A DNA stretch of 64,000 nucleotides, taken from Kozakia baliensis. GTDB lineage: Bacteria; Pseudomonadota; Alphaproteobacteria; Acetobacterales; Acetobacteraceae. The notes beneath the pieces are model-generated. The model made no database searches. It saw only the letters and a program-made list of their open reading frames with translations, and had not been told where the DNA came from. Positions 1 to 64,000 of this stretch are shown piece after piece. The number at the start of each line of letters is the position of its first letter. Position 1 is the first letter of the stretch. The stretch lies in assembly GCF_001787335.1 (NCBI RefSeq), contig NZ_CP014674.1, positions 628,501 through 692,500 of the forward strand, given 5' to 3'. The position numbers were made by a program, and so were the translations under genes.

Positions 1-503
1 TTGGAAAGCTGGGTGAATACGCCGTCCTGAAGCAAAAAAGCCGCCATTTTGTTGCGAATCTGAAACTCGTAGCGGCGGAAAGCGTGGTACGAAACCGGGA
101 CCAGCCACAAATTGAGAATATAACACAACAATGTCGCAAAAATGGCGCAACTGATGCCAGGACGCGCCAACTCGAATGGCGACAGGCCCGCAGCACGCAT
201 GACCGTCAATTCCCGGTCGCCCGACATGCGCTGGTAACCGAACAACACGACCAGAAACGTGGTGATCGGCAAAATGACCGCCACGAAGGACGGCAGCATC
301 ATTGAGGTGAGCTCTAAGAACACGCGCAACGACAGGCCGCGATCCACGACGAGCGATACGAAGCGGAGCGATTGCATCAGCCAGATCAACGCTACGGCGC
401 CGCCGGTGATCCCTGCCAATCCCAAAAGGAGTTGGCGGATGACATAGCGATCGAGCAGCGGCAATTGGAAGCGACGCGGTGAAGAAGCGGCCGATGAGGA
501 CAT
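1..503 (-). CDS. lptF: LPS export ABC transporter permease LptF (N-terminal part, runs off window)
   Basis: The reading frame starts at the ATG at 503 on the minus strand and is still open at base 1, so about 167 residues are visible. It begins MSSSAASSPRRFQLPLLDRY, followed by a membrane segment, a periplasmic stretch, two more hydrophobic segments and the conserved cytoplasmic phrase with SGDRELTVMRAAGLSPFEL, which is typical of the LptF/LptG (YjgP/YjgQ) family. LptF with LptG and LptB extracts lipopolysaccharide from the inner membrane and passes it to LptC and LptA. The short N-terminal region before the first helix favours LptF, but LptG cannot be fully excluded without the missing C-terminal half. 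Confidence 0.85.
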   Translation of the reverse strand, partial: MSSSAASSPRRFQLPLLDRYVIRQLLLGLAGITGGAVALIWLMQSLRFVSLVVDRGLSLRVFLELTSMMLPSFVAVILPITTFLVVLFGYQRMSGDRELTVMRAAGLSPFELARPGISCAIFATLLCYILNLWLVPVSYHAFRRYEFQIRNKMAAFLLQDGVFTQLS

Positions 504-592
504 GGGAGTGATGTCTAGCCTTCCGTCACGTCGCACAAAAGCGGCAAAACATCGCGTAATGATGCAAGCGCCACGAAAATCGACGATTTAAT

Positions 593-949
593 TTAGCGAT
601 GTTTAAGCCAGCGGTCGCCGCTATGGCGACTATGCGCCACGAAAAAGCCCAGCAGCGCGCCGACAGCCGCAAAACCGGCGGTCCAGATGGAGGGCGCGAT
701 CAGAAGGGTGGAAAGCGCGGGCGCTGCGATCAGACCCGTGCCGGTGCTCAAAAAGGTTTCGGCTCGCGTCGGCCCGAACAAGCGCTCAGCGCCGCAGCCG
801 GGGCAGATTTCCTCCGTGCGGCGCATCTTATGGTGGCAGGCCGGGCATAAAACGAGCGTATCGATCTCCGGCGTCATCGCCGGTTTATTTTGCAAGCGCG
901 TGGGCAGACGCGTCACATTGCTCTGCGGCGGAAACATGGTTTTCAGCAT
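593..949 (-). CDS. Zinc-ribbon membrane protein, last gene of the ccm operon
   Basis: A small protein of unknown function. It carries a four-cysteine zinc ribbon (CPACHHKMRRTEEICPGCG) followed by a hydrophobic region of two likely membrane segments (LIAAPALSTLLIAPSIWTAGFAAVGALLGFFVA) and a short basic tail. The frame is open further upstream into ccmI, so the start must lie below 996. ATG codons at 949, 937 and 877 are possible and none has a clear Shine-Dalgarno sequence. It lies 46 bases downstream of ccmI on the same strand, so it is probably co-transcribed. Whether it has any role in heme or cytochrome c handling is unknown. Confidence 0.6.
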   Translation of the reverse strand: MLKTMFPPQSNVTRLPTRLQNKPAMTPEIDTLVLCPACHHKMRRTEEICPGCGAERLFGPTRAETFLSTGTGLIAAPALSTLLIAPSIWTAGFAAVGALLGFFVAHSRHSGDRWLKHR

Positions 950-995
950 AGGAGCCAAACTGCCGCGATCCTGCTTCGCAATGCAATCTCGAATT

Positions 996-1724
996 TCAAT
1001 GCGCCTGATCGTGCTCGCCGGTCGCGATACGCCCTTCCACCGCCATACGCCACGGCGCATTAGGCGGGGCGGCATCCAAAGCGCGGCGATAAAGCGCCAA
1101 GCTGTCGGCGCTGATATGGCCATCGCGCTGGCTTTGCAGTTCTGCAATGCGCAGAGCCAGTTCGGGCGCGAATTTCACGGCCAGCGCCGCGCGATAATCC
1201 TTCAACGCCGCATCGATCTGCCCGCTGGCTTCCTCAACCTGCCCCAGCAAAGCGTGGCCTTGCGCATAGCCAGGATTATCCGGAGTCATCGTCGCGACTT
1301 GTCGGTTCAGCTTGGCGAAAAGCGCGGCCATGCGCGGGTCCACGCGTTTGGCGACCAGATCGTGCGGTTGCGGCGGCAGGGAAGGGTGGCCGTTGACGAT
1401 ATATAAAATGAACGCAAAGACCGGAAGCGCCACGATCAATGCGCCCACGCGCCACCGACCACTCGTGTTGAGTTTGGCTTCCGCCAATTTATCGGCCGCC
1501 AGGAGGCGGCGCTGCACTTCCAGGCGAGCGCTTTCGTAATCGGTGGGGTCGATCAATCCGCCAGCCAGATCGCGATCCAGCTCCGCCAACTGCCCCCGAT
1601 AAAGCGCTAAAGCCGAAGCGCGTTCGTCCGCCATGTTGCTCGGCGTTCCGCGCAGACGGCGCAAGCCCGCAAGCAACGGCAGCAGCGCCAGCGCGCCGAT
1701 CAACAACAAACCTAACCAGACCAT
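996..1724 (-). CDS. ccmI: Cytochrome c biogenesis protein CcmI (CycH)
   Basis: CcmI binds apocytochrome c and hands it to the CcmF/CcmH heme ligation complex in the periplasm. The 242-residue protein opens with a membrane segment (MVWLGLLLIGALALLPLLAGL), then a charged helical stretch (LYRGQLAELDRDLAGGLI) characteristic of the CcmI N-terminus, a second membrane segment near residues 90-110 and a periplasmic TPR-like region with the PDNPGYAQGHALLGQV and AALKDYRAAL repeats. It follows ccmH after only 4 bases. The TPR part is shorter than in many CcmI proteins. Confidence 0.9.
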   Translation of the reverse strand: MVWLGLLLIGALALLPLLAGLRRLRGTPSNMADERASALALYRGQLAELDRDLAGGLIDPTDYESARLEVQRRLLAADKLAEAKLNTSGRWRVGALIVALPVFAFILYIVNGHPSLPPQPHDLVAKRVDPRMAALFAKLNRQVATMTPDNPGYAQGHALLGQVEEASGQIDAALKDYRAALAVKFAPELALRIAELQSQRDGHISADSLALYRRALDAAPPNAPWRMAVEGRIATGEHDQAH

Positions 1725-1728
1725 ATGT

Positions 1729-2190
1729 TCAATCTTGTCCTGTCGCGTTCGAAAGTTCCGCGACCCGACGCCGCTCTTCCTCGCTCAATGGCGGCGCTTC
1801 GTGGCGGCGGCGCAACATCGTCGCCGCTGCGGCCAGACCGGCCAAAAGCGCTAAAACCGGCATTGCCCAAAGCATGACCGTGCCGACGCTCAATCGCGGT
1901 TTCAGGCGCACGAATTCGCCGTAACGGGCGGTCATCCAGGCCATGATCTGCCGGTCGCTCTCGCCCCTCGCGACATGCTCGCGCACTACATGCCGCAGAT
2001 CGCGCGCCAGATCGGCGCTGCTATCCTCAATCGATTCGTTTTGGCAGACGAGGCAGCGCAATTGTGCGCCGATGGCCTCGGCCCGCTGTTCTTGTTGTTT
2101 GTTCGGCAGCATCTCGGAAGGATCGTCCACCGCGAAAGCTGGGGTCGCGATCAAAACCAGGCCGAGAGCGAGGGCAGGCGCGCGCTTCAC
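1729..2190 (-). CDS. ccmH: Cytochrome c-type biogenesis protein CcmH
   Basis: CcmH is the periplasmic thiol reductant that prepares the CXXCH cysteines of apocytochrome c for heme attachment. The protein has a signal peptide (KRAPALALGLVLIATPAFA), the diagnostic LRCLVCQN motif with the redox cysteines at about 46 and 49, the three-helix domain and one C-terminal membrane anchor near residues 102-125. The frame is open upstream, but a GTG at 2190 that overlaps the ccmG stop (GTGA) is directly followed by the signal peptide and is chosen as the start. Length (153 residues) fits the family. Confidence 0.92.
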   Translation of the reverse strand: MKRAPALALGLVLIATPAFAVDDPSEMLPNKQQEQRAEAIGAQLRCLVCQNESIEDSSADLARDLRHVVREHVARGESDRQIMAWMTARYGEFVRLKPRLSVGTVMLWAMPVLALLAGLAAAATMLRRRHEAPPLSEEERRRVAELSNATGQD

Positions 2191-2756
2191 TTGCCCGCCT
2201 CCGCCGCGCTCAAACGCGGCTGAATTTCCGTGTGAAGCGTGTCCATGCTCAACGCCGCCGTGCCATGCCAGGCGATGCGCCCGCCTGGCAAAATCAGAAA
2301 GCTTTCGGGCACGCCCGTCACGCCCCAATCGATTGCCGTCAGCCCCGAGCGATCGGAAGCGACGCGTTGATAGGGTGAGCCGTCACGCTGCACGAAACGC
2401 ACGGAATCCTCGGGCTTGTCTTTATAGGCGATGCCCCAGATCGGGATTCGTTTGCCGATTTCGCGCAACTCCGGCATTTCCGCTACGCACGGGATGCACC
2501 AGGACGCGAAAAAATTGAGCAGAACCGGTTGGGTCAACGCCTTTAATGTGTCTGACCCGAAGCCATCGCCCATTCCCGGCAGTCCAGGCAGCGAGAAATC
2601 CGGCACGGGACGGTTTAGAATCGGCGCATTAACGGCATGCGGATCGAAATTTCCGCTCCCCATTCCGCCGAGCATTTTCCAAAACCCGACGCCCAACGCT
2701 CCCGCACCGATAATGGGAAGTGCTGTCATCAGGCGACGACGCGTCAATTCGCTCAT
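2187..2756 (-). CDS. ccmG: Thiol:disulfide interchange protein CcmG/DsbE
   Basis: A membrane-anchored periplasmic thioredoxin that keeps apocytochrome c or CcmH reduced. It has an N-terminal anchor (residues about 8-30), a thioredoxin fold with the CcmG-type active site WCIPC (cysteines 87 and 90), and the GVPES cis-proline loop that follows the family pattern GVPET. The N-terminus reads LTRRRLMTALPII, which resembles a twin-arginine signal. The start ATG overlaps the ccmF stop by four bases (ATGA). Confidence 0.93.
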   Translation of the reverse strand: MSELTRRRLMTALPIIGAGALGVGFWKMLGGMGSGNFDPHAVNAPILNRPVPDFSLPGLPGMGDGFGSDTLKALTQPVLLNFFASWCIPCVAEMPELREIGKRIPIWGIAYKDKPEDSVRFVQRDGSPYQRVASDRSGLTAIDWGVTGVPESFLILPGGRIAWHGTAALSMDTLHTEIQPRLSAAEAGK

Positions 2757-4732
2757 GACGCCACCACTTCCTCATTCTGGGCGGCGCGCTTCGGCGCCCC
2801 CACACGCAGGCGCCGATCCGACAGCGACAAGCCGCCGCCGATCGCCATGATCAATCCACCCAGCCACATCCAGGGCGCGAGCGGGTTGTAGTGCAGGCGC
2901 AGAACATAGGTCGCATTTGCGCCGGTGCCATGACGGTCGCCGATCACGCCGTAAATATCCGAAATCAGATTGGTGCGGATCGAAACCTCGGTCGTGTTCT
3001 GATGTTGGGCGGCGAAGTCGCGCTTAGAGGGATGCATCACCGTCACCAGCTTGCCATGACGGCGCACGGAGATATCGGCAATCATCGCATGATAGTTCGG
3101 CCCGTCCTCTTCATGCACGCCGAGCAGTGTCCATTCATATCCAGCCAACGATTCCGTCTGCCCCACATGTACTTCGACGATTGCGTGCTGCGCCTGAGAC
3201 ATCCCGGTCAGACCCAGCACCGTTATGCCGACGCCGATATGTGCGATCGCAGCGCCGAAAGCGGAGCGCGGCAGGCTGCGCGCGCGCGCCCAAGCGTGGC
3301 TGAAGCCATGAGACAAGCCCAACCGACCGGCCAGATCCGTCAAACTTCCACCGATCACCCAAACGGCCCCGACCGCGCAAAGAATGGGCAAAATCCCACT
3401 GAGCGACCAGCAGGCGATGCCTAAAGCCACCACCGCTGCCATCGCCCCCCAACGCAGGCGGCGCAGCACTGGCGAAAGCCGCGCCCGCTTCCATGGCAAC
3501 AACGTTCCGACCGCCATGGCGCCAAGCAGCGGCAATGTCAGCGGGATCGTCGTCGCATCGAAGAACGGCTTGCCTACCGAAATCGTGCGCCCGAACAATA
3601 ACTGCATGAAAGGCGGATACATCGTGCCCGTCACCACTACCGCGCAGATGGAGCAGAGCAGGATGTTGTTCAACACCAGCGAACCTTCGCGCGAGACCGG
3701 CGCGAACATGCCCCCGGCCACCAGGCTCGGCGCACGCCAAGCGAACAGCAGCAGCGAACCGCCGATCACCAGCGCCAGAAGTCCGAGAATGAAAATGCCG
3801 CGTGCCGGATCGTTGGCGAAGGCGTGAACCGAATTCAGGATGCCCGAGCGCACCAGAAAGGTGCCCGAAAGCGAGAAAGAGAACGTCGCGATCGCCAGCA
3901 GGACTGTCCAGATTTTCAGCGCCTCGCGCTTTTCGACCACGATCGCGGAATGCACCAGCGCCGTGCCCGTCAGCCAGGGAATGAGAGATGCGTTTTCCAC
4001 CGGGTCCCAGAACCAATATCCGCCCCAGCCCAGGACGTAATAGGACCACCAGGAACCCAACGCGATGCCGCAGGTCAGGAAACACCAAGCCGCCACCGCC
4101 CAGGGGCGCACCCATCGACCCCATGCCGCATCCACGCGCCCTTCGAGCAACGCTGCCACGGCGAACGCGAACGGCACCGCGAAACCGACATAGCCCGTGT
4201 AGAGAATGGGCGGATGGAAGGCGAGGCCAGGGTCCTGCAAGAGCGGGTTCATGCCCTGGCCATCGGGCGGCGCGGGCCAGACGCGCGCGAACGGGTCCGA
4301 AGTGGTGAGGCAGAAAAGCTGGAACCCTGCCGAAACGCCACCGAGAACGGCCAAAACCCGCGCCCGCAAAATCGCCGGAAGGTTGCGCCCGAACGCCGCA
4401 ACAGCCGCGCCGCAAATGCCGAGGATCAACGCCCAAAGCAGGATGGAGCCTTCGTGATTGCCCCATGTGCCGGTGATCTTATACAGCAGCGGCTTGGCGA
4501 TGGCGGAGTTGGCCGCCACGTTCTGCACCGAAAAATCATCGTGCGTGGCCGACCAGACGAGGCAGAAGAACGACAGTGCCAGTGCAATAAGCTGCGACAC
4601 CGCCAGAAGCGGAGCCAACATCAACAGGCGGCGATCATGCTTGGCCGCGCCGCGCAAAGGCAGGATGAATTGCGCAAGCGCCAGAATGCAGGCGAGGGCG
4701 AGTGCGTAATGGCCCTCTTCAGGTCCGAACAT
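2753..4732 (-). CDS. ccmF: Heme lyase CcmF
   Basis: CcmF is the integral membrane cytochrome c heme lyase that accepts heme from holo-CcmE and attaches it to apocytochrome c. The protein is about 659 residues with many membrane helices, and shows the tryptophan-rich WWD signature in GWGGYWFWDPVENASLIPWL, flanked by conserved histidines (NHEGS and ALVHSAIVVEKR). The ATG at 4732 is preferred over the in-frame TTG just before it; a GGAAG lies about 9 bases upstream. It is the longest gene of the ccm operon. Confidence 0.95.
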   Translation of the reverse strand: MFGPEEGHYALALACILALAQFILPLRGAAKHDRRLLMLAPLLAVSQLIALALSFFCLVWSATHDDFSVQNVAANSAIAKPLLYKITGTWGNHEGSILLWALILGICGAAVAAFGRNLPAILRARVLAVLGGVSAGFQLFCLTTSDPFARVWPAPPDGQGMNPLLQDPGLAFHPPILYTGYVGFAVPFAFAVAALLEGRVDAAWGRWVRPWAVAAWCFLTCGIALGSWWSYYVLGWGGYWFWDPVENASLIPWLTGTALVHSAIVVEKREALKIWTVLLAIATFSFSLSGTFLVRSGILNSVHAFANDPARGIFILGLLALVIGGSLLLFAWRAPSLVAGGMFAPVSREGSLVLNNILLCSICAVVVTGTMYPPFMQLLFGRTISVGKPFFDATTIPLTLPLLGAMAVGTLLPWKRARLSPVLRRLRWGAMAAVVALGIACWSLSGILPILCAVGAVWVIGGSLTDLAGRLGLSHGFSHAWARARSLPRSAFGAAIAHIGVGITVLGLTGMSQAQHAIVEVHVGQTESLAGYEWTLLGVHEEDGPNYHAMIADISVRRHGKLVTVMHPSKRDFAAQHQNTTEVSIRTNLISDIYGVIGDRHGTGANATYVLRLHYNPLAPWMWLGGLIMAIGGGLSLSDRRLRVGAPKRAAQNEEVVAS

Positions 4733-4736
4733 CAAA

Positions 4737-5303
4737 TTAGCTTCCGTTCCCGACTTTCTTGGCGTCCGCGCGTGTCATCGTATCCCAACTATCAGCGCTG
4801 GGCGGCTTGCCGAAACGCGGGTCCCATTTGCCGCTGCGTTTGAGCGCTTCCGCCACTTCCTTGGGCATATAAGTCTCGTCATGTTTGGCCAGCACTTCGG
4901 ATGCCTGGAAAATGCCGTCCTTCTGCACAGTGCCCAACGCCACCACGCTCTGCCCCTCGCGGAACAGATCGGGCAAAATCCCGGCGAACCGCACCTTCAC
5001 GGCTGCCTGACCATCGGTCACGGAAAAGATGTTCACGGGCGTCGTGCCCTCTGTCTCGCGCGTCAGCGAACCTGCCACCACCATTCCGCCCAGCCGGACG
5101 GAGCGATCGGCGCTCGGCGGGTGCGCGACCACCTGAGACGGAGCCATGAAGAACACGATGTTGGAGGAAAACGCATTCAGCACCAAGGCCGTCGCAACGC
5201 CTAAACTCGCCAAGCAAGCCAGCGTCAGCCAAAGGCGGCGGCTCTTGCGCGTCATGCCCTTTTTGGTCGGGCGAATACCGCCCTGCGTTTGGGAAAAACT
5301 CAT
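4737..5303 (-). CDS. ccmE: Heme chaperone CcmE
   Basis: CcmE carries heme covalently through the periplasm between CcmC and CcmF. After one N-terminal membrane anchor (residues about 23-42) comes the OB-fold domain (RLGGMVVAGSL, then TDGQAAVKVRFAGILPDLF). The heme-binding histidine is His141 in VLAKHDETYMP, with the associated tyrosine four residues on. The start at 5303 overlaps the ccmD stop (ATGA); a second ATG at MTRKSRRLW would shorten the N-terminus by 16 residues. Confidence 0.95.
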   Translation of the reverse strand: MSFSQTQGGIRPTKKGMTRKSRRLWLTLACLASLGVATALVLNAFSSNIVFFMAPSQVVAHPPSADRSVRLGGMVVAGSLTRETEGTTPVNIFSVTDGQAAVKVRFAGILPDLFREGQSVVALGTVQKDGIFQASEVLAKHDETYMPKEVAEALKRSGKWDPRFGKPPSADSWDTMTRADAKKVGNGS

Positions 5304-5458
5304 GAAGCCGCTCCTGTGGCCACGCGCACGCGGCGGCTTTCCGCCAATTTCATGCGCTTCTCGGCTTTCTTGAGGCGCAAAAACGCCTGCACCGAAAGAA
5401 TAAGCGCACTGCCAAGCACAAGGCCGTAGGACGCCACGATGTAGGGAAGATGAGTCAT
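5300..5458 (-). CDS. ccmD: Heme exporter protein CcmD
   Basis: A 52-residue single-span membrane protein (MTHLPYIVASYGLVLGSALI, followed by a basic KKAEKRMKLAESRR tail). CcmD helps release holo-CcmE from the CcmABC complex. Assignment rests on size, topology and its place between ccmC and ccmE, with ATGA overlaps on both sides. The frame is open far upstream, but the ATG at 5458 overlapping the ccmC stop is the logical start. Confidence 0.88.
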   Translation of the reverse strand: MTHLPYIVASYGLVLGSALILSVQAFLRLKKAEKRMKLAESRRVRVATGAAS

Positions 5459-6297
5459 GCGGCGCGGTCCATTTCCACAGTGCGGCGCGACAGCATCTGC
5501 CGCGCGCGGCTTTCCAGAATGGCGGCTTTTAACCGGGCCACCACCAATGCGCCGAAACCGGCCGAAAAACCTAACATACACACCATCAACGGCCCGAGCA
5601 TGGACATGGACATGGTCGGCGCATGAGTAAGGGTGATGCTGTCCGGCTGATGAAGCGTGTTCCACCAGTTGACGCTGAATTTGATGATCGGCAGATCGAT
5701 CACGCCCGCAATCGCCAGAACGGCGGCGGCGCGATAGCCGCGCTGAGGCTCATCGAAAGCGTGGATGAGCGCGATATGGCCCAGATAAAGGAAAAACAGC
5801 ACCAGAACCGAGGTCAGGCGTGCGTCCCAAACCCACCATGTTCCCCACATCGGTTTGCCCCAGAGCGAGCCGGTGATCAGGCACATGGCTGTAATGGTCG
5901 CGCCGACCGGGCCGATCTCTACCGCCGCGAGGTCCGCCAATGGATGACGCCATACCAAGGAAAGAATGCCGCAGATCGCCAGCGCCATGTAACCGCCTGA
6001 GGCGAGGATCGCCATTGGCACATGGATATACATGATCCGCACCGTATCGCCCTGCTGCCAATCGGCAGGGGAGAAGAACAGCCCCCAGATCAGCCCGACC
6101 GTCAGCGCCCCAAGCGCCACGACGCTCAAAAGCGGCAACAGCCAACGCGAAAGACGCAAAAAGCGCCCTGGATTGGCGAAGCGGTGGAGGAAATTTCCTC
6201 GCGGCGGGACCGGTTCGGCCTTCTGATGAGGGGCCGGGGATGGGATCGCGGTCAAGATCAAATCTTCTCCGGGCATGCAACTATCGGGCAGGACCAT
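5455..6297 (-). CDS. ccmC: Heme ABC transporter permease / heme handling protein CcmC
   Basis: CcmC presents heme to CcmE. It is a six-helix membrane protein with the tryptophan-rich motif GKPMWGTWWVWDARLTSVLVL and flanking histidines (YIHVPMA, HIALIHAF). At 280 residues it is somewhat longer than usual because of about 45 extra N-terminal residues before the first helix, so an internal start is possible. It is the first gene of this minus-strand ccm cluster; ccmA and ccmB, which usually precede it, are absent from the window and must lie elsewhere. Confidence 0.93.
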   Translation of the reverse strand: MVLPDSCMPGEDLILTAIPSPAPHQKAEPVPPRGNFLHRFANPGRFLRLSRWLLPLLSVVALGALTVGLIWGLFFSPADWQQGDTVRIMYIHVPMAILASGGYMALAICGILSLVWRHPLADLAAVEIGPVGATITAMCLITGSLWGKPMWGTWWVWDARLTSVLVLFFLYLGHIALIHAFDEPQRGYRAAAVLAIAGVIDLPIIKFSVNWWNTLHQPDSITLTHAPTMSMSMLGPLMVCMLGFSAGFGALVVARLKAAILESRARQMLSRRTVEMDRAA

Positions 6298-6434
6298 AAT
6301 CCCACCGACGCAATTTCACAAAAAAACATTGCTGATGGAGGGCAGATAGGCCCTATCGGCGCGACATGGTAGGTTTTTGTCGTCTGGTTGTTCCGATGAG
6401 AGCGATCGGTCGCGTCAATGTGAGGTGGAGCGCG

Positions 6435-6848
6435 ATGAATTATTGGTTAGTTAAGTCGGAACCAGCGGCGTTTTCCTGGACCGAACAGGTTCGAAACGAT
6501 GTGGAGCCCTGGACCGGCGTGCGCAACTATCAAGCGCGTAACAACCTCGCCGCCATGAAATGCGGCGATCTCGCTTTCTTTTATCACTCGGTCACCGACA
6601 AACAGATCGTCGGCGTCGTGGAGATCGTGCGCGAGGCCTACCCCGACCCGACGGCGCAAGATGGCAAATGGGTGTGCGTGGATGTCAAAGCCCGGGGCGC
6701 TATGGCCGAACCCATCACGCTTGCCGCCATTAAGGCCGATCCCGATTTGCAGGATTTAGCGCTTTTACGCCAATCGCGCCTTTCCGTCGTGCCGGTGAAC
6801 GACGCGCAATGGCGCTATCTCTGCGACTTGGGAAAATGGCAGGGCTGA
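6435..6848 (+). CDS. EVE domain-containing protein
   Basis: A 137-residue single-domain EVE protein (PUA-like fold, formerly DUF55). It starts MNYWLVKSEPAAFSW and contains the family phrases WTGVRNYQARNNL and GDLAFFYHS. EVE domains are thought to recognise modified bases in DNA or RNA; the function of this standalone form is not established. The frame is open upstream, but this ATG has an AGGTGGAG upstream and matches the family N-terminus. It lies divergently from ccmC and one base ahead of the nucleoside hydrolase gene, so the two plus-strand genes are likely co-transcribed. Confidence 0.88.
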   Translation: MNYWLVKSEPAAFSWTEQVRNDVEPWTGVRNYQARNNLAAMKCGDLAFFYHSVTDKQIVGVVEIVREAYPDPTAQDGKWVCVDVKARGAMAEPITLAAIKADPDLQDLALLRQSRLSVVPVNDAQWRYLCDLGKWQG

Positions 6849-6849
6849 G

Positions 6850-7779
6850 ATGAAAATCATCATCGATACCGATCCGGGTCAGGACGATGCGATTACATTT
6901 TTCCTCGCCTTGGCGAGTCCGGAAATCGAATTGCTCGGCATTACAACCGTCGCGGGTAATGTAACGGTCTCACAGACGACGGAAAACGCTCTTAAAGCGC
7001 TCGATTTGATTGGGCGGACCGATATTCCGGTTCATAGGGGCGCGGATCGTCCTCTGCTCGCGCCTGGCGTTACGGCCACGCATGTGCATGGTCAAACCGG
7101 CTTCGAGGGCGCGGAATTGCCGCCGCCCAGCCGCGGCGCCACACCGGGTCATGCCGTGGATTTCCTGATCGAAACGCTCATGCGTCATCCGCCGGGCGAC
7201 ATCACGATCTGCGCCATCGGGCCGCTGACTAATCTGACGCTGGCTCTGGCGAAGGAACCCGCCTTGCGCACACGGATCGGGCGCGTCGTGCTAATGGGTG
7301 GTGCGTTTTCGGAAGTTGGCAACATCACCTGTGCCGCCGAGTTCAATTTCTACGTCGATCCTCATGCGGCGGCCATGGTGTGCGAGTCCGGCGCGCCGTT
7401 GACCGTCATCCCGCTCGATGTCACGCACCAACTCCATACATCGGCAGCGCGGCTGGCGCGTTTCCGCACATTGGGCAACCGGATCGGCCCCATTATCGCG
7501 GATTGGCTCGTGTTCGAAAAACGCTTCGAAGCGAATAAATACGGCACGGATGGCGGGCCGCTGCACGACCCGAACACGGTTATGTGGCTTATCCGCCCCG
7601 ACCTCTATCGGGGGCGGGAAGTCAATTTGCGCGTGGAGACGCAAGGCGCACTGACTCTCGGCGCGAGCGTTGTGGATTGGTGGGGCATTTCCGGGCTCGC
7701 GCCGAATGCATTGTTTCTGCGCGAGGTGGATGTCGAGGGTGTTTACGAAACGCTGTTCGAGCGTCTGGCGCGGCTTTAA
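6850..7779 (+). CDS. Inosine-uridine preferring nucleoside hydrolase family protein
   Basis: Cleaves the N-glycosidic bond of ribonucleosides to free base and ribose. The calcium-binding motif DTDPGQDD is at residues 6-13; VLMGGAFSEVGN and AEFNFYVDPHAA match the IunH/RihA family, and the length (309 residues) is typical. No signal peptide is seen, so it is cytosolic and probably works in nucleoside salvage. The TAA stop overlaps the stop of the convergent dehydrogenase gene by 4 bases. Confidence 0.92.
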   Translation: MKIIIDTDPGQDDAITFFLALASPEIELLGITTVAGNVTVSQTTENALKALDLIGRTDIPVHRGADRPLLAPGVTATHVHGQTGFEGAELPPPSRGATPGHAVDFLIETLMRHPPGDITICAIGPLTNLTLALAKEPALRTRIGRVVLMGGAFSEVGNITCAAEFNFYVDPHAAAMVCESGAPLTVIPLDVTHQLHTSAARLARFRTLGNRIGPIIADWLVFEKRFEANKYGTDGGPLHDPNTVMWLIRPDLYRGREVNLRVETQGALTLGASVVDWWGISGLAPNALFLREVDVEGVYETLFERLARL

Positions 7780-9155
7780 TCCGCCCAGACGGTTTTGATG
7801 TTCACGAATTCATGCAAGCCAAGCTCAGTCAACTCGCGCCCATAGCCGCTGGCCTTGACGCCACCGATGGGAAGATGCGGGTCCGAAGCCGACATGCGGT
7901 TGATGAACACGCCGCCCGCTTCGATCCGTTTGGCGAGATCATCCGCCAACATATGGTCTTGCGTCCAAAGGCTAGCGCTCAGCCCGTAAGCGCTGTCATT
8001 GGCCAATTCGATGGCATGATCGGTGTCACGCGCCGCAATAAGAGAGGCGACGGGGCCGAAAAGCTCATCCTTGAACGCTGTCATGCCGGGGCGCACCCCA
8101 CCCAGCACCGTGGGTTGGTACCATGCGCCGGGCCGGTCGATCTTCTCGCCGCCCAACAGCAGGCTCGCGCCCTCCGCCACGGTTTTACGCACCTGCTCAT
8201 GAAGCCCGTCCCGCAGATCGATACGTGCCATGGGGCCGAGGGAAGTATCTTCCTGTAGCGGATCGGAAGGCTGCAATGCGCGCGCTTTGGCGAGAAAGAG
8301 TTCGGTAAACGCATCCAATACCGACTCTTCGACGATCAGACGCTTGGCCGCGATGCACACTTGTCCGCAATTGCCGAAACGCGAGGCTACGGCCGTTGCG
8401 GCGGCCTTTTCCAAATCTGCATCCGCCAACACGATGAACGGATCGCACCCGCCCAATTCCAACAGCGATTTCTTCACGGCTTTGCCAGCCGAAGTCGCTA
8501 CCGAACGTCCGGCCTGGATGCTGCCGGTTAATGTCACGGCGGCAATACGATCATCGGCGATGGCGCGTGCGGATTGCTCACGCGTGAGGTTTGCCACCAG
8601 AAAAGCATCGCCCAAAGCGATTCCGGCGGCGAGATCATGCAGCAATTCGCCGCAACCGAATGTGTTTTCCGCCGGTTTGACCAAAAATCCGTTGCCGCTC
8701 GCCATGATCGGAATCGCAGCGCGCAAAATCTGCCAGTAGGGGAAATTCCAAGGCATGACGCCCAATATCGTGCCGAGCGGCTGATAGGTCAGGTAAGCGC
8801 GGCCCGATGGCGCTTTCATTGGCTTATCGGCCAGCAGCTTGGGAGAATTCTCGACATACCAGCCGATCATGTCGGCGCATTTGTCGATCTCTCCACGCGC
8901 GGCGGTAATCGGCTTTCCCATCTCCGACGTGGCCTGACGCGCCAGCTTTTCCCGGTTTTCGCGCAACGCGGCGGCGAAATGGTGCAGCAGATCCAGCCTG
9001 GCCGTGAGCGACTTGGCGCGCCAAGAGCGAAAGCCCGATTGCGCACGTGCCAAGAGCGGATCAAAAGCGCTTTCAGCCGTGAAAGGATGAAACGCCAACC
9101 GCTCGCCAGTGGCGGGATTGACGGTGACGATGCCTTCGGAAGTCGCGCCGGTCAT
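7776..9155 (-). CDS. NAD(P)-dependent succinate-semialdehyde dehydrogenase
   Basis: An aldehyde dehydrogenase of 459 residues, the length of the shorter Sad/GabD-like group. It has the cofactor-site motif PWNFPYW (about 135-141), the catalytic base Glu233 in LELGGCDPF and the nucleophile Cys267 in FGNCGQVCIAAKR. It probably oxidises succinate semialdehyde to succinate; a different short-chain aldehyde cannot be excluded. GGAAGG lies ahead of the ATG. Its 3' end abuts the nucleoside hydrolase gene convergently. Confidence 0.85.
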   Translation of the reverse strand: MTGATSEGIVTVNPATGERLAFHPFTAESAFDPLLARAQSGFRSWRAKSLTARLDLLHHFAAALRENREKLARQATSEMGKPITAARGEIDKCADMIGWYVENSPKLLADKPMKAPSGRAYLTYQPLGTILGVMPWNFPYWQILRAAIPIMASGNGFLVKPAENTFGCGELLHDLAAGIALGDAFLVANLTREQSARAIADDRIAAVTLTGSIQAGRSVATSAGKAVKKSLLELGGCDPFIVLADADLEKAAATAVASRFGNCGQVCIAAKRLIVEESVLDAFTELFLAKARALQPSDPLQEDTSLGPMARIDLRDGLHEQVRKTVAEGASLLLGGEKIDRPGAWYQPTVLGGVRPGMTAFKDELFGPVASLIAARDTDHAIELANDSAYGLSASLWTQDHMLADDLAKRIEAGGVFINRMSASDPHLPIGGVKASGYGRELTELGLHEFVNIKTVWAD

Positions 9156-9173
9156 GAGGAAACCTTCCCGTTT

Positions 9174-9644
9174 TTAGTGCTCGTTATTGTCCCATTTGGC
9201 GGTAGAGGCAGCGTCCGATTGCGAGACGACATCCGTCTGACCGTTGCCGGGGGAGCCAGCATAGCTGTGATAGGCGGAGTTGGCGTAGGGCGGGCGCACG
9301 GGCGCGTTGAACTTCACCGGCATGCCCAGAAAGCTGAAATGCGACGGCGCGTCGTTGGGGATGGAGGTCGATTGATGCGCCTCGCCGTTCGGCAGGCCCA
9401 AAGCTTGGTGCGTGCGCACGGTGGAACTGTAATTGGCCAGAGAGGCATCGAAGTCTTCCGTTGCCGTATAACCGTGCGGCGGCGACGGCGCGCCGCCATC
9501 GGGAAGGGCGACCTTCTCCACCGGTGTCAATTCCTTCGTGGAGGAAGCGGCGACGTCGTGCGCCGGATCGGCCAGCGCGCAGACAGGCACGAAACCTGCC
9601 AACGCTACTGTCAACGCCGTCGCATAAAGAGTGGGAATTTTCAT
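9174..9644 (-). CDS. Exported protein of unknown function
   Basis: A 156-residue protein with a clear Sec signal peptide (MKIPTLYATALTVALAGFVPVCALA, cleavage probably before DPAHD). The mature part is hydrophilic, low in cysteine and rich in Pro, Ser, Ala and Asn, with no motif I recognise. A GGGAGA-type ribosome binding site precedes the ATG. It sits 18 bases upstream of the dehydrogenase gene on the same strand and could share a transcript with it. The 193-base gap to the divergent EcsC gene would hold both promoters. Confidence 0.6.
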   Translation of the reverse strand: MKIPTLYATALTVALAGFVPVCALADPAHDVAASSTKELTPVEKVALPDGGAPSPPHGYTATEDFDASLANYSSTVRTHQALGLPNGEAHQSTSIPNDAPSHFSFLGMPVKFNAPVRPPYANSAYHSYAGSPGNGQTDVVSQSDAASTAKWDNNEH

Positions 9645-9837
9645 CGCCTTGTCTCCCGCCGGGGGTGGTTTATTGTTTTTAGAACTGCGCAGCAGCCTGA
9701 TCGTTTTCCTTAGACCCGCTTCAAAGGCAAAAGAATAGGCTTTGTCACAATCTTGCGCGACCGATGCCGCGATTGTGCGTTAGGCCTTTATCTGCCTCGC
9801 GACCGCGCAACGATTACAGTTTAGGAGACCATCCGCC

Positions 9838-10677
9838 ATGACTTCACCCAACGGCACATCGTTTTCGACCGGTGGCGAAATCGCGCCCATGACCCTCGAT
9901 AGCGAGTCGCTTGCTCAACTCCAGGCCGCTCTCGCAAAAGTGGAACAAGGGCGCGGGGTTCTCGTGCGTCTGGCCGATCTGATGGGTGGCGCGGTCGGGC
10001 AGGCGGCGAAAATGAGTCTGCAAGGCTTGGGCATGGCTCCCAAGCTTCAAGAGAAGCTTCATGGGTTGGTGGAAGCCGCCGTCACACGCGCCTTTGACAT
10101 CGCCATTCTCGGCATTCGCCATGAAGCCACGTCCGAACGTGCGAAGTGGCGCGATCCGGCGGCGCAGGCTGCCGTGGCGGTTTCAGGCGCTTTGGGCGGT
10201 TTCGGCGGTATTATCGGACTTATGCCCGATATCAGCTTCACCACGCTGACCATCATGCGCGAAATCGCGGAAATCGCGCGCGAAGAAGGAGAGGATCTGC
10301 GTGACCCCGACGCGCGCCGTGCTTGTCTTGAAGTGTTCGCCCTACGTAGTTTCCCGCTCGGCCAGTCCGATGAGGAAAGCGAACTCGGTTTCTTCTCGGC
10401 GCGTGCGCTTCTTCGTGGCCGCCCTGTCGTTATGCTGATTGCGGAAGTCGCTTCCCATTACGGCATTGGGCTTTCGCGCAAATTCGCCCTGCAAATGGTT
10501 CCCGTTGCGGGCGCGCTCTGCGGCGCGTCGCTCAATGCGGCCTTCCTGTCCCATTACCGCGCCCTGGCGCGTGCCCACTTTACGATTCGCCGCTTAGAGC
10601 GTCAGCATGGGCGGGTCATTCGCGACACTGCCGCGCATATGCATTCTGGCCAACCGGCGGATGCGACGGCGCTTTAA
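9838..10677 (+). CDS. EcsC family protein
   Basis: A 279-residue protein matching the EcsC family, named after Bacillus EcsC; the biochemical role is not known. Visible family features are the basic/acidic N-terminal helix, the glycine-rich hydrophobic segment AAVAVSGALGGFGGIIGLMPDISFTTLTIMREIAEIA, and DPDARRACLEVFALRSF. The C-terminus has a further amphipathic or hydrophobic stretch around VPVAGALCGASLNAAFLSHY. An AGGAG lies ahead of the ATG. Confidence 0.8.
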   Translation: MTSPNGTSFSTGGEIAPMTLDSESLAQLQAALAKVEQGRGVLVRLADLMGGAVGQAAKMSLQGLGMAPKLQEKLHGLVEAAVTRAFDIAILGIRHEATSERAKWRDPAAQAAVAVSGALGGFGGIIGLMPDISFTTLTIMREIAEIAREEGEDLRDPDARRACLEVFALRSFPLGQSDEESELGFFSARALLRGRPVVMLIAEVASHYGIGLSRKFALQMVPVAGALCGASLNAAFLSHYRALARAHFTIRRLERQHGRVIRDTAAHMHSGQPADATAL

Positions 10678-10838
10678 TCGAGCTTTCGGTTGCGAAGCGC
10701 TTCCATGATGCCGACCGGAATAATGCCGATGGAGTAAAGCGCGGCCATGGTGAAGGACAGTCCACTATAATGCGGTGCGACGAGGGCTAATAGGCCGAAC
10801 AGTGCAAGCCCGATTACCAAAACGAATGTCAGCGGCAT
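10674..10838 (-). CDS. Small membrane protein, 54 residues
   Basis: A short open frame reading MPLTFVLVIGLALFGLLALV, a turn, then a second hydrophobic segment (FTMAALYSIGIIPVGIMEAL) and a basic tail RNRKLD. Two membrane spans are predicted by eye. A good Shine-Dalgarno (AAGGAGA) lies 7-8 bases upstream of the ATG, which supports translation. The stop codon overlaps the end of the EcsC gene convergently. Function unknown. Confidence 0.6.
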   Translation of the reverse strand: MPLTFVLVIGLALFGLLALVAPHYSGLSFTMAALYSIGIIPVGIMEALRNRKLD

Positions 10839-10917
10839 AAGCCGGTCTCCTTCACTATCGCCCTGCTTCTAGCAAGGTTTGGAGGCTGCGCCCACGCTGT
10901 TTCAAGGATCCTCGATT

Positions 10918-11580
10918 TTGTTGTCAGAACCGCCGATCACGCCCGATCTGCTGCTGAGAGCCTACGCGGCGGGGATTTTCCCCATGGCTTCCGACCGCGA
11001 AAGCGCCGATCTGGAGTGGTACCGCCCTGAGGTGCGTGGCGTTCTGCCGCTGGATGATCGTTTTCACGTTCCCAAAAAGCTGCTTCGTCTCGTACGTTCC
11101 GGCGCTTTCTCCGTCACCTCCGATACTGCGTTCAGGGACGTGATGGCGGCTTGCGCCGAAGCTGCGCCTGGGCGGGAGACGACTTGGATCAGCCATCGCA
11201 TCGGCACTTTATATCAAGCGCTTTTCGAAGCGGGGCGAGCGCATTCGATCGAGGTTTGGCAGGAGGAGAAGCTTGTAGGCGGCCTCTATGGCGTACATCT
11301 CGGGGGCGCGTTCTTCGGCGAGAGCATGTTCTCCCGCCAGACCGACGCTTCCAAGGTGGCGCTTGTGCATCTGGTCGCGCATTTGCGGCGGCAAGGATTT
11401 CAGCTTCTCGATACGCAATATCCAACGGCGCATCTCGAACGTTTCGGATGTCTCGAAATTCCGGCGGCGCAGTATCTTGTCTTGCTTCAGCAGGCGATTG
11501 CGTTGGATGTTTCATGGAACGATGCTGTCGGGCGGGACGATCTGGCTCATGAAATCGCGGCCTTCAGACGCGGCGCATGA
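10918..11580 (+). CDS. aat: Leucyl/phenylalanyl-tRNA--protein transferase
   Basis: Transfers Leu or Phe from aminoacyl-tRNA to the N-terminus of proteins beginning with Arg or Lys, marking them for ClpS/ClpAP. Family signatures are LLRAYAAGIFPMA near the start, WYRPEVRGVLPLDDRFHV, the GLYGVHLGGAFFGESMFSR core and LLDTQYPTAHLERFG. No ATG is available near the expected start. The TTG at 10918 has an AAGGA about 9 bases upstream and is preferred; another TTG at 10879 would add 13 residues. Confidence 0.93.
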   Translation: MLSEPPITPDLLLRAYAAGIFPMASDRESADLEWYRPEVRGVLPLDDRFHVPKKLLRLVRSGAFSVTSDTAFRDVMAACAEAAPGRETTWISHRIGTLYQALFEAGRAHSIEVWQEEKLVGGLYGVHLGGAFFGESMFSRQTDASKVALVHLVAHLRRQGFQLLDTQYPTAHLERFGCLEIPAAQYLVLLQQAIALDVSWNDAVGRDDLAHEIAAFRRGA

Positions 11581-11615
11581 CGATGGCTTTATTTGGCGGA
11601 AAAGGAAAATGGCGG

Positions 11616-12254
11616 ATGATAGGATTTTCTTGCAGGAAAGCGCTCTGCTCGGTCGGGTTGCTGGCCACGGTTTCCGGCAGCGCTTTCGCCCAGCAAAGCG
11701 GCCAGCACCCAAGATTGGCGCCCGCGCGCGATGTGACGGTGACGTATAGCGTTCAGCCGCAGAACGTCTCCACGCCGGAGCAAGTAACGGTGGCCTTCAC
11801 GGCGGAGGGCAACAAATTGCGGATCGACCCTGCGAATCACGCTGGGGCGACGATTTTGGACCGGCCTGCCCAGCAGGTCACACTGATCATCAATCGCCAG
11901 AAAGTTTATACGAGTTTCTCGCCGCAACATGGGCTGCGGAATCCGTTCATGCTGGATATCGCCATGCAGTTTACGCCAGTGGGTAAGGATACGGTCGCCG
12001 GGCTTGCGTGCAATAAATGGACGATCAGCACATCGCATGGCCAAGCCGTGGCTTGCGTGACCGACGATGGCGTTATTTTGAGTGAAGCCGGCGTGGACGC
12101 CGATGGCTTACAAGGCAAGCTCACGGCGTTGAACGTCAATTACGGTCCGGTTTCGCCGGATATCTTCCAGCCGCCCGCAGGCTTCCAGAAGATCGTTCCC
12201 CATGCGCCGATTCCTCATAATGCAAATGGCCCGAAGAGCCTCATGCAGCAGTGA
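11616..12254 (+). CDS. Exported protein, LolA-like/DUF4412-like, unknown function
   Basis: An exported protein of about 212 residues with a signal peptide (MIGFSCRKALCSVGLLATVSGSAFA, cleavage before QQSG). The mature part looks like a beta-rich lipid- or ligand-binding fold: alternating strands such as VTVTYSV, EQVTVAFTAEGNKLRID and QQVTLIINRQKVYTSF, then DTVAGLACNKWTIST and AVACVTDDGVILSE with a cysteine pair. An in-frame ATG at 11577 overlaps the aat stop; the ATG at 11616 gives the better signal peptide. The next gene overlaps by GTGA and encodes a similar architecture. Confidence 0.6.
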   Translation: MIGFSCRKALCSVGLLATVSGSAFAQQSGQHPRLAPARDVTVTYSVQPQNVSTPEQVTVAFTAEGNKLRIDPANHAGATILDRPAQQVTLIINRQKVYTSFSPQHGLRNPFMLDIAMQFTPVGKDTVAGLACNKWTISTSHGQAVACVTDDGVILSEAGVDADGLQGKLTALNVNYGPVSPDIFQPPAGFQKIVPHAPIPHNANGPKSLMQQ

Positions 12255-12823
12255 AAAAGTTTGCCGCTCTTCTTTTGCCGATCATGTCTTCCATGAGCGC
12301 ATGGGCAGCGGATTTGCCTACTGCGCCGCTCGTCAGCCCTACCCAGGATTCGGACATCACCTATCAGATGACCGGCCCTGGCGGCCAAACGCTCCATCAG
12401 AGAATGCGCTGGAATGCCGAACACTGGCAGCAACGGCTCGATCCTGAAGGCGCGGGAACCTATATGTTGTCCGACTATAAGGCGCATCGTCTCGTCGTCA
12501 TCGATCTGGCGCACAATACCAAAAGCGTGTCGGGTGCGCCCGATCAGGCTTTCGTGCCGCCCGGTACGCCCGCTAGCGGAAACTGGGAGCGGGAAGGCGG
12601 AGGCAGCGTGGCGGGGCAATCCTGCACGCATTGGCGCAGTACCGACACGGACGGGAAACTGACGGATTTCTGCTATACGCCAGATGGGCTGATGCTAAGC
12701 GCCACGCGCGATAATGTCGTGATGGTTCAGGCTGTCAGCGTTACGCGCGCGCCGCAAAACGCGGCGATTTTCCAGGAGTCGCCTAAATTACGGGAAGTGC
12801 AGGCCGCGCATCCTGGCGACTGA
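12251..12823 (+). CDS. Exported protein, paralogue-like partner of the preceding gene
   Basis: A 190-residue protein with a signal peptide (MKKFAALLLPIMSSMSAWA) starting at a GTG that overlaps the previous stop (GTGA). The plan is the same as in the upstream protein: an N-terminal ITYQMTGPGGQTLHQRMRW strand, YMLSDYKAHRLVVIDLAHNTKSV, then VAGQSCTHWRST and LTDFCYTPDGLMLSAT with two cysteines at matching places. The two are therefore probably distant paralogues acting together in the periplasm. Their role is unknown; a DUF4412-like or LolA-like fold is an inference from the strand pattern only. Confidence 0.6.
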   Translation: MKKFAALLLPIMSSMSAWAADLPTAPLVSPTQDSDITYQMTGPGGQTLHQRMRWNAEHWQQRLDPEGAGTYMLSDYKAHRLVVIDLAHNTKSVSGAPDQAFVPPGTPASGNWEREGGGSVAGQSCTHWRSTDTDGKLTDFCYTPDGLMLSATRDNVVMVQAVSVTRAPQNAAIFQESPKLREVQAAHPGD

Positions 12824-12956
12824 CTGAGTGGTTTTGTTACAATTGGGGCGCGTTTAAGGCGTGGCGGGACGTATTCTCACCACCATATCCGGGCAGTGTT
12901 CTGAAGTGAGGCGAGTGGCCGTTTCCGGCTCTTCGCTCGACTAAGGAGGATTTCCT

Positions 12957-13307
12957 ATGCGTCGCATGATTCGGTTGAGCCTTTTAGCGCTCCCGTTGGC
13001 TGGCGTTGTGGCGGCTGCGCCGACAGCGCAGGCACAACCTTATGGCCCTGGTTGGGGTGGTGGATATCGCGGCGGTTGGCATGGCGGCGGCTGGCATCAC
13101 CGCGGCTGGGGTGGCCCAGGTCCGGGAGCGGGATTTGTCGGCGGTTTAGTCGGCGGAGCAGTGATCGGCGCTTTGGCGCGGCCTTACATGGCGCCCCCGC
13201 CGCCACCGGTCGTTTACGCACCGCCTCCGCCCGTTATTTATCAGCCGCCGCCGCGTGTGGTTTATCCTCCCCCGGCTGTGGTATATCCGAGCTATCCGGG
13301 CTATTGA
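12957..13307 (+). CDS. Gly/His- and Pro-rich exported protein
   Basis: A 116-residue protein with a signal peptide (MRRMIRLSLLALPLAGVVAA...AQA), a Gly/Trp/His-rich stretch (WHGGGWHHRGWGG), a short hydrophobic glycine-zipper-like segment (GFVGGLVGGAVIGALA) and a proline/tyrosine-rich tail (PPPPVVYAPPPPVIYQPPP). A strong AAGGAGGA precedes the ATG. Such low-complexity exported proteins are common in this group and probably sit in the periplasm or outer membrane. Function unknown. Confidence 0.7.
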   Translation: MRRMIRLSLLALPLAGVVAAAPTAQAQPYGPGWGGGYRGGWHGGGWHHRGWGGPGPGAGFVGGLVGGAVIGALARPYMAPPPPPVVYAPPPPVIYQPPPRVVYPPPAVVYPSYPGY

Positions 13308-13336
13308 TGGGAAATAACACTCAAGAGAGGCGGCAA

Positions 13337-13798
13337 ATGATCGAAATTGGCGATAAAGCGCCGTCTTTCCACTTGGAAGCTTCGCGCGGTCGGACCGTTG
13401 ACGGCGCGGAACTCCAGGGCAAGCCCTACTTGCTTTATTTCTATCCGAAAGCCGACACGCCTGGCTGCACGACCCAGGCTTGCGGCATTCAGGAAGCGCT
13501 TCCGCAACTGCAAAAACTCGATTTGACGGTGATCGGTGTTAGCCCCGATCCCATTGATAAGATCGATGCGTTTGCGGATAAATTCACTCTTTCTTTCCCG
13601 CTCGCCAGCGATCTTGAGCATAAGTTGGCAGATCAGTATGGCGTTTGGGTGGAAAAGACGAACTACGGCAAAACCTATTTCGGTATCGAGAGAAGTTCGT
13701 TTCTAATCGATGCGAACGGCATCGTGCGGGCGATCTGGCGTAAAGTGAAGCCTGCCGAACATGCCGCGCTCGTCGCCGAGGCGGCCGCCCAATTGTGA
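13337..13798 (+). CDS. bcp: Peroxiredoxin, BCP/PrxQ type
   Basis: A thiol peroxidase of about 153 residues. The BCP signature TPGCTTQACG gives the peroxidatic Cys44 and a resolving Cys49 five residues on; FYPKADTPGCT and FPLASDLEHKLADQYGVW are family phrases. It reduces hydrogen and organic peroxides, recycled by thioredoxin. The open frame extends upstream through the preceding gene, but the ATG at 13337 with an AGAGAGG Shine-Dalgarno and the MIEIGDKAPSF start match the family. Confidence 0.93.
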   Translation: MIEIGDKAPSFHLEASRGRTVDGAELQGKPYLLYFYPKADTPGCTTQACGIQEALPQLQKLDLTVIGVSPDPIDKIDAFADKFTLSFPLASDLEHKLADQYGVWVEKTNYGKTYFGIERSSFLIDANGIVRAIWRKVKPAEHAALVAEAAAQL

Positions 13799-13818
13799 TT
13801 CCTTAAAACTTCCGAAAA

Positions 13819-16800
13819 TTGTCGCACGATCCATTCCATCGTGCGTCCTGGCGGGCGTTCCGTCTGGGGGCGCTCCTGATCGGCAGCCCGATTGCCGTGC
13901 TTGCGATCCTTGCGACCGGGCTGCTCTTGCGCCTGTCGCAAGGGCCGCTCGAAGTCACGCGTATTGCGGCTCATTGGACGCCGATCGGTATTCAAGCCAG
14001 CGAAACGCCGGGGCATCCGGCAGGGCGGCTCGATTGGCAGCGTGTCTTTGTTGCCTGGCATCGTGGAGCCGCTCTGGGCTTGTTCGTGGAAGCGCATGAC
14101 CTGCGTATCCTACGGCAAGACGGCTCTTCGACGTTGCAACTCGACGACGCGCAGATGGTCCTGTCGATTCCCGCGCTGCTGACGGGAAATTTCCATCCCA
14201 AAACCATTACCGCGCATAATGGTCAGGTCACATTACGTCGTCACGCGAATGGCGATGTGGATTTCGATTGGCCGGGCGCGCGTTCCCGCCCTGGCGCGCC
14301 AAGTAGTTTCTCGGTGGCGGATCTTCGGCATATCGACATTTCAGGCGTCAAAGCGACGTTGATCGACGCCGCGCACCAGCAGTCGCTCGTCTTGAAAAGG
14401 ATCGATGCCCGCCTTTCCCGCGATCCGAGATTTGCGCACCATCTGCTTTGGTCCGGTAATCTGCGTGCTGAACTTCAAGCGCAAGGCAATGCCACTACCT
14501 TCACCGCCGATGGGAACCTCGATCCGCGTGGTACGCGTTGGCATTTCCATCTGAATCCGATCGAGCCGACGGCGCTATCTCTGCTCGTGCCCTCTCTCGC
14601 ACGCTGGCACGCGCCTTTGTCCCTCGATATGACCGCTTTGATCGGGCAGGGGCGTCTTTCAGGCGTTATCGGCAGGCGGTTCGGGTTGGCGTTATTAAAT
14701 GCGAACGGCGCGGCTAATTTAGGTGCAGGTCAGATTTTGCAAGATGACGCTCCACCTTTAAGCGTCAAGAACGGTGAAGCGGAGATAACGCTCGCCCCGA
14801 CGCGCCCAGGCCAGCGAAACGTCGAATTGAATATCCCTCGCGCTTCCTTGGTTCTGCTGGACGATAAGTTCAAGGAAACGCGTTTTTCGGCAGGTGCGTC
14901 CTTCACGCTTTCCGACCTCTTCAAGCCCAGGCGGATCGACGGTTCCGCCCATGCCGAGGCGACCGATCTCAATATGCCCGATCTCAGCGCGATCTGGCCG
15001 GTCAATATCATGAAAGGCGCGCGGCGGTGGGTTACGCGCAATCTGACATCCGGGCAGGGACGCGGGCTGGCGGCGCAGGCAGTTCTGCACAGCGACACCG
15101 GGTGGAAGGGCATACAGCCCACGGGCATGCATGGTGGCTTGCACGTGGAGCACGCCACGGTGAATTGGCTTCGCCCTGTGGTGCCGGCGCAGGATGTTTT
15201 CGCCGATCTCAGTTTCGACAATGCCGATACGCTGCGCATCGATTTTTTGCATGGCGTTCAACCATCGGACGATGCGGCCTCCGCACCGCGCTTGCGCATC
15301 GATGGCGGGACCATGCGCATCTTCGGGCTTTTCGAACGAGACCAGAATAGCACGATCAATTTGAAGATGGATGGCGGATTGGCGGGCTTTCTGCACTTGC
15401 TCGCCGCGCCGCGTTTACATCTGCTTTCCAAGCATCCTATTTCTTTCACCAATCCTTCAGGACGTATCCAGGCTGAAGTTACGTTGAGCTTGCCGCTGAA
15501 GGCTCATATCCGCAATCAAGACATGCACGTTCAGGCGCATGCTGATTTTCAGAATGTCTATCTCGGCAATGTCGTTTTGGGCCGCGCCGTATCGGATGGG
15601 CGCGGCGTGTTGGATGCAACGGAGAAAGGGCTGTCGGTTCATGGTCAAGGCGTGCTCGGCGGCGTGCCGACCACAACGCAGTTAGAGGAAAGCTTCGAAG
15701 CCAAACCGGCGCATGACATCAAAGAGCGTATTCAAGCCGTGTCGATTTTCAATCAGGAGTCGGTCGAGAGGGCGCAATTAGGCCCTGGTGGATTGTTCGA
15801 TGGAAAGGCGGTGCTGACCACGCGCTATCTTTCTCGCACGGACGATACCGCCGATATCGGATTGAAGCTTGATTTGGGAGACGCCGGGCTCGTCATTCCG
15901 GTATGGGAAAAACCGCGCGGGCAGGCCGCCCAGGCGAGCGCGCATATCACCATGCGCCAAGGGCGTTTCGTCACGTTGGACGGCATAGAAGCCACCGGTC
16001 CCGATCTCTCCGTTCACGGCAGCGCGGAAGTGTCGAACGGCGTGGTTCAGGCGATGTTGTTGCGTGATTTCCGTATTGGGCGTTCGGTCGGCGATGCGCG
16101 TATCGGAATGCCGGTGCGTGAGGGCGCGCCGATCCATGTCACCATTCATGCGCGCGATCTCGATCTTGCGCCTTTGGTGCATCCTGAATTGGCGCCTAAA
16201 CATAAGCTTGTTTTCAAGAAAAATCCGGCGAACAAATCGGCTTTGTCTTCCAAAACCATGGATGGTGGTTGGATCGTCGATCTACAGGCCGGGCGTTTGT
16301 TCTATAGCCGCACCAATCTTCTCGGCGGCGTAAAAGCGCATCTCGAAGATATTCACGGCAGTTTGCGGCAGGGGGATTTTTCCTGCGTCACGCCTTCCGT
16401 GCTGCATATCGGGCTGCATCCGCGTGGGCAAAAGCGGCACCTTTATGCGCAGGTTCAGGATTTGGGCGCATTTCTGACGGGCGCGCAACTGACCGATCGC
16501 CTTTCGGGCGGCCTCGGCACTATGGAAGGGACAGTGGGCGATGCCACGAAGGGCGCGCTTCCGGCTTTCGATGGCGCAATCAATGTCGGGCCTTTTGCTT
16601 TTCGCCAGCCGCCAGGCGTTTTGACCGCGGCTTCGCATCTTTCCGTTTATGGTTGGTCTCAGGCGAGCGACAAACGCTTCAAGGTCGAGCATCTTCATCT
16701 GCCCATTTCGGTGCGGAACGACACTATTACAATTTATGATGGACGCTTGGGCAACGAGGCATTAGGCGCAACGTTGGAGGGAAAGATCGGGCTGGATGAC

Positions 16801-17016
16801 GGGGTGCTGCGGCTGAATGGCACGGTTGTTCCGTTTTTCGCCATCAATGCGGCACCGGGACGTTTGCCAGGAATTGGCAAGCTTTTCTCACCGGAAAAAG
16901 GTGGTGGCCTGTTGGCCGCAACCTTCACGATAAATGGGAAGGCATCTCAACCGGAGTTGAAGGTTAATCCTTTCTCAATGTTCCTCCCGGGGGTGTTACG
17001 TCGTCTCATCGAATAG
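13819..17016 (+). CDS. Large AsmA/YhdP-like envelope protein
   Basis: A 1065-residue protein with one N-terminal membrane anchor (LGALLIGSPIAVLAILATGLLL) and a very long beta-rich periplasmic part with an AsmA-like C-terminal region (KVEHLHLPISVRNDTITIYD, LEGKIGLDDGVLRLNGTVVPFFAINAAPGRLPGIGKLFSPEKGGG, ATFTINGKASQPELKVNPFSMFLPG). This layout fits the DUF3971/YhdP group, members of which are thought to bridge inner and outer membrane and move phospholipid. The start is a TTG at 13819, and the true start could be a little different. A terminator-like hairpin follows. Confidence 0.8.
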   Translation: MSHDPFHRASWRAFRLGALLIGSPIAVLAILATGLLLRLSQGPLEVTRIAAHWTPIGIQASETPGHPAGRLDWQRVFVAWHRGAALGLFVEAHDLRILRQDGSSTLQLDDAQMVLSIPALLTGNFHPKTITAHNGQVTLRRHANGDVDFDWPGARSRPGAPSSFSVADLRHIDISGVKATLIDAAHQQSLVLKRIDARLSRDPRFAHHLLWSGNLRAELQAQGNATTFTADGNLDPRGTRWHFHLNPIEPTALSLLVPSLARWHAPLSLDMTALIGQGRLSGVIGRRFGLALLNANGAANLGAGQILQDDAPPLSVKNGEAEITLAPTRPGQRNVELNIPRASLVLLDDKFKETRFSAGASFTLSDLFKPRRIDGSAHAEATDLNMPDLSAIWPVNIMKGARRWVTRNLTSGQGRGLAAQAVLHSDTGWKGIQPTGMHGGLHVEHATVNWLRPVVPAQDVFADLSFDNADTLRIDFLHGVQPSDDAASAPRLRIDGGTMRIFGLFERDQNSTINLKMDGGLAGFLHLLAAPRLHLLSKHPISFTNPSGRIQAEVTLSLPLKAHIRNQDMHVQAHADFQNVYLGNVVLGRAVSDGRGVLDATEKGLSVHGQGVLGGVPTTTQLEESFEAKPAHDIKERIQAVSIFNQESVERAQLGPGGLFDGKAVLTTRYLSRTDDTADIGLKLDLGDAGLVIPVWEKPRGQAAQASAHITMRQGRFVTLDGIEATGPDLSVHGSAEVSNGVVQAMLLRDFRIGRSVGDARIGMPVREGAPIHVTIHARDLDLAPLVHPELAPKHKLVFKKNPANKSALSSKTMDGGWIVDLQAGRLFYSRTNLLGGVKAHLEDIHGSLRQGDFSCVTPSVLHIGLHPRGQKRHLYAQVQDLGAFLTGAQLTDRLSGGLGTMEGTVGDATKGALPAFDGAINVGPFAFRQPPGVLTAASHLSVYGWSQASDKRFKVEHLHLPISVRNDTITIYDGRLGNEALGATLEGKIGLDDGVLRLNGTVVPFFAINAAPGRLPGIGKLFSPEKGGGLLAATFTINGKASQPELKVNPFSMFLPGVLRRLIE

Positions 17017-17021
17017 ATTTT

Positions 17022-17064
17022 CAGCTTGATTTCACGCTGTGAAAGCTGGCTCTCATATTTTTTT
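17022..17064 (+). terminator. Probable Rho-independent terminator after the YhdP-like gene
   Basis: CAGCT and TTCAC arms pair with GTGAA and AGCTG around a GCT loop, with a 4-base bulge on the left arm; an A/T-rich stretch with eight T follows at 17057-17064. The bulge and the 8-base gap before the T run make it imperfect. Confidence 0.4.
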
Positions 17065-17090
17065 AATCTTTCGGGTGGTATGAAAACGGG

Positions 17091-18227
17091 ATGTTTGATA
17101 GCGAGCGTCATCTCTTATTTGTTGGACCCCCCGATGGGTCATCCCTTCCGCTCGCGCATGCTTTAACTGCTAATTTTCCTCAGGTATCGCAGCCTCGCTG
17201 CGCCACGACGCTATCGTCCGGCATGTCCGACGAGCCGCCGCCCGGCATGGTTTTACTGACCGGTTTCCTGACCATTCCCGATCATAAAGGCTCGGCATAC
17301 GACGATTTTCGGGCGCAAATTCGCAAGATCATGCGCACGCTCCGTCCCTGGTGTAAATCGGACGTGCCAATATTACTGGCGCTTGACTCTCCTTCGGCGC
17401 ATGACAGGGCGTGGGCACAATCGGTGGGTGTCAATAAGGTGCTTAACAGCGCCGAGCCTTTGGAAAAGATCGTGCTCGAATGCACGACGACATGGCAGCA
17501 GGCGGCGAATTCGCGTGTTTATCAGGCCGCCGATCACGTCAACGTTACGATGTCGAACCTAATGAGAAATATCCGAGCGGGAGGCTTGCCGAACCGGCAG
17601 AAAACTCAAATCGCCGGGCGCATCATCGATGAGACGATCAAAAGTGAAGGGATCTGGCGTTGGATCAAGGTGCTATCCTCCGCCCAGGAACTTTCTCATC
17701 GTCATAGTATGGTCCTGGCGGGGCTTGCCGTCGCATTTCTGAATTGCGTCGAGCCGGACGATAAAGAGGACGGGCTGATGGCGGAGGCTTGTCTGCTTCA
17801 CGATATCGGCAAGGCTTTGGTGCCGCTTTCGGTGTTGAATAAAGCGGGACCGCTGACAGAAGAAGAGTTCCAGATTATGCAAAAGCATAGTGAAATGGGA
17901 CATGATCTTATGCTGCAGCAGGGTGAATATGAAGATATTCTGCTCGATATCGCACGCCATCATCATGAACGTTTCGATGGCAAGGGATATCCTGACGGGC
18001 TTTTAGGCGACCAGATCAGTCAGGAAGTGCGCGTTGCGACGCTGTGCGATATTTTTGCGGCCTTGATCGAACCGCGCGCCTACAAAATGCCGATGCCGCC
18101 GAAAGAAGCGCTGGCAATGATGAAAAGAATGCATATGCGCATCGATATGTCGCTTCTAGTAATCTTCGAACATTGGTTGATGAAAATTTTCGGAGACTTC
18201 GAACAGATGGCGCTCAACGTCCTATAA
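17091..18227 (+). CDS. HD-GYP domain protein with degenerate receiver-like N-terminus
   Basis: A 378-residue protein. The C-terminal half is an HD-GYP domain: HDIGK at 237-241 and HHERFDGKGYPDG around 291-303, including the GYP triad. HD-GYP domains hydrolyse cyclic di-GMP. The N-terminal 130 residues have the alternating pattern of a receiver (HLLFVGPPDG, PGMVLLTGFLTIPD, VPILLALDS, VGVNKVLNS) but lack a phospho-acceptor Asp after strand three and lack the conserved Lys-Pro, so it is probably not phosphorylated. Because the metal ligands are present, enzyme activity is plausible. Confidence 0.82.
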   Translation: MFDSERHLLFVGPPDGSSLPLAHALTANFPQVSQPRCATTLSSGMSDEPPPGMVLLTGFLTIPDHKGSAYDDFRAQIRKIMRTLRPWCKSDVPILLALDSPSAHDRAWAQSVGVNKVLNSAEPLEKIVLECTTTWQQAANSRVYQAADHVNVTMSNLMRNIRAGGLPNRQKTQIAGRIIDETIKSEGIWRWIKVLSSAQELSHRHSMVLAGLAVAFLNCVEPDDKEDGLMAEACLLHDIGKALVPLSVLNKAGPLTEEEFQIMQKHSEMGHDLMLQQGEYEDILLDIARHHHERFDGKGYPDGLLGDQISQEVRVATLCDIFAALIEPRAYKMPMPPKEALAMMKRMHMRIDMSLLVIFEHWLMKIFGDFEQMALNVL

Positions 18228-18314
18228 TTTGCTTGCCCCGCTTGGTCGCGGAAGCCGCGAAGGATACCTATATGGTGATCCGATATTTCGATGCGCGCTT
18301 GTGGAGACCGATTG

Positions 18315-19703
18315 ATGCATGAAGACATGGCGGGCGATCTGTTCGGCAGTAAAGGCACCGCCGCTTCGAAAAACAATGGCCGGAATGCCGAGATGCCGAA
18401 TCGGCGCGTTTCCATTCCGCAAGCCGCGCCATCGCGGACGCAACCCTTGGCGGATCGCTTAAGGCCGCGCGTTCTGTCCGATGTTTACGGGCAAGATCAT
18501 CTGTTGGGGCCGCAAGGCACGCTGACGCTGATGCTGGAACGCGGTACGTTGCCGAGTTTGATCTTATGGGGCGGTCCCGGTTGCGGCAAAACGACGATCG
18601 CGCGGTTGTTGGCGGCAAAAGCCGATTTGCGGTTCGAGCAGATTTCCGCTGTTTTCTCGGGCGTGGCGGATTTGAAACGGGCCTTCGATAATGCCGCGCG
18701 GTTTCAGCAAGAAACCGGGCGCGGTACGTTGCTGTTCGTGGATGAAATCCATCGCTTCAATCGTGCCCAGCAAGACGGTTTTCTGCCTTATGTCGAACGC
18801 GGCACGGTCGTGCTGGTCGGGGCGACGACGGAAAATCCGTCTTTCGCGCTCAATGGCGCACTTTTGTCGCGCTGTCAGGTGCTGGTGCTCAATCGTCTGG
18901 ACGAGACGAGCTTAGACGCGCTGGTCGGGCGTGCCGAGCAGGAAATCGGGCATGTTCTGTCGCTGGATGAAGGCGCGAGAGCAACGCTGAAAGCGATGGC
19001 GGATGGCGATGGGCGCTATTTACTCAACATGGTGGAGCAACTCGCGGCGTTTCCGCCGACGCCGATATTGACGTCGAACGATCTCGCCAAACTGCTTGCG
19101 AAACGAGCCATCCTTTACGACAAAGACCGGGAAGAACATTACAATCTGATCTCCGCGCTTCATAAATCCCTGCGCGGATCGGACCCGGATGCCGGATTAT
19201 ATTGGTTCGCGCGGATGCTCGAAGGCGGGGAGGACCCACGCTATATCGCACGCCGCCTCACGCGTTTCGCGGCGGAAGATGTCGGTATGGCTGATCCCAG
19301 CGCGTTGCCATTGGCGATCGCAGCTTGGGAAACCTACGAACGCCTGGGTACACCGGAAGGCGAACTTGCCTTAGCGCAGTTGGTCGTGCATCTGGCGACC
19401 GCGCCGAAATCCAACTCCGTCTATAAAGCCTATGGCGCGGCGCGGCGTTTAGCGAAACAGACCGGAAGTTTGGGGCCACCACATCATATCCGTAACGCGC
19501 CGACGAAGCTGATGAAGGAAATCGGCTACGGCTCGGGATATGAATACGATCATGATAGCGCGGACGCTTTCTCGGGGCAGGATTATTTCCCCGATGAAAT
19601 GGAAAGAGTCCGGCTTTATTCGCCTTCTCCGCGCGGTAAAGAAGGGGAGATTGGAAAAATTCTGGACAGACAGGCGAAAATGCGGGCAAGCCGTCGCCCA
19701 TGA
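18315..19703 (+). CDS. rarA: Replication-associated recombination protein RarA (MgsA)
   Basis: An AAA+ ATPase of about 462 residues acting at stalled replication forks. It shows LADRLRPRVLSDVYGQDHLLG, Walker A GGPGCGKTTIARLLA, Walker B LLFVDEIHRFNRAQQDGFLP, the sensor phrase GATTENPSFALNGALLSRCQV, and the C-terminal RarA region HKSLRGSDPDAGLYWFARML. The ATG at 18315 has GGAGA 8 bases upstream; a second ATG at 18327 is also possible. It overlaps the next gene by ATGA. Confidence 0.93.
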   Translation: MHEDMAGDLFGSKGTAASKNNGRNAEMPNRRVSIPQAAPSRTQPLADRLRPRVLSDVYGQDHLLGPQGTLTLMLERGTLPSLILWGGPGCGKTTIARLLAAKADLRFEQISAVFSGVADLKRAFDNAARFQQETGRGTLLFVDEIHRFNRAQQDGFLPYVERGTVVLVGATTENPSFALNGALLSRCQVLVLNRLDETSLDALVGRAEQEIGHVLSLDEGARATLKAMADGDGRYLLNMVEQLAAFPPTPILTSNDLAKLLAKRAILYDKDREEHYNLISALHKSLRGSDPDAGLYWFARMLEGGEDPRYIARRLTRFAAEDVGMADPSALPLAIAAWETYERLGTPEGELALAQLVVHLATAPKSNSVYKAYGAARRLAKQTGSLGPPHHIRNAPTKLMKEIGYGSGYEYDHDSADAFSGQDYFPDEMERVRLYSPSPRGKEGEIGKILDRQAKMRASRRP

Positions 19704-20728
19704 GCGTTACGACCCGTATCGTCAGCGAAGATGAGGCCGATCTGCGCCTCGACCGCTGGTTCCGCCGACATTTTCCGACTCTAACCCAGGGCGTGTTGCA
19801 AAAACTATGCCGCACCGGCCAAGTAAGGCTGGACGGCAAACGCGTGACCACCGCCACGCGTCTGGCTCCCGGCCAAACGTTGCGCGTGCCGCCATTGCCT
19901 GCACCACCTGCGCCGACGGATGCGCCGCCGCCGCTCGATCCCAAGCTGGCGCAAGAGATCGAGCGTATGGTGCTTTATCGTGACGATCAGGTCATTGTGC
20001 TGAACAAGCCTTCCGGTTTGCCGACGCAGGGTGGGCCGGGAATCGTCAAGCATGTGGATATGATGTTGGATGGCCTTCGTGGCGATTCAGAACATCGCCC
20101 CCGGCTCGTGCACAGGATCGACCGGGATACTTCAGGTTTGTTGCTGGTGGCGCGCACGCCGGGCGTTGCGGCCAAACTGGCGGCGTCGTTTCGCGGACGC
20201 GATGTGAAGAAAACCTATTGGGCCGTGGTCGTCGGCCGCCCCATGCCGGGTTCGGGCGTGATTGATCAGCCCTTGGCGAAACTTGGCGCGGGAAATGGTG
20301 CGCTGGTGATCGCGGCCGATCGTAAAGACGAAGACGCCGCCAGTGCGCGCACGGAATATGAAGTGGTGGATGCGGCGGGAAAGAAGATTTCCTGGCTGGC
20401 GCTGGAGCCGCTCACCGGGCGCACGCACCAGTTGCGCGTTCATTGCGAGACGCTCGGCACGCCGATCATCGGTGATCCGCGTTATGGCGGGAAAGCGGCG
20501 CATCCCGAAGGGTTTACGGACCGCCTTCATCTTCATGCCCGCGCGTTGGATCTACCTCATCCGGCGGGTGGGCGGCTGCAAGTTGCCGCGCCATTGCCGC
20601 CGCATATGAAGACGACCTTCAAGGAAATGGGGTTCGTCGCGGGCGATACGCCGAAACCGCACTATGCGCGTGGTAGCGCGGCGTCTTCCGAAGCGCCGCG
20701 TCAACGCGGCAAAGGAAGCGCAAAATGA
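19700..20728 (+). CDS. RluC/RluD family 23S rRNA pseudouridine synthase
   Basis: A 342-residue enzyme with an N-terminal S4 RNA-binding domain (DLRLDRWFRRHFPTLTQGVL, then LCRTGQVRLDGKRV) and the RluA-type catalytic domain with the catalytic Asp in RLVHRIDRDTSGLLLVA, followed by EPLTGRTHQLRVHCETLGTPIIGDPRYGG. It isomerises uridines in 23S rRNA. RluC is slightly favoured over RluD because of the S4 spacing, but the exact target cannot be read from the sequence. It overlaps both neighbours by four bases. Confidence 0.9.
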   Translation: MSVTTRIVSEDEADLRLDRWFRRHFPTLTQGVLQKLCRTGQVRLDGKRVTTATRLAPGQTLRVPPLPAPPAPTDAPPPLDPKLAQEIERMVLYRDDQVIVLNKPSGLPTQGGPGIVKHVDMMLDGLRGDSEHRPRLVHRIDRDTSGLLLVARTPGVAAKLAASFRGRDVKKTYWAVVVGRPMPGSGVIDQPLAKLGAGNGALVIAADRKDEDAASARTEYEVVDAAGKKISWLALEPLTGRTHQLRVHCETLGTPIIGDPRYGGKAAHPEGFTDRLHLHARALDLPHPAGGRLQVAAPLPPHMKTTFKEMGFVAGDTPKPHYARGSAASSEAPRQRGKGSAK

Positions 20729-23220
20729 AGCGCCTGCTGGCTGGTCTGATCGTCCTGCTCGTTTTGCTGACGGGCTTCGGTATTGCCGCGCATGTTCTGA
20801 TCGATCGTTCCGCCCTGAGGGATGATGTTGTCGCGGCGGTCAAACGTCAGACCGGGCGCGATCTGGCGCTTGGGCGGTTTTCGGTTCAGGTCTTACCGTG
20901 GCCGAGCGTGAGCGCGGGCAATGTGGTGCTATCGGATTTGCCGGGAAGCGCACGCGGGCCGATGCTCAAGGCGCGGGAAGTGCGCGCGTCGATCGCCCTG
21001 ACACCGCTGCTTTGGCGTGAAATCCGCCTGGAAAACGTTACGGTGCTGGGTGCGGATGTTTCCCTGCTGCGTGATGCGGACGGCCGGGCCAACTGGGAAT
21101 TTACTCCGCCTAAAACACTGGAAAACGACCATTCATCTTCTCGTCCTCGCGTTCAAGCGCGATGGAAGCTGGCGATCGGAAGCGCGAGCCTGACGCAAGC
21201 CAATCTTTCCTGGCGCGATGAACTGCGCTCCTGGCGCGGGCACGTGGTGATTGACCGTGCGGAACTGGACGGACTGCATTCGCCTAGCCCTTATATCGAC
21301 TTTCATGGCCATCATGACCAGACGCCTTTCACGCTGACGGGCCATATCGGGCCGCTTTCGTTGTTGCGTGGTGAAAATCCCCCTTGGGCGTTGAGTTTGG
21401 GCGCGACCCTGGGAACGAATGAAACGCATCAGGATTGGCTGAATTTCGACGGCCAGTTGATGGACCCGCAGCATCTGCGTGGCTTAGCTGGAAACCTACG
21501 CGGCGAGATTGCGCATTTGAGTGATCTTCATGGTATTTTTCCGCATGCACGTTTGCCCGAGATCAATGACCTGGGCGGTGAACTCGGATTGTTCGACGCG
21601 GAAACCAAAACCGACACGCAAGGGTGGAAAGCGTTCGCATCGCATCTGGGCGTGAACCATGTTCATCTTCATGCGGCGTCATTGCCGTCCTGGCATGATA
21701 TTCACGCGCAAGCTGTTCATGTGGACGGCGAAACGCTGTCTTCGGCTCTGGCGGTGGATGCCGATCTGGCGAGCGCTTCGCATGTTTGGCACGCGCAAGG
21801 GCAGTTCGGCACTTTATCGCAAGCGCTTCGTTCTTGGCAGGATCGTTTGAATACGTCTCTGCCGGTTTCCGTAACGGTGCAGGAGCCAGGGAAATCGGGC
21901 CTGGAAGCAACGGACCAGCGAGACCGAAACGATGGCGCGACGTTCAACGTCAGCGGGCATATCGGCGCAAAAGAAAGCCAACTGGCGTTGTCTGGGCAGG
22001 CGCAGAGTTTGGCGATCCGTAACAGCGCTTTGCATGAGGCGAAATTCGGTCTCACGATCGAAGCGAAGGGCTGGCGTTGGTTTCATTTGAAGGACAGCAA
22101 GTTTTCCAGCCAGGAGGCGGAATGGGTGAGCGATCTGATTTTCGATGATCGCGAACGGCGCAAGCTTAGCGGTTCCGTCCATGTTTCTCGTCTCGATCTG
22201 GATGCTTTGCAGGGAATATGGCGTCGGGTTACGCCTCCGGTGAAGCCGCAGATTGCGCCGTCCGTGCCAGCGGCTCCGGGCGTAGCGGGTATAGCGCAAA
22301 AGAGCGCGCCTGCCGCGAACGAGGCGAAAACACCCATAGCGCCGAGCACGCAAACACCGCCTCTTTCTCTCGTTCAGCGTTTGCGCCAACAAGACGCGGA
22401 TTTGACGTTCGAGGGCGACAATGTGCGTTTCAACCAGCGGGACTATCACGCGCTTAAAACGCATGTTTCGTTGCAGGCTGGGCATTTGACGCTTGATCCG
22501 ATCAGCGGGCAGGGGCCGGATGGCCCGCTTGCGGGACGGTTTGACTATCACGCCGAAAATGACGATCCCGAAATGGCGGCGCAGTTTTCTCCGCTGCTGC
22601 TGCCAGCATCGTGGGCGCAGCAGCAGGCCGGATTGCCTTTGCTGTTACGTGGCCCGTTGGAAGTTGTGGGCGAGGTGCATGCGCGCGGCCAGCAACCTAA
22701 CGAATGGCGGCACACGATGTCGGGGCATTTGGGGCTTTCGATGGTGGGAGGCACGATCGATTCCCATTTGTTGGGGCAATTCGTCGGCCAGGACGTGCAA
22801 TCGGTTCTAGGGCATGGCGATATTGGTCTTCGGTGCTTGGGTATTCATGCGGACATTGCGGATAATCGCGCCGTTGTGGATAGCCTCGGCTTGGAGGCCG
22901 GAGCTTTGATGGCTTCAGGGCATGGCGATTTCAATTTGACGACGCATGAAATGACATTGCACCTCACACCGCGCGTCGGCATCGCGGGTGCGGGCGCTTC
23001 GACGCCTGTTTTGGTGACAGGCACGATCGAGGCGCCGCATGTTCAGCAAGAGGCCGGCCAAGATGGACGGTTTGAAGTGACGATCGGCGGTGCGGCAGAA
23101 GATGTTTGCGGCCATGCGTTATCGGCAGCGCGGGAAGGTTTAGCAGGGCAGGCTCCGCCCGCACCTAAGAAGCGCTCGCGTGCTGCCGAATTGTTGCATG
23201 ATCTAGGTATTTTCCATTGA
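20725..23220 (+). CDS. AsmA family protein
   Basis: An 831-residue AsmA-type protein: N-terminal membrane anchor (LLAGLIVLLVLLTGFGIAAHVLI), the AsmA opening phrase LALGRFSVQVLPWPSVSAGNVVLSD, a long beta-rich periplasmic part, a Pro/Ala linker near residues 505-550 and the AsmA C-terminal region (GHLGLSMVGGTIDSHLLGQ, then ADIADNRAVVDSLGLEAGALMASGHGDFNL). Members influence outer membrane assembly and lipid transport. It is translationally coupled to the pseudouridine synthase upstream and to the ATP12 gene downstream. Confidence 0.9.
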   Translation: MKRLLAGLIVLLVLLTGFGIAAHVLIDRSALRDDVVAAVKRQTGRDLALGRFSVQVLPWPSVSAGNVVLSDLPGSARGPMLKAREVRASIALTPLLWREIRLENVTVLGADVSLLRDADGRANWEFTPPKTLENDHSSSRPRVQARWKLAIGSASLTQANLSWRDELRSWRGHVVIDRAELDGLHSPSPYIDFHGHHDQTPFTLTGHIGPLSLLRGENPPWALSLGATLGTNETHQDWLNFDGQLMDPQHLRGLAGNLRGEIAHLSDLHGIFPHARLPEINDLGGELGLFDAETKTDTQGWKAFASHLGVNHVHLHAASLPSWHDIHAQAVHVDGETLSSALAVDADLASASHVWHAQGQFGTLSQALRSWQDRLNTSLPVSVTVQEPGKSGLEATDQRDRNDGATFNVSGHIGAKESQLALSGQAQSLAIRNSALHEAKFGLTIEAKGWRWFHLKDSKFSSQEAEWVSDLIFDDRERRKLSGSVHVSRLDLDALQGIWRRVTPPVKPQIAPSVPAAPGVAGIAQKSAPAANEAKTPIAPSTQTPPLSLVQRLRQQDADLTFEGDNVRFNQRDYHALKTHVSLQAGHLTLDPISGQGPDGPLAGRFDYHAENDDPEMAAQFSPLLLPASWAQQQAGLPLLLRGPLEVVGEVHARGQQPNEWRHTMSGHLGLSMVGGTIDSHLLGQFVGQDVQSVLGHGDIGLRCLGIHADIADNRAVVDSLGLEAGALMASGHGDFNLTTHEMTLHLTPRVGIAGAGASTPVLVTGTIEAPHVQQEAGQDGRFEVTIGGAAEDVCGHALSAAREGLAGQAPPAPKKRSRAAELLHDLGIFH

Positions 23221-23948
23221 GCGGGTCCGTAAAGCGGTTTTGGCGTGAGGTCGGCGTCGAACAGGTGGAAAGCGGTGGTTTCACCGTGGCTCTGGACCAA
23301 CGGCCCATTCGCTTGTCGGGTGGAAACCGTTTGGTGGTGCCGAGCCGTGCTTTGGCGGAGGCAATTGCCGATGAATGGCGTGCCATTCCGCCGGGTGAGA
23401 GCTTTAATGCTCAAGCGTTCTCTTTGACGCGGATCGCCGGCACGATGATCGAGCGTGTCGCGCCGCACCATAAACAAGTGATCGACACGTTGTTGGGCTA
23501 TGGCGCGGCGGATCTGCTTTGTTATCGAAGTGATGAACGCAGCATCGCGCAGGAACAAGCCGCTCTCTTCGACCCGATTTTGGAGGTTTTCTTCCTTCGT
23601 TACGGAGTGAAACCCCAAGTAACGGATGGCATTTTGCCGATACCGTTAGACTCTCGCCTTGAACATGAATTGCGCGCGGACCTCGAGCATTTTCCAGACG
23701 CGGCTTTGGCGGCGCTTGGCGTGATCGTGCCGGTTCTTTCCAGCCTTTTCCTCGGAATGAGCCTCGTCAACGGTTCGATCGACGAAAAGCAGGCGCTGGA
23801 AGCGGCGTTTATTGATGAAAGAGCACAAATGCGCCGTTGGGGCGAAGATGTCGAACTTCTCGACCAACTCGCGGTCAAAGCACGCGATGTGAACGATGCT
23901 TGTCGTTTTTTGTTTCTGGCACGGGAAAGTGAAGCAAACGAGGCATGA
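23217..23948 (+). CDS. ATP12 family F1-ATPase assembly chaperone
   Basis: A 243-residue ATP12 homologue, which binds free F1 alpha subunit during assembly. Family phrases are VKRFWREVGVE, GGFTVALDQRPIRLSGG, LAEAIADEWRAIPP, TRIAGTMIERV and the DLLCYRSDE motif. ATP12 occurs in mitochondria and alphaproteobacteria, which supports the taxonomic placement. The TTG at 23217 overlaps the asmA stop (TTGA) and is the most likely start. Confidence 0.9.
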   Translation: MSGSVKRFWREVGVEQVESGGFTVALDQRPIRLSGGNRLVVPSRALAEAIADEWRAIPPGESFNAQAFSLTRIAGTMIERVAPHHKQVIDTLLGYGAADLLCYRSDERSIAQEQAALFDPILEVFFLRYGVKPQVTDGILPIPLDSRLEHELRADLEHFPDAALAALGVIVPVLSSLFLGMSLVNGSIDEKQALEAAFIDERAQMRRWGEDVELLDQLAVKARDVNDACRFLFLARESEANEA

Positions 23949-24077
23949 TTTCGCCATGATTACTGGGCAAAAGGCCATCATCGTTGCTGTGACAAGTCGC
24001 GACGATTAGTAACTCGACCCTGAAAACATTGGGGAGCAATGTCTGGGCGAGTTAAGGTGTCACTCAGGAGAGCGAGT

Positions 24078-24251
24078 ATGTCGGTTCACGTGCTGGAAAA
24101 TACGACGGATCGTGCGATAGCTTTTTCTTCCAGACGGCGTGCGTCTTTGAAAGAACGTTCGGCGCGCCTCTTTGCTACTTGTGCGCAAGGAGCCTGGCTG
24201 TTGCTGGCGGCAACGCCTGTCATTGTCGTTATTTGCGCGTTGAAGGGCTAA
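24078..24251 (+). CDS. Small single-span membrane protein, 57 residues
   Basis: Starts MSVHVLENTTDRAIAFSSRR, continues with a strongly basic helix (RRASLKERSARLFATC) and ends in a membrane segment (GAWLLLAATPVIVVICALKG). AGGAG lies 7 bases ahead of the ATG, and a clear terminator follows the stop, so it is a plausible monocistronic gene. No family is recognised. Confidence 0.6.
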   Translation: MSVHVLENTTDRAIAFSSRRRASLKERSARLFATCAQGAWLLLAATPVIVVICALKG

Positions 24252-24258
24252 TAAAAAA

Positions 24259-24290
24259 CACCGCAATCGAATTGATGCGGTGCTTTTTTT
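24259..24290 (+). terminator. Rho-independent terminator after the 57-residue gene
   Basis: CACCGCA pairs with TGCGGTG around a 10-base loop, followed directly by C and eight T. Confidence 0.8.
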
Positions 24291-24305
24291 ACATCTGATA
24301 AATAA

Positions 24306-24334
24306 AAGAAGCGCCTTAGGAGCGCTCTTTTTTA
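24306..24334 (-). terminator. Terminator for ispDF
   Basis: AGCGC and GCGCT arms (24310-24326) flank a CTTAGGA loop; on the minus strand the hairpin is followed by TTCTTTTATT, directly after the ispDF stop. On the plus strand it is followed by six T, so it may work in both directions. Confidence 0.65.
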
Positions 24335-25510
24335 TGGCACCAGAACAGTAGCCACGGCTGTAGCGGCAATACCTTCTTCACGACCTGTAAAGCCCAAGCG
24401 CTCCGAGGTGGTTGCCTTAACCGAAATGCGATCAATATCGACTTGCAGCAGTTCAGCAAGGCGCGCGCGCATGGCCTGCGCATGAGGGCCGATCTTCGGG
24501 CGCTCGCAAATCAAGGTCACGTCCGCGTTGATCAACATACCGCTCCGGGCACGGATGCGCTCGCCTGCGTGAACCAGGAAACGTGCGGAATCCATATCCT
24601 TCCACTCATTATCGCTAGGCGGGAAGTGGCGGCCGATATCGCCTTCGGCCAGAGCGCCATAGATGGCGTCGCAAAGTGTGTGAATGCCGACGTCGGCATC
24701 GGAATGTCCCGCTAGGCCGCGATCATGCGGAATTGTAACACCGCAGAGAATGAGAGGGCGGCCTGCTTCGAAGGCGTGTACGTCGTAACCGAGGCCCGTG
24801 CGGGGAAGGGGTGTTGCCCCCAATAATCTTTCCAAGCGCACAAGATCCTCCGGCAATGTGAGTTTAATATTGTCTTCCGAGCCCGACACGAGTGCGACGT
24901 TATGCCCGTGCGCCTCAAGTAATGCGGCATCATCGGTGGCTGGTTCGGTATAGGAGCGGTGTAGATCCCGCAGCAGGGCGAAATGAAATCCTTGCGGTGT
25001 TTGCGCACGCCATAGCGAGTCGCGCGGGACGGTATTGTCCACCAAACCATCACGGCCACGTTTGAGCGTGTCTGCCACTTTCACCGCAGGGATGGCACCT
25101 GGTTGTTGCGCAAGCGCGGCAAGGACATTTTCGATAATCGCAGCGGGGACAAAGGGGCGCGCGCCGTCGTGAACCAGAACGAGGTCGGGGGGCACGGGAA
25201 GGGCGTTCAGCGCTTCCAGCCCTGCACGAACGCTATCCTGACGCTCGGTTCCACCGGGAACAATCGGGAGGAAATCCAGCCCTTCCAATGCCTGCGAAAG
25301 CAGAGCTTCATCGCCCACCGGTTGGAGCACGTCGATATGTGGCGACAGAGCTTCCGCCGCATGACGAATGACCGGCTTGCCTCCTAAAAGCATAAATTGC
25401 TTCGCGGGCGCGCTGGGTGGCGCGCCTTCAGGAAGGTTGGAGGACGCTTGAGTAAAACGCCGACCTGAGCCGGCAGCAAGGAGAATGGCGGCAATACGCA
25501 TGATGGTCAT
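24332..25510 (-). CDS. ispDF: Bifunctional IspD/IspF (MEP cytidylyltransferase / MEcPP synthase)
   Basis: A fusion of two enzymes of the non-mevalonate isoprenoid pathway. The N-terminal IspD half has [25 protein letters not shown] and [16 protein letters not shown]; the C-terminal IspF half begins at [21 protein letters not shown] and contains [33 protein letters not shown] with the Asp/His zinc site, and ends [25 protein letters not shown]. IspDF fusions are typical of alphaproteobacteria. Start ATG at 25510 or 25501. Confidence 0.95.
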
Positions 25511-25545
25511 GCAATGCGGGGTTGGGCCTTTGCCGTCAAGCATGG

Positions 25546-25577
25546 AAAAGCCCCAACCGGCAGGATGGGGCTTTTTT
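25546..25577. terminator. Bidirectional terminator between galP-like gene and ispDF
   Basis: AAAAGCCCC pairs with GGGGCTTTTTT around a 12-base loop. A-rich and T-rich flanks allow it to act on both strands; its main role is to end the minus-strand transporter transcript before ispDF. Confidence 0.8.
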
Positions 25578-25593
25578 AAAGATGAAGTGCGCG

Positions 25594-26997
25594 TTAGCGT
25601 CCGAGTTCGCGAAGCTTTCTTCCGCTATTGAGATTATGCTCGATGACTTCGAGCGCCATGCCGCGCGTTTCAGGCACGAAAGCCAGAGTGACGAGGATAA
25701 ACACCGCGTTCAAAGCGGCATAAAGCCAGAAAGTGTGGGCCGCGCCGAGTGTGCTGAGCAAAGACAGGAACGTCGCGCCAACGATCATATTCGTAATCCA
25801 ATTGGTCAGGGTCGAGCAGGCAATGCCGAAGTCGCGTCCCTGCAGAGGCTGCACTTCCGCGCAGAGAACCCAGATCAAAGGGCCGGCCGAGAAAGCAAAG
25901 CCAGTAATGAAGCAAAGGAGCACGATGACGGCCAGATAATGCGTGATAGCGCTCGCATGTGGTCCGGCCGCCAGCAGAAACCCTAGAATACACATACCCA
26001 GCGCCATGATGGCAAAACCCGCGATGAGCATCGGGCGACGGCCCCAACGGTCCACGAAGCTGATGGCAATGAACGTTGCGAGCATATTGACAAGCCCGAC
26101 GATGGCCGTACCCCACATCTGCCCGTCTTGTCCGAACCCCGCGACTTCGAAAATACGTGGGGCATAATACATAATGACGTTAATGCCGGTGAATTGCTGC
26201 ACCATTTGCAAGCCGATACCAAGCATAACGGAACGACGGAAATTAGGATTTTCGCGGAACAAGGCAAAGCCGCGTTGCTTTTGTTTCAACTGTGCCCGGA
26301 TGGCTGCGATTTCGCGCCGAGCTTCTTCAGGCGTGTGGCGCAGAGTGATGAGCGTTTCCGTCGCTTCCGCTTGGCGCCCACGCAGCATGAGCCATCTTGG
26401 GCTGTTAGGCAGGAAGAAAGTGCCGATAAAGAATATGACGCCCGGAATGGCGACGATGCCCAGCATCCAACGCCATGCGCCGTAATATGAAAAGAGAGCG
26501 TCCGAAATAAAGGCCAACAGAATCCCGCAGGTGATCATCAGTTGATAGACTGAAATCAGGCTTCCACGATGATGTTCGTCGGCTACCTCAGAAATATAGA
26601 GAGGGGCGACAAAGCTGGCGATGCCGATGGCCAATCCCAGCACGGTGCGGGCTATGATAAGGCTCATCAAAGACTGAGCGAGAACACAGCCGAGCGCGCC
26701 GGCAACGAAAAAGAACGCGCTTAGGCTCAATGATCTACGCCGACCGATAAGATAAGAAGTGCGGCCAGCACAAAGAGCGCCGATCGCGGCACCCAACATC
26801 ATGGAAGAAACGACCCATTCCTGCGCGACCTGGGATGCGTGAAATTCTTTGGTGATGAAGCTTAGCGCGCCTGAAATCACGCCGATATCGAGACCGAACA
26901 TAAGGCCAGCGACGGCAGCAAGAATCGCCGCGAGCACGGCGCGCCCCACCATTCGCTTCTGAACAGGATGAACAGCCTCAAAAAAAGTATCGCTCAT
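25594..26997 (-). CDS. galP: Sugar:H+ symporter of the GalP/XylE (MFS sugar porter) family
   Basis: A 467-residue, 12-helix MFS protein. It has the sugar porter signatures [54 protein letters not shown], the [17 protein letters not shown] substrate loop, [11 protein letters not shown] and [13 protein letters not shown]. From memory it is strikingly close to enterobacterial GalP along its whole length, including the C-terminal GRKLREL. Galactose or glucose uptake is inferred; specificity cannot be read directly. The frame is open upstream, but the ATG at 26997 has AAGGAG at good spacing. Confidence 0.9.
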
Positions 26998-27412
26998 CGC
27001 GAGGCTCCTTACGTCGGCGGCATGGACTGGCGGAACGGCTCCATCTTCAATCTCTGCCACAAGTGAATGTTTGATTAATGATATGTCATACTTGGTATTT
27101 ATTCAACTTGATGTATCCACAATTAAGTGAAGAGCCGCTGATTTAATGTGCGGCAATTTTTTCTCTTAAAGCTAACCTTTGTTCAAATCGTCATTCTAAA
27201 AAATGGACAAAAAAGTAAATATTTTAGAAGATATGCTTAATACATAATTATCAAGCCCAAAAATAAGTAATATTAATGAACTCATACTTGTACGCATGGC
27301 CTTAACATTAAGCTATTCCCGTATTATTCGAGACTTTGATAAAAAAATAATGATTAATGTCTGTATCAGGTCGTTGAGATATTTCAATGACTCCATATGC
27401 AGAGAATCAATC
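26998..27412. other. AT-rich intergenic region upstream of the repeat-peptide gene
   Basis: About 415 bases without a convincing gene, much richer in A and T than the flanking genes. It must hold the divergent promoters of the sugar transporter (minus) and the repeat-peptide gene (plus). A terminator-like hairpin lies at 27134-27162. I see no convincing sigma-70 box pair for the plus-strand gene. Confidence 0.6.
27134..27162 (+). terminator. Orphan terminator-like hairpin
   Basis: GCCGC pairs with GCGGC around an 11-base loop, followed by AA and six T. No plus-strand gene ends here. It may end a short transcript antisense to the transporter leader, or be a chance hairpin in AT-rich DNA. Confidence 0.45.
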
Positions 27413-27760
27413 ATGAACAAAAAAGCGAAAATTAACGCTATCGTTAAACTCTTTGGTGTTGTTGCTTCAATAGCGCCGCTGATGGCAAGCACCGCAATGG
27501 CGCAGCCGAATGCGGAAAAGCATGTGAATACGGCGATCCGCGTTGGGAATGAGCACCGGAACTTCCGTATCGGCACTACGCCTGTGACGGCTCCGGTTCA
27601 GCTTGCGGCGATCCGCGTTGGGAATGAGCACCGGAACTTCCGTATCGGCACTGCGCCTGTGACGGCTCCGGTTCAGCTTGCGGCGATCCGCGTTGGGAAT
27701 GAGCACCGGAACTTCCGTATCGGCACTGCGCCTGTGACGGCTCCGAGCTTGCTTGGATAA
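27413..27760 (+). CDS. Secreted repeat-peptide precursor (three 25-residue repeats)
   Basis: A 115-residue protein. The first 31 residues form a classical signal peptide (MNKKAKINAIVKLFG..., ending STAMA, cleavage before QPNAEK). A 9-residue spacer follows, then three almost identical 25-residue units built around IRVGNEHRNFRIGT and PVTAPVQLA; the last unit ends PSLLG. The core is basic and aromatic, with no cysteine. Upstream in-frame ATG codons exist, but only this one gives a signal peptide. The Shine-Dalgarno is weak (AGAGAAT). A strong terminator follows, so the gene is its own transcription unit. No known family is recognised. The layout resembles a precursor from which several copies of one peptide are released, but a repetitive structural protein is equally possible. 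Confidence 0.65.
   Translation: MNKKAKINAIVKLFGVVASIAPLMASTAMAQPNAEKHVNTAIRVGNEHRNFRIGTTPVTAPVQLAAIRVGNEHRNFRIGTAPVTAPVQLAAIRVGNEHRNFRIGTAPVTAPSLLG
27533..27757 (+). repeat. Three tandem 75-bp direct repeats within the peptide gene
   Basis: Units lie at 27533-27607, 27608-27682 and 27683-27757. Units 1 and 2 differ at one base (ACG to GCG codon). Unit 3 equals unit 2 up to its last 12 bases, which encode SLLG in place of VQLA. Near-identity at silent sites points to recent duplication or ongoing gene conversion. Because 75 is a multiple of 3, other frames also stay open across the array. Confidence 0.97.
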
Positions 27761-27793
27761 GAACAAACAAAAGCAAATGTTTTATGGTTGTGA

Positions 27794-27830
27794 GTGTCTA
27801 TGCAGAATTTAATCTGCGTAGACACTTTTT
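27794..27830 (+). terminator. Strong terminator after the repeat-peptide gene
   Basis: GTGTCTATGCAGA pairs with TCTGCGTAGACAC (13 base pairs with one G:U) around a 6-base loop, followed by five T. It separates the peptide gene from the diguanylate cyclase gene. Confidence 0.9.
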
Positions 27831-27926
27831 GTTTTGGGGGAAGCTTTATTTTTTGAAAATAGGTAGACACTGTATTTCAATTACAATATTTTGTTTCTTA
27901 ATCTTCTATACCTTTGGTGAAAGAAA

Positions 27927-30905
27927 TTGTCTTTTTTAAGCTTCAGACAACAGGGAAAGGTATATTTTCTAAAAATTTTCTTTGCAAATGTATTGGCTTG
28001 GTATTTAGTAAGTACTATTGCTTCGGCTGAGTCGTTTCAAGTAAAGAATTATTCTATTCAAGATGGTTTGGAGAATCTTGTTGTTGATCAAATAACCCAA
28101 GATCCTACTGGCTATATCTATTTTTGTACGCAGCACGGGGTTTATTTTTATGATGGAAAAAAAATATTAAATTTAGGAAGAGAACAGGGACTTCCCATTG
28201 GCGGTTTTTCTTTTAGGATTGCTTTCGATCAAACTGGAAGGGTTTTAATACTCACTCCAAATCAAATTTTCATATCTACCAATCATACAGATAGCAGAAC
28301 ATCACCAATCTCTCTGAACTTTAGGAACGTCAAGTTATCTGGAATTCCTTTCTCTCAAGTAAATTTTAGATGGATTACGGTCAGAGGGAACGATGTATTT
28401 ATTGATGATGGTGGACAACTCGATTTTATCGATCTTTCCAAGGCGAACGACGAAACTGTTCAACGAGTTTCTGAATCTAAATTCTCATTTCTCCCTAAAC
28501 TAAACAATGTAATCAACATATTCTCAGAAGAGAAAAATTTTTGGATTATTACAGAAAGTGGCGATGTATATATCGAAGAATTGGGGAAAGTTTATAAAGG
28601 GAAAATACCTCGTGAGAATGGAGATCCACGTTGGCAAGGGTGGTACGTAGACGGAAAAGGAGAAGTATATTTATCTTCATTTAAAAATGTTGCATATTTT
28701 AGAGAAAAAAAGTTAATCTGGATTAAGCAAGTCCCAGGAAATTCGTGGAAACATGCTATGAATATTTCAGAAGCGCAAATTCTAGTTGATCGTAATGGCG
28801 ATATTCTAACCCAAGCTGGCAACAAAATTGCGATCAATCATTCCGGAATTTGGCTTCCATCATTAGGCTTTCAAAATATGGAATCCCAAATTCTTGCGAT
28901 GTTTTTGGATAAAGATCGTCAGCTTTGGTTTGGGACTGAAGGAACTGGCGCCTATAGATTATTAGGGTGGAGAATTTGGGAAAATTTCAACGAAGAAAAT
29001 CTTAAAACGCCTGGTAATATATGGCAGATTATTCCAATAAATAATGATTTTTCATTGCTATTTTCTGATAACGGGATGCTATCTATTGGGAAGGGTAGAA
29101 GCGTAACCTTATATGATAGAAGCGTTAACTATATTGGCACTATCGATCAAAACCATCGTATATGGCGTGTGATCAATGAAAACGAATTAGAGAATTTCAT
29201 TTTAGATAAAGAAAACAATATTTTAAATCGCCGTTCTTATAATACATCAAACATTATTTCATTATCTTTAGGAAGGTTGGCCGATAATACAGAAGTTATC
29301 TGGCTTGCAACGCAGAACGGACTGTTTTTCCTGCCATGCGATGCTCCGAGTGGAGAAACACCTCATCAGGTGATGGGAGACGATGGTAAGCCGTTGTTGC
29401 ATCTATATACTTTGATGCGAGATAATGATGGTTCAATTTGGCTGATGAAACGCGGAGAATTGTTGCATCGTCATATAGACGGTTCTTATGTAAAAGTAGT
29501 CTCGAAATGGCCGGTAGATAGTTTCGTCCCAATAACGATGACGCGTCGGGGCGATAACGAAATTTGGGTTGGGGGGGCAGGAGGCGGAGTGATGCGCCTC
29601 TCTTTGGATGGCGATCATCTTCTCTCGCTCAAGCAGTTTACAGAACCAGATATTCTTTCTAGCTCGGTTGCTAGTATTCTTGTTGATCGTCGCCAATGGG
29701 TTTGGGTCGGGACCGATCGCGGTATTTCAGTATTCGATGGGCAGCGTTGGGTATCTCAAAACACCAATGACGGCTTGATCTGGAACGATATTAGTCAAGA
29801 TGGATTGGCGGAAGGCGTGGATGGTACGATTTGGATTTCCACCAGTCGTGGCGTTTCTCATCTTCTGAAACCAGAAAGTGTTTTTCAGCACCAAACGCTT
29901 CGACCGGTCTTTAGTGAAGTTCGCCTCGGCAATAAGCTTTTGCCGGAACAGGCGGTTGACTTTAGCCGTCAGCCTCTCACGGTCCGCTTTGGCATTCTGA
30001 ACTTCGCCGCTCAGGCGAATGTTCATTTTCGCTATCGTTTGGAAGATGTCGATTCTGCGTGGGCGGATACCGCTTCTGGTGAGGTGCGTTATGCGTATGT
30101 GCCGCCGGGTCAACATAATTTGACGGTCCAAGCTTATGACACGATGCGTGGAGATCAGTCCGAGCCTATTTCGCTGTTGATACGAATGAAATATCCGTGG
30201 TGGCAATGGTGGACGGCCTATATAGCGTACGGATTAACCATAGTGACCTGCTTCTATGCGGTTATGAGATTTCGTTTTCGCTATCTCACCCGTCGCCAGG
30301 CAATTTTGAAAGAGCTTGTCGAGCAACGCACGAAAGAAATGCGTGCGGCTCAACAGGCTTTGGAAGTTCAAGCGCAGCAAGACGGTTTAACGGGCTTGTT
30401 GAATCGCCGAACGATAGAGGCCAACCTTTCTCGATTGTTGGCGCGAATGAGAGATCAAACGCGATCTGGCTTATCGGGAACGAATGTCACCGCCATTTTG
30501 ATGGATATTGATTACTTCAAATCAATCAACGACGAGTTTGGGCATCTTGTCGGGGATGAGGTGCTGATCGAGGTAAGTGCACGCCTACAAAAAGCTGTGC
30601 GGCTCGAAGATTTTGTTGGACGCTATGGCGGGGAAGAATTTCTTATCACGGTCTCCATTTCGGGGAGTGAAATGCGGGAACGTATCCAAGAGATCATGAG
30701 GAAATTAACAGATCTGCCTATTTCCACCCGAAAAGGCGAACTTGCGGTGCGTTGCAGTATGGGAGTGGCCGAAGCTGGCACGAACGAAGATTGGCAATCT
30801 CTCATCGATCGCGCCGACCAAGCGCTTTATCAAGCAAAAGCGGCCGGACGAAATCGGATTGTTTTTAGTGAACTAGCCCCAAATGGTGCGGACTATCCAG
30901 GCTAA
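27927..30905 (+). CDS. Periplasmic propeller/Y_Y_Y sensor diguanylate cyclase
   Basis: A 992-residue membrane sensor. After a signal peptide (FLKIFFANVLAWYLVSTIASA) comes a long propeller-type sensor with Reg_prop repeats such as YSIQDGLENLVVDQITQDPTG and LVDRRQWVWVGTDRGISVFDG, a Y_Y_Y domain (about 690-752; FRYRLEDVDSAWADT, YVPPGQHNLTVQAYD), one membrane helix (about 759-781), a coiled coil, and a GGDEF domain from DGLTG at 819. The active site is GGEEF at 901, and the inhibitory site RLED (892-895) is present, so it should make c-di-GMP under product inhibition. The start is TTG at 27927 with GGTGAAAG upstream. The 5' half is AT-rich and the 3' part has normal composition. The 3' end overlaps apaG by 41 bases. 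Confidence 0.88.
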   Translation: MSFLSFRQQGKVYFLKIFFANVLAWYLVSTIASAESFQVKNYSIQDGLENLVVDQITQDPTGYIYFCTQHGVYFYDGKKILNLGREQGLPIGGFSFRIAFDQTGRVLILTPNQIFISTNHTDSRTSPISLNFRNVKLSGIPFSQVNFRWITVRGNDVFIDDGGQLDFIDLSKANDETVQRVSESKFSFLPKLNNVINIFSEEKNFWIITESGDVYIEELGKVYKGKIPRENGDPRWQGWYVDGKGEVYLSSFKNVAYFREKKLIWIKQVPGNSWKHAMNISEAQILVDRNGDILTQAGNKIAINHSGIWLPSLGFQNMESQILAMFLDKDRQLWFGTEGTGAYRLLGWRIWENFNEENLKTPGNIWQIIPINNDFSLLFSDNGMLSIGKGRSVTLYDRSVNYIGTIDQNHRIWRVINENELENFILDKENNILNRRSYNTSNIISLSLGRLADNTEVIWLATQNGLFFLPCDAPSGETPHQVMGDDGKPLLHLYTLMRDNDGSIWLMKRGELLHRHIDGSYVKVVSKWPVDSFVPITMTRRGDNEIWVGGAGGGVMRLSLDGDHLLSLKQFTEPDILSSSVASILVDRRQWVWVGTDRGISVFDGQRWVSQNTNDGLIWNDISQDGLAEGVDGTIWISTSRGVSHLLKPESVFQHQTLRPVFSEVRLGNKLLPEQAVDFSRQPLTVRFGILNFAAQANVHFRYRLEDVDSAWADTASGEVRYAYVPPGQHNLTVQAYDTMRGDQSEPISLLIRMKYPWWQWWTAYIAYGLTIVTCFYAVMRFRFRYLTRRQAILKELVEQRTKEMRAAQQALEVQAQQDGLTGLLNRRTIEANLSRLLARMRDQTRSGLSGTNVTAILMDIDYFKSINDEFGHLVGDEVLIEVSARLQKAVRLEDFVGRYGGEEFLITVSISGSEMRERIQEIMRKLTDLPISTRKGELAVRCSMGVAEAGTNEDWQSLIDRADQALYQAKAAGRNRIVFSELAPNGADYPG

Positions 30906-31338
30906 ACGCTGGAATTTTCACATCGAAATGCCGCGATTTGCCAGGAACGATCATTTGATAAGTACCGCGCATGAAGCCGCTGGGCGTCTCCAAAGCAGCC
31001 CCTGACGTATATTCGAACGACTCACCGGTAGGAATAACCGGTTGCTCGCCGACAACGCCATCGCCGCGCACATGTTCGACTTGGCCGCCCCCATCCGTAA
31101 TTTCCCAAGAACGGCTGACGAGTTGAATCGTCTCATCACCGCCATTCTCGATGCGAATATGATAGGCCCACGCGTAACGATGATCTTCCGGCTGAGACTG
31201 ATCTTCTAGCCAGAAGGTGCGCACGCAAACAGTTATATTTTCCGTGCAGCATTCATAGCGCGGCGCGGCTTCCATGGCTTCGGCAAGCGCAGATTCGGGG
31301 TCGGCTATAAGGCGAGGGGGAACGGGTTTACGAGGCAT
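30865..31338 (-). CDS. apaG: ApaG domain protein
   Basis: A 157-residue protein with one ApaG domain (ITVCVRTFWLEDQSQPEDHRY, YAWAYHIRIENGGDETIQLVSRSWEITD, VVGEQPVIPTGESFEYTSGA, GFMRGTYQMI). ApaG is a small immunoglobulin-like fold linked to cobalt/magnesium tolerance in enterobacteria, with unclear biochemistry. About 30 extra N-terminal residues precede the domain. Its 3' end overlaps the diguanylate cyclase gene convergently, and metZ lies 36 bases upstream on the same strand. Confidence 0.9.
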   Translation of the reverse strand: MPRKPVPPRLIADPESALAEAMEAAPRYECCTENITVCVRTFWLEDQSQPEDHRYAWAYHIRIENGGDETIQLVSRSWEITDGGGQVEHVRGDGVVGEQPVIPTGESFEYTSGAALETPSGFMRGTYQMIVPGKSRHFDVKIPAFSLDSPHHLGLVH

Positions 31339-31374
31339 GACCGCTTTCTAGCGAGAGCAGCCATGCCAATGCAA

Positions 31375-32562
31375 TCAACCTTTACGCGCGGCGAGACCAC
31401 GTTTGAGATCGGCGATCAGATCGGCGCTATCTTCCAGGCCGACGGAAAGACGAATGACGCCATCCGTAATGCCGAGCTTCGCCCGTTCCTCGGGAGCGAT
31501 CTTCATATGCGTCGTCGTGGCGGGGTGGGTGGCGAGGGAGCGCGCATCGCCCAAATTATTGGATATCGCCACCAGTTTCAGCGCGTTGAGAAAGCGGAAC
31601 GCACCTTCGCGGCCGCCTTCGACTTCGAATGCCACCAGAGACCCGCCATTATGCATTTGCTTGCGGGCAAGTTCGGCCTGAGGGTGATCCGCGCGCCCTG
31701 GATAGTTCACGCGGGTGATGCCAGGGGCTTCCGCCAGGAAATCCGCCACTTCTGCGGCATTGCGCGCCATGGCGTTGACGCGCAGCGGTAGCGTTTCAAT
31801 GCCTTTTAGGAGAACCCAGGCATTGAAGGGCGAAAGCGCGTTGCCGGTATTGCGGGTGAAAGGCTGCAATACCTCTTCGATCCATTGTTTTTTGCCGAGT
31901 ACCGCGCCGCCTAGAACGCGCCCTTGGCCATCTATATGTTTGGTGCAGGAGTAAATGACAACATCTGCACCGAGTTTTATGGGCTGCTGGCCGATGGGGG
32001 AGGCGAAAACGTTATCGACCATCAGCAACGCGCCAGCCCCGTGAGCGAGGTCGGCAATGCGCTGGATATCGAGCACATCGAGCATGGGGTTGGACGGGCT
32101 TTCCAAAAGCACCGCCGCAGTCGGCTTCGAAAGAGCTTGCGTCCAGCCGTCCCAATCGTCGCCATCCACCAGGACAGTTTCGACGCCGTATTGCGGTAAA
32201 AGCTGCGTTACGATCCAGTAGCAGGAGCCGAACAAAGCGCGTGATGCAACGACCCGGTCACCCGTTTTGACGTGAGACAGCAACGCGGATGAGACTGCGC
32301 CCATGCCGCTGGCCGTGACGATACAGGCTTCCGCGCCTTCCAAATCTGCGAGGCGGCGCTGGAGTGCGTCCGTCGTCGGATTGCCGAAACGGGAATATTG
32401 GTAATGCTCAACATCGCCGGTGAAGGTCGCGGCGGCCTGTTCGGCGTTATCGTAAACGAAGCCGGATGTCAGAAAAATCGCATCGCTGGTTTCGCCGAAC
32501 TCTGTACGTTCAACCTGATTGTGCAGGGCGCGCGTGGAGGGGCCGTAATTCGTTTCAGTCAT
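31375..32562 (-). CDS. metZ: O-succinylhomoserine sulfhydrylase
   Basis: A PLP enzyme of 395 residues that makes homocysteine from O-succinylhomoserine and sulfide in methionine synthesis. Signatures are YGPSTRALHNQVERTEFGETSDAIFLTSGFVYDNAEQAA, YSRFGNPTTDALQRRLADLEGAEA, and the PLP lysine in YSCTKHIDGQGRVLGGAVLG. The SGFVYDNAEQAA phrase and length favour MetZ over MetB or MetC. A GGAG lies 10 bases upstream of the ATG, within a small hairpin, and a SAM-II type leader lies 87 bases upstream, so methionine feedback control is likely. Confidence 0.92.
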   Translation of the reverse strand: MTETNYGPSTRALHNQVERTEFGETSDAIFLTSGFVYDNAEQAAATFTGDVEHYQYSRFGNPTTDALQRRLADLEGAEACIVTASGMGAVSSALLSHVKTGDRVVASRALFGSCYWIVTQLLPQYGVETVLVDGDDWDGWTQALSKPTAAVLLESPSNPMLDVLDIQRIADLAHGAGALLMVDNVFASPIGQQPIKLGADVVIYSCTKHIDGQGRVLGGAVLGKKQWIEEVLQPFTRNTGNALSPFNAWVLLKGIETLPLRVNAMARNAAEVADFLAEAPGITRVNYPGRADHPQAELARKQMHNGGSLVAFEVEGGREGAFRFLNALKLVAISNNLGDARSLATHPATTTHMKIAPEERAKLGITDGVIRLSVGLEDSADLIADLKRGLAARKG

Positions 32563-32648
32563 GGGAGAAACACTCCAAAATGCAGTGCGTCTGTTGGCGC
32601 AATGCGATTCTGGCCGTGGAAGTCCTGAATCGGCGGAGCCGTTCCGGG

Positions 32649-32703
32649 CCTCTTTAGCGCTATTGTTTTACCTCGCCGCAAGCCGGCCGCTCAAATCGCG
32701 AGG
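32649..32703 (-). promoter_or_regulatory. SAM-II (SAM-alpha) riboswitch upstream of metZ
   Basis: Read on the minus strand, a 6-bp stem CCTCGC/GCGAGG closes a loop containing GATTTG and GGCTTGC; it is followed by TAAAACAA and then GCGCTAAAGAGG. The order and spacing of these blocks match the SAM-II consensus as I remember it (stem, GATTTG, CTTGC, stem, TAAACA, GCTAAA-AGG pseudoknot strand). SAM-II elements are known before met genes of alphaproteobacteria, and metZ is the next gene. The pseudoknot pairing is only partly clear by eye. Confidence 0.75.
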
Positions 32704-32790
32704 AACATCGTTGCCGAGCAACCGATATTGCCTTCTTATGAGCATGTCAGTGATGAGGCGTCAACCGCCTGACTTCATGGGGAAGAGAGA

Positions 32791-32819
32791 TTGCGCGTAC
32801 GGAGAGGGCGCGTTATGGT
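32791..32819 (+). promoter_or_regulatory. Candidate sigma-70 promoter for tRNA-Gly
   Basis: TTGCGC (32791-32796) and TATGGT (32814-32819) are separated by 17 bases and end 13 bases before the mature tRNA 5' end. Confidence 0.45.
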
Positions 32820-32832
32820 CCCTGCCTTCGAA

Positions 32833-32906
32833 GCGGGTGTAGTTCAATGGTAGAACGGCAGCTTCCCAAGCTGCATACGAGGGTTCGATTCCCTTCACCC
32901 GCTCCA
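32833..32906 (+). tRNA. tRNA-Gly (anticodon CCC)
   Basis: Cloverleaf read by eye: acceptor arms GCGGGTG and CACCCGC, D-arm with AGTTCAATGGTAGAAC, anticodon stem GCAGC/GCTGC around TTCCCAA, T-arm GAGGGTTCGATTCCCTT, discriminator T and encoded CCA. The anticodon CCC decodes GGG. Confidence 0.96.
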
Positions 32907-32918
32907 AACTTCCTAAAA

Positions 32919-33476
32919 TCAGGTCCTATTCAGCTTCTTGCCTGCTTGATGCTGTTGAATGGATTGGCGCAAATTGCCAATCGGCGCAGCAGGCATCGTG
33001 TCTTGATAGGTCGAGCCGTTCCAGAACCAGCGATCATGATCCCCGATCATAAGATCCCGCATGCCGCGATGCTGTGTCGGCAATACCGAGATCGCGCCGC
33101 TGACGGCATCCAGGACTGTCCGCCATTCATTCTTATGGCGTAGATAAACCGAAGTCGAGCAACCGGCGGAGCCGCAAAGGCGTGCGGACTGCAACTGCAC
33201 GAAAAGCGCCATGTCGTCCCGTGCGTTCGAAAGCGGCGCGGAAGCCACCAGCACGATCGGATGATCGTGATGAGCCGTCGCATCCGCAAGATCTCCTGCG
33301 TTCAGGCGCCGTGCTTGGGTGTCGAGATCGGTATGGGGTTGCTCGGTCAGAATGACCGGCTTTGCCCCGGAATTACTGCTGTGATGGTTTTTGTGGCTGA
33401 CGTCATGACGCGCCATGGCCGAGGGGAGGGAAATGCAAACGAACACAGCGAGTAAGAGAGTACGGCATCGCCGCAT
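32919..33476 (-). CDS. Exported protein of unknown function
   Basis: A 185-residue protein with a signal peptide (MRRCRTLLLAVFVCISLPSAMA) and a His/Ser/Lys-rich start of the mature part (RHDVSHKNHHSSNSG). It contains a cysteine pair in LCGSAGCSTSVYL and ends with a DHDRWFWNGSTYQD motif of the kind seen at the C-terminus of several small alphaproteobacterial periplasmic proteins. Its 3' end faces the tRNA gene. Function unknown. Confidence 0.65.
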   Translation of the reverse strand: MRRCRTLLLAVFVCISLPSAMARHDVSHKNHHSSNSGAKPVILTEQPHTDLDTQARRLNAGDLADATAHHDHPIVLVASAPLSNARDDMALFVQLQSARLCGSAGCSTSVYLRHKNEWRTVLDAVSGAISVLPTQHRGMRDLMIGDHDRWFWNGSTYQDTMPAAPIGNLRQSIQQHQAGKKLNRT

Positions 33477-33545
33477 GGATTTTCACTCCATTGATTGAGA
33501 CGGCGCATGCAGGATCGGCCGCGAGCGGATAGCTTCTACCTTCTT

Positions 33546-34316
33546 TTACTCGTGACGCAGCGTGACGACCAGCACATCCCGATAGGCCGGTTTCGCCGGA
33601 TCGATCGGCTCGACCGCAGTAACGCCGTGATAAACACGATGATCGTCCACAATCGCGGCGTCTAATGGGTTTTCCAGCGTGAAAGAACCGACTTCCTCGC
33701 GTTGAGCATTATGAATGGTGGTAACGCCGGACTGCACATTCTGGCGTGCAACCATCAATACCATAACCCAATCCACGCCATCACGATGCATGCCTTCAGG
33801 AGTTGGCTGGCCCGATTGATCGGGCTGCGCTTCGATGCGGAATTGATGCACCTCAACGTGCCAATTCTCTGGGCGCTCCGATTTGTCCGTCAGATCATGC
33901 GCCAATGTGCCGAATGCACGCAGAATGGCGATCATGGCAGGGTGAGCCGCCATGGCGTCTTCCATGGGGCGGAACCAGCGTTCGATTCCGCCATTGAGAA
34001 GATTATAGTCCCGGCTTTGGTAATGCGGCTGATGACGCTTCCTAACCAAATGGCCCGGACGCATCGAATAGGTGGCGTAGCGCCGGCGGCGATAACGACC
34101 GCCATCGGCCATATAGCGATCCAGCCCGAGCCGACTCCAACTCGCTGCGAAACTCTCCCAGTCCTTTAGGCCGAAATTCTCCAATAGAGGCCGCATTTCC
34201 GCAGAGCGACGCAGGACGAAACCCTGCGAGAGCAATCCTTCCTCGATATCTTCAAAGACCGGTTCGAGAGCCGGATTGAGTTCCGCGCCGGGTTCGGGTG
34301 TGGGATCGTCGGTCAT
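33546..34316 (-). CDS. 2OG-Fe dioxygenase family protein
   Basis: A 256-residue protein resembling the 2OG-Fe dioxygenase family that includes free amino acid hydroxylases such as isoleucine dioxygenase. The iron ligands are probably His177 and Asp179 in GMHRDGVDWV and His230 in DDHRVYHGVT; GGRYRRRRYATY near residue 73 is also family-like. It lies 12 bases downstream of ndh. Substrate unknown; amino acid hydroxylation is inference. Confidence 0.75.
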   Translation of the reverse strand: MTDDPTPEPGAELNPALEPVFEDIEEGLLSQGFVLRRSAEMRPLLENFGLKDWESFAASWSRLGLDRYMADGGRYRRRRYATYSMRPGHLVRKRHQPHYQSRDYNLLNGGIERWFRPMEDAMAAHPAMIAILRAFGTLAHDLTDKSERPENWHVEVHQFRIEAQPDQSGQPTPEGMHRDGVDWVMVLMVARQNVQSGVTTIHNAQREEVGSFTLENPLDAAIVDDHRVYHGVTAVEPIDPAKPAYRDVLVVTLRHE

Positions 34317-34328
34317 GCGAGCCTAGGG

Positions 34329-35564
34329 TTAGGGATCGATACGGGGACGGCTAGGGCTAAGATGCGCCTGAAGGAAGGCGGAAACACCGCGTGCAAAACC
34401 CATAACGCCAAATTGGTGTTGACGATAAATAAGGTCATGCAGCCAACGCGGTGCAAGCCCCCGTAGGAAACCGCCACCAAAACTCTTGTCCTGGCTGAGC
34501 ATTCCCCAACCGTTGTAACCGCCCAACGCGACGACGGCACCGCGATCGCGATAGACGAACGGAGCAGGCGTATGACCGGCGGCGATTTCCGGAATCGCGC
34601 GGCCTAGATAGATACCTTGTTGACGCGCGACTTGTGCCGTTGCGGGCAAAGGAGCATCCATAATACGCGCGCAATCGCCCACGGCGTAGACGGAAACATC
34701 TTCCGTCGTGCGGAGTGTGTGATTGATCGCCAGTTGTCCGCCACGGCTCATTTCCAGCCCTTCGAACAGAGCCGTCGCATCTGTCGCGCGCACACCGGCC
34801 GCCCAAACACGGAGCGTGGCCGGAACGGTGCTGCCGTCCTTGAGGCGGAAACCGTCATGATCCACGCCGACGACCATCGCGTTGGTGCGGACGTCGATTC
34901 CTAGCCGTTCAAGCTCAGCCTTCGCATCTTCGGAGACGCGCTCGGGGAAGGCCGGAAGGATGCGCGGCCCCGTCTCGATCAACGTAGCGCGCAACGTGCG
35001 TTTGCGGGCTTCCACGCCGTAGCCGGGTGCGCGGTCGATGGCGCTGCACAACTCGGCTGCCAACTGCGTGCCGGTTGCGCCACCGCCGACGATGCCGAGT
35101 TCCAGCGTTTCGCCCGCCGCTGCGGCCTTGCGGAAAGCCTTGCGGAATTTCTCGTTGAAGGCATCCGCATCCGGCAGGCTGTCGATGAAGGTGCAGTTGG
35201 CCAGCACGCCCTCGATGCCGAAATCGTTGGCGCGCGAACCGAGCGCTACGACCAGAAGATCGTAAGGCACGGTCTGATCGTTGGAGAGGCGAATGGTGTG
35301 CGCGGCACGATCGACGCTCGCCAGCGATCCTTGGACGAAGGTGAAATTGAAGCGCGCCGCGGCTTCGGCGAAGGCGATGCAGTCACGCGATTGCTCGACG
35401 GTTCCAGCGGCAAATTCATGCAGCATCGGTTTCCAGTAATGGACGGAACCTTTATCGATCAGTGTCGTCTGTACTGCGGCGTTACGGGCGCGCCCTAAGG
35501 TCATGGCAGTTTCCATGCCTCCAACGCCGCCGCCGATGATGACTACCCTGAACCCGTCTGCCAT
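34329..35564 (-). CDS. ndh: Type II NADH dehydrogenase (NDH-2)
   Basis: A 411-residue FAD enzyme oxidising NADH and reducing ubiquinone without proton pumping. It has the FAD motif VVIIGGGVGGMETAM at the start, YWKPMLHEFAAGTV, the NADH-binding GIVGGGATGTQLAAEL, VYAVGDCARIMDAPLPATAQVARQQGIYLGR and a C-terminal membrane-binding region. The open frame runs further upstream, but the ATG at 35564 directly precedes the FAD motif. Acetic acid bacteria rely heavily on NDH-2 in their respiratory chain. Confidence 0.92.
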   Translation of the reverse strand: MADGFRVVIIGGGVGGMETAMTLGRARNAAVQTTLIDKGSVHYWKPMLHEFAAGTVEQSRDCIAFAEAAARFNFTFVQGSLASVDRAAHTIRLSNDQTVPYDLLVVALGSRANDFGIEGVLANCTFIDSLPDADAFNEKFRKAFRKAAAAGETLELGIVGGGATGTQLAAELCSAIDRAPGYGVEARKRTLRATLIETGPRILPAFPERVSEDAKAELERLGIDVRTNAMVVGVDHDGFRLKDGSTVPATLRVWAAGVRATDATALFEGLEMSRGGQLAINHTLRTTEDVSVYAVGDCARIMDAPLPATAQVARQQGIYLGRAIPEIAAGHTPAPFVYRDRGAVVALGGYNGWGMLSQDKSFGGGFLRGLAPRWLHDLIYRQHQFGVMGFARGVSAFLQAHLSPSRPRIDP

Positions 35565-35759
35565 AACCGCTCTCTCGCCTTTATGTGGTTGCCAGTGAAG
35601 TGTTAACCCACGGCTGTTCCCGCAAAATGGGAATGCGGCCAACCACTGCTTTTCACTCAATTCTCATCCGAGGCCGATTTTTCTCAGATGCGTTCGACCT
35701 CTATGGTGGGGTCTGCTCACGATGAGAGCAAGAACCCACATTGTCACGTTAGAGATATT

Positions 35760-36995
35760 TCAGCTTCGATACGAGCCGTTGATGTCGATATAGCCATGGG
35801 TCAGATCGCAAGTCCAAATCGTCGCATGACCATTGGCGAGGCCGAGGTCGATCTGGATATCGATCTCGTCTTCCTTCATGTGCGCCACGACCGGCGCTTC
35901 GTCATATCCCTCGACGACCGCTCCCATCCGTGCAATCCACGTCCCGCCGATCGCAACGGAAAGCGTGTCGCGGTTGGCGGCCTCGCCACTTTTGCCGACG
36001 GCCATGACGATCCGTCCCCAATTCGCGTCCTCACCGGCGATCGCCGTTTTGACCAGGGGCGAATTGCCCACGGCGAGTGCGATTTTTTTTGCCGATTCGT
36101 CACTGGTGCCGCCGGTGACGCGAATGGTCATCATCTTCGTGGCGCCTTCGCCATCGCGCACGACCAGAATGGCGAGTTCCCGCAGAAGATCGTGCAGAGC
36201 CGCGGCGAATTCGCTCAGGGCTGGATCATCGGCATGCGCCACCTGCGGATTTCCGGCTTTGCCCGTCGCGAAAAGCAAAACCATGTCCGATGTCGAAGTG
36301 TCGGAATCGACCGTGATCGCATTGAAGCTGGTTTCGATCCCGCGATGCAAAAGGGTCTGCAAAACATCGTTGGGCAGGGCGGCATCGGTTGCGACGAAAC
36401 CGAGCATGGTCGCCATATCCGGCGCGATCATGCCGCTGCCTTTGGCGATACCTTGTAGCTTGACCGTCGTATCGCCGATTCGAACTTCGCGGACGGCTGC
36501 TTTGGGGAAAGTATCGGTGGTCATGATAGCGCGTGCGGCGGCGCTCCACCCATCTTCACGCAGGCTTTCGTAAAGCTTGGGCATCGCATCGACGATTTTC
36601 TCAGCCGGCAGCTTTTCGCCGATGACGCCGGTGGAAGCGAGGAAAACGTCGGTCGCGGCACATTGTGTGAAGCGGGCGGCGGCGGCGGCGGAAACCTGCG
36701 TCGCCAGTACGCCAGCACGCCCGGTGAAGACGTTGGCGTTACCGGAATTGACAAGAAGCGCCCGGGCTTTGCCCTGCGCCAGGGCCGCCTTGCTCCAGTC
36801 GATCGGCGCGGCGGGGCATTTATTGCGTGTGAAAACACCTGCCACCGTCGTGCCCGGCGTGAATTCCATCATCATGAGGTCGTCGCGCCCCGTGTAACGG
36901 ATTCCAGCGGCGACAGAACCGAGTTTTACCCCGGCGATTTCTGTCAATTCTGGCAGGGGCCGCGCGAGCGGCGAGGTTGGAATTGCCTTGGCCAT
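35760..36995 (-). CDS. argJ: Bifunctional ornithine acetyltransferase / N-acetylglutamate synthase
   Basis: ArgJ recycles the acetyl group between acetylornithine and glutamate in arginine synthesis. The precursor self-cleaves before Thr in KGSGMIAPDMATMLGFVATDA, which is intact. Other family phrases are NKCPAAPIDWSKAAL, LVNSGNANVFTGRAG and the C-terminal DLTHGYIDINGSYRS. CGGAGGATT lies ahead of the ATG at 36995. Length 411 residues is normal. Confidence 0.95.
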   Translation of the reverse strand: MAKAIPTSPLARPLPELTEIAGVKLGSVAAGIRYTGRDDLMMMEFTPGTTVAGVFTRNKCPAAPIDWSKAALAQGKARALLVNSGNANVFTGRAGVLATQVSAAAAARFTQCAATDVFLASTGVIGEKLPAEKIVDAMPKLYESLREDGWSAAARAIMTTDTFPKAAVREVRIGDTTVKLQGIAKGSGMIAPDMATMLGFVATDAALPNDVLQTLLHRGIETSFNAITVDSDTSTSDMVLLFATGKAGNPQVAHADDPALSEFAAALHDLLRELAILVVRDGEGATKMMTIRVTGGTSDESAKKIALAVGNSPLVKTAIAGEDANWGRIVMAVGKSGEAANRDTLSVAIGGTWIARMGAVVEGYDEAPVVAHMKEDEIDIQIDLGLANGHATIWTCDLTHGYIDINGSYRS

Positions 36996-37134
36996 GCTAA
37001 TCCTCCGACGACGGAAAGCCCGGATCGGATTACCGGGCGATAATTCCCTGGAGGATGCACGGCTCACGCCTCAGGTCCAGCCCCCTTGTGTTCAATAACA
37101 AGAAGGACAGTCCTGAAACGGTTGCTTTTTTTGT

Positions 37135-38064
37135 TTAGTGAGAAGCCGGAGCGGCCGGAGCCGCGGCTGGCGGTGCGTTGGGGTCGATCGGCTTGCCCTG
37201 CGCATCGTAACGCACGACTTTCACCTTCGACTGCGCTTCGGTCACGATCTTGCGGACGTCATCGCGGATCAGCTGCTGGCGAATTTCGTCATGGACCTGC
37301 TCGATCGGCGGAACAGGGGCCACGCGCGTGCCGAGCACCTGAATGACATGATAGCCATACTGCGTCTTGACCGGCGTCTGGCTGATCGAGTTGGGCTTCA
37401 TTTTGAACGCGGCGTCAGAGAACGCCGGCAGCATGTCGCCCTTCTTGAACCAGCCCAGATCGCCACCGCTCGCGCCCGACCCCTTATCGGTCGAAACGCT
37501 CTTGGCGAGCTTCGCGAAATCCGCGCCGTGGTTCAGTTGCTTGATGATGTCCTGCGCCTGGGATTCGGACGCAACCAGGATGTGGCGGGCATGGATTTCC
37601 TGCTCACCCTTCTTGGACGCGTAGTTGGTCTGATACGCCTGCTTGATGGCGTCTTCCGTGACCTGCGGCGCGACCTTTTCGGACAGATAAGCGTTTTGTA
37701 GAGCGCTGTTCGCGGCTTCCTGCATCTGCGACTTAACGTCCGGCTTGTTGTTCAGGCCTTCCTTGTAAGCCTGAATTTGGATCGCTTTCTGGTCGATCAA
37801 CTGGCCGACGAGCAGGCCGATCAGCGTGCTGGCCGGTAGCTGACGGGCCTGCGGCGGCAGATTGGCGGCGGCGCGTTTGACGTCGTCCAGATGAATCTGC
37901 TGACCGTCGACTGACGCGATCAAAGGGTTCGGATTGGCAGGTGCGGCGGGCGCGGCGCTGGCAGCCGGGGTCTGGGTAGGGGCGGGAGCTGCGAAAGCAG
38001 ATGCGCCTAGCGTCGTGCCGGACAGGATGGCGGCGCAAGCAAGCGCCGAGCGGGTGAGCCGCAT
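37135..38064 (-). CDS. Periplasmic parvulin-type peptidyl-prolyl isomerase
   Basis: A 309-residue exported foldase with signal peptide (MRLTRSALACAAILSGTTLGASAFA), an Ala/Pro linker, a SurA/PrsA-like N-terminal helical part and one rotamase domain (EIHARHILVASESQAQDIIKQL, SGGDLGWFKKGDMLPAFSDAAF, VKTQYGYHVIQVLG). The tail is Ala/Pro rich. It likely assists folding of exported proteins. It lies upstream of and divergent from secA. Confidence 0.9.
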   Translation of the reverse strand: MRLTRSALACAAILSGTTLGASAFAAPAPTQTPAASAAPAAPANPNPLIASVDGQQIHLDDVKRAAANLPPQARQLPASTLIGLLVGQLIDQKAIQIQAYKEGLNNKPDVKSQMQEAANSALQNAYLSEKVAPQVTEDAIKQAYQTNYASKKGEQEIHARHILVASESQAQDIIKQLNHGADFAKLAKSVSTDKGSGASGGDLGWFKKGDMLPAFSDAAFKMKPNSISQTPVKTQYGYHVIQVLGTRVAPVPPIEQVHDEIRQQLIRDDVRKIVTEAQSKVKVVRYDAQGKPIDPNAPPAAAPAAPASH

Positions 38065-38436
38065 GAATGCATGACCTCAATAAACGATTGAAACGGCGCG
38101 CACCATGACCCAGCCCGGTAAGAGGAGCAAGGCCGAACGCAGGTGTTTATGAGGTTTTTGCTCCATGACGATGGGCAAGTTCATATAAAAATCACATGGC
38201 AGAGGCGGTTTGAGTGCAGATAGAGGAAGCAATGGAGAGGAGTTGGTTGACCCGAGAGGGGGGCGGCCTTATCTCATCTTCGCGCGAAATCTCCCGTTTC
38301 CGATCGGTTGCCCCCTTTTCGTTTGGGTGCGCCTCGGTGTTTTCCGGCTCAGGAAAGCGACCGTTCGGCATAGGACGAGCGCGCCAGTAGCCAGAGGCCC
38401 TTTTTCCTGGGTCGCGTCGTCGTCAGAAGGTCAGTC
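38065..38436. other. Intergenic region between the parvulin gene and secA
   Basis: About 370 bases separating divergent genes. It should contain both promoters and the secA leader. I see no convincing small gene, SecM-like arrest peptide or riboswitch in it. Confidence 0.5.
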
Positions 38437-41163
38437 ATGTTCGCAAGTCTCGCCCGCGCCCTGTTCGGCACCGCAAATGATCGCTCCTTGAAGAGTTATC
38501 AGCGCCGTGTGCCTGAAATCAACGCGCTGGAACCCGCCATCCAGGCGTTGGACGATGCCGCGTTGCGGGCCAAAACCGAGGAATTCAAGCAACGGATCGC
38601 AGCCGGTGAAAGCCAGGACAAGCTGCTGCCCGAAGCTTTCGCCGTATGTCGTGAGGCATCGCGCCGCGTGTTGGGGATGCGCCATTTCGACGTGCAGCTC
38701 ATCGGCGGCATGGTTCTGCAATCGGGACGCATCGCCGAGATGCGCACCGGCGAAGGCAAGACGCTGGTGGCGACGCTGGCGGTGTATCTGAGCGCGCTGG
38801 CTGGAAAAGGCGTGCACGTCGTTACGGTCAACGATTATCTGGCCCGGCGCGACGCCGAGGAAATGAGCAAGCTCTACAGTTTCCTCGGCCTGTCCACCGG
38901 CGTAATCGTGCCGAACCTGTCGGACGACGAACGTCGCGCCGCTTATGCTTCGGACATCACCTATGGCACGAACAACGAATTCGGCTTCGATTATCTGCGC
39001 GATAATATGAAGTATACGCTGGAGGAAATGGTCCAGCGCCCGTTCCATCATGCCATCGTCGATGAGGTGGATAGCATTCTGATCGACGAGGCGCGTACGC
39101 CGTTGATCATTTCAGGACCGGCGGACGATAGTTCGGATCTGTATCGTTCCGTGGACGGCGTTGTCGCGCAACTCGTGCAGACGCCGGAAAATTACGAGAA
39201 GGACGAAAAGCTCCGCAGCGTCATCCTGACCGAGCAGGGTTCCGACAATGTCGAGCAGATGCTGCACGAGGCCGGGATTCTGAACGATGGCGGCCTTTAC
39301 GACGTCCACAACATCGCTGTGATGCATCACGTTCAGCAATCCTTGCGGGCCTACACCCTGTTCCAGCGTGACGTGGAATATATCGTGCGTGGCGGCAAAG
39401 TCGTGATTATCGACGAATTCACTGGCCGTATGATGGATGGCCGCCGCTATTCCGATGGTCTCCATCAGGCGTTGGAGGCGAAAGAGCGGGTCGAAATCCA
39501 GCCGGAAAACCAGACGCTCGCTTCCATCACCTTCCAGAATTATTTCCGCCTCTATCCCAAATTGTCCGGCATGACCGGCACGGCGATGACCGAGGCCGAT
39601 GAATTCGCCGAAATCTATAAGCTCGATGTGGTGGAAATCCCCACCAATCTGCCGGTAGCGCGGCGGGATACGGATGACGAAGTCTATATTACCGCGCGGG
39701 AAAAATACGATGCGGTGGCGAATCTGATTCACGAGATTTCCGCAACCGGTCAGCCGGTTCTGGTCGGCACGACCTCCATCGAAAAGAGCGAATATCTCTC
39801 CAATCTGCTTAAAAAGCAGAACGTTCCGCATAGCGTGCTTAATGCACGTTTCCATGAGATGGAATCTCAGATCATCGCTCAGGCGGGTTCGCCAGGTTCG
39901 ATCACGATCGCGACCAATATGGCCGGCCGTGGTACGGATATTAAGCTTGGCGGCAATCTGGATATGTTGATCCGCCAGAAGCTGGAAGGCATCGAAGACG
40001 AAGCCAAGCACGAGAGCGAAGCGTTGCGTCTGCGTGAAGAGATCGCGCGCAACCACGAGAAGGTGCGTGATATCGGTGGCCTTTATGTGATCGGCACCGA
40101 GCGGCATGAGAGCCGCCGAATCGACAACCAGTTGCGTGGCCGTTCGGGCCGTCAGGGCGATCCGGGCGCGTCCCGTTTCTTCCTTTCGCTCGAAGACGAT
40201 CTGATGCGCATCTATGGCGGCGATCGGATGGGGGGCATGTGGACGAAGCTGGGGCTGAAGGAAGGCGAGGCGATCGTCCATCCTTGGCTCAATAAGGCTT
40301 TGGAACGCGCTCAGAAGAAGGTCGAAGCGCGCAATTTCGACATGCGTAAGAACGTCCTCAAATATGACGACGTCATGAACGACCAGCGCAAAGAGGTGTA
40401 TGCGCAGCGCCGTGAATACATGGCGATGGAGGATGTCTCCGGCATCGTTCAAGAGCTGCGCGAGCAGAGCATCGAGGAATTGGTGCATCTCCGCATTCCT
40501 GAAAAGGCCTTCGCTGAGCAGTGGGAAAGTGAGGAATTGGAGCAGGATCTGTTCAAGCTCCTCAACATCGAATTCCCGATTCGCGACTGGGCCAAGGAAG
40601 ACGGCATGGACGCCGAAATGGTGATCCAGCGCGTCGAGGAAGCCGCTGCGCAGGCGCAGGCGGCGCGCGCGGCGAATATCGGCCCCAACATCATGCGGCA
40701 TATCGAAAAGCAAGTATTGCTCACCTCGTTCGATGCCGTGTGGAAAGAGCATCTTCATGCGCTCGACCAGTTGCGCCAGGGCATCGGCCTACGCGCTTAT
40801 GGCCAGCGCGATCCGCTGAACGAATATAAGCAAGAAGCTTATATGCTGTTCACGGCGATGCTCGACGATATGCGCAACCGCGTGACGACAACGATGTCGC
40901 GGATCGAAGTCGTGCAGCAGGCGGACCCGTTCCCTGAGTTCCAGGGGCAGGCCATCCCGCCAAATCCGCAGGATCAACCCATGCCGGGGCTGGAACCGCA
41001 GAATGTGGGCGCGCCGTCGCCTTCCGGCGTTTTGCCGCAAAATGCCGCGATGGATGTGACGCTAGGTCAGGTGCAGGAATGGGCCGCGACGACGCCGCGC
41101 AACGCGCCTTGCCCTTGCGGTTCGGGAAAGAAATTCAAGCATTGCCACGGCCGTCTGGCCTGA
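38437..41163 (+). CDS. secA: Preprotein translocase ATPase SecA
   Basis: The 908-residue motor of Sec export. Visible are the N-terminal [16 protein letters not shown], Walker [14 protein letters not shown], the [19 protein letters not shown] box, the YEKDEKL preprotein cross-linking region, [40 protein letters not shown] and the C-terminal zinc-binding and SecB-binding motif [14 protein letters not shown]. It is complete and of normal length. Confidence 0.98.
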
Positions 41164-41193
41164 TCGACGCTTTGCAGATTTGAGGAGAAGACC

Positions 41194-41943
41194 ATGGCCG
41201 GTCATTCGCAATTTAAAAACATCATGCATCGTAAAGGCGCGCAGGACGCCAAGCGCGCCAAGCAATTCGCCAAAGTTCTGCGTGAGATCACCGTAGCCGC
41301 GCGTTCGGGCCTTCCGGATCCTGCATCGAATCCGCGCCTGCGTGCCGCGATCTATGCGGCGCGCGAAGTCAACATGCCCAAAGACAATGTCGAGCGCGCC
41401 ATCAAGAAGGCCACCGGTGCAGGCGGTAGCGACGATTACGTGGAAGTCCGCTACGAAGGCTACGGCCCGGCAGGCGTCGCTATCATCGTCGAAGGTTTGA
41501 CGGATAACCGCAACCGCACGGCGGGAGAGGTGCGCGCGGCGTTCTCCAAGCATGGCGGTTCGCTCGGCGAGACGAATTCGGTTTCCTTCATGTTCCAGCG
41601 TCTGGGCGTTATCGCCTATCCGAAGGATGTGGCGAGCGAAGACGACATGCTGGAAGCGGCGATCGAGGCCGGGGCGGACAACGTCGTGACGACGGACGAA
41701 GAGCACGAGATTACCTGTGCCATGGAAAACTTCTTCGCCGTGCGCGATGCGCTGGAAAGCCGCTTCGGTGAGCCGCAATCGGCCAAGCTGGACTGGCGGC
41801 CCGAAAACAGCATCACGCTGGATGAGGAAAAAGCCCGCTCGGTGCTGAAACTGATCGACGTACTGGAAGACAGCGACGACATTCAGGCCGTCTACGCCAA
41901 TTTCGATCTGCCGGACGACGTCGCTCAGGCGCTTGCTGCTTGA
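41194..41943 (+). CDS. yebC: YebC/PmpR family protein
   Basis: A 249-residue YebC-type protein ([77 protein letters not shown]). The family is annotated as transcriptional regulators, and recent work links members to relief of ribosome stalling at proline-rich sites. It overlaps ruvC by TTGA, a conserved arrangement with the ruv genes. Confidence 0.93.
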
Positions 41944-42446
41944 TCCGTCTCATGGGCATCGACCCTGGCTTGCGTTTTATGGGCTGGGGCATGATCGACG
42001 TGGAGGGCAACCGCCTGAAACACGTGGCTTCGGGTGTGATCGGCACGGATGGCGCCGAGTCCGTCCCGCTGCGCCTGTGCGAACTACACGGCGCGCTGCA
42101 AAAGCTGATCCGCGAATATGCACCCGCCGAGGCGGCGGTTGAAGAAACCTACGTGAACCGCAATGGTTCTTCGACACTCAAATTGGGCTATGCGCGCGGC
42201 GTCGCTTTGCTGACCCCCGCCTATGAAGGTCTTCCGGTGGCGGAATACGGTGCGATGATGGTGAAGAAATCCGTCGTCGGCACGGGCTCTGCAACCAAGG
42301 AGCAGGTTACGATGATGGTCAAGCGCCTGTTGCCGGGCGCGATCATTCACCGGGCGGATGCCTCCGATGCGCTGGCGGTGGCGATCTGCCATGCGCATCA
42401 TCGTGTCAGCGCGCAACACGTTGCGGCAGGAAAACGGATGGCATGA
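41940..42446 (+). CDS. ruvC: Holliday junction resolvase RuvC
   Basis: A 168-residue junction endonuclease with the acidic catalytic set in [14 protein letters not shown] (first Asp), [10 protein letters not shown] (Glu) and [16 protein letters not shown] (Asp pair). The TTG at 41940 overlaps the yebC stop; an ATG four codons later is the alternative. It nicks junctions moved by RuvAB. Confidence 0.95.
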
Positions 42447-43048
42447 TTGGCCAATTGACGGGACTTGTCGGGCAAGTCGAGACGGATCGTTGTCTGATCG
42501 ATGTGAACGGCGTCGGTTATGTCGTGTCGGCTTCCACGCGCACGCTGGCGAATCTGCCATCGCCGCCGGAAAAGGCGCGCGTTCTGATCGAAACCGTGGT
42601 GCGCGAAGATGCGATCCAGCTTTTCGGTTTCGCCACGGGCGATGAACGCGAATGGTTCCGATTGCTGACGACGGTGCAAGGTGTGGGTGCGAAGGTCGCG
42701 CTGGCGATTCTCTCCGTATCCGGCCCTGGCGAATTGATCACCATCATCAGTAGCGGCGATAAAGCCAGCCTGACTCGCGCCGCCGGAGTGGGTGGGCGAC
42801 TGGCCGAACGCATCCTGAGCGAACTCAAGAACAAGGTTGCCAAAATGCCGGCCGGCGGTGGCCCGACCATGGCGGCGGCTGGCACGCCCGTTGGCGCCAG
42901 CGTCGAAGCGGATGCTCTGCTGGCGCTGGCTGGGCTGGGCTTTCGCCGCGCCGAGGCATGGCCGGTCCTTAATCGCGTGCTGACCGAGCATGAAGGCGCG
43001 AGCCTCGATGTGGCGATTCGTCTCTCCTTGAAGGAATTGGCGCGATGA
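42443..43048 (+). CDS. ruvA: Holliday junction DNA helicase subunit RuvA
   Basis: A 201-residue RuvA: the N-terminal OB fold ([28 protein letters not shown]), helix-hairpin-helix motifs ([18 protein letters not shown] and [17 protein letters not shown]) and the C-terminal RuvB-binding domain ([22 protein letters not shown]). It overlaps ruvC and ruvB by four bases each. Confidence 0.95.
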
Positions 43049-44103
43049 GCGAGTTTGAGCGCGGCCCAATGGATGCCGCTCGAACGCCGGAAGATTCAGC
43101 CGAGGCTGGGCTACGTCCGCAAACGCTGGACGATTTCACCGGTCAGCGCGCCAGTCGCGAAAATCTCTCTGTTTTTATCCAGGCGGCTAAATCCCGAAGC
43201 GAAGCGCTGGATCATGTGTTGCTTCACGGTCCGCCAGGCTTGGGCAAAACGACCTTGGCGCAGATCGTGGCGCGAGAGTTGGGTGTTGGATTCCGCGCTA
43301 CCTCTGGGCCGGTAATTCAGCGGGCGGGCGATCTTGCGGCGATCCTGACCAATCTCCAGCCCAACGATGTGCTGTTCATCGACGAAATTCATCGCCTCCA
43401 ACCGGCGATCGAGGAAGTGCTCTATCCCGCGATGGAGGATTTTCAGCTCGATCTGATCATCGGGGAAGGGCCTGCCGCGCGCTCCGTACGAATCGATCTG
43501 GCCCCGTTCACTTTGGTGGCGGCGACCACACGCGCCGGTTTGCTCGCCACTCCCTTGCGCGATCGTTTCGGGATTCCGCTGCGCCTGGTGTTTTATACGC
43601 CGGATGAGTTGCGCCAGATCGTCTCACGCGGCGCGCTCAAGCTCGGCATGAATCTGACGCAGGAAGGCGCGGAGGAGATCGCGCGCCGTTCGCGTGGAAC
43701 GCCGCGAATCGCAGGAAGGCTTCTGCGCCGCGTGCGCGACTTCGCCGCCGTCGGCGCGCCGAAAGATCGCGCTATCACGCGTGAAATGGCCGATGCTGCG
43801 CTGGCCCGGCTTGAAGTGGATGAACGAGGGCTGGACGCCATGGATCGGCGTTATCTACTCCGCATCGCCGAGCACCATCATGGCGGGCCGGTTGGTGTGG
43901 AAACGCTTGCCGCCGCACTGGCGGAGGCGCGCGATACATTGGAGGACGTCATCGAGCCTTACCTCATCCAAGAGGGACTCGTGCTCCGTACCTCGCGTGG
44001 CCGTATGTTGGGCGAGCGCGGATGGCAGCATTTGGGCCTAGTGCCGCCTGCCTCTCAAAGCGATCAGTTCGATATGCTGCGTGAGAGTGGCGATGAAGCA
44101 TAA
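43045..44103 (+). CDS. ruvB: Holliday junction branch migration ATPase RuvB
   Basis: A 352-residue AAA+ motor: [12 protein letters not shown], Walker [16 protein letters not shown], Walker [12 protein letters not shown], the [22 protein letters not shown] sensor region and the winged-helix end ([22 protein letters not shown]). It drives branch migration with RuvA. Confidence 0.97.
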
Positions 44104-44509
44104 AATCGGTTTTCGCGTCTATTACGAAGATACCGATGCGGGTGGCATCGTCTATCATGCTCGTTATCTCGCTTTCGCCGAGCGCGCCCGTACGGAAGCC
44201 ATGCGCGAACTCAGCGCCTCGGCGCAGGAAATGCTGGCCGAGACGGGGCTGGCTTTCGTCGTCAGGCGCGTCAACGCGGAATATCGCCGGCCCTTGCGTC
44301 TCGATGACTGGATGGAAGTCGAGACGAGCTTGCTGGAGCTTAGGGCTGCGCGTTGCCGATTGCGCCAGGACATAACGTGTGGCGAGATGCTCGCGGTAAC
44401 ATTGAATATCGAGTTGGCGTGTATTGCGCAGGAATCGGGACGTCCTGCCCGAATTCCGCCGCGATGGCATGTTTCGTTAAACCGGCTGGTCGCAACATCG
44501 GAAGATTAA
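44093..44509 (+). CDS. ybgC: Tol-Pal associated acyl-CoA thioesterase YbgC
   Basis: A 138-residue hotdog-fold thioesterase with the family start [29 protein letters not shown], containing the catalytic Asp. It is the usual first gene of tol operons. The start at 44093 lies inside the ruvB 3' end, so translation is probably coupled. It hydrolyses short-chain acyl-CoA or acyl-ACP; its link to Tol-Pal function is not settled. Confidence 0.92.
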
Positions 44510-44606
44510 AGCGATCATCTCAGGTGAAACGGGGCGATTCGGGATATGCGCCGCCCCCGCATGAATTGTATATGCGGGACGCAGAACGAAGCCTCAGGAG
44601 GTTTTT

Positions 44607-45323
44607 TTGGATCGAGCGGTTGATGCGGCCAATTTAGGTGCCGCTGCGGCTGGTTTATCGCCGTTGGACTTATTCTTGCACGCCTCCATCGTCGTGAAGC
44701 TGGTCATGCTCGGACTGATCGGGTGCAGCGCCTTCGTATGGGCGATCATCGTCGAGAAGTTCATTCTTATTCGCCGCGTCAATCGCGAGGCGACGGAATT
44801 CGAGGATCGATTCTGGTCGGGCGGCAGCCTGGATGATCTGTACGAATCCGATGGCGCGAAGCCGCTTCACCCGATGGCGGCCGTCTTCGGTGCGGCCATG
44901 GGCGAATGGCGTCGTTCGGCGCGTATTTCCGGTGTCGATCTGGCGCGTGGCGGCGTGCGCGATCGCGTGGATCGGGCCATCAATATTACGATCGCACGCG
45001 AAATGGAGCGTTTGAGCCGCCGGGTGTTGTTCCTGGCGACCATCGGCCCCGTCGCGCCGTTTGTGGGTCTGTTCGGCACCGTGTGGGGCATCATGCACGC
45101 GTTCGGCTCGATCGCCGCGATGCACAACACCAATCTCGCCGTAGTCGCGCCGGGTATCTCCGAAGCGTTGTTCGCGACGGCCATCGGCCTCGTCACGGCG
45201 ATTCCCGCTTATGTGGCCTATAACGTGATCAGTGGCGCGCTCGACAATTTCGCGGAACGCATGGAAGCGTTCGGAACGGAATTCGCGGCCATTCTTTCGC
45301 GCCAGTCCGAAGAACGGAGCTAA
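44607..45323 (+). CDS. tolQ: Tol-Pal system proton channel subunit TolQ
   Basis: A 238-residue MotA/ExbB-type protein with three membrane segments (VVKLVMLGLIGCSAFVWAIIV; LFLATIGPVAPFVGLFGTVWGIMHAF; ATAIGLVTAIPAYVAYNVI). With TolR it uses the proton gradient to energise TolA during outer membrane constriction at division. The start is a TTG preceded by AGGAGG. Confidence 0.95.
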   Translation: MDRAVDAANLGAAAAGLSPLDLFLHASIVVKLVMLGLIGCSAFVWAIIVEKFILIRRVNREATEFEDRFWSGGSLDDLYESDGAKPLHPMAAVFGAAMGEWRRSARISGVDLARGGVRDRVDRAINITIAREMERLSRRVLFLATIGPVAPFVGLFGTVWGIMHAFGSIAAMHNTNLAVVAPGISEALFATAIGLVTAIPAYVAYNVISGALDNFAERMEAFGTEFAAILSRQSEERS

Positions 45324-45328
45324 CGCTC

Positions 45329-45763
45329 ATGGCGATTTCGGCAGGAGGCGGCCCGACGCGTGGCCGCCGGCGTCGCCCGGCATCGGAAATCAACGTTACG
45401 CCGTTGGTGGACGTCATGCTGGTGTTGCTGATCATTTTCATGGTGACCGCGCCGATGATGACGAGCGGCGTCAATGTCGATCTTCCCAAGACCGATGCCA
45501 GCCCGCTCAACGCCGACACCAAGCCCATTACCGTTTCGGTCAAGAATGACGGCACGTTGTTCCTGGGGGACGACCCGGTTTCCGCAGATCAATTGGTGGA
45601 TCGCTTGAAAGAGGCTTCGCAGAACGATCCGACGCACCGGATTTTTGTCCGCGCGGATGCTCATATCAATTACGGTCAGGTGATGGACATTATGGGCCGT
45701 ATTACATCGGGTGGTTTCACGCACGTGGCGCTGCTTGCCCAGCAGCCGACCTCGGCGCAATAG
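45329..45763 (+). CDS. tolR: Tol-Pal system protein TolR
   Basis: A 144-residue ExbD/TolR protein. It has a Gly/Arg-rich cytosolic start (GGGPTRGRRRRPASEINVTPLVDVMLVLLIIFMV) whose membrane helix holds the conserved Asp of the proton path, followed by the periplasmic domain. It follows tolQ after 5 bases. Confidence 0.95.
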   Translation: MAISAGGGPTRGRRRRPASEINVTPLVDVMLVLLIIFMVTAPMMTSGVNVDLPKTDASPLNADTKPITVSVKNDGTLFLGDDPVSADQLVDRLKEASQNDPTHRIFVRADAHINYGQVMDIMGRITSGGFTHVALLAQQPTSAQ

Positions 45764-45780
45764 AGCAGGGGGCCGGCGCT

Positions 45781-46776
45781 TTGTTGCGTCCACGTCGCGC
45801 GGATAATCGCCGCTTCCGTCTGGCACTCGGAGCTTCGATCTCCGCGCACGCTCTGTTCGTCGCTTGGTTGCTCGTTCGTATGCCGATGAGCAAGCCACCC
45901 GAGCCGAAAGAACCGCCTCCTATCGAAATGGAGTTCGAGAACGCTGGGCCCCCGGCGGTGCCGCATAAAGCCGATAAACCTGCGCCGAAACCGGCTCCCG
46001 CGCCTGCGCCGGTGCCGAACGATGCGCCACCTTCACCCACGCCGCCTTTGCCGAAGCAGACGGAGGAGCCGCCACCGCCACCTCCGCCGCCGCAACCGGT
46101 GCCGCCGCCTGCTGAAAGCAAGCCGACGCCTCTGCCGCCGGTGAAGATGCCGCCGAAAGTTGTGGATGAATCCGCCGAGCCGTTGAAAGCCGCGCCGCCC
46201 AAGCCGTCGCCGCCTTCGCCATCTCATCAGGTGGCGCCGCCCTCACCGCAGACGCAACCAGTGGACAAACTGCCCGAGACGCCGACTTTCTCGCATATCA
46301 CCCAGCCGAATGCGGCGAAGAAAACGCAGGCGGACTCGCATTCACTGCTGGCGACGTTGGACAGCTTCCGCGCCGACCAAAAGCAGACGCATGCACCGAA
46401 GGCCCGCGCAAATCCGCAGCAGGGTGGTGCGCCTAACGGTGGCGGCGTCCCGAACGGCGATATCACTCGTGCTTTGAGCGCGGCGGATCAGCGCGCCATC
46501 GGTGGCTCGGTGCGTCGTTGCTATGCCGAGGATACGGAGGCGCGCAATTACGCCAGTTTCAGCGCCCATCTGATCGTTACGGTGGATGCAAGCGGGGAGG
46601 CGCGTCTGGCGCGCTTCGCACCCGATACGCAGGCAAAGGTGAACTCGGACCCGTCTTACCGCGCTTTAGCGGAACGAGCGCGGGATGCGGTGTTAAGCCC
46701 GACCTGCTCCAAACTGCCTATTCCGTCCAATCTGTTGGGCAAGACGCACGAATTGCGTTTCGTGTTCCGCCCATGA
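45781..46776 (+). CDS. tolA: Cell envelope integrity protein TolA
   Basis: A 331-residue protein: one N-terminal membrane segment with an SxxxH motif (LGASISAHALFVAWLLV), a long Pro/Lys-rich spacer (about 50-180) and a C-terminal TolA/TonB-like domain (DQRAIGGSVRRCYAEDTEAR, LIVTVDASGEARLARFAPD, LRFVFRP). The Pro/Lys spacer replaces the long Ala/Lys helix of enterobacterial TolA. The start is TTG at 45781. Confidence 0.9.
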   Translation: MLRPRRADNRRFRLALGASISAHALFVAWLLVRMPMSKPPEPKEPPPIEMEFENAGPPAVPHKADKPAPKPAPAPAPVPNDAPPSPTPPLPKQTEEPPPPPPPPQPVPPPAESKPTPLPPVKMPPKVVDESAEPLKAAPPKPSPPSPSHQVAPPSPQTQPVDKLPETPTFSHITQPNAAKKTQADSHSLLATLDSFRADQKQTHAPKARANPQQGGAPNGGGVPNGDITRALSAADQRAIGGSVRRCYAEDTEARNYASFSAHLIVTVDASGEARLARFAPDTQAKVNSDPSYRALAERARDAVLSPTCSKLPIPSNLLGKTHELRFVFRP

Positions 46777-46803
46777 TTTCCCGCACTTAAGAGAAACCAA
46801 TCC

Positions 46804-48168
46804 ATGCGATCCGAAATGCCTTTGATTTCTGACGATCACGCCCAGGAAATTTCCAATCTTTTGTCGCGGCGTCATTTGCTCGGCGCGTCCTTGGCCTCCG
46901 GGCTTATGGCGACGCCGCTTGCCGCTTACGCGCAGAGTGGAAATGGCGGCGGCGAAGCCGAAATTACCGTTGATCAAGCGCGCACGGCCCCAATTCCCAT
47001 CATTATCCCCACCTTGGGGGCGGGACTCGGTCAGCAGATTTCCTCGGTTATTTCTTCGGACTTGGACAGCACCGGGCTGTTCAAGGTGATGGGGGGCGGG
47101 GCTGCCGCTCAAGGCACACCCGATTTCGCCGCGCTCAAGGCGCAAGGTGCGCGCGCCGTCGTCACCGGTTCCGCAAACGGCTCCGGCAGTGTGCGCGTGG
47201 AAATGCGCCTATGGGACGTGCTGACGGGCCAACCGCTTCAAGGCACGGCCTATACCGCTTCCGGCGCGAACTGGCGGCGAATCGCACACATCATCGCTGA
47301 TGTAATCTACGAGCGTATGTTGGGTGAGAAAGGTTATTTCGATACCCGGATCGCCTACATTGCCCGCACGGGTGCGCGTCATCGTCAGACAACCCGTTTG
47401 GCCGTGATGGACCAGGATGGCGCGAATGAGCGGATGCTGACCTCCGGCAGTTGGCTTACGCTAACGCCGCGTTTCAATCCGGTGCGCGATCAGATCGCGT
47501 TCATGTCCTACGCCAACGATCGTCCGCGCGTTTATCTGTTCGATCTTGGCTCCGGCAGCCAGCGTATGTTGGGCGAGTTCGCGGGCATTTCCTTCGCGCC
47601 GCGTTTCTCCCCGAATGGAGGGCAGGTCGTGCTTTCCGCGACGCGTGGCGGCGGGTCGGATATTTTCGTGGTCGATCTGGGATCGGGTGCGAAACGTCAG
47701 ATCACCAGTTCCGGTGCGATCGACACTAGCCCTTGCTATAGCCCGGATGGAAGCCAGATCGTCTTTAACTCTGATCGTGGCGGCACCCCCCAGCTTTACA
47801 TCATGAGCGCATCGGGCGGCGGCGCGCGTCGCCTTTCCTACGGTCAGGGCACTTATGGCTCTCCGGTCTGGTCCCCGCGTGGAGATCTGATCGCCTTCAC
47901 GCGCATTGCGAATGGGCGATTCTCATTGGGCGTTATGGCGCCGGATGGCACGGGCGAACGGATTTTGACCGAAGGCTTCACCGTCGAGAGCCCCACATTC
48001 TGCCCGAATGGTCGCGTCATTGCGTTCTGCCGCCAGTCCGCTTCCGGGGCAGGCGGTGCCGGATTCGCATCCGGAATCGGCTCCATCGACATTACCGGAT
48101 TCCATGAGCGCCCCATTCGCACGAGTACCGGCGCTTCGGACCCGGCTTGGTCGCCTTTGAACGGCTGA
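46804..48168 (+). CDS. tolB: Tol-Pal periplasmic beta-propeller protein TolB
   Basis: A 454-residue TolB with an N-terminal domain (IIIPTLGAGLGQQISSVISSDLDSTGLF, ALKAQGARAVVTGSA) and the six-blade propeller (TRLAVMDQDGANERMLT, FAPRFSPNGGQVVLSATRGGGSDIFVVDL, SPVWSPRGDLIAFTR). The leader is long (about 45 residues) and contains SRRHLLGASLASGLMATPLAAYA, which resembles a twin-arginine signal rather than a plain Sec signal. A hairpin follows the stop. Confidence 0.95.
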   Translation: MRSEMPLISDDHAQEISNLLSRRHLLGASLASGLMATPLAAYAQSGNGGGEAEITVDQARTAPIPIIIPTLGAGLGQQISSVISSDLDSTGLFKVMGGGAAAQGTPDFAALKAQGARAVVTGSANGSGSVRVEMRLWDVLTGQPLQGTAYTASGANWRRIAHIIADVIYERMLGEKGYFDTRIAYIARTGARHRQTTRLAVMDQDGANERMLTSGSWLTLTPRFNPVRDQIAFMSYANDRPRVYLFDLGSGSQRMLGEFAGISFAPRFSPNGGQVVLSATRGGGSDIFVVDLGSGAKRQITSSGAIDTSPCYSPDGSQIVFNSDRGGTPQLYIMSASGGGARRLSYGQGTYGSPVWSPRGDLIAFTRIANGRFSLGVMAPDGTGERILTEGFTVESPTFCPNGRVIAFCRQSASGAGGAGFASGIGSIDITGFHERPIRTSTGASDPAWSPLNG

Positions 48169-48175
48169 TTTTGCG

Positions 48176-48204
48176 CTCCAACGCTCTATTTTGTGGCGTT
48201 GGAG
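48176..48204 (+). other. Perfect inverted repeat in the tolB-pal gap
   Basis: CTCCAACGC and GCGTTGGAG (9-bp arms) around an 11-base loop, starting 8 bases after the tolB stop. No T run follows, so it is a poor intrinsic terminator; it could stabilise the tol mRNA 3' end or lower read-through into pal. Confidence 0.6.
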
Positions 48205-48431
48205 ACACGATCTTGAATTTTATATTAAAAAGGCCGTGACTGGTGCTGCTCTGGTAATCGCAGCGCTTGACCAGTGATCGCTCGTATGAGTATGGCGTTT
48301 CTCGGTCGCCGACATTCGCCAAGCAGTCCGGGTCTTATGTTCCGGTAAGCAAAACGACGGCTGTGACCTTTGTTTTTAGTTATCGTCACGCTTTCTAGTC
48401 CTAAGTAGGACTGTTTTCAGGGTTGGCAGAA

Positions 48432-48908
48432 ATGAATTTCAAGCTTCTCGGCGCGCTTGGCTTGGCAGTTGTCCTTGCCGCATGTTCGGACAAAGCGAAT
48501 ACGGGTGCATCGACAGGCGCTGGTGCGTCGGCTCAGGAAACCGGCGCTGCGCCGGGTAGTGAAGCCGATCTGGTCGCCAACGTCGGCGATCGCGTCTTCT
48601 TCGAATTGAACCAGAATAATCTTTCGAGCGACGCTCAGGCGACGTTGGACAAGCAGGCGGCATGGCTTGCGCGTTATCCGCAGGTCAGCATCCAGATCGC
48701 CGGTAACTGCGATGACCGCGGCACGGAAGAATATAACATCGCTCTCGGTCAACGCCGCGCCAACGCCGCACGTGACTACCTGGTGGCGAAGGGCGTTTCC
48801 CCCTCGCGTATCAGCACGATCTCCTACGGTAAGGATCGTCCCACGGCTGACGGCGATGACGAGCAGTCCTGGGCGCAGAACCGTAACGCGATCACGTCGG
48901 TCAAGTAA
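48432..48908 (+). CDS. pal: Peptidoglycan-associated lipoprotein Pal
   Basis: A 158-residue outer membrane lipoprotein: lipobox VLAAC with Cys18 as the lipidated residue, a Ser/Gly/Ala linker and an OmpA-like peptidoglycan-binding domain (VFFELNQNNLSSDAQATLDKQAAWL, GNCDDRGTEEYNIALGQRRANAARDYL). The ATG at 48432 lies three codons after an in-frame TTG. A 263-base gap after tolB and a terminator behind suggest it is also transcribed separately. Confidence 0.95.
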   Translation: MNFKLLGALGLAVVLAACSDKANTGASTGAGASAQETGAAPGSEADLVANVGDRVFFELNQNNLSSDAQATLDKQAAWLARYPQVSIQIAGNCDDRGTEEYNIALGQRRANAARDYLVAKGVSPSRISTISYGKDRPTADGDDEQSWAQNRNAITSVK

Positions 48909-48941
48909 GACCGTCGATTTCTCGGATGTCGGTATGATGGA

Positions 48942-48975
48942 GCCGGTCGATGCTTATGCGTCGGCCGGTTTTGTT
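48942..48975 (+). terminator. Terminator after pal
   Basis: CCGGTCGATGC pairs, with small mismatches, with GCGTCGGCCGG around a TTAT loop, followed by TTTTGTTTT. Confidence 0.7.
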
Positions 48976-49040
48976 TTATGAGATATCTTACAGGCGTTTG
49001 ATTGAGAAAACGTCGTTGAAACCCAAATGAAAGGGGCGTC

Positions 49041-49895
49041 ATGCGCAGGGTTGCTTCTTCTCGCATTTCCGCCATGTCTTCAGTGACGTTGGCCGTGGGC
49101 CTGCTGCTGGGGACGGCTGGGGTCGCGCAAGCTCAGATCACCAGCCGCGAAGGGATCGAGCTACAGAATCAAATTCAGCAACTCGGCCAACAGGTCAATC
49201 AGTTGCAGACGAACGGAGGCGGCAACAACGCCCCGCAAGCCAGCGCCCCGCCGACCAACCTTCCCGGTGGAGATCTAACGGCACAGCTTCTGGAGCGCGT
49301 TTCGGCGCTTGAAGAGCAAAATCGCGAAATGCGTGGGCAATTGGATCAACTGACGAACCAAGTGCAGCAGCAGAACGCCACACTGTCCAAGCAGATTTCC
49401 GATATGCAATTCGCTGCCCAGAACGGATCGGGTGGTAGTGGCGGCTCATCTGCTGCGTCGGCCTCCGCGCCTGCGAAAGAAGAAAGCGCGCCAGCAGCGG
49501 CCAAACCGGCCACGGCGGCGGATCTGCTGCAATCGGGGCAGGCGGCGCTTCGTTCCCGGGACTATGAAACGGCCCAGTCCAATGCGGAGCGTGCACTGAA
49601 ATCCGCTAAATCCACTAATGGCAAGATGGATGCGCAATTCCTTTTGGCCCAGTCTTTGGCGGGGCAGAAACAATATCGCGAATCCGCTGTCGCCTATTAC
49701 GACGCTTATAATCGTGCTCCGAAGTCTCCGCGTGCACAGGAAGCTTTACTGGGCGTTTCAGCTTCCATGCTGGCCTTGGGTGACAAACATTCGGCTTGCG
49801 AAGCATTGAACAAGCTGCATTCCGAATTTCCGCAGCCGACACCCAAAGTGAAATCCGCCATGACTTCCTTCAAAGGCCGCGCTGGCTGCCATTGA
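49041..49895 (+). CDS. cpoB: Cell division coordinator CpoB (YbgF)
   Basis: A 284-residue periplasmic protein with a signal peptide (ending GVAQAQ), an N-terminal coiled coil with LQNQIQQLGQQVNQLQ and LLERVSALEEQNREMRGQLDQL, a Gly/Ser/Ala linker and C-terminal TPR repeats (LLQSGQAALRSRDYETAQSNAERAL, KMDAQFLLAQSLAGQKQYRESAVAYYDAYNRAP). CpoB links Tol-Pal constriction to septal peptidoglycan synthesis. Its stop overlaps the tilS start (TGATG). Confidence 0.92.
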   Translation: MRRVASSRISAMSSVTLAVGLLLGTAGVAQAQITSREGIELQNQIQQLGQQVNQLQTNGGGNNAPQASAPPTNLPGGDLTAQLLERVSALEEQNREMRGQLDQLTNQVQQQNATLSKQISDMQFAAQNGSGGSGGSSAASASAPAKEESAPAAAKPATAADLLQSGQAALRSRDYETAQSNAERALKSAKSTNGKMDAQFLLAQSLAGQKQYRESAVAYYDAYNRAPKSPRAQEALLGVSASMLALGDKHSACEALNKLHSEFPQPTPKVKSAMTSFKGRAGCH

Positions 49896-51133
49896 TGGCG
49901 TTTTACCCGGTTGGTGCGGAAGAATTCGCGGCCCTGATGACGCCATTAGGGCCGTTTCTGCCTGACCGGCCTGAGTTTCCGATGGCCGTCGCGGTTTCCG
50001 GCGGTGCCGATAGTCTTTGTCTCGCTTGGCTGTTGCGTCGTTGGCGTCGCCATATTCACGCGTTCATCGTGGATCATGGCCTACGTCAGGAGTCGTCGGA
50101 AGAAGCTCGCAACGTTGCGCGACAGCTTGATGCGCTGGATATTCCCAATGACGTTTTGAGTTTGTCCGGCTTGAGACGCGATGCTGCGTTGCAAACGGGC
50201 GCCAGAATGGCGCGGTATGACATATTGAAAGAAAATTGCCGTCAGCGCGGGATTTTAGACCTTCTCGTCGCCCATCATGCTGACGATCAGAGCGAAACAA
50301 TCGCCATTCGCGCAAATGCCCGAAGCGGCCCTCTGGGTCTGGCCGGGATGGCGTTGTGCCGCGAGGGCAGCGACATACGGATTCTCCGGCCCTTATTAAG
50401 TCTTTCGCCGCTCCGTTTGCGCGCGACATTGCGCGCGGCTGGACTTGATTGGGTTGAGGACCCTTCCAACCGGAACGCGAAATTCGAGCGTGTGCGCGTT
50501 CGCCAAAATCTAACCGATGTGGCGCGCCGTGAATTGGCGGAAAACGCTGCGAAACATGGGCGTTTGCGTAATCTGAATGTGAAACGAAACGCCGAAATTC
50601 TCTCGGATGTCGTTTGCCACCCGCTCGGCTTTGTGCGTTTGCCTCTCCAACTTATCGAGCCACCCGCGCTGGCCCAACTTTGGCGAATGATTTCCGGTGC
50701 GCCTTACCTGCCCGATATGAAAGTCATGGAAGCTCTGGTGCATCAGCCGAAACATTACAGTTTTGCTGGGGCAATGCTCTATCCGGCTGGCCGATTAGGA
50801 GAAGGGTGGCTCCTTTCGCGCGAACCCGCCGCCGTTCAGCCCGCAATTCCTGCGATGAGCGGCGCGTTATGGGACAAGCGCTGGAATCTACGCTCGGGGG
50901 AGCATGGTCTTCCCGGATGCGAAATCGGTGCGTTGGGCACGGCGGCTGCGCGTTATCGCCGTTTATCGAAGCTGCCCGCTTTGATCCTGCAGGCGCTTCC
51001 TACGCTGTGTCGTAACAACGAAATTCTTGCGATTCCATCGATCGGCTTCTTCTCGCAACCGCAATTTGCGCAAGTTCGTTTCGAGATGGCGCCCCCGAAT
51101 ATGGCGACGGACGGCTCGATTTGGCAGTTTTGA
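49895..51133 (+). CDS. tilS: tRNA(Ile)-lysidine synthetase TilS
   Basis: A 412-residue PP-loop ATPase with SGGADS at residues 35-40, DHGLRQESSEEA and LVAHHADDQSETIAIR. It puts lysidine on C34 of the tRNA that reads AUA. The ATG at 49895 overlaps the cpoB stop by one base; the open frame continues upstream inside cpoB but is not used. Confidence 0.93.
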   Translation: MAFYPVGAEEFAALMTPLGPFLPDRPEFPMAVAVSGGADSLCLAWLLRRWRRHIHAFIVDHGLRQESSEEARNVARQLDALDIPNDVLSLSGLRRDAALQTGARMARYDILKENCRQRGILDLLVAHHADDQSETIAIRANARSGPLGLAGMALCREGSDIRILRPLLSLSPLRLRATLRAAGLDWVEDPSNRNAKFERVRVRQNLTDVARRELAENAAKHGRLRNLNVKRNAEILSDVVCHPLGFVRLPLQLIEPPALAQLWRMISGAPYLPDMKVMEALVHQPKHYSFAGAMLYPAGRLGEGWLLSREPAAVQPAIPAMSGALWDKRWNLRSGEHGLPGCEIGALGTAAARYRRLSKLPALILQALPTLCRNNEILAIPSIGFFSQPQFAQVRFEMAPPNMATDGSIWQF

Positions 51134-51309
51134 TGCCTTCGTTGTGAAAACTTCACTTCACAGGGCTGGGAACGCGCGTTGTTATGCCTATGTTAAGAAG
51201 CAATGAAATAGGTTCGTTCATGTCCGGAAACGGAAGGTGAGTGACCGAGGGCCTGAGGCGTGACGTCACATGGTCCGAACCTACAGCGTTTGAAACGATA
51301 GAGACCGTG

Positions 51310-53232
51310 ATGAACAATTTTGGCCGCAACCTGGCACTTTGGGTGATCATCATCGTTCTGGTGCTGCTACTGTTTGTGGCGTTTCAGCCGAGCGGAAGCC
51401 AGCATGCGTCGCAACAACTCGCCTATTCCGACTTCGTCACCGATGTTGATCATGGCCGGGTTCGTTCCGTCGTCGTGCAGGACCAGAATATTTCTGGCAC
51501 CTTGACGGATGGCACCTCTTTCGAAACCTATACCCCACCTGATTCGACGCTCATTCCGCGTCTGACTTCCAAGGGCGTGGAAGTCGTCGCCAAGCCGTTG
51601 GATACAGAAGGAAGCCCCATCCTTCGCGCCGTGGCGAACTATCTGCCGATCCTACTGATGCTGGGCGTGGGGATATTGTTCTTCCGCCAGATGCAGTCCG
51701 GTAGCGGTCGCGCGATGGGCTTCGGAAAGTCTCGCGCCCGTCTGCTGACGGAAAAGCAAGGCCGCGTGACCTTCGAAGATGTCGCGGGCATCGACGAAGC
51801 GAAAGCGGAACTTCAGGAAATCGTGGACTTCCTGAAAGACCCACAGAAGTTCACCCGTCTGGGAGGTAAGATTCCTAAAGGCGCGCTTCTGGTCGGACCT
51901 CCGGGCACCGGTAAAACTTTGCTGGCGCGGGCGATCGCGGGTGAGGCCAACGTTCCGTTCTTTACGATCTCCGGCTCGGATTTCGTGGAGATGTTCGTGG
52001 GTGTCGGTGCATCTCGTGTGCGTGATATGTTCGAGCAGGGCAAGAAATCCGCGCCTTGCATCATCTTTATCGATGAAATCGATGCTGTCGGTCGTCATCG
52101 CGGTGCCGGTCTTGGCGGCGGCAATGATGAGCGCGAGCAGACCCTGAACCAGATGCTCGTCGAAATGGACGGTTTCGAAAGCAATGAAGGCGTGATCCTT
52201 ATTGCCGCAACGAACCGCCCCGATGTTCTAGACCCTGCTTTGCTGCGTCCCGGTCGTTTCGATCGTCAGGTCGTCGTGCCGAACCCGGACGTTATGGGCC
52301 GCGAGCGCATCCTGCGCGTTCATATGCGCAAGGTGCCGTTGGCTTCCGATGTCGATCCGAAGATCATCGCGCGTGGAACGCCAGGCTTTTCCGGTGCGGA
52401 CCTTGCCAACCTCGTCAACGAAGCGGCTCTGCTGGCGGCGCGTCTCGGAAAGCGCACGGTGGCGATGCTGGAGTTTGAAAACGCAAAGGACAAGGTGCTG
52501 ATGGGAGCGGAGCGTCGTTCGCTTGTCATGAGCGACGATGAGAAGCGTATGACGGCCTATCATGAAGGCGGCCATGCCCTCTGCGCGATCCTGACGCCAG
52601 GCTGCGATCCGGTTCATAAGGCCACGATCATTCCGCGCGGTCGCGCGCTTGGCTTGGTGATGAGCCTGCCGGAAGGCGATCGTTATTCCAAGAGCAAGTC
52701 CAAATGCCTGGCGGAACTCGTTCTGGCGATGGGTGGACGTGCGGCGGAAGAGATCATCTTCGGCGCGGAAAATGTCTGCACTGGTGCTTCGGGCGACATC
52801 AAGATGGCGACCGATCAGGCCCGTCGTATGATCACCGAATGGGGCATGAGCGAAAAGCTCGGTATGATCTCTTACGGCGATAACGGTCAGGAAGTCTTCC
52901 TTGGCCATTCCGTGACGCAGAACAAGAACGTTTCGGAGCAAACAGCGCGGGAGATTGATCGCGAGATCAAGCAACTTATCGATCACGCCTATCATACAGC
53001 GCATTCGCTCTTGCTGGCGCATATCGACGATCTGCACCGCCTCGCAAAGGCTTTGCTGGAATATGAAACGCTCTCCGGTGAGGAAATCCGCAAAGTGCTC
53101 CATGGTGATCCGATCGATCGCACGGTCGTGGACGATGCCGCGCCGGACAACCGTCGTGCGTCAGTACCGACGACGCGCCCCGGCCCGGCAGGCGGGACGG
53201 GTGGACTGGATCCGGCGCCGCAACCAAGCTGA
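51310..53232 (+). CDS. ftsH: ATP-dependent zinc metalloprotease FtsH
   Basis: A 640-residue membrane AAA+ protease: two N-terminal membrane segments ([19 protein letters not shown] and [15 protein letters not shown]), Walker A GPPGTGKT (about 196-203), the [27 protein letters not shown] region, and the zinc site HEGGH at 418-422. It degrades membrane proteins and short-lived regulators. The start ATG at 51310 opens MNNFGRNL; a longer in-frame extension lacks family similarity. The downstream terminator marks the end of the unit. Confidence 0.97.
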
Positions 53233-53243
53233 TACGTTGAGAG

Positions 53244-53268
53244 AAAGGGGGCTTCGGCCTCCTTTTTT
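53244..53268 (+). terminator. Terminator after ftsH
   Basis: AGGGGGC, a TTCG tetraloop and GCCTCCT form a stable hairpin, followed by a run of T. Confidence 0.85.
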
Positions 53269-53340
53269 GTATGGTAGCAAAATTGCCATAATGCTCTACG
53301 AGAAGCACAGATTGCCGGATTTTTAGAACTAAGGTCAGAA

Positions 53341-54708
53341 ATGAGCGATAGCCGCAGCAAACCTCGTAAATTATTTGGCACCGATGGAATCCGAGGAACT
53401 GCCAATACACCGCCGATGACCGTGGAAGTGGCGCAACGCTTAGGACAAGCTGCGGGGCTGCACTTTACGCGCGGAACGCATCGTCACCGCGTCGTGCTCG
53501 GTAAGGATACGCGGCTATCCGGATATATGATCGAGTGCGCACTGGTTTCTGGCTTCCTCTCGGCAGGGATGGAGGTAACGCTTGTCGGCCCCCTGCCGAC
53601 GCCTGCCATCGCGATGCTGACACGTTCGCTTCGGGCCGATCTGGGTGTTATGATTTCGGCATCCCACAACCCGTTCGGCGATAACGGCATCAAGCTGTTC
53701 GGCCCGGATGGTTTCAAATTGTCGGATGAGGTCGAAAGCAAGATCGAATCTTTGATGGAGGACGATTTGACGGGGAAGCTGGCGCCTCCCGATCAAATCG
53801 GTCGTGCTTCTCGCCTGAACGACGCTGCTGGGCGTTATATCGAGAACGCCAAAGCGTCCTTCCCACGAGGCTATCGGCTGGATGGTTTGAAGATCGTCGT
53901 TGATTGTGCGAATGGCTCTGCTTACCGCGTCGCGCCAACGGCTTTGTGGGAATTGGGGGCGGAAGTCATCCGCCTTGGCTGTGAACCGGATGGCTTGAAT
54001 ATCAATGACGGTTGCGGTTCGACCCATCCGCAGAAATTGTGTCAGGCGGTCGTCGAAAATAATGCGGACATTGGAATCGCGCTCGATGGAGACGCGGATC
54101 GCGTCATTATCAGCGATGAGCAAGGGCAGCTTGTCGATGGCGATCAGATTTTAGGTTTGATCGCGCGCTTCCTGCGCCAGCGCGGACGCCTGCAAACCGA
54201 CAATGTCATTGCCACCGTTATGTCCAATATGGGCTTGGAGCGTTTCCTGAAAGAGCAAGGCATTACGCTTCAACGTACGGCAGTAGGCGATCGTTACGTT
54301 GTGGAACGGATGCGTGAACTCGGCGCGAATGTCGGCGGTGAGCAATCCGGGCATATGATTCTGTCTGATTATGCGACGACAGGTGATGGTCTGATGGCTG
54401 CATTGCAGGTTTTGGCCGTCATCGTTGAAACGCAGCGCCCGGCGAGCGAAGTCTGCCGCGTTTTCCAACCTTACCCACAACTCTTGCGCAATGTGCGCTT
54501 CCAAGGCACCAATCCGCTGGGAAGTGCGGCTCTCGAAGATGCCAAGAAATGGGCTGAGGACCGACTTTCCGGTAAGGGCCGTTTGGTTCTGCGTGCCAGC
54601 GGAACGGAACCGCTTATTCGCGTGATGGTGGAGGCCGAGGATTCTGCTCTGGTGGAAGAAGTGGTCGAATATGTGTGCGAAGCAGTTCGCCGCGCGACCC
54701 AGGACTGA
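53341..54708 (+). CDS. glmM: Phosphoglucosamine mutase GlmM
   Basis: A 455-residue enzyme making glucosamine-1-phosphate for peptidoglycan and LPS. It has [13 protein letters not shown] at the start, the phosphoserine loop [18 protein letters not shown] (Ser108), the metal loop [10 protein letters not shown] and the sugar-binding GGEQSGHMI. Next to ftsH, as in many proteobacteria. The start has AAGGT upstream. Confidence 0.97.
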
Positions 54709-54715
54709 TTGATTG

Positions 54716-55504
54716 ATGCACGGGCGTATTCTTAGCATTGCGGGAAGCGATTCCGGTGGTGGAGCTGGAATTCAGGCGGATATCAAAACCATCACAGCGC
54801 TTGATGGCTTCGCGATGACGGCTATCACCGCCTTAACCGCTCAGAATACGCAGGGTGTGCAAGGAATTTTGTCGGTCGCGCCGGAATTCGTACAGCTGCA
54901 AATCCGTTCGGTTCTGGACGACCTTGGAGCGGATAGCATCAAAATCGGGATGCTCGGCGCACCGGAATTGATCGAAGCCGTGGCTGACGTCTTGGATGCT
55001 TATCCCGATATTCCCTGCGTGCTGGACCCGGTGATGATCTCGACAAGTGGTGCCAGACTGCTTCCCGAAAGCGGCATGAGCAGCATATGCGTGCGCTTGT
55101 TTCCTCATGCAGCAGTGTTGACGCCTAATATTCCGGAAGCGGAAATGCTGCTTGGTCGCACGATATCGACCGTTCCCGAAATGATCGAAGCAGGCCAAGC
55201 GCTATGTGAGCGCGGGCCGAAGGCCGTTTTAATAAAGGGCGGCCATTTGAACGATGCGGTTTTGACGGATGTATTGGTTTCCTCTGAAGGTGTGAGTACT
55301 TTTTCGGACGCCAAAATTCCGACATGCCATACGCATGGAACCGGATGTTCGCTGGCGAGCGCCATTGCCACAGGATTGGCGCAGAATCTTTCTTTGCCAG
55401 AAGCCGTCATACGCGCGCGTCTTTATGTGCGTAAGGCGATCGAAACAGCGCCACCTTACGGGCAGGGAAGGGCACGTCCTATGAACCATGCTGTAACGCT
55501 CTAG
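54716..55504 (+). CDS. thiD: Hydroxymethylpyrimidine/phosphomethylpyrimidine kinase ThiD
   Basis: A 262-residue ribokinase-fold kinase of thiamine synthesis: ILSIAGSDSGGGAGIQADIKT, TAITALTAQNTQGVQGI, IKIGMLGAPELIEAV, VLDPVMISTSG, and the active-site HTHGTGCSLASAIATGLA. The ATG at 54716 follows an in-frame TTG. It starts 7 bases after glmM and ends two bases from the convergent ctrA stop. Confidence 0.95.
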   Translation: MHGRILSIAGSDSGGGAGIQADIKTITALDGFAMTAITALTAQNTQGVQGILSVAPEFVQLQIRSVLDDLGADSIKIGMLGAPELIEAVADVLDAYPDIPCVLDPVMISTSGARLLPESGMSSICVRLFPHAAVLTPNIPEAEMLLGRTISTVPEMIEAGQALCERGPKAVLIKGGHLNDAVLTDVLVSSEGVSTFSDAKIPTCHTHGTGCSLASAIATGLAQNLSLPEAVIRARLYVRKAIETAPPYGQGRARPMNHAVTL

Positions 55505-55506
55505 GC

Positions 55507-56235
55507 TTAAGGAACGACGAGAAAGGTATTCTGCTCGATAGGTGAAGAGATCGTCGTTTCTTTTTCGTCTTCGCGCAGAACATAACCCCGGCCCCATACT
55601 GTCTTAATGAGATTATCCGCGCCTTTTTGCTGCAGTTTCCGCCGAAGCTTGCAAATAAAGACGTCTATAATCTTCATTTCCGGTTCGTCGATTCCGCCAT
55701 AAAGATGGTTGAGAAACGCATCTTTCGTCAGAACATTGCCACGGCGAAGCGCGAGAAGTTCTAGAATGGCGTATTCTTTTCCGGTCAAGTTTAGTGGAAG
55801 ATCGTGAACAGAGGCGCTTTTACTGTTCAGATCAATGGCCAACGGCCCGATATTCAATTGAGCATTACTGAAACCGCGTGACCGACGCAAAATAGCCTGC
55901 ATACGGGCTGTTAATTCGCCTGTATCGAATGGTTTGATCATGTAATCATCCGCGCCAACCGAGAGAGCTTTTATTTTGGCCTGCGAACGTGTCAGCCCGC
56001 TCAATACCAATATAGGCGTGTCGATCTTGGCGCTTCGTGCGCGGCGGATGACTTCGTATCCTTCGATATCCTCAAGCATAAGTTCGAGAATAGCTAAGTC
56101 GTAATCGTAATGCCGGAGCATCTCGATTGCTTCTTGCCCGGAAGACGTATGGTCCACCGTAAATCCGGCGCTTTTCATAATATGCACCACATTCACGGCG
56201 CTTGTATGATCGCTTTCGATAAGAAGAACACGCAT
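55507..56235 (-). CDS. ctrA: Cell cycle response regulator CtrA, native D51E variant
   Basis: An OmpR-type regulator of 242 residues. The DNA-binding half is almost the Caulobacter CtrA sequence (LTGKEYAILELLALRRGNVLTKDAFLNHLYGG, KIIDVFICKLRRKL, TVWGRGYVLRE). The receiver differs at key places: the phospho-acceptor is Glu51 (AILELMLED, codon GAA) instead of Asp, and the pocket reads LLIESD, so Asp8 is Ser. Lys in MIKPFD and Ser in LVLSG remain. The C-terminus ends FLVVP, not the Ala-Ala used for ClpXP turnover in Caulobacter. The start at 56235 matches MRVLLIE and has AGAGG upstream. In alphaproteobacteria CtrA controls flagellar and other genes, and fliI lies divergently next to it. Confidence 0.93.
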   Translation of the reverse strand: MRVLLIESDHTSAVNVVHIMKSAGFTVDHTSSGQEAIEMLRHYDYDLAILELMLEDIEGYEVIRRARSAKIDTPILVLSGLTRSQAKIKALSVGADDYMIKPFDTGELTARMQAILRRSRGFSNAQLNIGPLAIDLNSKSASVHDLPLNLTGKEYAILELLALRRGNVLTKDAFLNHLYGGIDEPEMKIIDVFICKLRRKLQQKGADNLIKTVWGRGYVLREDEKETTISSPIEQNTFLVVP

Positions 56236-56364
56236 CGACTCAACCTCTGATATTTGTTCACTCCAATTATCAACCAAAAGTTGCATACGCAATGGAACTT
56301 AACGATCTCACAACCTGTGGTTGTGTTAGGCTGCTGTTAACCGTTTCCCGGTTAATCGAATCCT
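56236..56364. promoter_or_regulatory. Divergent ctrA/fliI regulatory region with two palindromes and GANTC sites
   Basis: 129 bases. Palindrome 1, CACAACCTGTGGTTGTG, at 56309-56325 (7-bp arms). Palindrome 2, TTAACCGTTTCCCGGTTAA, at 56337-56355 (7-bp arms). GACTC at 56237-56241 and GAATC at 56358-56362 are possible CcrM methylation sites (GANTC). Binding proteins are not known. Confidence 0.6.
56326..56340 (+). promoter_or_regulatory. Candidate CtrA box upstream of fliI
   Basis: TTAG, seven bases, then TTAA: one mismatch to the Caulobacter CtrA consensus TTAA-N7-TTAA. It ends 24 bases before the fliI ATG and lies exactly between the two palindromes, sharing TTAA with the second. Confidence 0.45.
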
Positions 56365-57753
56365 ATGGAAGATCTCCCTTTTCTCGCTGAAAAACTCAGC
56401 ATGCTCGACCGTATGATCGAAGAACACGAGCGAGCGCGCCGAATCGAAATCATCGGACATGTCCGTGAGATTTCGGGCTTATGTGTCGTTGTCGCCGGAT
56501 TAAAGACGTTCATCACGGTCGGTGATCGCGTCGAACTGAAAGCGCGTTCTGGAGAGTGGATTCTTGCGGAGGTTGTGGGATTCAAAGAGGAACTGGCGCG
56601 CTTGATGGCGTTCGGCTCTTTGGATGGAATCGGTCCCGGAGCCGATGCGCGTATTTTTTATGGGAGAGAAGCAGATGCGCGTGGATTGGCCGTCAGCCAG
56701 AATTGGCTCGGTCGCGTTTTAGATCCGCTGGGCAGACCGATCGATGACAAAGGTCCGCTTGCGAAAACCTATGCTCCTGTTACGCCTGTGCGTCGCGATC
56801 CGCCCACGCCAATGGCGCGTGCACGCCTGGGGCCGCGTTTCGATCTCGGCGTTCGCGCGCTGGATGTGTTTACAACCTGCCGTATTGACCAAAGGCTAGG
56901 GCTGTTCGCCGGGTCGGGCGTTGGCAAATCTTCTCTCTTGTCGATGTTGGCGCGTTATGCCGCCTGCGATGTGACGGTCATCGCTCTTGTGGGCGAGCGT
57001 GGCCGCGAAGTCCGTGAGTTTATTGAGGATGATCTGGGGGAGGAGGGCTTACGGCGTGCCGTGGTGGTGGTTGCGACATCCGACATGCCACCGCTTATGA
57101 GGCGCGAAGCCGCTTATGCGGCAACAGCCATTGCCGAATATTTTCGCGACCAGGGCAAATCCGTCTTTTTGCTGATGGATAGTGTTACGCGCTTTTGCTT
57201 GGCGTTGCGGGAAATTGGCTTGTCCACGGGCGAACCGCCTGCAACACGAGGCTATCCGCCCTCCGTTTTCGCCGAATTGCCGCGTCTTTTGGAGCGTGCA
57301 GGGCCAGGAGCCCGGATCGAGAATAAAGAAGCAGGTTTTATTACGGCTTTATTTACAGTTTTGGTGGAAGGTGACGACCACAATGAACCGGTGGCCGACG
57401 CTGTGAGAGGCATTCTTGATGGGCACGTTATTTTAGAGCGGCAAATTGCGGAAGGAGGGCGCTATCCGGCGATTAATATCCTCCGCTCGCTTTCCAGATC
57501 CGTACCTGGCTGCAACAATGCCGAAGAAAACAATCTCACTCAACGCGCTCGCGCCGTGATGGCGAATTATGATCGGATGTCCGACATGATTCGGCTTGGC
57601 GCTTACAAAAACGGGACCGATCCTGAAATCGACGAAGCGATCGGTCTCGTGCCGAAACTAAATAATTTTCTTAAACAGGGCCGCCATGAGCGTTCGACTT
57701 TACAAGAAGGGTTTGAAACATTGCGTCAGATCATGAATGGGGAAGCTTCGTGA
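56365..57753 (+). CDS. fliI: Flagellum-specific ATPase FliI
   Basis: A 462-residue ATPase of the flagellar type III export apparatus. It has Walker A GSGVGKS at 183-189, VGERGREVREFIEDDLGEEGLRRAVVVVATSD, LLMDSVTRFCLALREIGLSTGEPPATRGYPPSVFAELPRLLERAG and the C-terminal GAYKNGTDPEIDEAI. ERAGPG and the flagellar FITALFTVLVEGDDHNEPVADAVRGILDGHVIL region separate it from F1 beta. Its presence suggests a motile organism. Confidence 0.95.
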   Translation: MEDLPFLAEKLSMLDRMIEEHERARRIEIIGHVREISGLCVVVAGLKTFITVGDRVELKARSGEWILAEVVGFKEELARLMAFGSLDGIGPGADARIFYGREADARGLAVSQNWLGRVLDPLGRPIDDKGPLAKTYAPVTPVRRDPPTPMARARLGPRFDLGVRALDVFTTCRIDQRLGLFAGSGVGKSSLLSMLARYAACDVTVIALVGERGREVREFIEDDLGEEGLRRAVVVVATSDMPPLMRREAAYAATAIAEYFRDQGKSVFLLMDSVTRFCLALREIGLSTGEPPATRGYPPSVFAELPRLLERAGPGARIENKEAGFITALFTVLVEGDDHNEPVADAVRGILDGHVILERQIAEGGRYPAINILRSLSRSVPGCNNAEENNLTQRARAVMANYDRMSDMIRLGAYKNGTDPEIDEAIGLVPKLNNFLKQGRHERSTLQEGFETLRQIMNGEAS

Positions 57754-58175
57754 GTCGTTCTCCATTGGAAACGCTACTGAAATTGCGCAAACAGGAAATG
57801 GAAAGAGCCGAGCAGGTTTTCGAAACGGCTTTGGCGAATGAGGAGCAAGCGCGCGAGGCTGTCGGCGCGGCTGAAGACAGAATTTTGCAGGAACAGCAAG
57901 TGGCTTCCTCGCCGGATTGCGACGATACGCTTGTGGAAGCATTCGGCAATTGGCTCCCGATAGGGCGAGAAGCCGTGCGTCAGGCGCGTCGGCAGGAGCA
58001 GCAATTGGTCATCGATACGGCAGTGGCTCAGGCTGCTTTGGTCGCTGCGCGGACGGCCTACAAAACAGTCGAGACGCTCTCCGCTCAAAGAAAAGAACAG
58101 GCACGACAGAAGATGTTGAAGGACGAGCAAAACCAGATGGACGATCTTCGCCGCCCTTTACATTCCCCTTTATGA
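57750..58175 (+). CDS. FliJ-like flagellar export chaperone
   Basis: A 141-residue, almost wholly helical coiled-coil protein (LLKLRKQEMERAEQVFETALANEEQAREAV and RQARRQEQQLVIDTAVAQAALVAARTAYKTVETLSAQRKEQARQKMLKDEQ). Size, coiled coil and GTGA-type coupling to fliI match FliJ, the central stalk of the export ATPase; sequence similarity alone is weak in this family. The 3' end overlaps the convergent gene by 6 bases. Confidence 0.75.
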   Translation: MSRSPLETLLKLRKQEMERAEQVFETALANEEQAREAVGAAEDRILQEQQVASSPDCDDTLVEAFGNWLPIGREAVRQARRQEQQLVIDTAVAQAALVAARTAYKTVETLSAQRKEQARQKMLKDEQNQMDDLRRPLHSPL

Positions 58176-58601
58176 CGGCTTGGGCGGTGGATTTTTGATA
58201 AGTTCCCGAAGCTGCTCCACGGTGCCGACCAGAACACAGGCGACCGGATGTTGCCGGTCTCGCACGAAGGCAATCTGAATGGTGCCGTTCGATGCAAAAA
58301 GATCGCTGGGGCAGGAGAGAATAGGCGCGATTTCGTTGTGCGTACTCTGGGCAAAGCTTGTCGCGGCATGATCGAGAAGGCGTTTGATCGCCTGTTCCAG
58401 CGCCGCGAGAACGCGCGGCGCGATATCTGAATTCCCATCGGCATAGCGTTGCAGCAATTCCTGCCAGCCTTGGGCCGTGACGAAAGCCGGGATGCCGTCC
58501 GGCGGCGTTTCTCGTTCGCCGCGAACGATGACGCCGCTGTTGGCGAGGCCGATAATATCGAGCCGAGGCAGGGCTGTCGGGTCGAGAGAGAGCGTTTTCA
58601 T
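58170..58601 (-). CDS. Conserved-looking cytosolic protein of unknown function
   Basis: A 143-residue protein without signal peptide or membrane span. It contains helical stretches (WQELLQRYADGNSDIAPRVLAALEQAIKRLLDHAA) and a beta-rich end (GTIQIAFVRDRQHPVACVLVGTVEQL). It is translationally coupled (ATGA) to the exported protein gene upstream, as the last gene of the aminopeptidase operon. No family recognised. Confidence 0.55.
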   Translation of the reverse strand: MKTLSLDPTALPRLDIIGLANSGVIVRGERETPPDGIPAFVTAQGWQELLQRYADGNSDIAPRVLAALEQAIKRLLDHAATSFAQSTHNEIAPILSCPSDLFASNGTIQIAFVRDRQHPVACVLVGTVEQLRELIKNPPPKPS

Positions 58602-59092
58602 TGCACTTGAGCGGAGGATGATTGTCCGGGGGGCGTTCCCATGGCCTGCATGAGCGCAGTTACTTGTTCCGGATGGGCGTGGAAGAGCGCCACGTTAGCC
58701 GGATTGGGCTGCGGAATGCCGCTTGGTAGATTCTGGCCGTTCGTCGCGGCCAGCGTCATGCCGAAAGCCGTCATTCCCATGACGAATTGCTCTGGCGAAA
58801 AGCCGTGGGCGTGAAGGATTTGGGGCAATCCGGGAACGCTGCCGATTCTCGCGATGGTGTCTCGTAAAGAAAGATTCGTGGAGTTCGGCGGCTGAATACC
58901 TGCGGCTTGTAGAGCCTGAAGCGTTGAGGTAGCGCGCGGTATGAAATCGTTCGGGAGGCGATAATTCATACCGGCGGCAATATCCGCTTGCATGGCAGGC
59001 GTCATTTGAGAAGGCGCGCCCGCTGTCTGCGCGGCGGCGAACTGAGGGGCGCAGGCGAGGGCAGCTAGTGCGGCGAGAATGGGCAGACGCAT
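58598..59092 (-). CDS. Exported protein of unknown function
   Basis: A 164-residue protein with signal peptide (MRLPILAALAALACAPQFAAA). The mature part is mostly helical and Ala/Met/Gln rich (MTPAMQADIAAGMNYRLPNDFIPRATSTLQALQAAGI; VMGMTAFGMTLAATNGQ) with no cysteine. The ATG at 59092 overlaps the aminopeptidase stop by one base (TAATG). No family recognised. Confidence 0.6.
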   Translation of the reverse strand: MRLPILAALAALACAPQFAAAQTAGAPSQMTPAMQADIAAGMNYRLPNDFIPRATSTLQALQAAGIQPPNSTNLSLRDTIARIGSVPGLPQILHAHGFSPEQFVMGMTAFGMTLAATNGQNLPSGIPQPNPANVALFHAHPEQVTALMQAMGTPPGQSSSAQVQ

Positions 59093-60339
59093 TATTGCAC
59101 CCATTCGCCTTGGCGCATGAGCGGCGTCCGTCCACCGGATGGATCGAGACCATCCAGATCGATCTTGTCCGAGCCGATCATCCAATCGATATGGATCAAG
59201 CTTTCATTCGCGCCCCGTGCATTAAGGGCTGCGGCATCCTGGCCTTCCGTATCGAAGAGGCACTTTGTATAGGCTTGCCCCAGGGCGATATGACTTGAAG
59301 CGTTTTCGTCGAACAGCGTGTTGCGGAACAAAATGCCGGTTTGAGAGATCGGCGACGAATGCGGCACGAGCGCGACTTCGCCTAACCGCGCCGCGCCATC
59401 ATCCGTGTCGAGAATCCGTTTGAGCACGTTCTCGCCTTTGGCGGCGTGAGCCTCCACGATCTTGCCGTCTTCAAAACGAACCTGGATATCGTCGATCAAA
59501 GACCCTTGATGGAACAGAGGCTTGGTGCTGCGCACATGCCCGTAAACACGACGACAGTGCGGAGTGGTGAAAACCTCCTCCGTCGGAATGTTCGGATTGC
59601 ATTCGATGCCTTTGGTCGTGCGCTCCGAACCGCCTGCCCAGGCATGCCCATCGGCAAGACCGACCGTCAGATTCGTGCCGGGGCCCGTAAAATGCAGAGC
59701 ATCGAAACGCAGATCGTTCAGCATCTTCGCTTTGGCGTGCAGGGTCGCGTTATGATCGCGCCATGCGGTCACCGGATCGGCAGTCATCACACGGGAGGCT
59801 TGGAAAATCGCCTCCCAGAGTTTGGCTTGCGCTTCTTCCGGCGAGAGATCGGGAAAGACCTGCTGCGCCCAGGCTGGCGTGGCGTAGGCTACGATGTTCC
59901 AGTTGGTCGCAAAGCTCGTAATTACTTCCATTGCCGGGCGATTGGCGGCGGAAGAGGCGCGGTTGGCGCGCGAAATCTTGGCGGGGTCCTGACCGCTCAG
60001 CAGCGTCGGGTTGCCGCCGGTAATGGCCATGCGCGCCGTTCCCGAGCGGAAGGCGTCGGCCATGCCGTGCGCCATCCAATCCGGTGCGGTGTCGAAGGCG
60101 TTGTCGGGGGCATATTTGAAGCGCGCCAGGGTTGTCTCATCATCCGCATAGAACGTGCTGACGAGGCTGGCTCCTGCACGATAGGCATGTTCAGTGATGC
60201 GGCGTACCAATGGCACGGCTTCAAGCGGGGCGGTAATGATCAATTGCTGGTCAGGCTGTAAATTCAGCCCTACTTGAACTGCCACTTCGCCCAAGCGATC
60301 GAGCAGGGTGGCTTCGGCCGTTGTCTGCGCGGACATCAT
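59092..60339 (-). CDS. M29 family aminopeptidase
   Basis: A 415-residue metalloaminopeptidase of the AmpS/PepS (M29) family: LGEVAVQVGLNLQPDQQLIITAPLEAVPLVRRITEHAYRAGA at the N-terminus, GTNLTVGLADGHAWAGG, CNPNIPTEEVFTTPHCRRVYGHVRST, GEVALVPHSSPISQTGILFRNTLFDENASSHIALGQAY and HIDWMIGSDKIDLDG carry the metal ligands. It removes N-terminal residues from peptides in the cytosol. Two adjacent ATG codons form the start. It heads a three-gene minus-strand operon. Confidence 0.92.
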   Translation of the reverse strand: MMSAQTTAEATLLDRLGEVAVQVGLNLQPDQQLIITAPLEAVPLVRRITEHAYRAGASLVSTFYADDETTLARFKYAPDNAFDTAPDWMAHGMADAFRSGTARMAITGGNPTLLSGQDPAKISRANRASSAANRPAMEVITSFATNWNIVAYATPAWAQQVFPDLSPEEAQAKLWEAIFQASRVMTADPVTAWRDHNATLHAKAKMLNDLRFDALHFTGPGTNLTVGLADGHAWAGGSERTTKGIECNPNIPTEEVFTTPHCRRVYGHVRSTKPLFHQGSLIDDIQVRFEDGKIVEAHAAKGENVLKRILDTDDGAARLGEVALVPHSSPISQTGILFRNTLFDENASSHIALGQAYTKCLFDTEGQDAAALNARGANESLIHIDWMIGSDKIDLDGLDPSGGRTPLMRQGEWVQ

Positions 60340-60446
60340 GAGATCCCCTTGTCGTTCTCGTTATTCTCTTAGCCTGGGGCGTTGCGCAGTCGCACGCAAG
60401 AGCCAAAGCTTCTTGTCGGAAGCAGATTGCGCGCCATCTTGGAAGG

Positions 60447-60812
60447 ATGAGGAGATCACGACGACGAAATTACGAAAATACGGAAAGCAAAAAGGGCGAG
60501 CAGGAGATTTGCGCTTTATGCGCGCGCGCCGTTCCGCCTCACGCCAAATCCTCCCGGCATCATCTAACACCCAAATTGAAAGGCGGTGCGCAAGGAGAGG
60601 TCGTTCGCCTTCATCAGGTCTGCCATGACGCTATCCATGCTCGGTATAGCGAAGCGGAAATCGCCCAGAATTTTTCGGAAGTGATGTCGTTACGGGCCGA
60701 TCCGGAACTGGCGCGTTTCGTGGCCTGGGTGAGGCACAAGCCGGATGATTTTCATGCGATAACCCGCCGCGCTCGTGACAAAGCCGGGCGCAGGCGGGGG
60801 AGAAGCGCTTAA
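60447..60812 (+). CDS. HNH endonuclease domain protein
   Basis: A 121-residue basic protein with a zinc-bound HNH-like fold: CALCAR (Cys22, Cys25), the HH pair in SRHHLTPKLKGG (residues 38-39), and LHQVCHDAIHARYSEAE (Cys59, His60, His64). Standalone HNH proteins of this size are nucleases or structural zinc domains of unknown role. The C-terminal tail is Arg/Lys rich. It overlaps the next, convergent gene by four bases. Confidence 0.75.
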   Translation: MRRSRRRNYENTESKKGEQEICALCARAVPPHAKSSRHHLTPKLKGGAQGEVVRLHQVCHDAIHARYSEAEIAQNFSEVMSLRADPELARFVAWVRHKPDDFHAITRRARDKAGRRRGRSA

Positions 60813-61108
60813 CGCGGTTCGTAAGCGCGGCGCGGGCGGCGGGGGCTGCCGTTCGGTGAGGAGGGGCGCTGCCCGCTCTGCTGTTGTTTTTCCGCAGCGC
60901 GCGCTTCGCTTTGGCGGGTTGCTGCGCGAAGTTCCGTTTCCAGTTCGCGGATACGGCGCTGGACGCTTTCACGCAAGGCCTGCGCCGTCTGCGGCTTCAT
61001 GGCCGCGAGCGTTTCCTTAAGATCGCGAAGCTGCTTTTGCTTCTCCGCCTGATTGCGCCGGATCGGCTGATTGTCGGAAAGCTGTCCGTTATATGCACGC
61101 ATAGTCAT
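60809..61108 (-). CDS. Small basic coiled-coil protein of unknown function
   Basis: About 99 residues, beginning MTMRAYNGQLSDNQPIRRNQAEKQKQLRDL. A long charged helix (LKETLAAMKPQTAQALRESVQRRIRELETELRAATRQSEARAAEKQQQ) is followed by a Pro/Ser/Arg-rich disordered tail. The frame extends upstream to 61180, but the ATG codons at 61108 or 61102 are more plausible. No family recognised. Confidence 0.5.
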   Translation of the reverse strand: MTMRAYNGQLSDNQPIRRNQAEKQKQLRDLKETLAAMKPQTAQALRESVQRRIRELETELRAATRQSEARAAEKQQQSGQRPSSPNGSPRRPRRAYEPR

Positions 61109-61226
61109 AATCCATTTAAAACGTGAACGATCATGGGAACGGCGACGCAGCCTTTGCAGGTCTGCATCGCAACCATTCACCGAATTTCGTTCTAAATTGC
61201 TGCCGAACGGTTAAGGACCGTGCGGT

Positions 61227-62288
61227 TCAGTTGGCGCGGATGTCGTGCAGCGCTTCGATCAAGCGCGCACTTTCGGCATCCGTGCCGATTGAAATGCGCA
61301 ACCAATCCTGGATGCGCGGCGTGTTGAGATGGCGAACGATGATCGAGCGTTCGCGCAATTGCCTCGACAGATTGGAGGCCTCGTGCCTTGGATGGTGCAC
61401 GAGGATGAAATTTGCACAAGACGGCAGGACTTGGAAGCCAAGTTCTTTCAAGGAACGAGAAAGTTCCTCTCGGGTTTGCTTAACGGCCTTGGTGCATTGC
61501 TCCAGCCATGCGCCGTCCTCGATGGACGCCGCCGCGCCTGCCTGGGCAATGCGGCTGAGCGGGTAGGAGTTGAAGCTGTCCTTAACGCGAGTCAGGCCTT
61601 CGATCAGATCGGGATGGCCGATGGCGTATCCGACGCGCAGCCCTGCTAGGGCGCGAGATTTGGAAAGGGTTTGCACGACCAGAAGATTGTTGAATTCTTT
61701 GGTCAGGCCAACGGCGGATTCGGCACCGAAATCCACATAAGCTTCATCGATGATGACGGTCCGGTCCGGTTGCAGCCGGGCCAATCGCGCAATGGAATCG
61801 AGCGATAGCGCGATGCCGGTATTGGCGTTTGGATTGGCGATGGCGATGCCGCCGCATTCGCCCGCGTAATCCTCGATATCGATTTCGTAGCGGCCATTGA
61901 GCGGGATGGTGCGGTAGGGCTGGTCGAACAGGCCGCAATAGACCGGATAGAACCCATAGCTGACATCGGCGAACAACATGGGGGCTTCGTCGGAAATCAA
62001 TCCGCGAAACGCATGCGCCAGCACTTCATCCGAACCATTGCCCACGAAAACGCAATCTGGCGCGACGTCGTATGTCTTGGCGATCGTCTCGCAGAGATGT
62101 TTGGCCGTCGGGTCCGGGTAGAGGCGCAGCGTATCGTCACAAGCCGCGCGCATGGCGTCTAGCGCGCGCGGGCTGGGGCCGTAGGGAAGCTCGTTGGTGT
62201 TAAGCTTGAGAAGATCCGCGACGTTAGGTTGCTCGCCAGGAATATAGGGATGCAACGCGGCGACGCGGCGGTTCCAGAAGCGGCTCAC
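61227..62288 (-). CDS. hisC: Histidinol-phosphate aminotransferase HisC
   Basis: A 353-residue fold-type I PLP enzyme: LKLNTNELPYGPSPRALDAM, FVGNGSDEVLAHAFRGL, the Asp/Tyr of IIDEAYVDFG and the PLP lysine in TLSKSRALAGLRVGYAIG. It transaminates imidazole acetol phosphate in histidine synthesis; related enzymes may also act on aromatic amino acids. The start overlaps the ankyrin gene stop by four bases. Confidence 0.93.
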   Translation of the reverse strand: MSRFWNRRVAALHPYIPGEQPNVADLLKLNTNELPYGPSPRALDAMRAACDDTLRLYPDPTAKHLCETIAKTYDVAPDCVFVGNGSDEVLAHAFRGLISDEAPMLFADVSYGFYPVYCGLFDQPYRTIPLNGRYEIDIEDYAGECGGIAIANPNANTGIALSLDSIARLARLQPDRTVIIDEAYVDFGAESAVGLTKEFNNLLVVQTLSKSRALAGLRVGYAIGHPDLIEGLTRVKDSFNSYPLSRIAQAGAAASIEDGAWLEQCTKAVKQTREELSRSLKELGFQVLPSCANFILVHHPRHEASNLSRQLRERSIIVRHLNTPRIQDWLRISIGTDAESARLIEALHDIRAN

Positions 62289-62812
62289 GCGCGCTCGTCC
62301 TGGGCTTGTTTTGCCGCTGGGGCGAATAGCTCATGATGATTTTGGCTTTCCGCCATATCGCGCGCGGAAACGCCTTCCGCATCCTTCAGGTCGGGATTGG
62401 CGCCGTGATTGGCGAGAAAACGCGCCATTTCATGACGGCCGAACATCACGGCGAACATCAATGGCGTACGCCCGACATGATTGGGCAGGTCGATCGTCGC
62501 GTTATGTTTGAGCAGAAGGCGCGCCAGATCCGGATTACCCTTGAACGCGACGCCAGAAAGCGCGGTCGCGCCCTTCGAATCTTGCTGATTCGGATTGGCG
62601 CCGCGCTCCAGCAGGAGGCGTGCCGCATCGATCCGCCCATTATATGTGGCGACGATGAGCGGCGTGTAGCCGCGACTATCCTGCGCATCGATGGTCATGC
62701 CAGCATCGAGGAACTGGTTCAGCAGGTTCAAATCGCCTTCGCGCGCCGCATCGATAAAGAGGGCGGTGATCTGTTCCTGCGTGAAGCTGCCAGCGGGCAT
62801 GGGATCGGTCAT
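62285..62812 (-). CDS. Ankyrin repeat protein
   Basis: A 175-residue protein without signal peptide, with about four ankyrin repeats: AAREGDLNLLNQFLDAGMTIDAQDSRGYTPLIVATYNGRIDAARLLLERGANPNQQDSKGATALSGVAFKGNPDLARLLLKHNATIDLPNHVGRTPLMFAVMFGRHEMARFLANHGANPDLKD are read in order. It probably mediates protein-protein contacts. It is coupled to hisC and probably co-transcribed. An in-frame TTG at 62833 is an alternative start. Confidence 0.88.
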   Translation of the reverse strand: MTDPMPAGSFTQEQITALFIDAAREGDLNLLNQFLDAGMTIDAQDSRGYTPLIVATYNGRIDAARLLLERGANPNQQDSKGATALSGVAFKGNPDLARLLLKHNATIDLPNHVGRTPLMFAVMFGRHEMARFLANHGANPDLKDAEGVSARDMAESQNHHELFAPAAKQAQDERA

Positions 62813-62856
62813 TTCAGGTCTCGGTCTCGACAAGCATAACGAATATCGCGGCTAGT

Positions 62857-63996
62857 TTAATCGGTAATGGCCAAAAGCGATACCGCCTCCTCACAGGTGA
62901 AATCTCGCGTCTCGCCGTTTCGAAGCGATTCGAATTGATTGTCGGGCATGTTCTTTGCGCGGGTGGCGAGGCGCAGGCGGGCGGGCGGTTCGCCGATCGG
63001 CTCATCGGTGAGTTGGAACGTGCCGTAATGGCAGGCCAGAGCGCGCTTGGCGTGCAAATCCTCGAAGGCGGCCAAGGCTTCTTCTGGGTTCATGTGAACG
63101 CGATACATCAGATTTCGTGGCTCGTAGGCGCCGATGGGAAGTAGGGCGACATCCGGCGCACCGAGCCGCTCGCGCACCAATCGCCAATGTTGGCCGTGGG
63201 CGCTATCGCCTGCGAAGAAAATCCGTAGTTCGGGATGACGAGTTGTGAGCATGAACCCACCCCAGAGTGCTTTATTGGCGTCGAAGGGCGTTCGGGCGGT
63301 GCCATGCAGAGCGGGGGTGCAGGTGAAAGTCATTCCGTCGCATTCGAAATGCTCCCACCAATCCAACTCCACGATCTGCGCCAGTCCGGCTTTTGCCACA
63401 TGATGCCGGTTGCCGAGGGGGGTGATGCAAATCGGATCGTCGCGTTCCGCCAGTGCGCGCAAGCTGGGGAGATCGAGATGATCGTAATGACAATGCGAGA
63501 CGAGAATCGCATCGACGCGAGGAAGGGCGGAAATGGCGTGTCCGGGCGATTGAACGCGCTTTGGGCCGAAATGACGAAACGGTGAGCAACGCTGTGAAAA
63601 AATCGGGTCCGTTATGACGTTGAAAGGGCTTTTTCCCTGTCTGCCGATCTGAATGAAGAAGGTCGAATGATTGATGAGCGTGATCGCCAATTTTCCTGGC
63701 GCGGGAGCGGGTGGAAAATCGAACCGATGAGACGGCAAATCGTTGGGCCAGCGCCACCTGAAACCCATTTGCCATCGAAAAATGGACGTGCGGCGCAGCG
63801 GCTGAGGCGCGGGCTGATCGACGGGGCGTAGGGTGGGCGGATTGAAGAAAGTGGAACCGTTATAATGGTCGGAAAGAGGGTAGGGCAAAGCGAACCTATC
63901 GAGATGGGGCAAGAACGTAGTCGAGCAGTCGTGAAGCGAGACACTCTGGCACAATGTGAGTAATGAGCGCTTTATAGGCTCGCAATGTGTGGCCAA
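62857..63996 (-). CDS. MBL-fold metallohydrolase, NAPE-PLD/UlaG-like
   Basis: A metallo-beta-lactamase fold hydrolase of up to 379 residues. The zinc motif SHCHYDHLD gives the HxHxDH set (168-173); DPIFSQRCSPFRHFGPKR, TPLGNRHHVAKAG, FAGDSAHGQHW and HMNPEEALAAFEDL are typical of the NAPE-PLD-like group, and DHYNGSTFFNP matches its N-terminal DHY-x-FFNP phrase. The first 35-40 residues show no family likeness, so the true start may be internal. Substrate unknown; phosphodiester hydrolysis is inferred. Confidence 0.85.
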   Translation of the reverse strand: MATHCEPIKRSLLTLCQSVSLHDCSTTFLPHLDRFALPYPLSDHYNGSTFFNPPTLRPVDQPAPQPLRRTSIFRWQMGFRWRWPNDLPSHRFDFPPAPAPGKLAITLINHSTFFIQIGRQGKSPFNVITDPIFSQRCSPFRHFGPKRVQSPGHAISALPRVDAILVSHCHYDHLDLPSLRALAERDDPICITPLGNRHHVAKAGLAQIVELDWWEHFECDGMTFTCTPALHGTARTPFDANKALWGGFMLTTRHPELRIFFAGDSAHGQHWRLVRERLGAPDVALLPIGAYEPRNLMYRVHMNPEEALAAFEDLHAKRALACHYGTFQLTDEPIGEPPARLRLATRAKNMPDNQFESLRNGETRDFTCEEAVSLLAITD

Positions 63997-64000
63997 ACTG

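Follow-up and report, generated by a model that had tools for sequence, protein, structure and literature searches.

Genetic linkage of a peptide signal and its receptor is a hallmark of Gram-positive bacteria and fungi. In the fungal alpha-factor-type prepropheromones, such as Saccharomyces MFalpha1, a signal peptide and a pro-region precede several spacer-separated copies of the peptide, the precursor carries Kex2/STE13-type sites and the receptor is a GPCR. The Gram-positive pheromone systems Agr, Com, Rap-Phr and SHP usually rely on single-copy precursors and on dedicated exporters or proteases. Among Gram-negative bacteria, the periplasmic propeller and Y_Y_Y fold is found in the Bacteroides hybrid two-component sensors BT4663, BT3049 and BT4673, which detect polysaccharide fragments and relay this via a histidine kinase and a DNA-binding regulator, and YfiBNR provides an example of a small periplasmic protein, YfiR, encoded beside the membrane diguanylate cyclase YfiN. 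We know of no Gram-negative system with multi-copy prepropeptides and of no Gram-negative peptide system that feeds directly into c-di-GMP via a propeller sensor. No account of such a precursor-sensor system turned up among 5.4 million open-access papers. Here we describe a locus of Kozakia baliensis in which a gene for a secreted, repeat-containing precursor is followed by a gene for a sensor diguanylate cyclase, and our analysis suggests that the pair constitutes an undescribed peptide-signal-and-receptor system in Gram-negative bacteria.

The repeat-containing precursor of K. baliensis

The window, by which we mean the whole 64-kb stretch of DNA that was analysed, belongs to K. baliensis DSM 14400, the sole Kozakia among the genomes compared. 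The original prediction of a signal peptide followed by three near-identical 25-residue repeats was borne out by reading of the ORF, Tandem Repeats Finder and codon usage (Table 1). As read from the sequence, the leader combines a basic n-region, a hydrophobic stretch and an AxA site, and a pro-region of 10 residues, QPNAEKHVNT, separates it from the units. Tandem Repeats Finder located the array at positions 27531-27745 (period 75, 2.9 copies, 99% matches), and no other tandem repeat of the window comes close to it in strength. Copies 1 and 2 differ by a single base, which changes a T to an A residue, and copy 3 equals copy 2 through base 63, beyond which APSLLG replaces APVQLA. The precursor frame has a codon-usage log-odds of +0.24, the same as the median of the window's true genes (+0.24). 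The remaining plus-strand frames score below zero, and the best of the minus-strand frames comes close to zero; minus-strand ORFs over the precursor were rejected on account of their poorer codon score. An RNA-structure reading of the repeat was likewise rejected, as the repeat folds more weakly than its shuffles (z +2.25). The G+C content of the repeat is 64%, compared to about 30% in the flanking non-coding DNA and 57% in the genome; between positions 27001 and 29300, the spacers and the N-terminal half of the sensor gene have a G+C content of 30-38%.

Table 1. Features of the K. baliensis locus and precursors encoded beside orthologous sensors in other Acetobacteraceae
Feature	Position	Strand	Description
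Precursor gene	27413..27760	+	115 aa: signal peptide, short pro-region, three 25-residue units
Sec-type signal peptide MNKKAKINAIVKLFGVVASIAPLMASTAMA	27413..27502	+	predicted cleavage after AMA; read from sequence
Unit 1 AIRVGNEHRNFRIGTTPVTAPVQLA	27533..27607	+	Tandem Repeats Finder and sequence comparison
Unit 2 AIRVGNEHRNFRIGTAPVTAPVQLA	27608..27682	+	Tandem Repeats Finder and sequence comparison
Unit 3 AIRVGNEHRNFRIGTAPVTAPSLLG	27683..27757	+	changed end; Tandem Repeats Finder and sequence comparison
Intrinsic terminator between precursor and sensor genes	27792..27827	+	15-pair stem, then T's
Sensor diguanylate cyclase	27927..30905	+	992 aa; next gene 3' of the precursor; proposed receptor
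Y_Y_Y domain of the sensor	30009..30143	+	residues 695-739; Pfam
GGDEF diguanylate cyclase domain	30372..30857	+	residues 816-977; Pfam
Precursor at L067			DPAISHHW, 8 copies
Precursors at L068-L071			DPxIFHHWP, 3-7 copies
Precursor at L088			DPSSRHEWP, 7 copies
Precursor at L096			AYRHGWPQEEIK, 4 copies
Precursor at L098			VASLRQWPAPNAIR, 12 copies
Precursor at L102			IRHPSETIALASLSAPAHVQ, repeated unit
Precursor at L074			INPNTLKDRPT, 7 copies; array ended by contig end
Asaia precursors at L075, L090, L093, L094			GPRPPxGxxxDPCxxxGxC, 3-6 copies
Asaia precursors at L081, L083, L084, L092			one C-terminal unit each
Precursor at L072			single unit SNIAHHYPG at end
Precursors at L095, L099, L089			single-copy, ending in one unit

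The strong terminator that had been ascribed to the gene is real (-23.4 kcal/mol, z -5.8). Hairpins comparable to it occur in the gap between precursor and sensor gene at L068, L069, L070 and L072; as the structure is clear only at these loci and in the window, we rejected it as a general feature of this gap.

That the protein belongs to no recognised family also held. Searches with Pfam and NCBIfam gave no match above cut-off, with PhnG as a sub-threshold hit in the former and nothing usable in the latter. No sequence relative of the precursor or its unit was found in 397 Acetobacteraceae genomes, in a collection of genome contigs comprising one genome for each of 84,980 species, or among viral contigs. 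Nor was there one in phages, with matches of E about 0.4 only, or in plasmids, where a single match (E=0.05) fell into a stretch of Enterobacter DNA without annotated genes. Weak matches to the unit in two genomes (G007 and G038) were dropped, being 27-29% identical and lying inside long ORFs. Thus, the search for homologues proposed along with the original prediction yielded none for the unit sequence; the position of the gene and its architecture, on the other hand, do recur in relatives, as described below.

The adjacent sensor diguanylate cyclase

The start codon of the sensor gene is uncertain and was set to the TTG at 27927. The protein comprises an N-terminal membrane signal, a periplasmic propeller sensor, a Y_Y_Y domain, a transmembrane helix and a GGDEF domain, and Pfam recognises Reg_prop (1.6e-10), Y_Y_Y (4.9e-6) and GGDEF (6.3e-42) in the one chain. 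Its catalytic motif is intact (GRYGGEEF, with RLED as the RxxD element ahead of it), as is the GGEE motif in every precursor-linked sensor inspected. Structural modeling by AlphaFold2 (pLDDT 84) followed by Foldseek placed the sensor closest, among PDB structures, to the domains with which two hybrid two-component systems of Bacteroides, BT4663 and BT3049, sense ligands in the periplasm, with a similarity that extends across the whole sensor (E 2.5e-38 and TM-score (target) 0.76 against 4a2l), and a sequence search also points to 3v9f and 4a2l. Its topology suggests that the sensor points into the periplasm, the compartment that a Sec-exported protein would reach.

A second homologue of the sensor diguanylate cyclase is present on the K. 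baliensis chromosome (L100, 1012500-1020500) and is split into an N-terminal piece of about 190 aa and a 681-aa remainder, with an IS5-like transposase reading frame between the two, so that this gene has apparently been interrupted by the transposase. No precursor was found upstream of it.

Precursors beside orthologous sensors in other Acetobacteraceae

In other members of the family, a small secreted ORF resides 50-270 bp upstream of the sensor orthologue on the same strand, with units that differ in sequence from that of K. baliensis and are present in 1 to 12 copies (Table 1). The hosts include A. siamensis, Asaia sp. W19, A. platycodi, Acetobacteraceae KSS8 and KSS12, and Gluconacetobacter takamatsuzukensis. 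About eight loci beyond the repeat-carrying ones encode single-unit precursors, and at six of these (L081, L083, L084, L092, L072 and L095) one unit of about 20 residues forms part of a product of about 70 residues. Within Asaia alone, copy numbers of 1, 3, 4, 5 and 6 occur; the Asaia units have two cysteines each, that of K. baliensis is cysteine-free and basic. Paralogous sensors of a single genome are accompanied by different units, as in the pairs L067/L089 (genome G220) and L098/L099 (genome G024). Many units follow a V/I/L-x-A or L-A element, examples being IALA|GPRPP and VQLA|AIRVG. When the precursors of four relatives were compared to Pfam, Stannin alone exceeded the cut-off, by a spurious match to a 12-residue repeat. 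Another secreted repeat ORF, with 5-8 copies of units like NSDSDPNDRPGRGRPTTG, was observed at L210 and L213 in Acetobacteraceae genus g28.

To quantify the association, a strict criterion was applied, which demands an ORF with a signal peptide (called by a simple home-made rule) in which 6 or more residues are repeated exactly and which ends no more than 300 bp upstream of the sensor. Of 40 sensor loci, 14 have such an ORF. No such ORF precedes any of the 121 other long ORFs in these loci (p=5e-10) or any of 59 homologous sensors outside the Acetobacteraceae (p=6e-7). Under a looser criterion, which accepts any ORF with a signal peptide according to the same rule, the counts are 25/40 and 23/121 (p=6e-7). 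Searches with the precursors detected them in 9/9 Asaia genomes, with every match below E=1e-3 at a sensor locus; in the HHW class, all matches below E=1e-9 adjoin a sensor. In Asaia platycodi (L240/L194), the assembly shows the sensor broken into two ORFs and the adjacent single-unit precursor intact. No dedicated protease or exporter gene was found adjoining the precursor and sensor genes.

Several sensors lack a partner of this kind. At eight Gluconacetobacter loci, searched as a whole and on both strands, a sensor is present but no precursor was detectable, and the same was true of nine sensor loci of another genus and a few others. A precursor was not detectable at L086, L101, L105 and L106; L103 and L104 each have a small secreted ORF in which no unit could be recognised. 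None of 13 further distant sensors, an independent set, has a precursor, and in the sensor tree most of these fall outside the precursor clade, the others grouping with precursor-less members. Thus, the sensor can exist without the precursor, and the simplest history is one gain of the precursor followed by some losses. In Duganella radicis (L129 and L135), the gene upstream of a homologous Reg_prop-GGDEF sensor gene encodes a PEP-CTERM protein and stops 5-7 bp short of it, so that a different secreted partner occupies the position of the precursor.

Selection on the units and divergence with the sensor

The K. baliensis copies are nearly identical as DNA, so that the locus in the window cannot by itself tell whether recent duplication or selection on the peptide lies behind this. 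That distinction is possible in the relatives, from which all data on synonymous and nonsynonymous differences are drawn. Summed over pairs of copies, the array of L093 has 53 synonymous and 0 nonsynonymous differences, that of L075 36 and 6; pS and pN are 0.54 and 0.014 for the core of L071 and 0.73 and 0.07 for L068. At these four loci and at L094, the units are constant as peptides while their DNA drifts. Between Asaia species the unit is 58% identical, compared to 18% for the 15 residues before it; spacers and pro-regions drift and the units are held. Judged by these comparisons, the units of the relatives' precursors are under strong purifying selection, and the silent bias between copies together with the conservation of the unit indicates that the unit is translated, that every copy counts and that a single copy is enough.

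In the sensor tree, all clear precursors belong to one strongly supported clade, and its sub-clades match the unit classes HHW/HEW, HHYP/HHFP, GPRPP, and RHGWP with LRQWP. Accordingly, unit similarity drops with sensor distance (Mantel rho -0.41, p=0.0002, for a thinned set with hand-picked unit boundaries). The match between unit and sensor is to be read as a correlation with phylogeny rather than as proof of binding.

Discussion

The original prediction of a multi-copy peptide precursor, possibly of a signal, has gained support from the adjacent sensor diguanylate cyclase and the equivalent precursors at orthologous sensors, and further from the purifying selection on the units and their match to the sensor phylogeny. 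With a probability of roughly 0.6, we infer that cleavage of the precursor yields several copies of a single peptide, which is the cognate ligand of the neighbouring sensor and sets the level of c-di-GMP. The comparison of loci shows the pairing itself, the Sec-type leader, the tandem or single C-terminal units, the selection acting on them, unit classes that follow the sensor clades, and an intact catalytic motif. The product of the small gene would be exported by Sec and subsequently cut between the units, giving rise to several copies of a short peptide which in K. baliensis would be cysteine-free, basic and centred around AIRVGNEHRNFRIGT. This peptide would bind the propeller sensor that the adjoining gene places in the periplasm, and it might also cross the outer membrane to act between cells; binding would alter the cytoplasmic GGDEF activity, either by activation or by inhibition, and hence the c-di-GMP level, the likely targets of which in acetic acid bacteria are cellulose or EPS and the choice between biofilm and motility. 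Copy number, from one to 12, might set the dose of the peptide, and peptide and sensor would diverge together into lineage-specific signals, as in pheromone systems. A wider reading, to which we grant slightly less than even odds, is that these loci represent a Gram-negative class of pheromones, in which Sec-exported tandem-repeat prepropeptides co-evolve with periplasmic propeller diguanylate cyclases, and by which acetic acid bacteria sense their kin through a lineage-specific peptide and set c-di-GMP, and with it biofilm, cellulose or EPS, and motility.

The main rival, which we consider unlikely but the most serious of the alternatives, holds that the small protein stays uncut and serves as a periplasmic partner of the sensor, a co-sensor or inhibitor as YfiR is for YfiN, its repeats offering several binding sites per chain, with no diffusible signal. 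Such a partner would yield the same pairing, co-divergence and selection data, it would meet the sensor in the periplasm, where both products reside, and it would agree with the lack of an adjoining gene for a processing protease. It is less readily reconciled with copy numbers that vary from 1 to 12 and include single-unit versions, with units that are held while spacers and pro-regions drift, or with the AlphaFold2 model of the precursor alone, which shows no confident fold (pLDDT 51). Both readings make the small protein the dedicated ligand of the sensor.

Single-copy versions, in Asaia and elsewhere, likewise argue against the repetitive envelope or matrix protein that had been named as the alternative in the original prediction. 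Surface proteins often have tandem repeats and a secretion signal, and matrix production is under c-di-GMP control, so that a structural or adhesion protein might have been kept by chance beside the enzyme which controls it; yet many relatives are products of about 70 residues with a single unit, about 20 residues long, the unit sequence tracks the sensor clade, and the Pfam and NCBIfam searches revealed no anchor or adhesin domain in the precursors, all of which renders this explanation improbable. Even less probable is a bacteriocin-like antimicrobial peptide secreted in several copies, with the sensor gene as its regulator: a small, secreted product, basic in K. baliensis, and the two cysteines of the Asaia units would fit, but no immunity or export genes were seen adjoining, the HHWP-type units are neither basic nor amphipathic, and the coupling to one sensor type is tight across genera. 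Finally, recently duplicated DNA in a functionless ORF, as the near-identity of the K. baliensis copies and the absence of any relative of the unit might imply, is hardly credible given a codon usage that fits a gene and relatives which share architecture and place and whose copies diverge synonymously, not nonsynonymously.

If the peptide-ligand reading is true, the acetic acid bacteria would offer dozens of naturally occurring pairs of ligand and receptor whose specificity codes can be read, and the large HTCS-type sensor fold would gain its first peptide ligand. Biofilm, cellulose and EPS production would then become open to manipulation, both in acetic acid bacteria used by industry and in Asaia, a symbiont of mosquitoes.

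Among described systems, the K. baliensis pair is best likened to a pheromone and its receptor with a precursor of the alpha-factor type, although by sequence it belongs to no such family. Shared features are the signal peptide, the pro-region and several spacer-separated peptide copies, their varying number and the co-divergence with the receptor; the K. baliensis system differs in being bacterial, in sharing no sequence and no recognised Kex2/STE13-type sites, and in its proposed receptor, a propeller diguanylate cyclase instead of a GPCR. With Agr, Com, Rap-Phr and SHP it has in common a secreted-peptide gene adjoining that of the receptor and a fast, matched divergence, but those systems employ other receptor families and occur in Gram-positive hosts. 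YfiR is a folded, non-repetitive and conserved protein, whereas the precursors of the acetic acid bacteria consist of repeated units and form no common family. The sensor itself most closely resembles those of the Bacteroides hybrid two-component systems, from which it is set apart by its GGDEF output and by the linked peptide gene.
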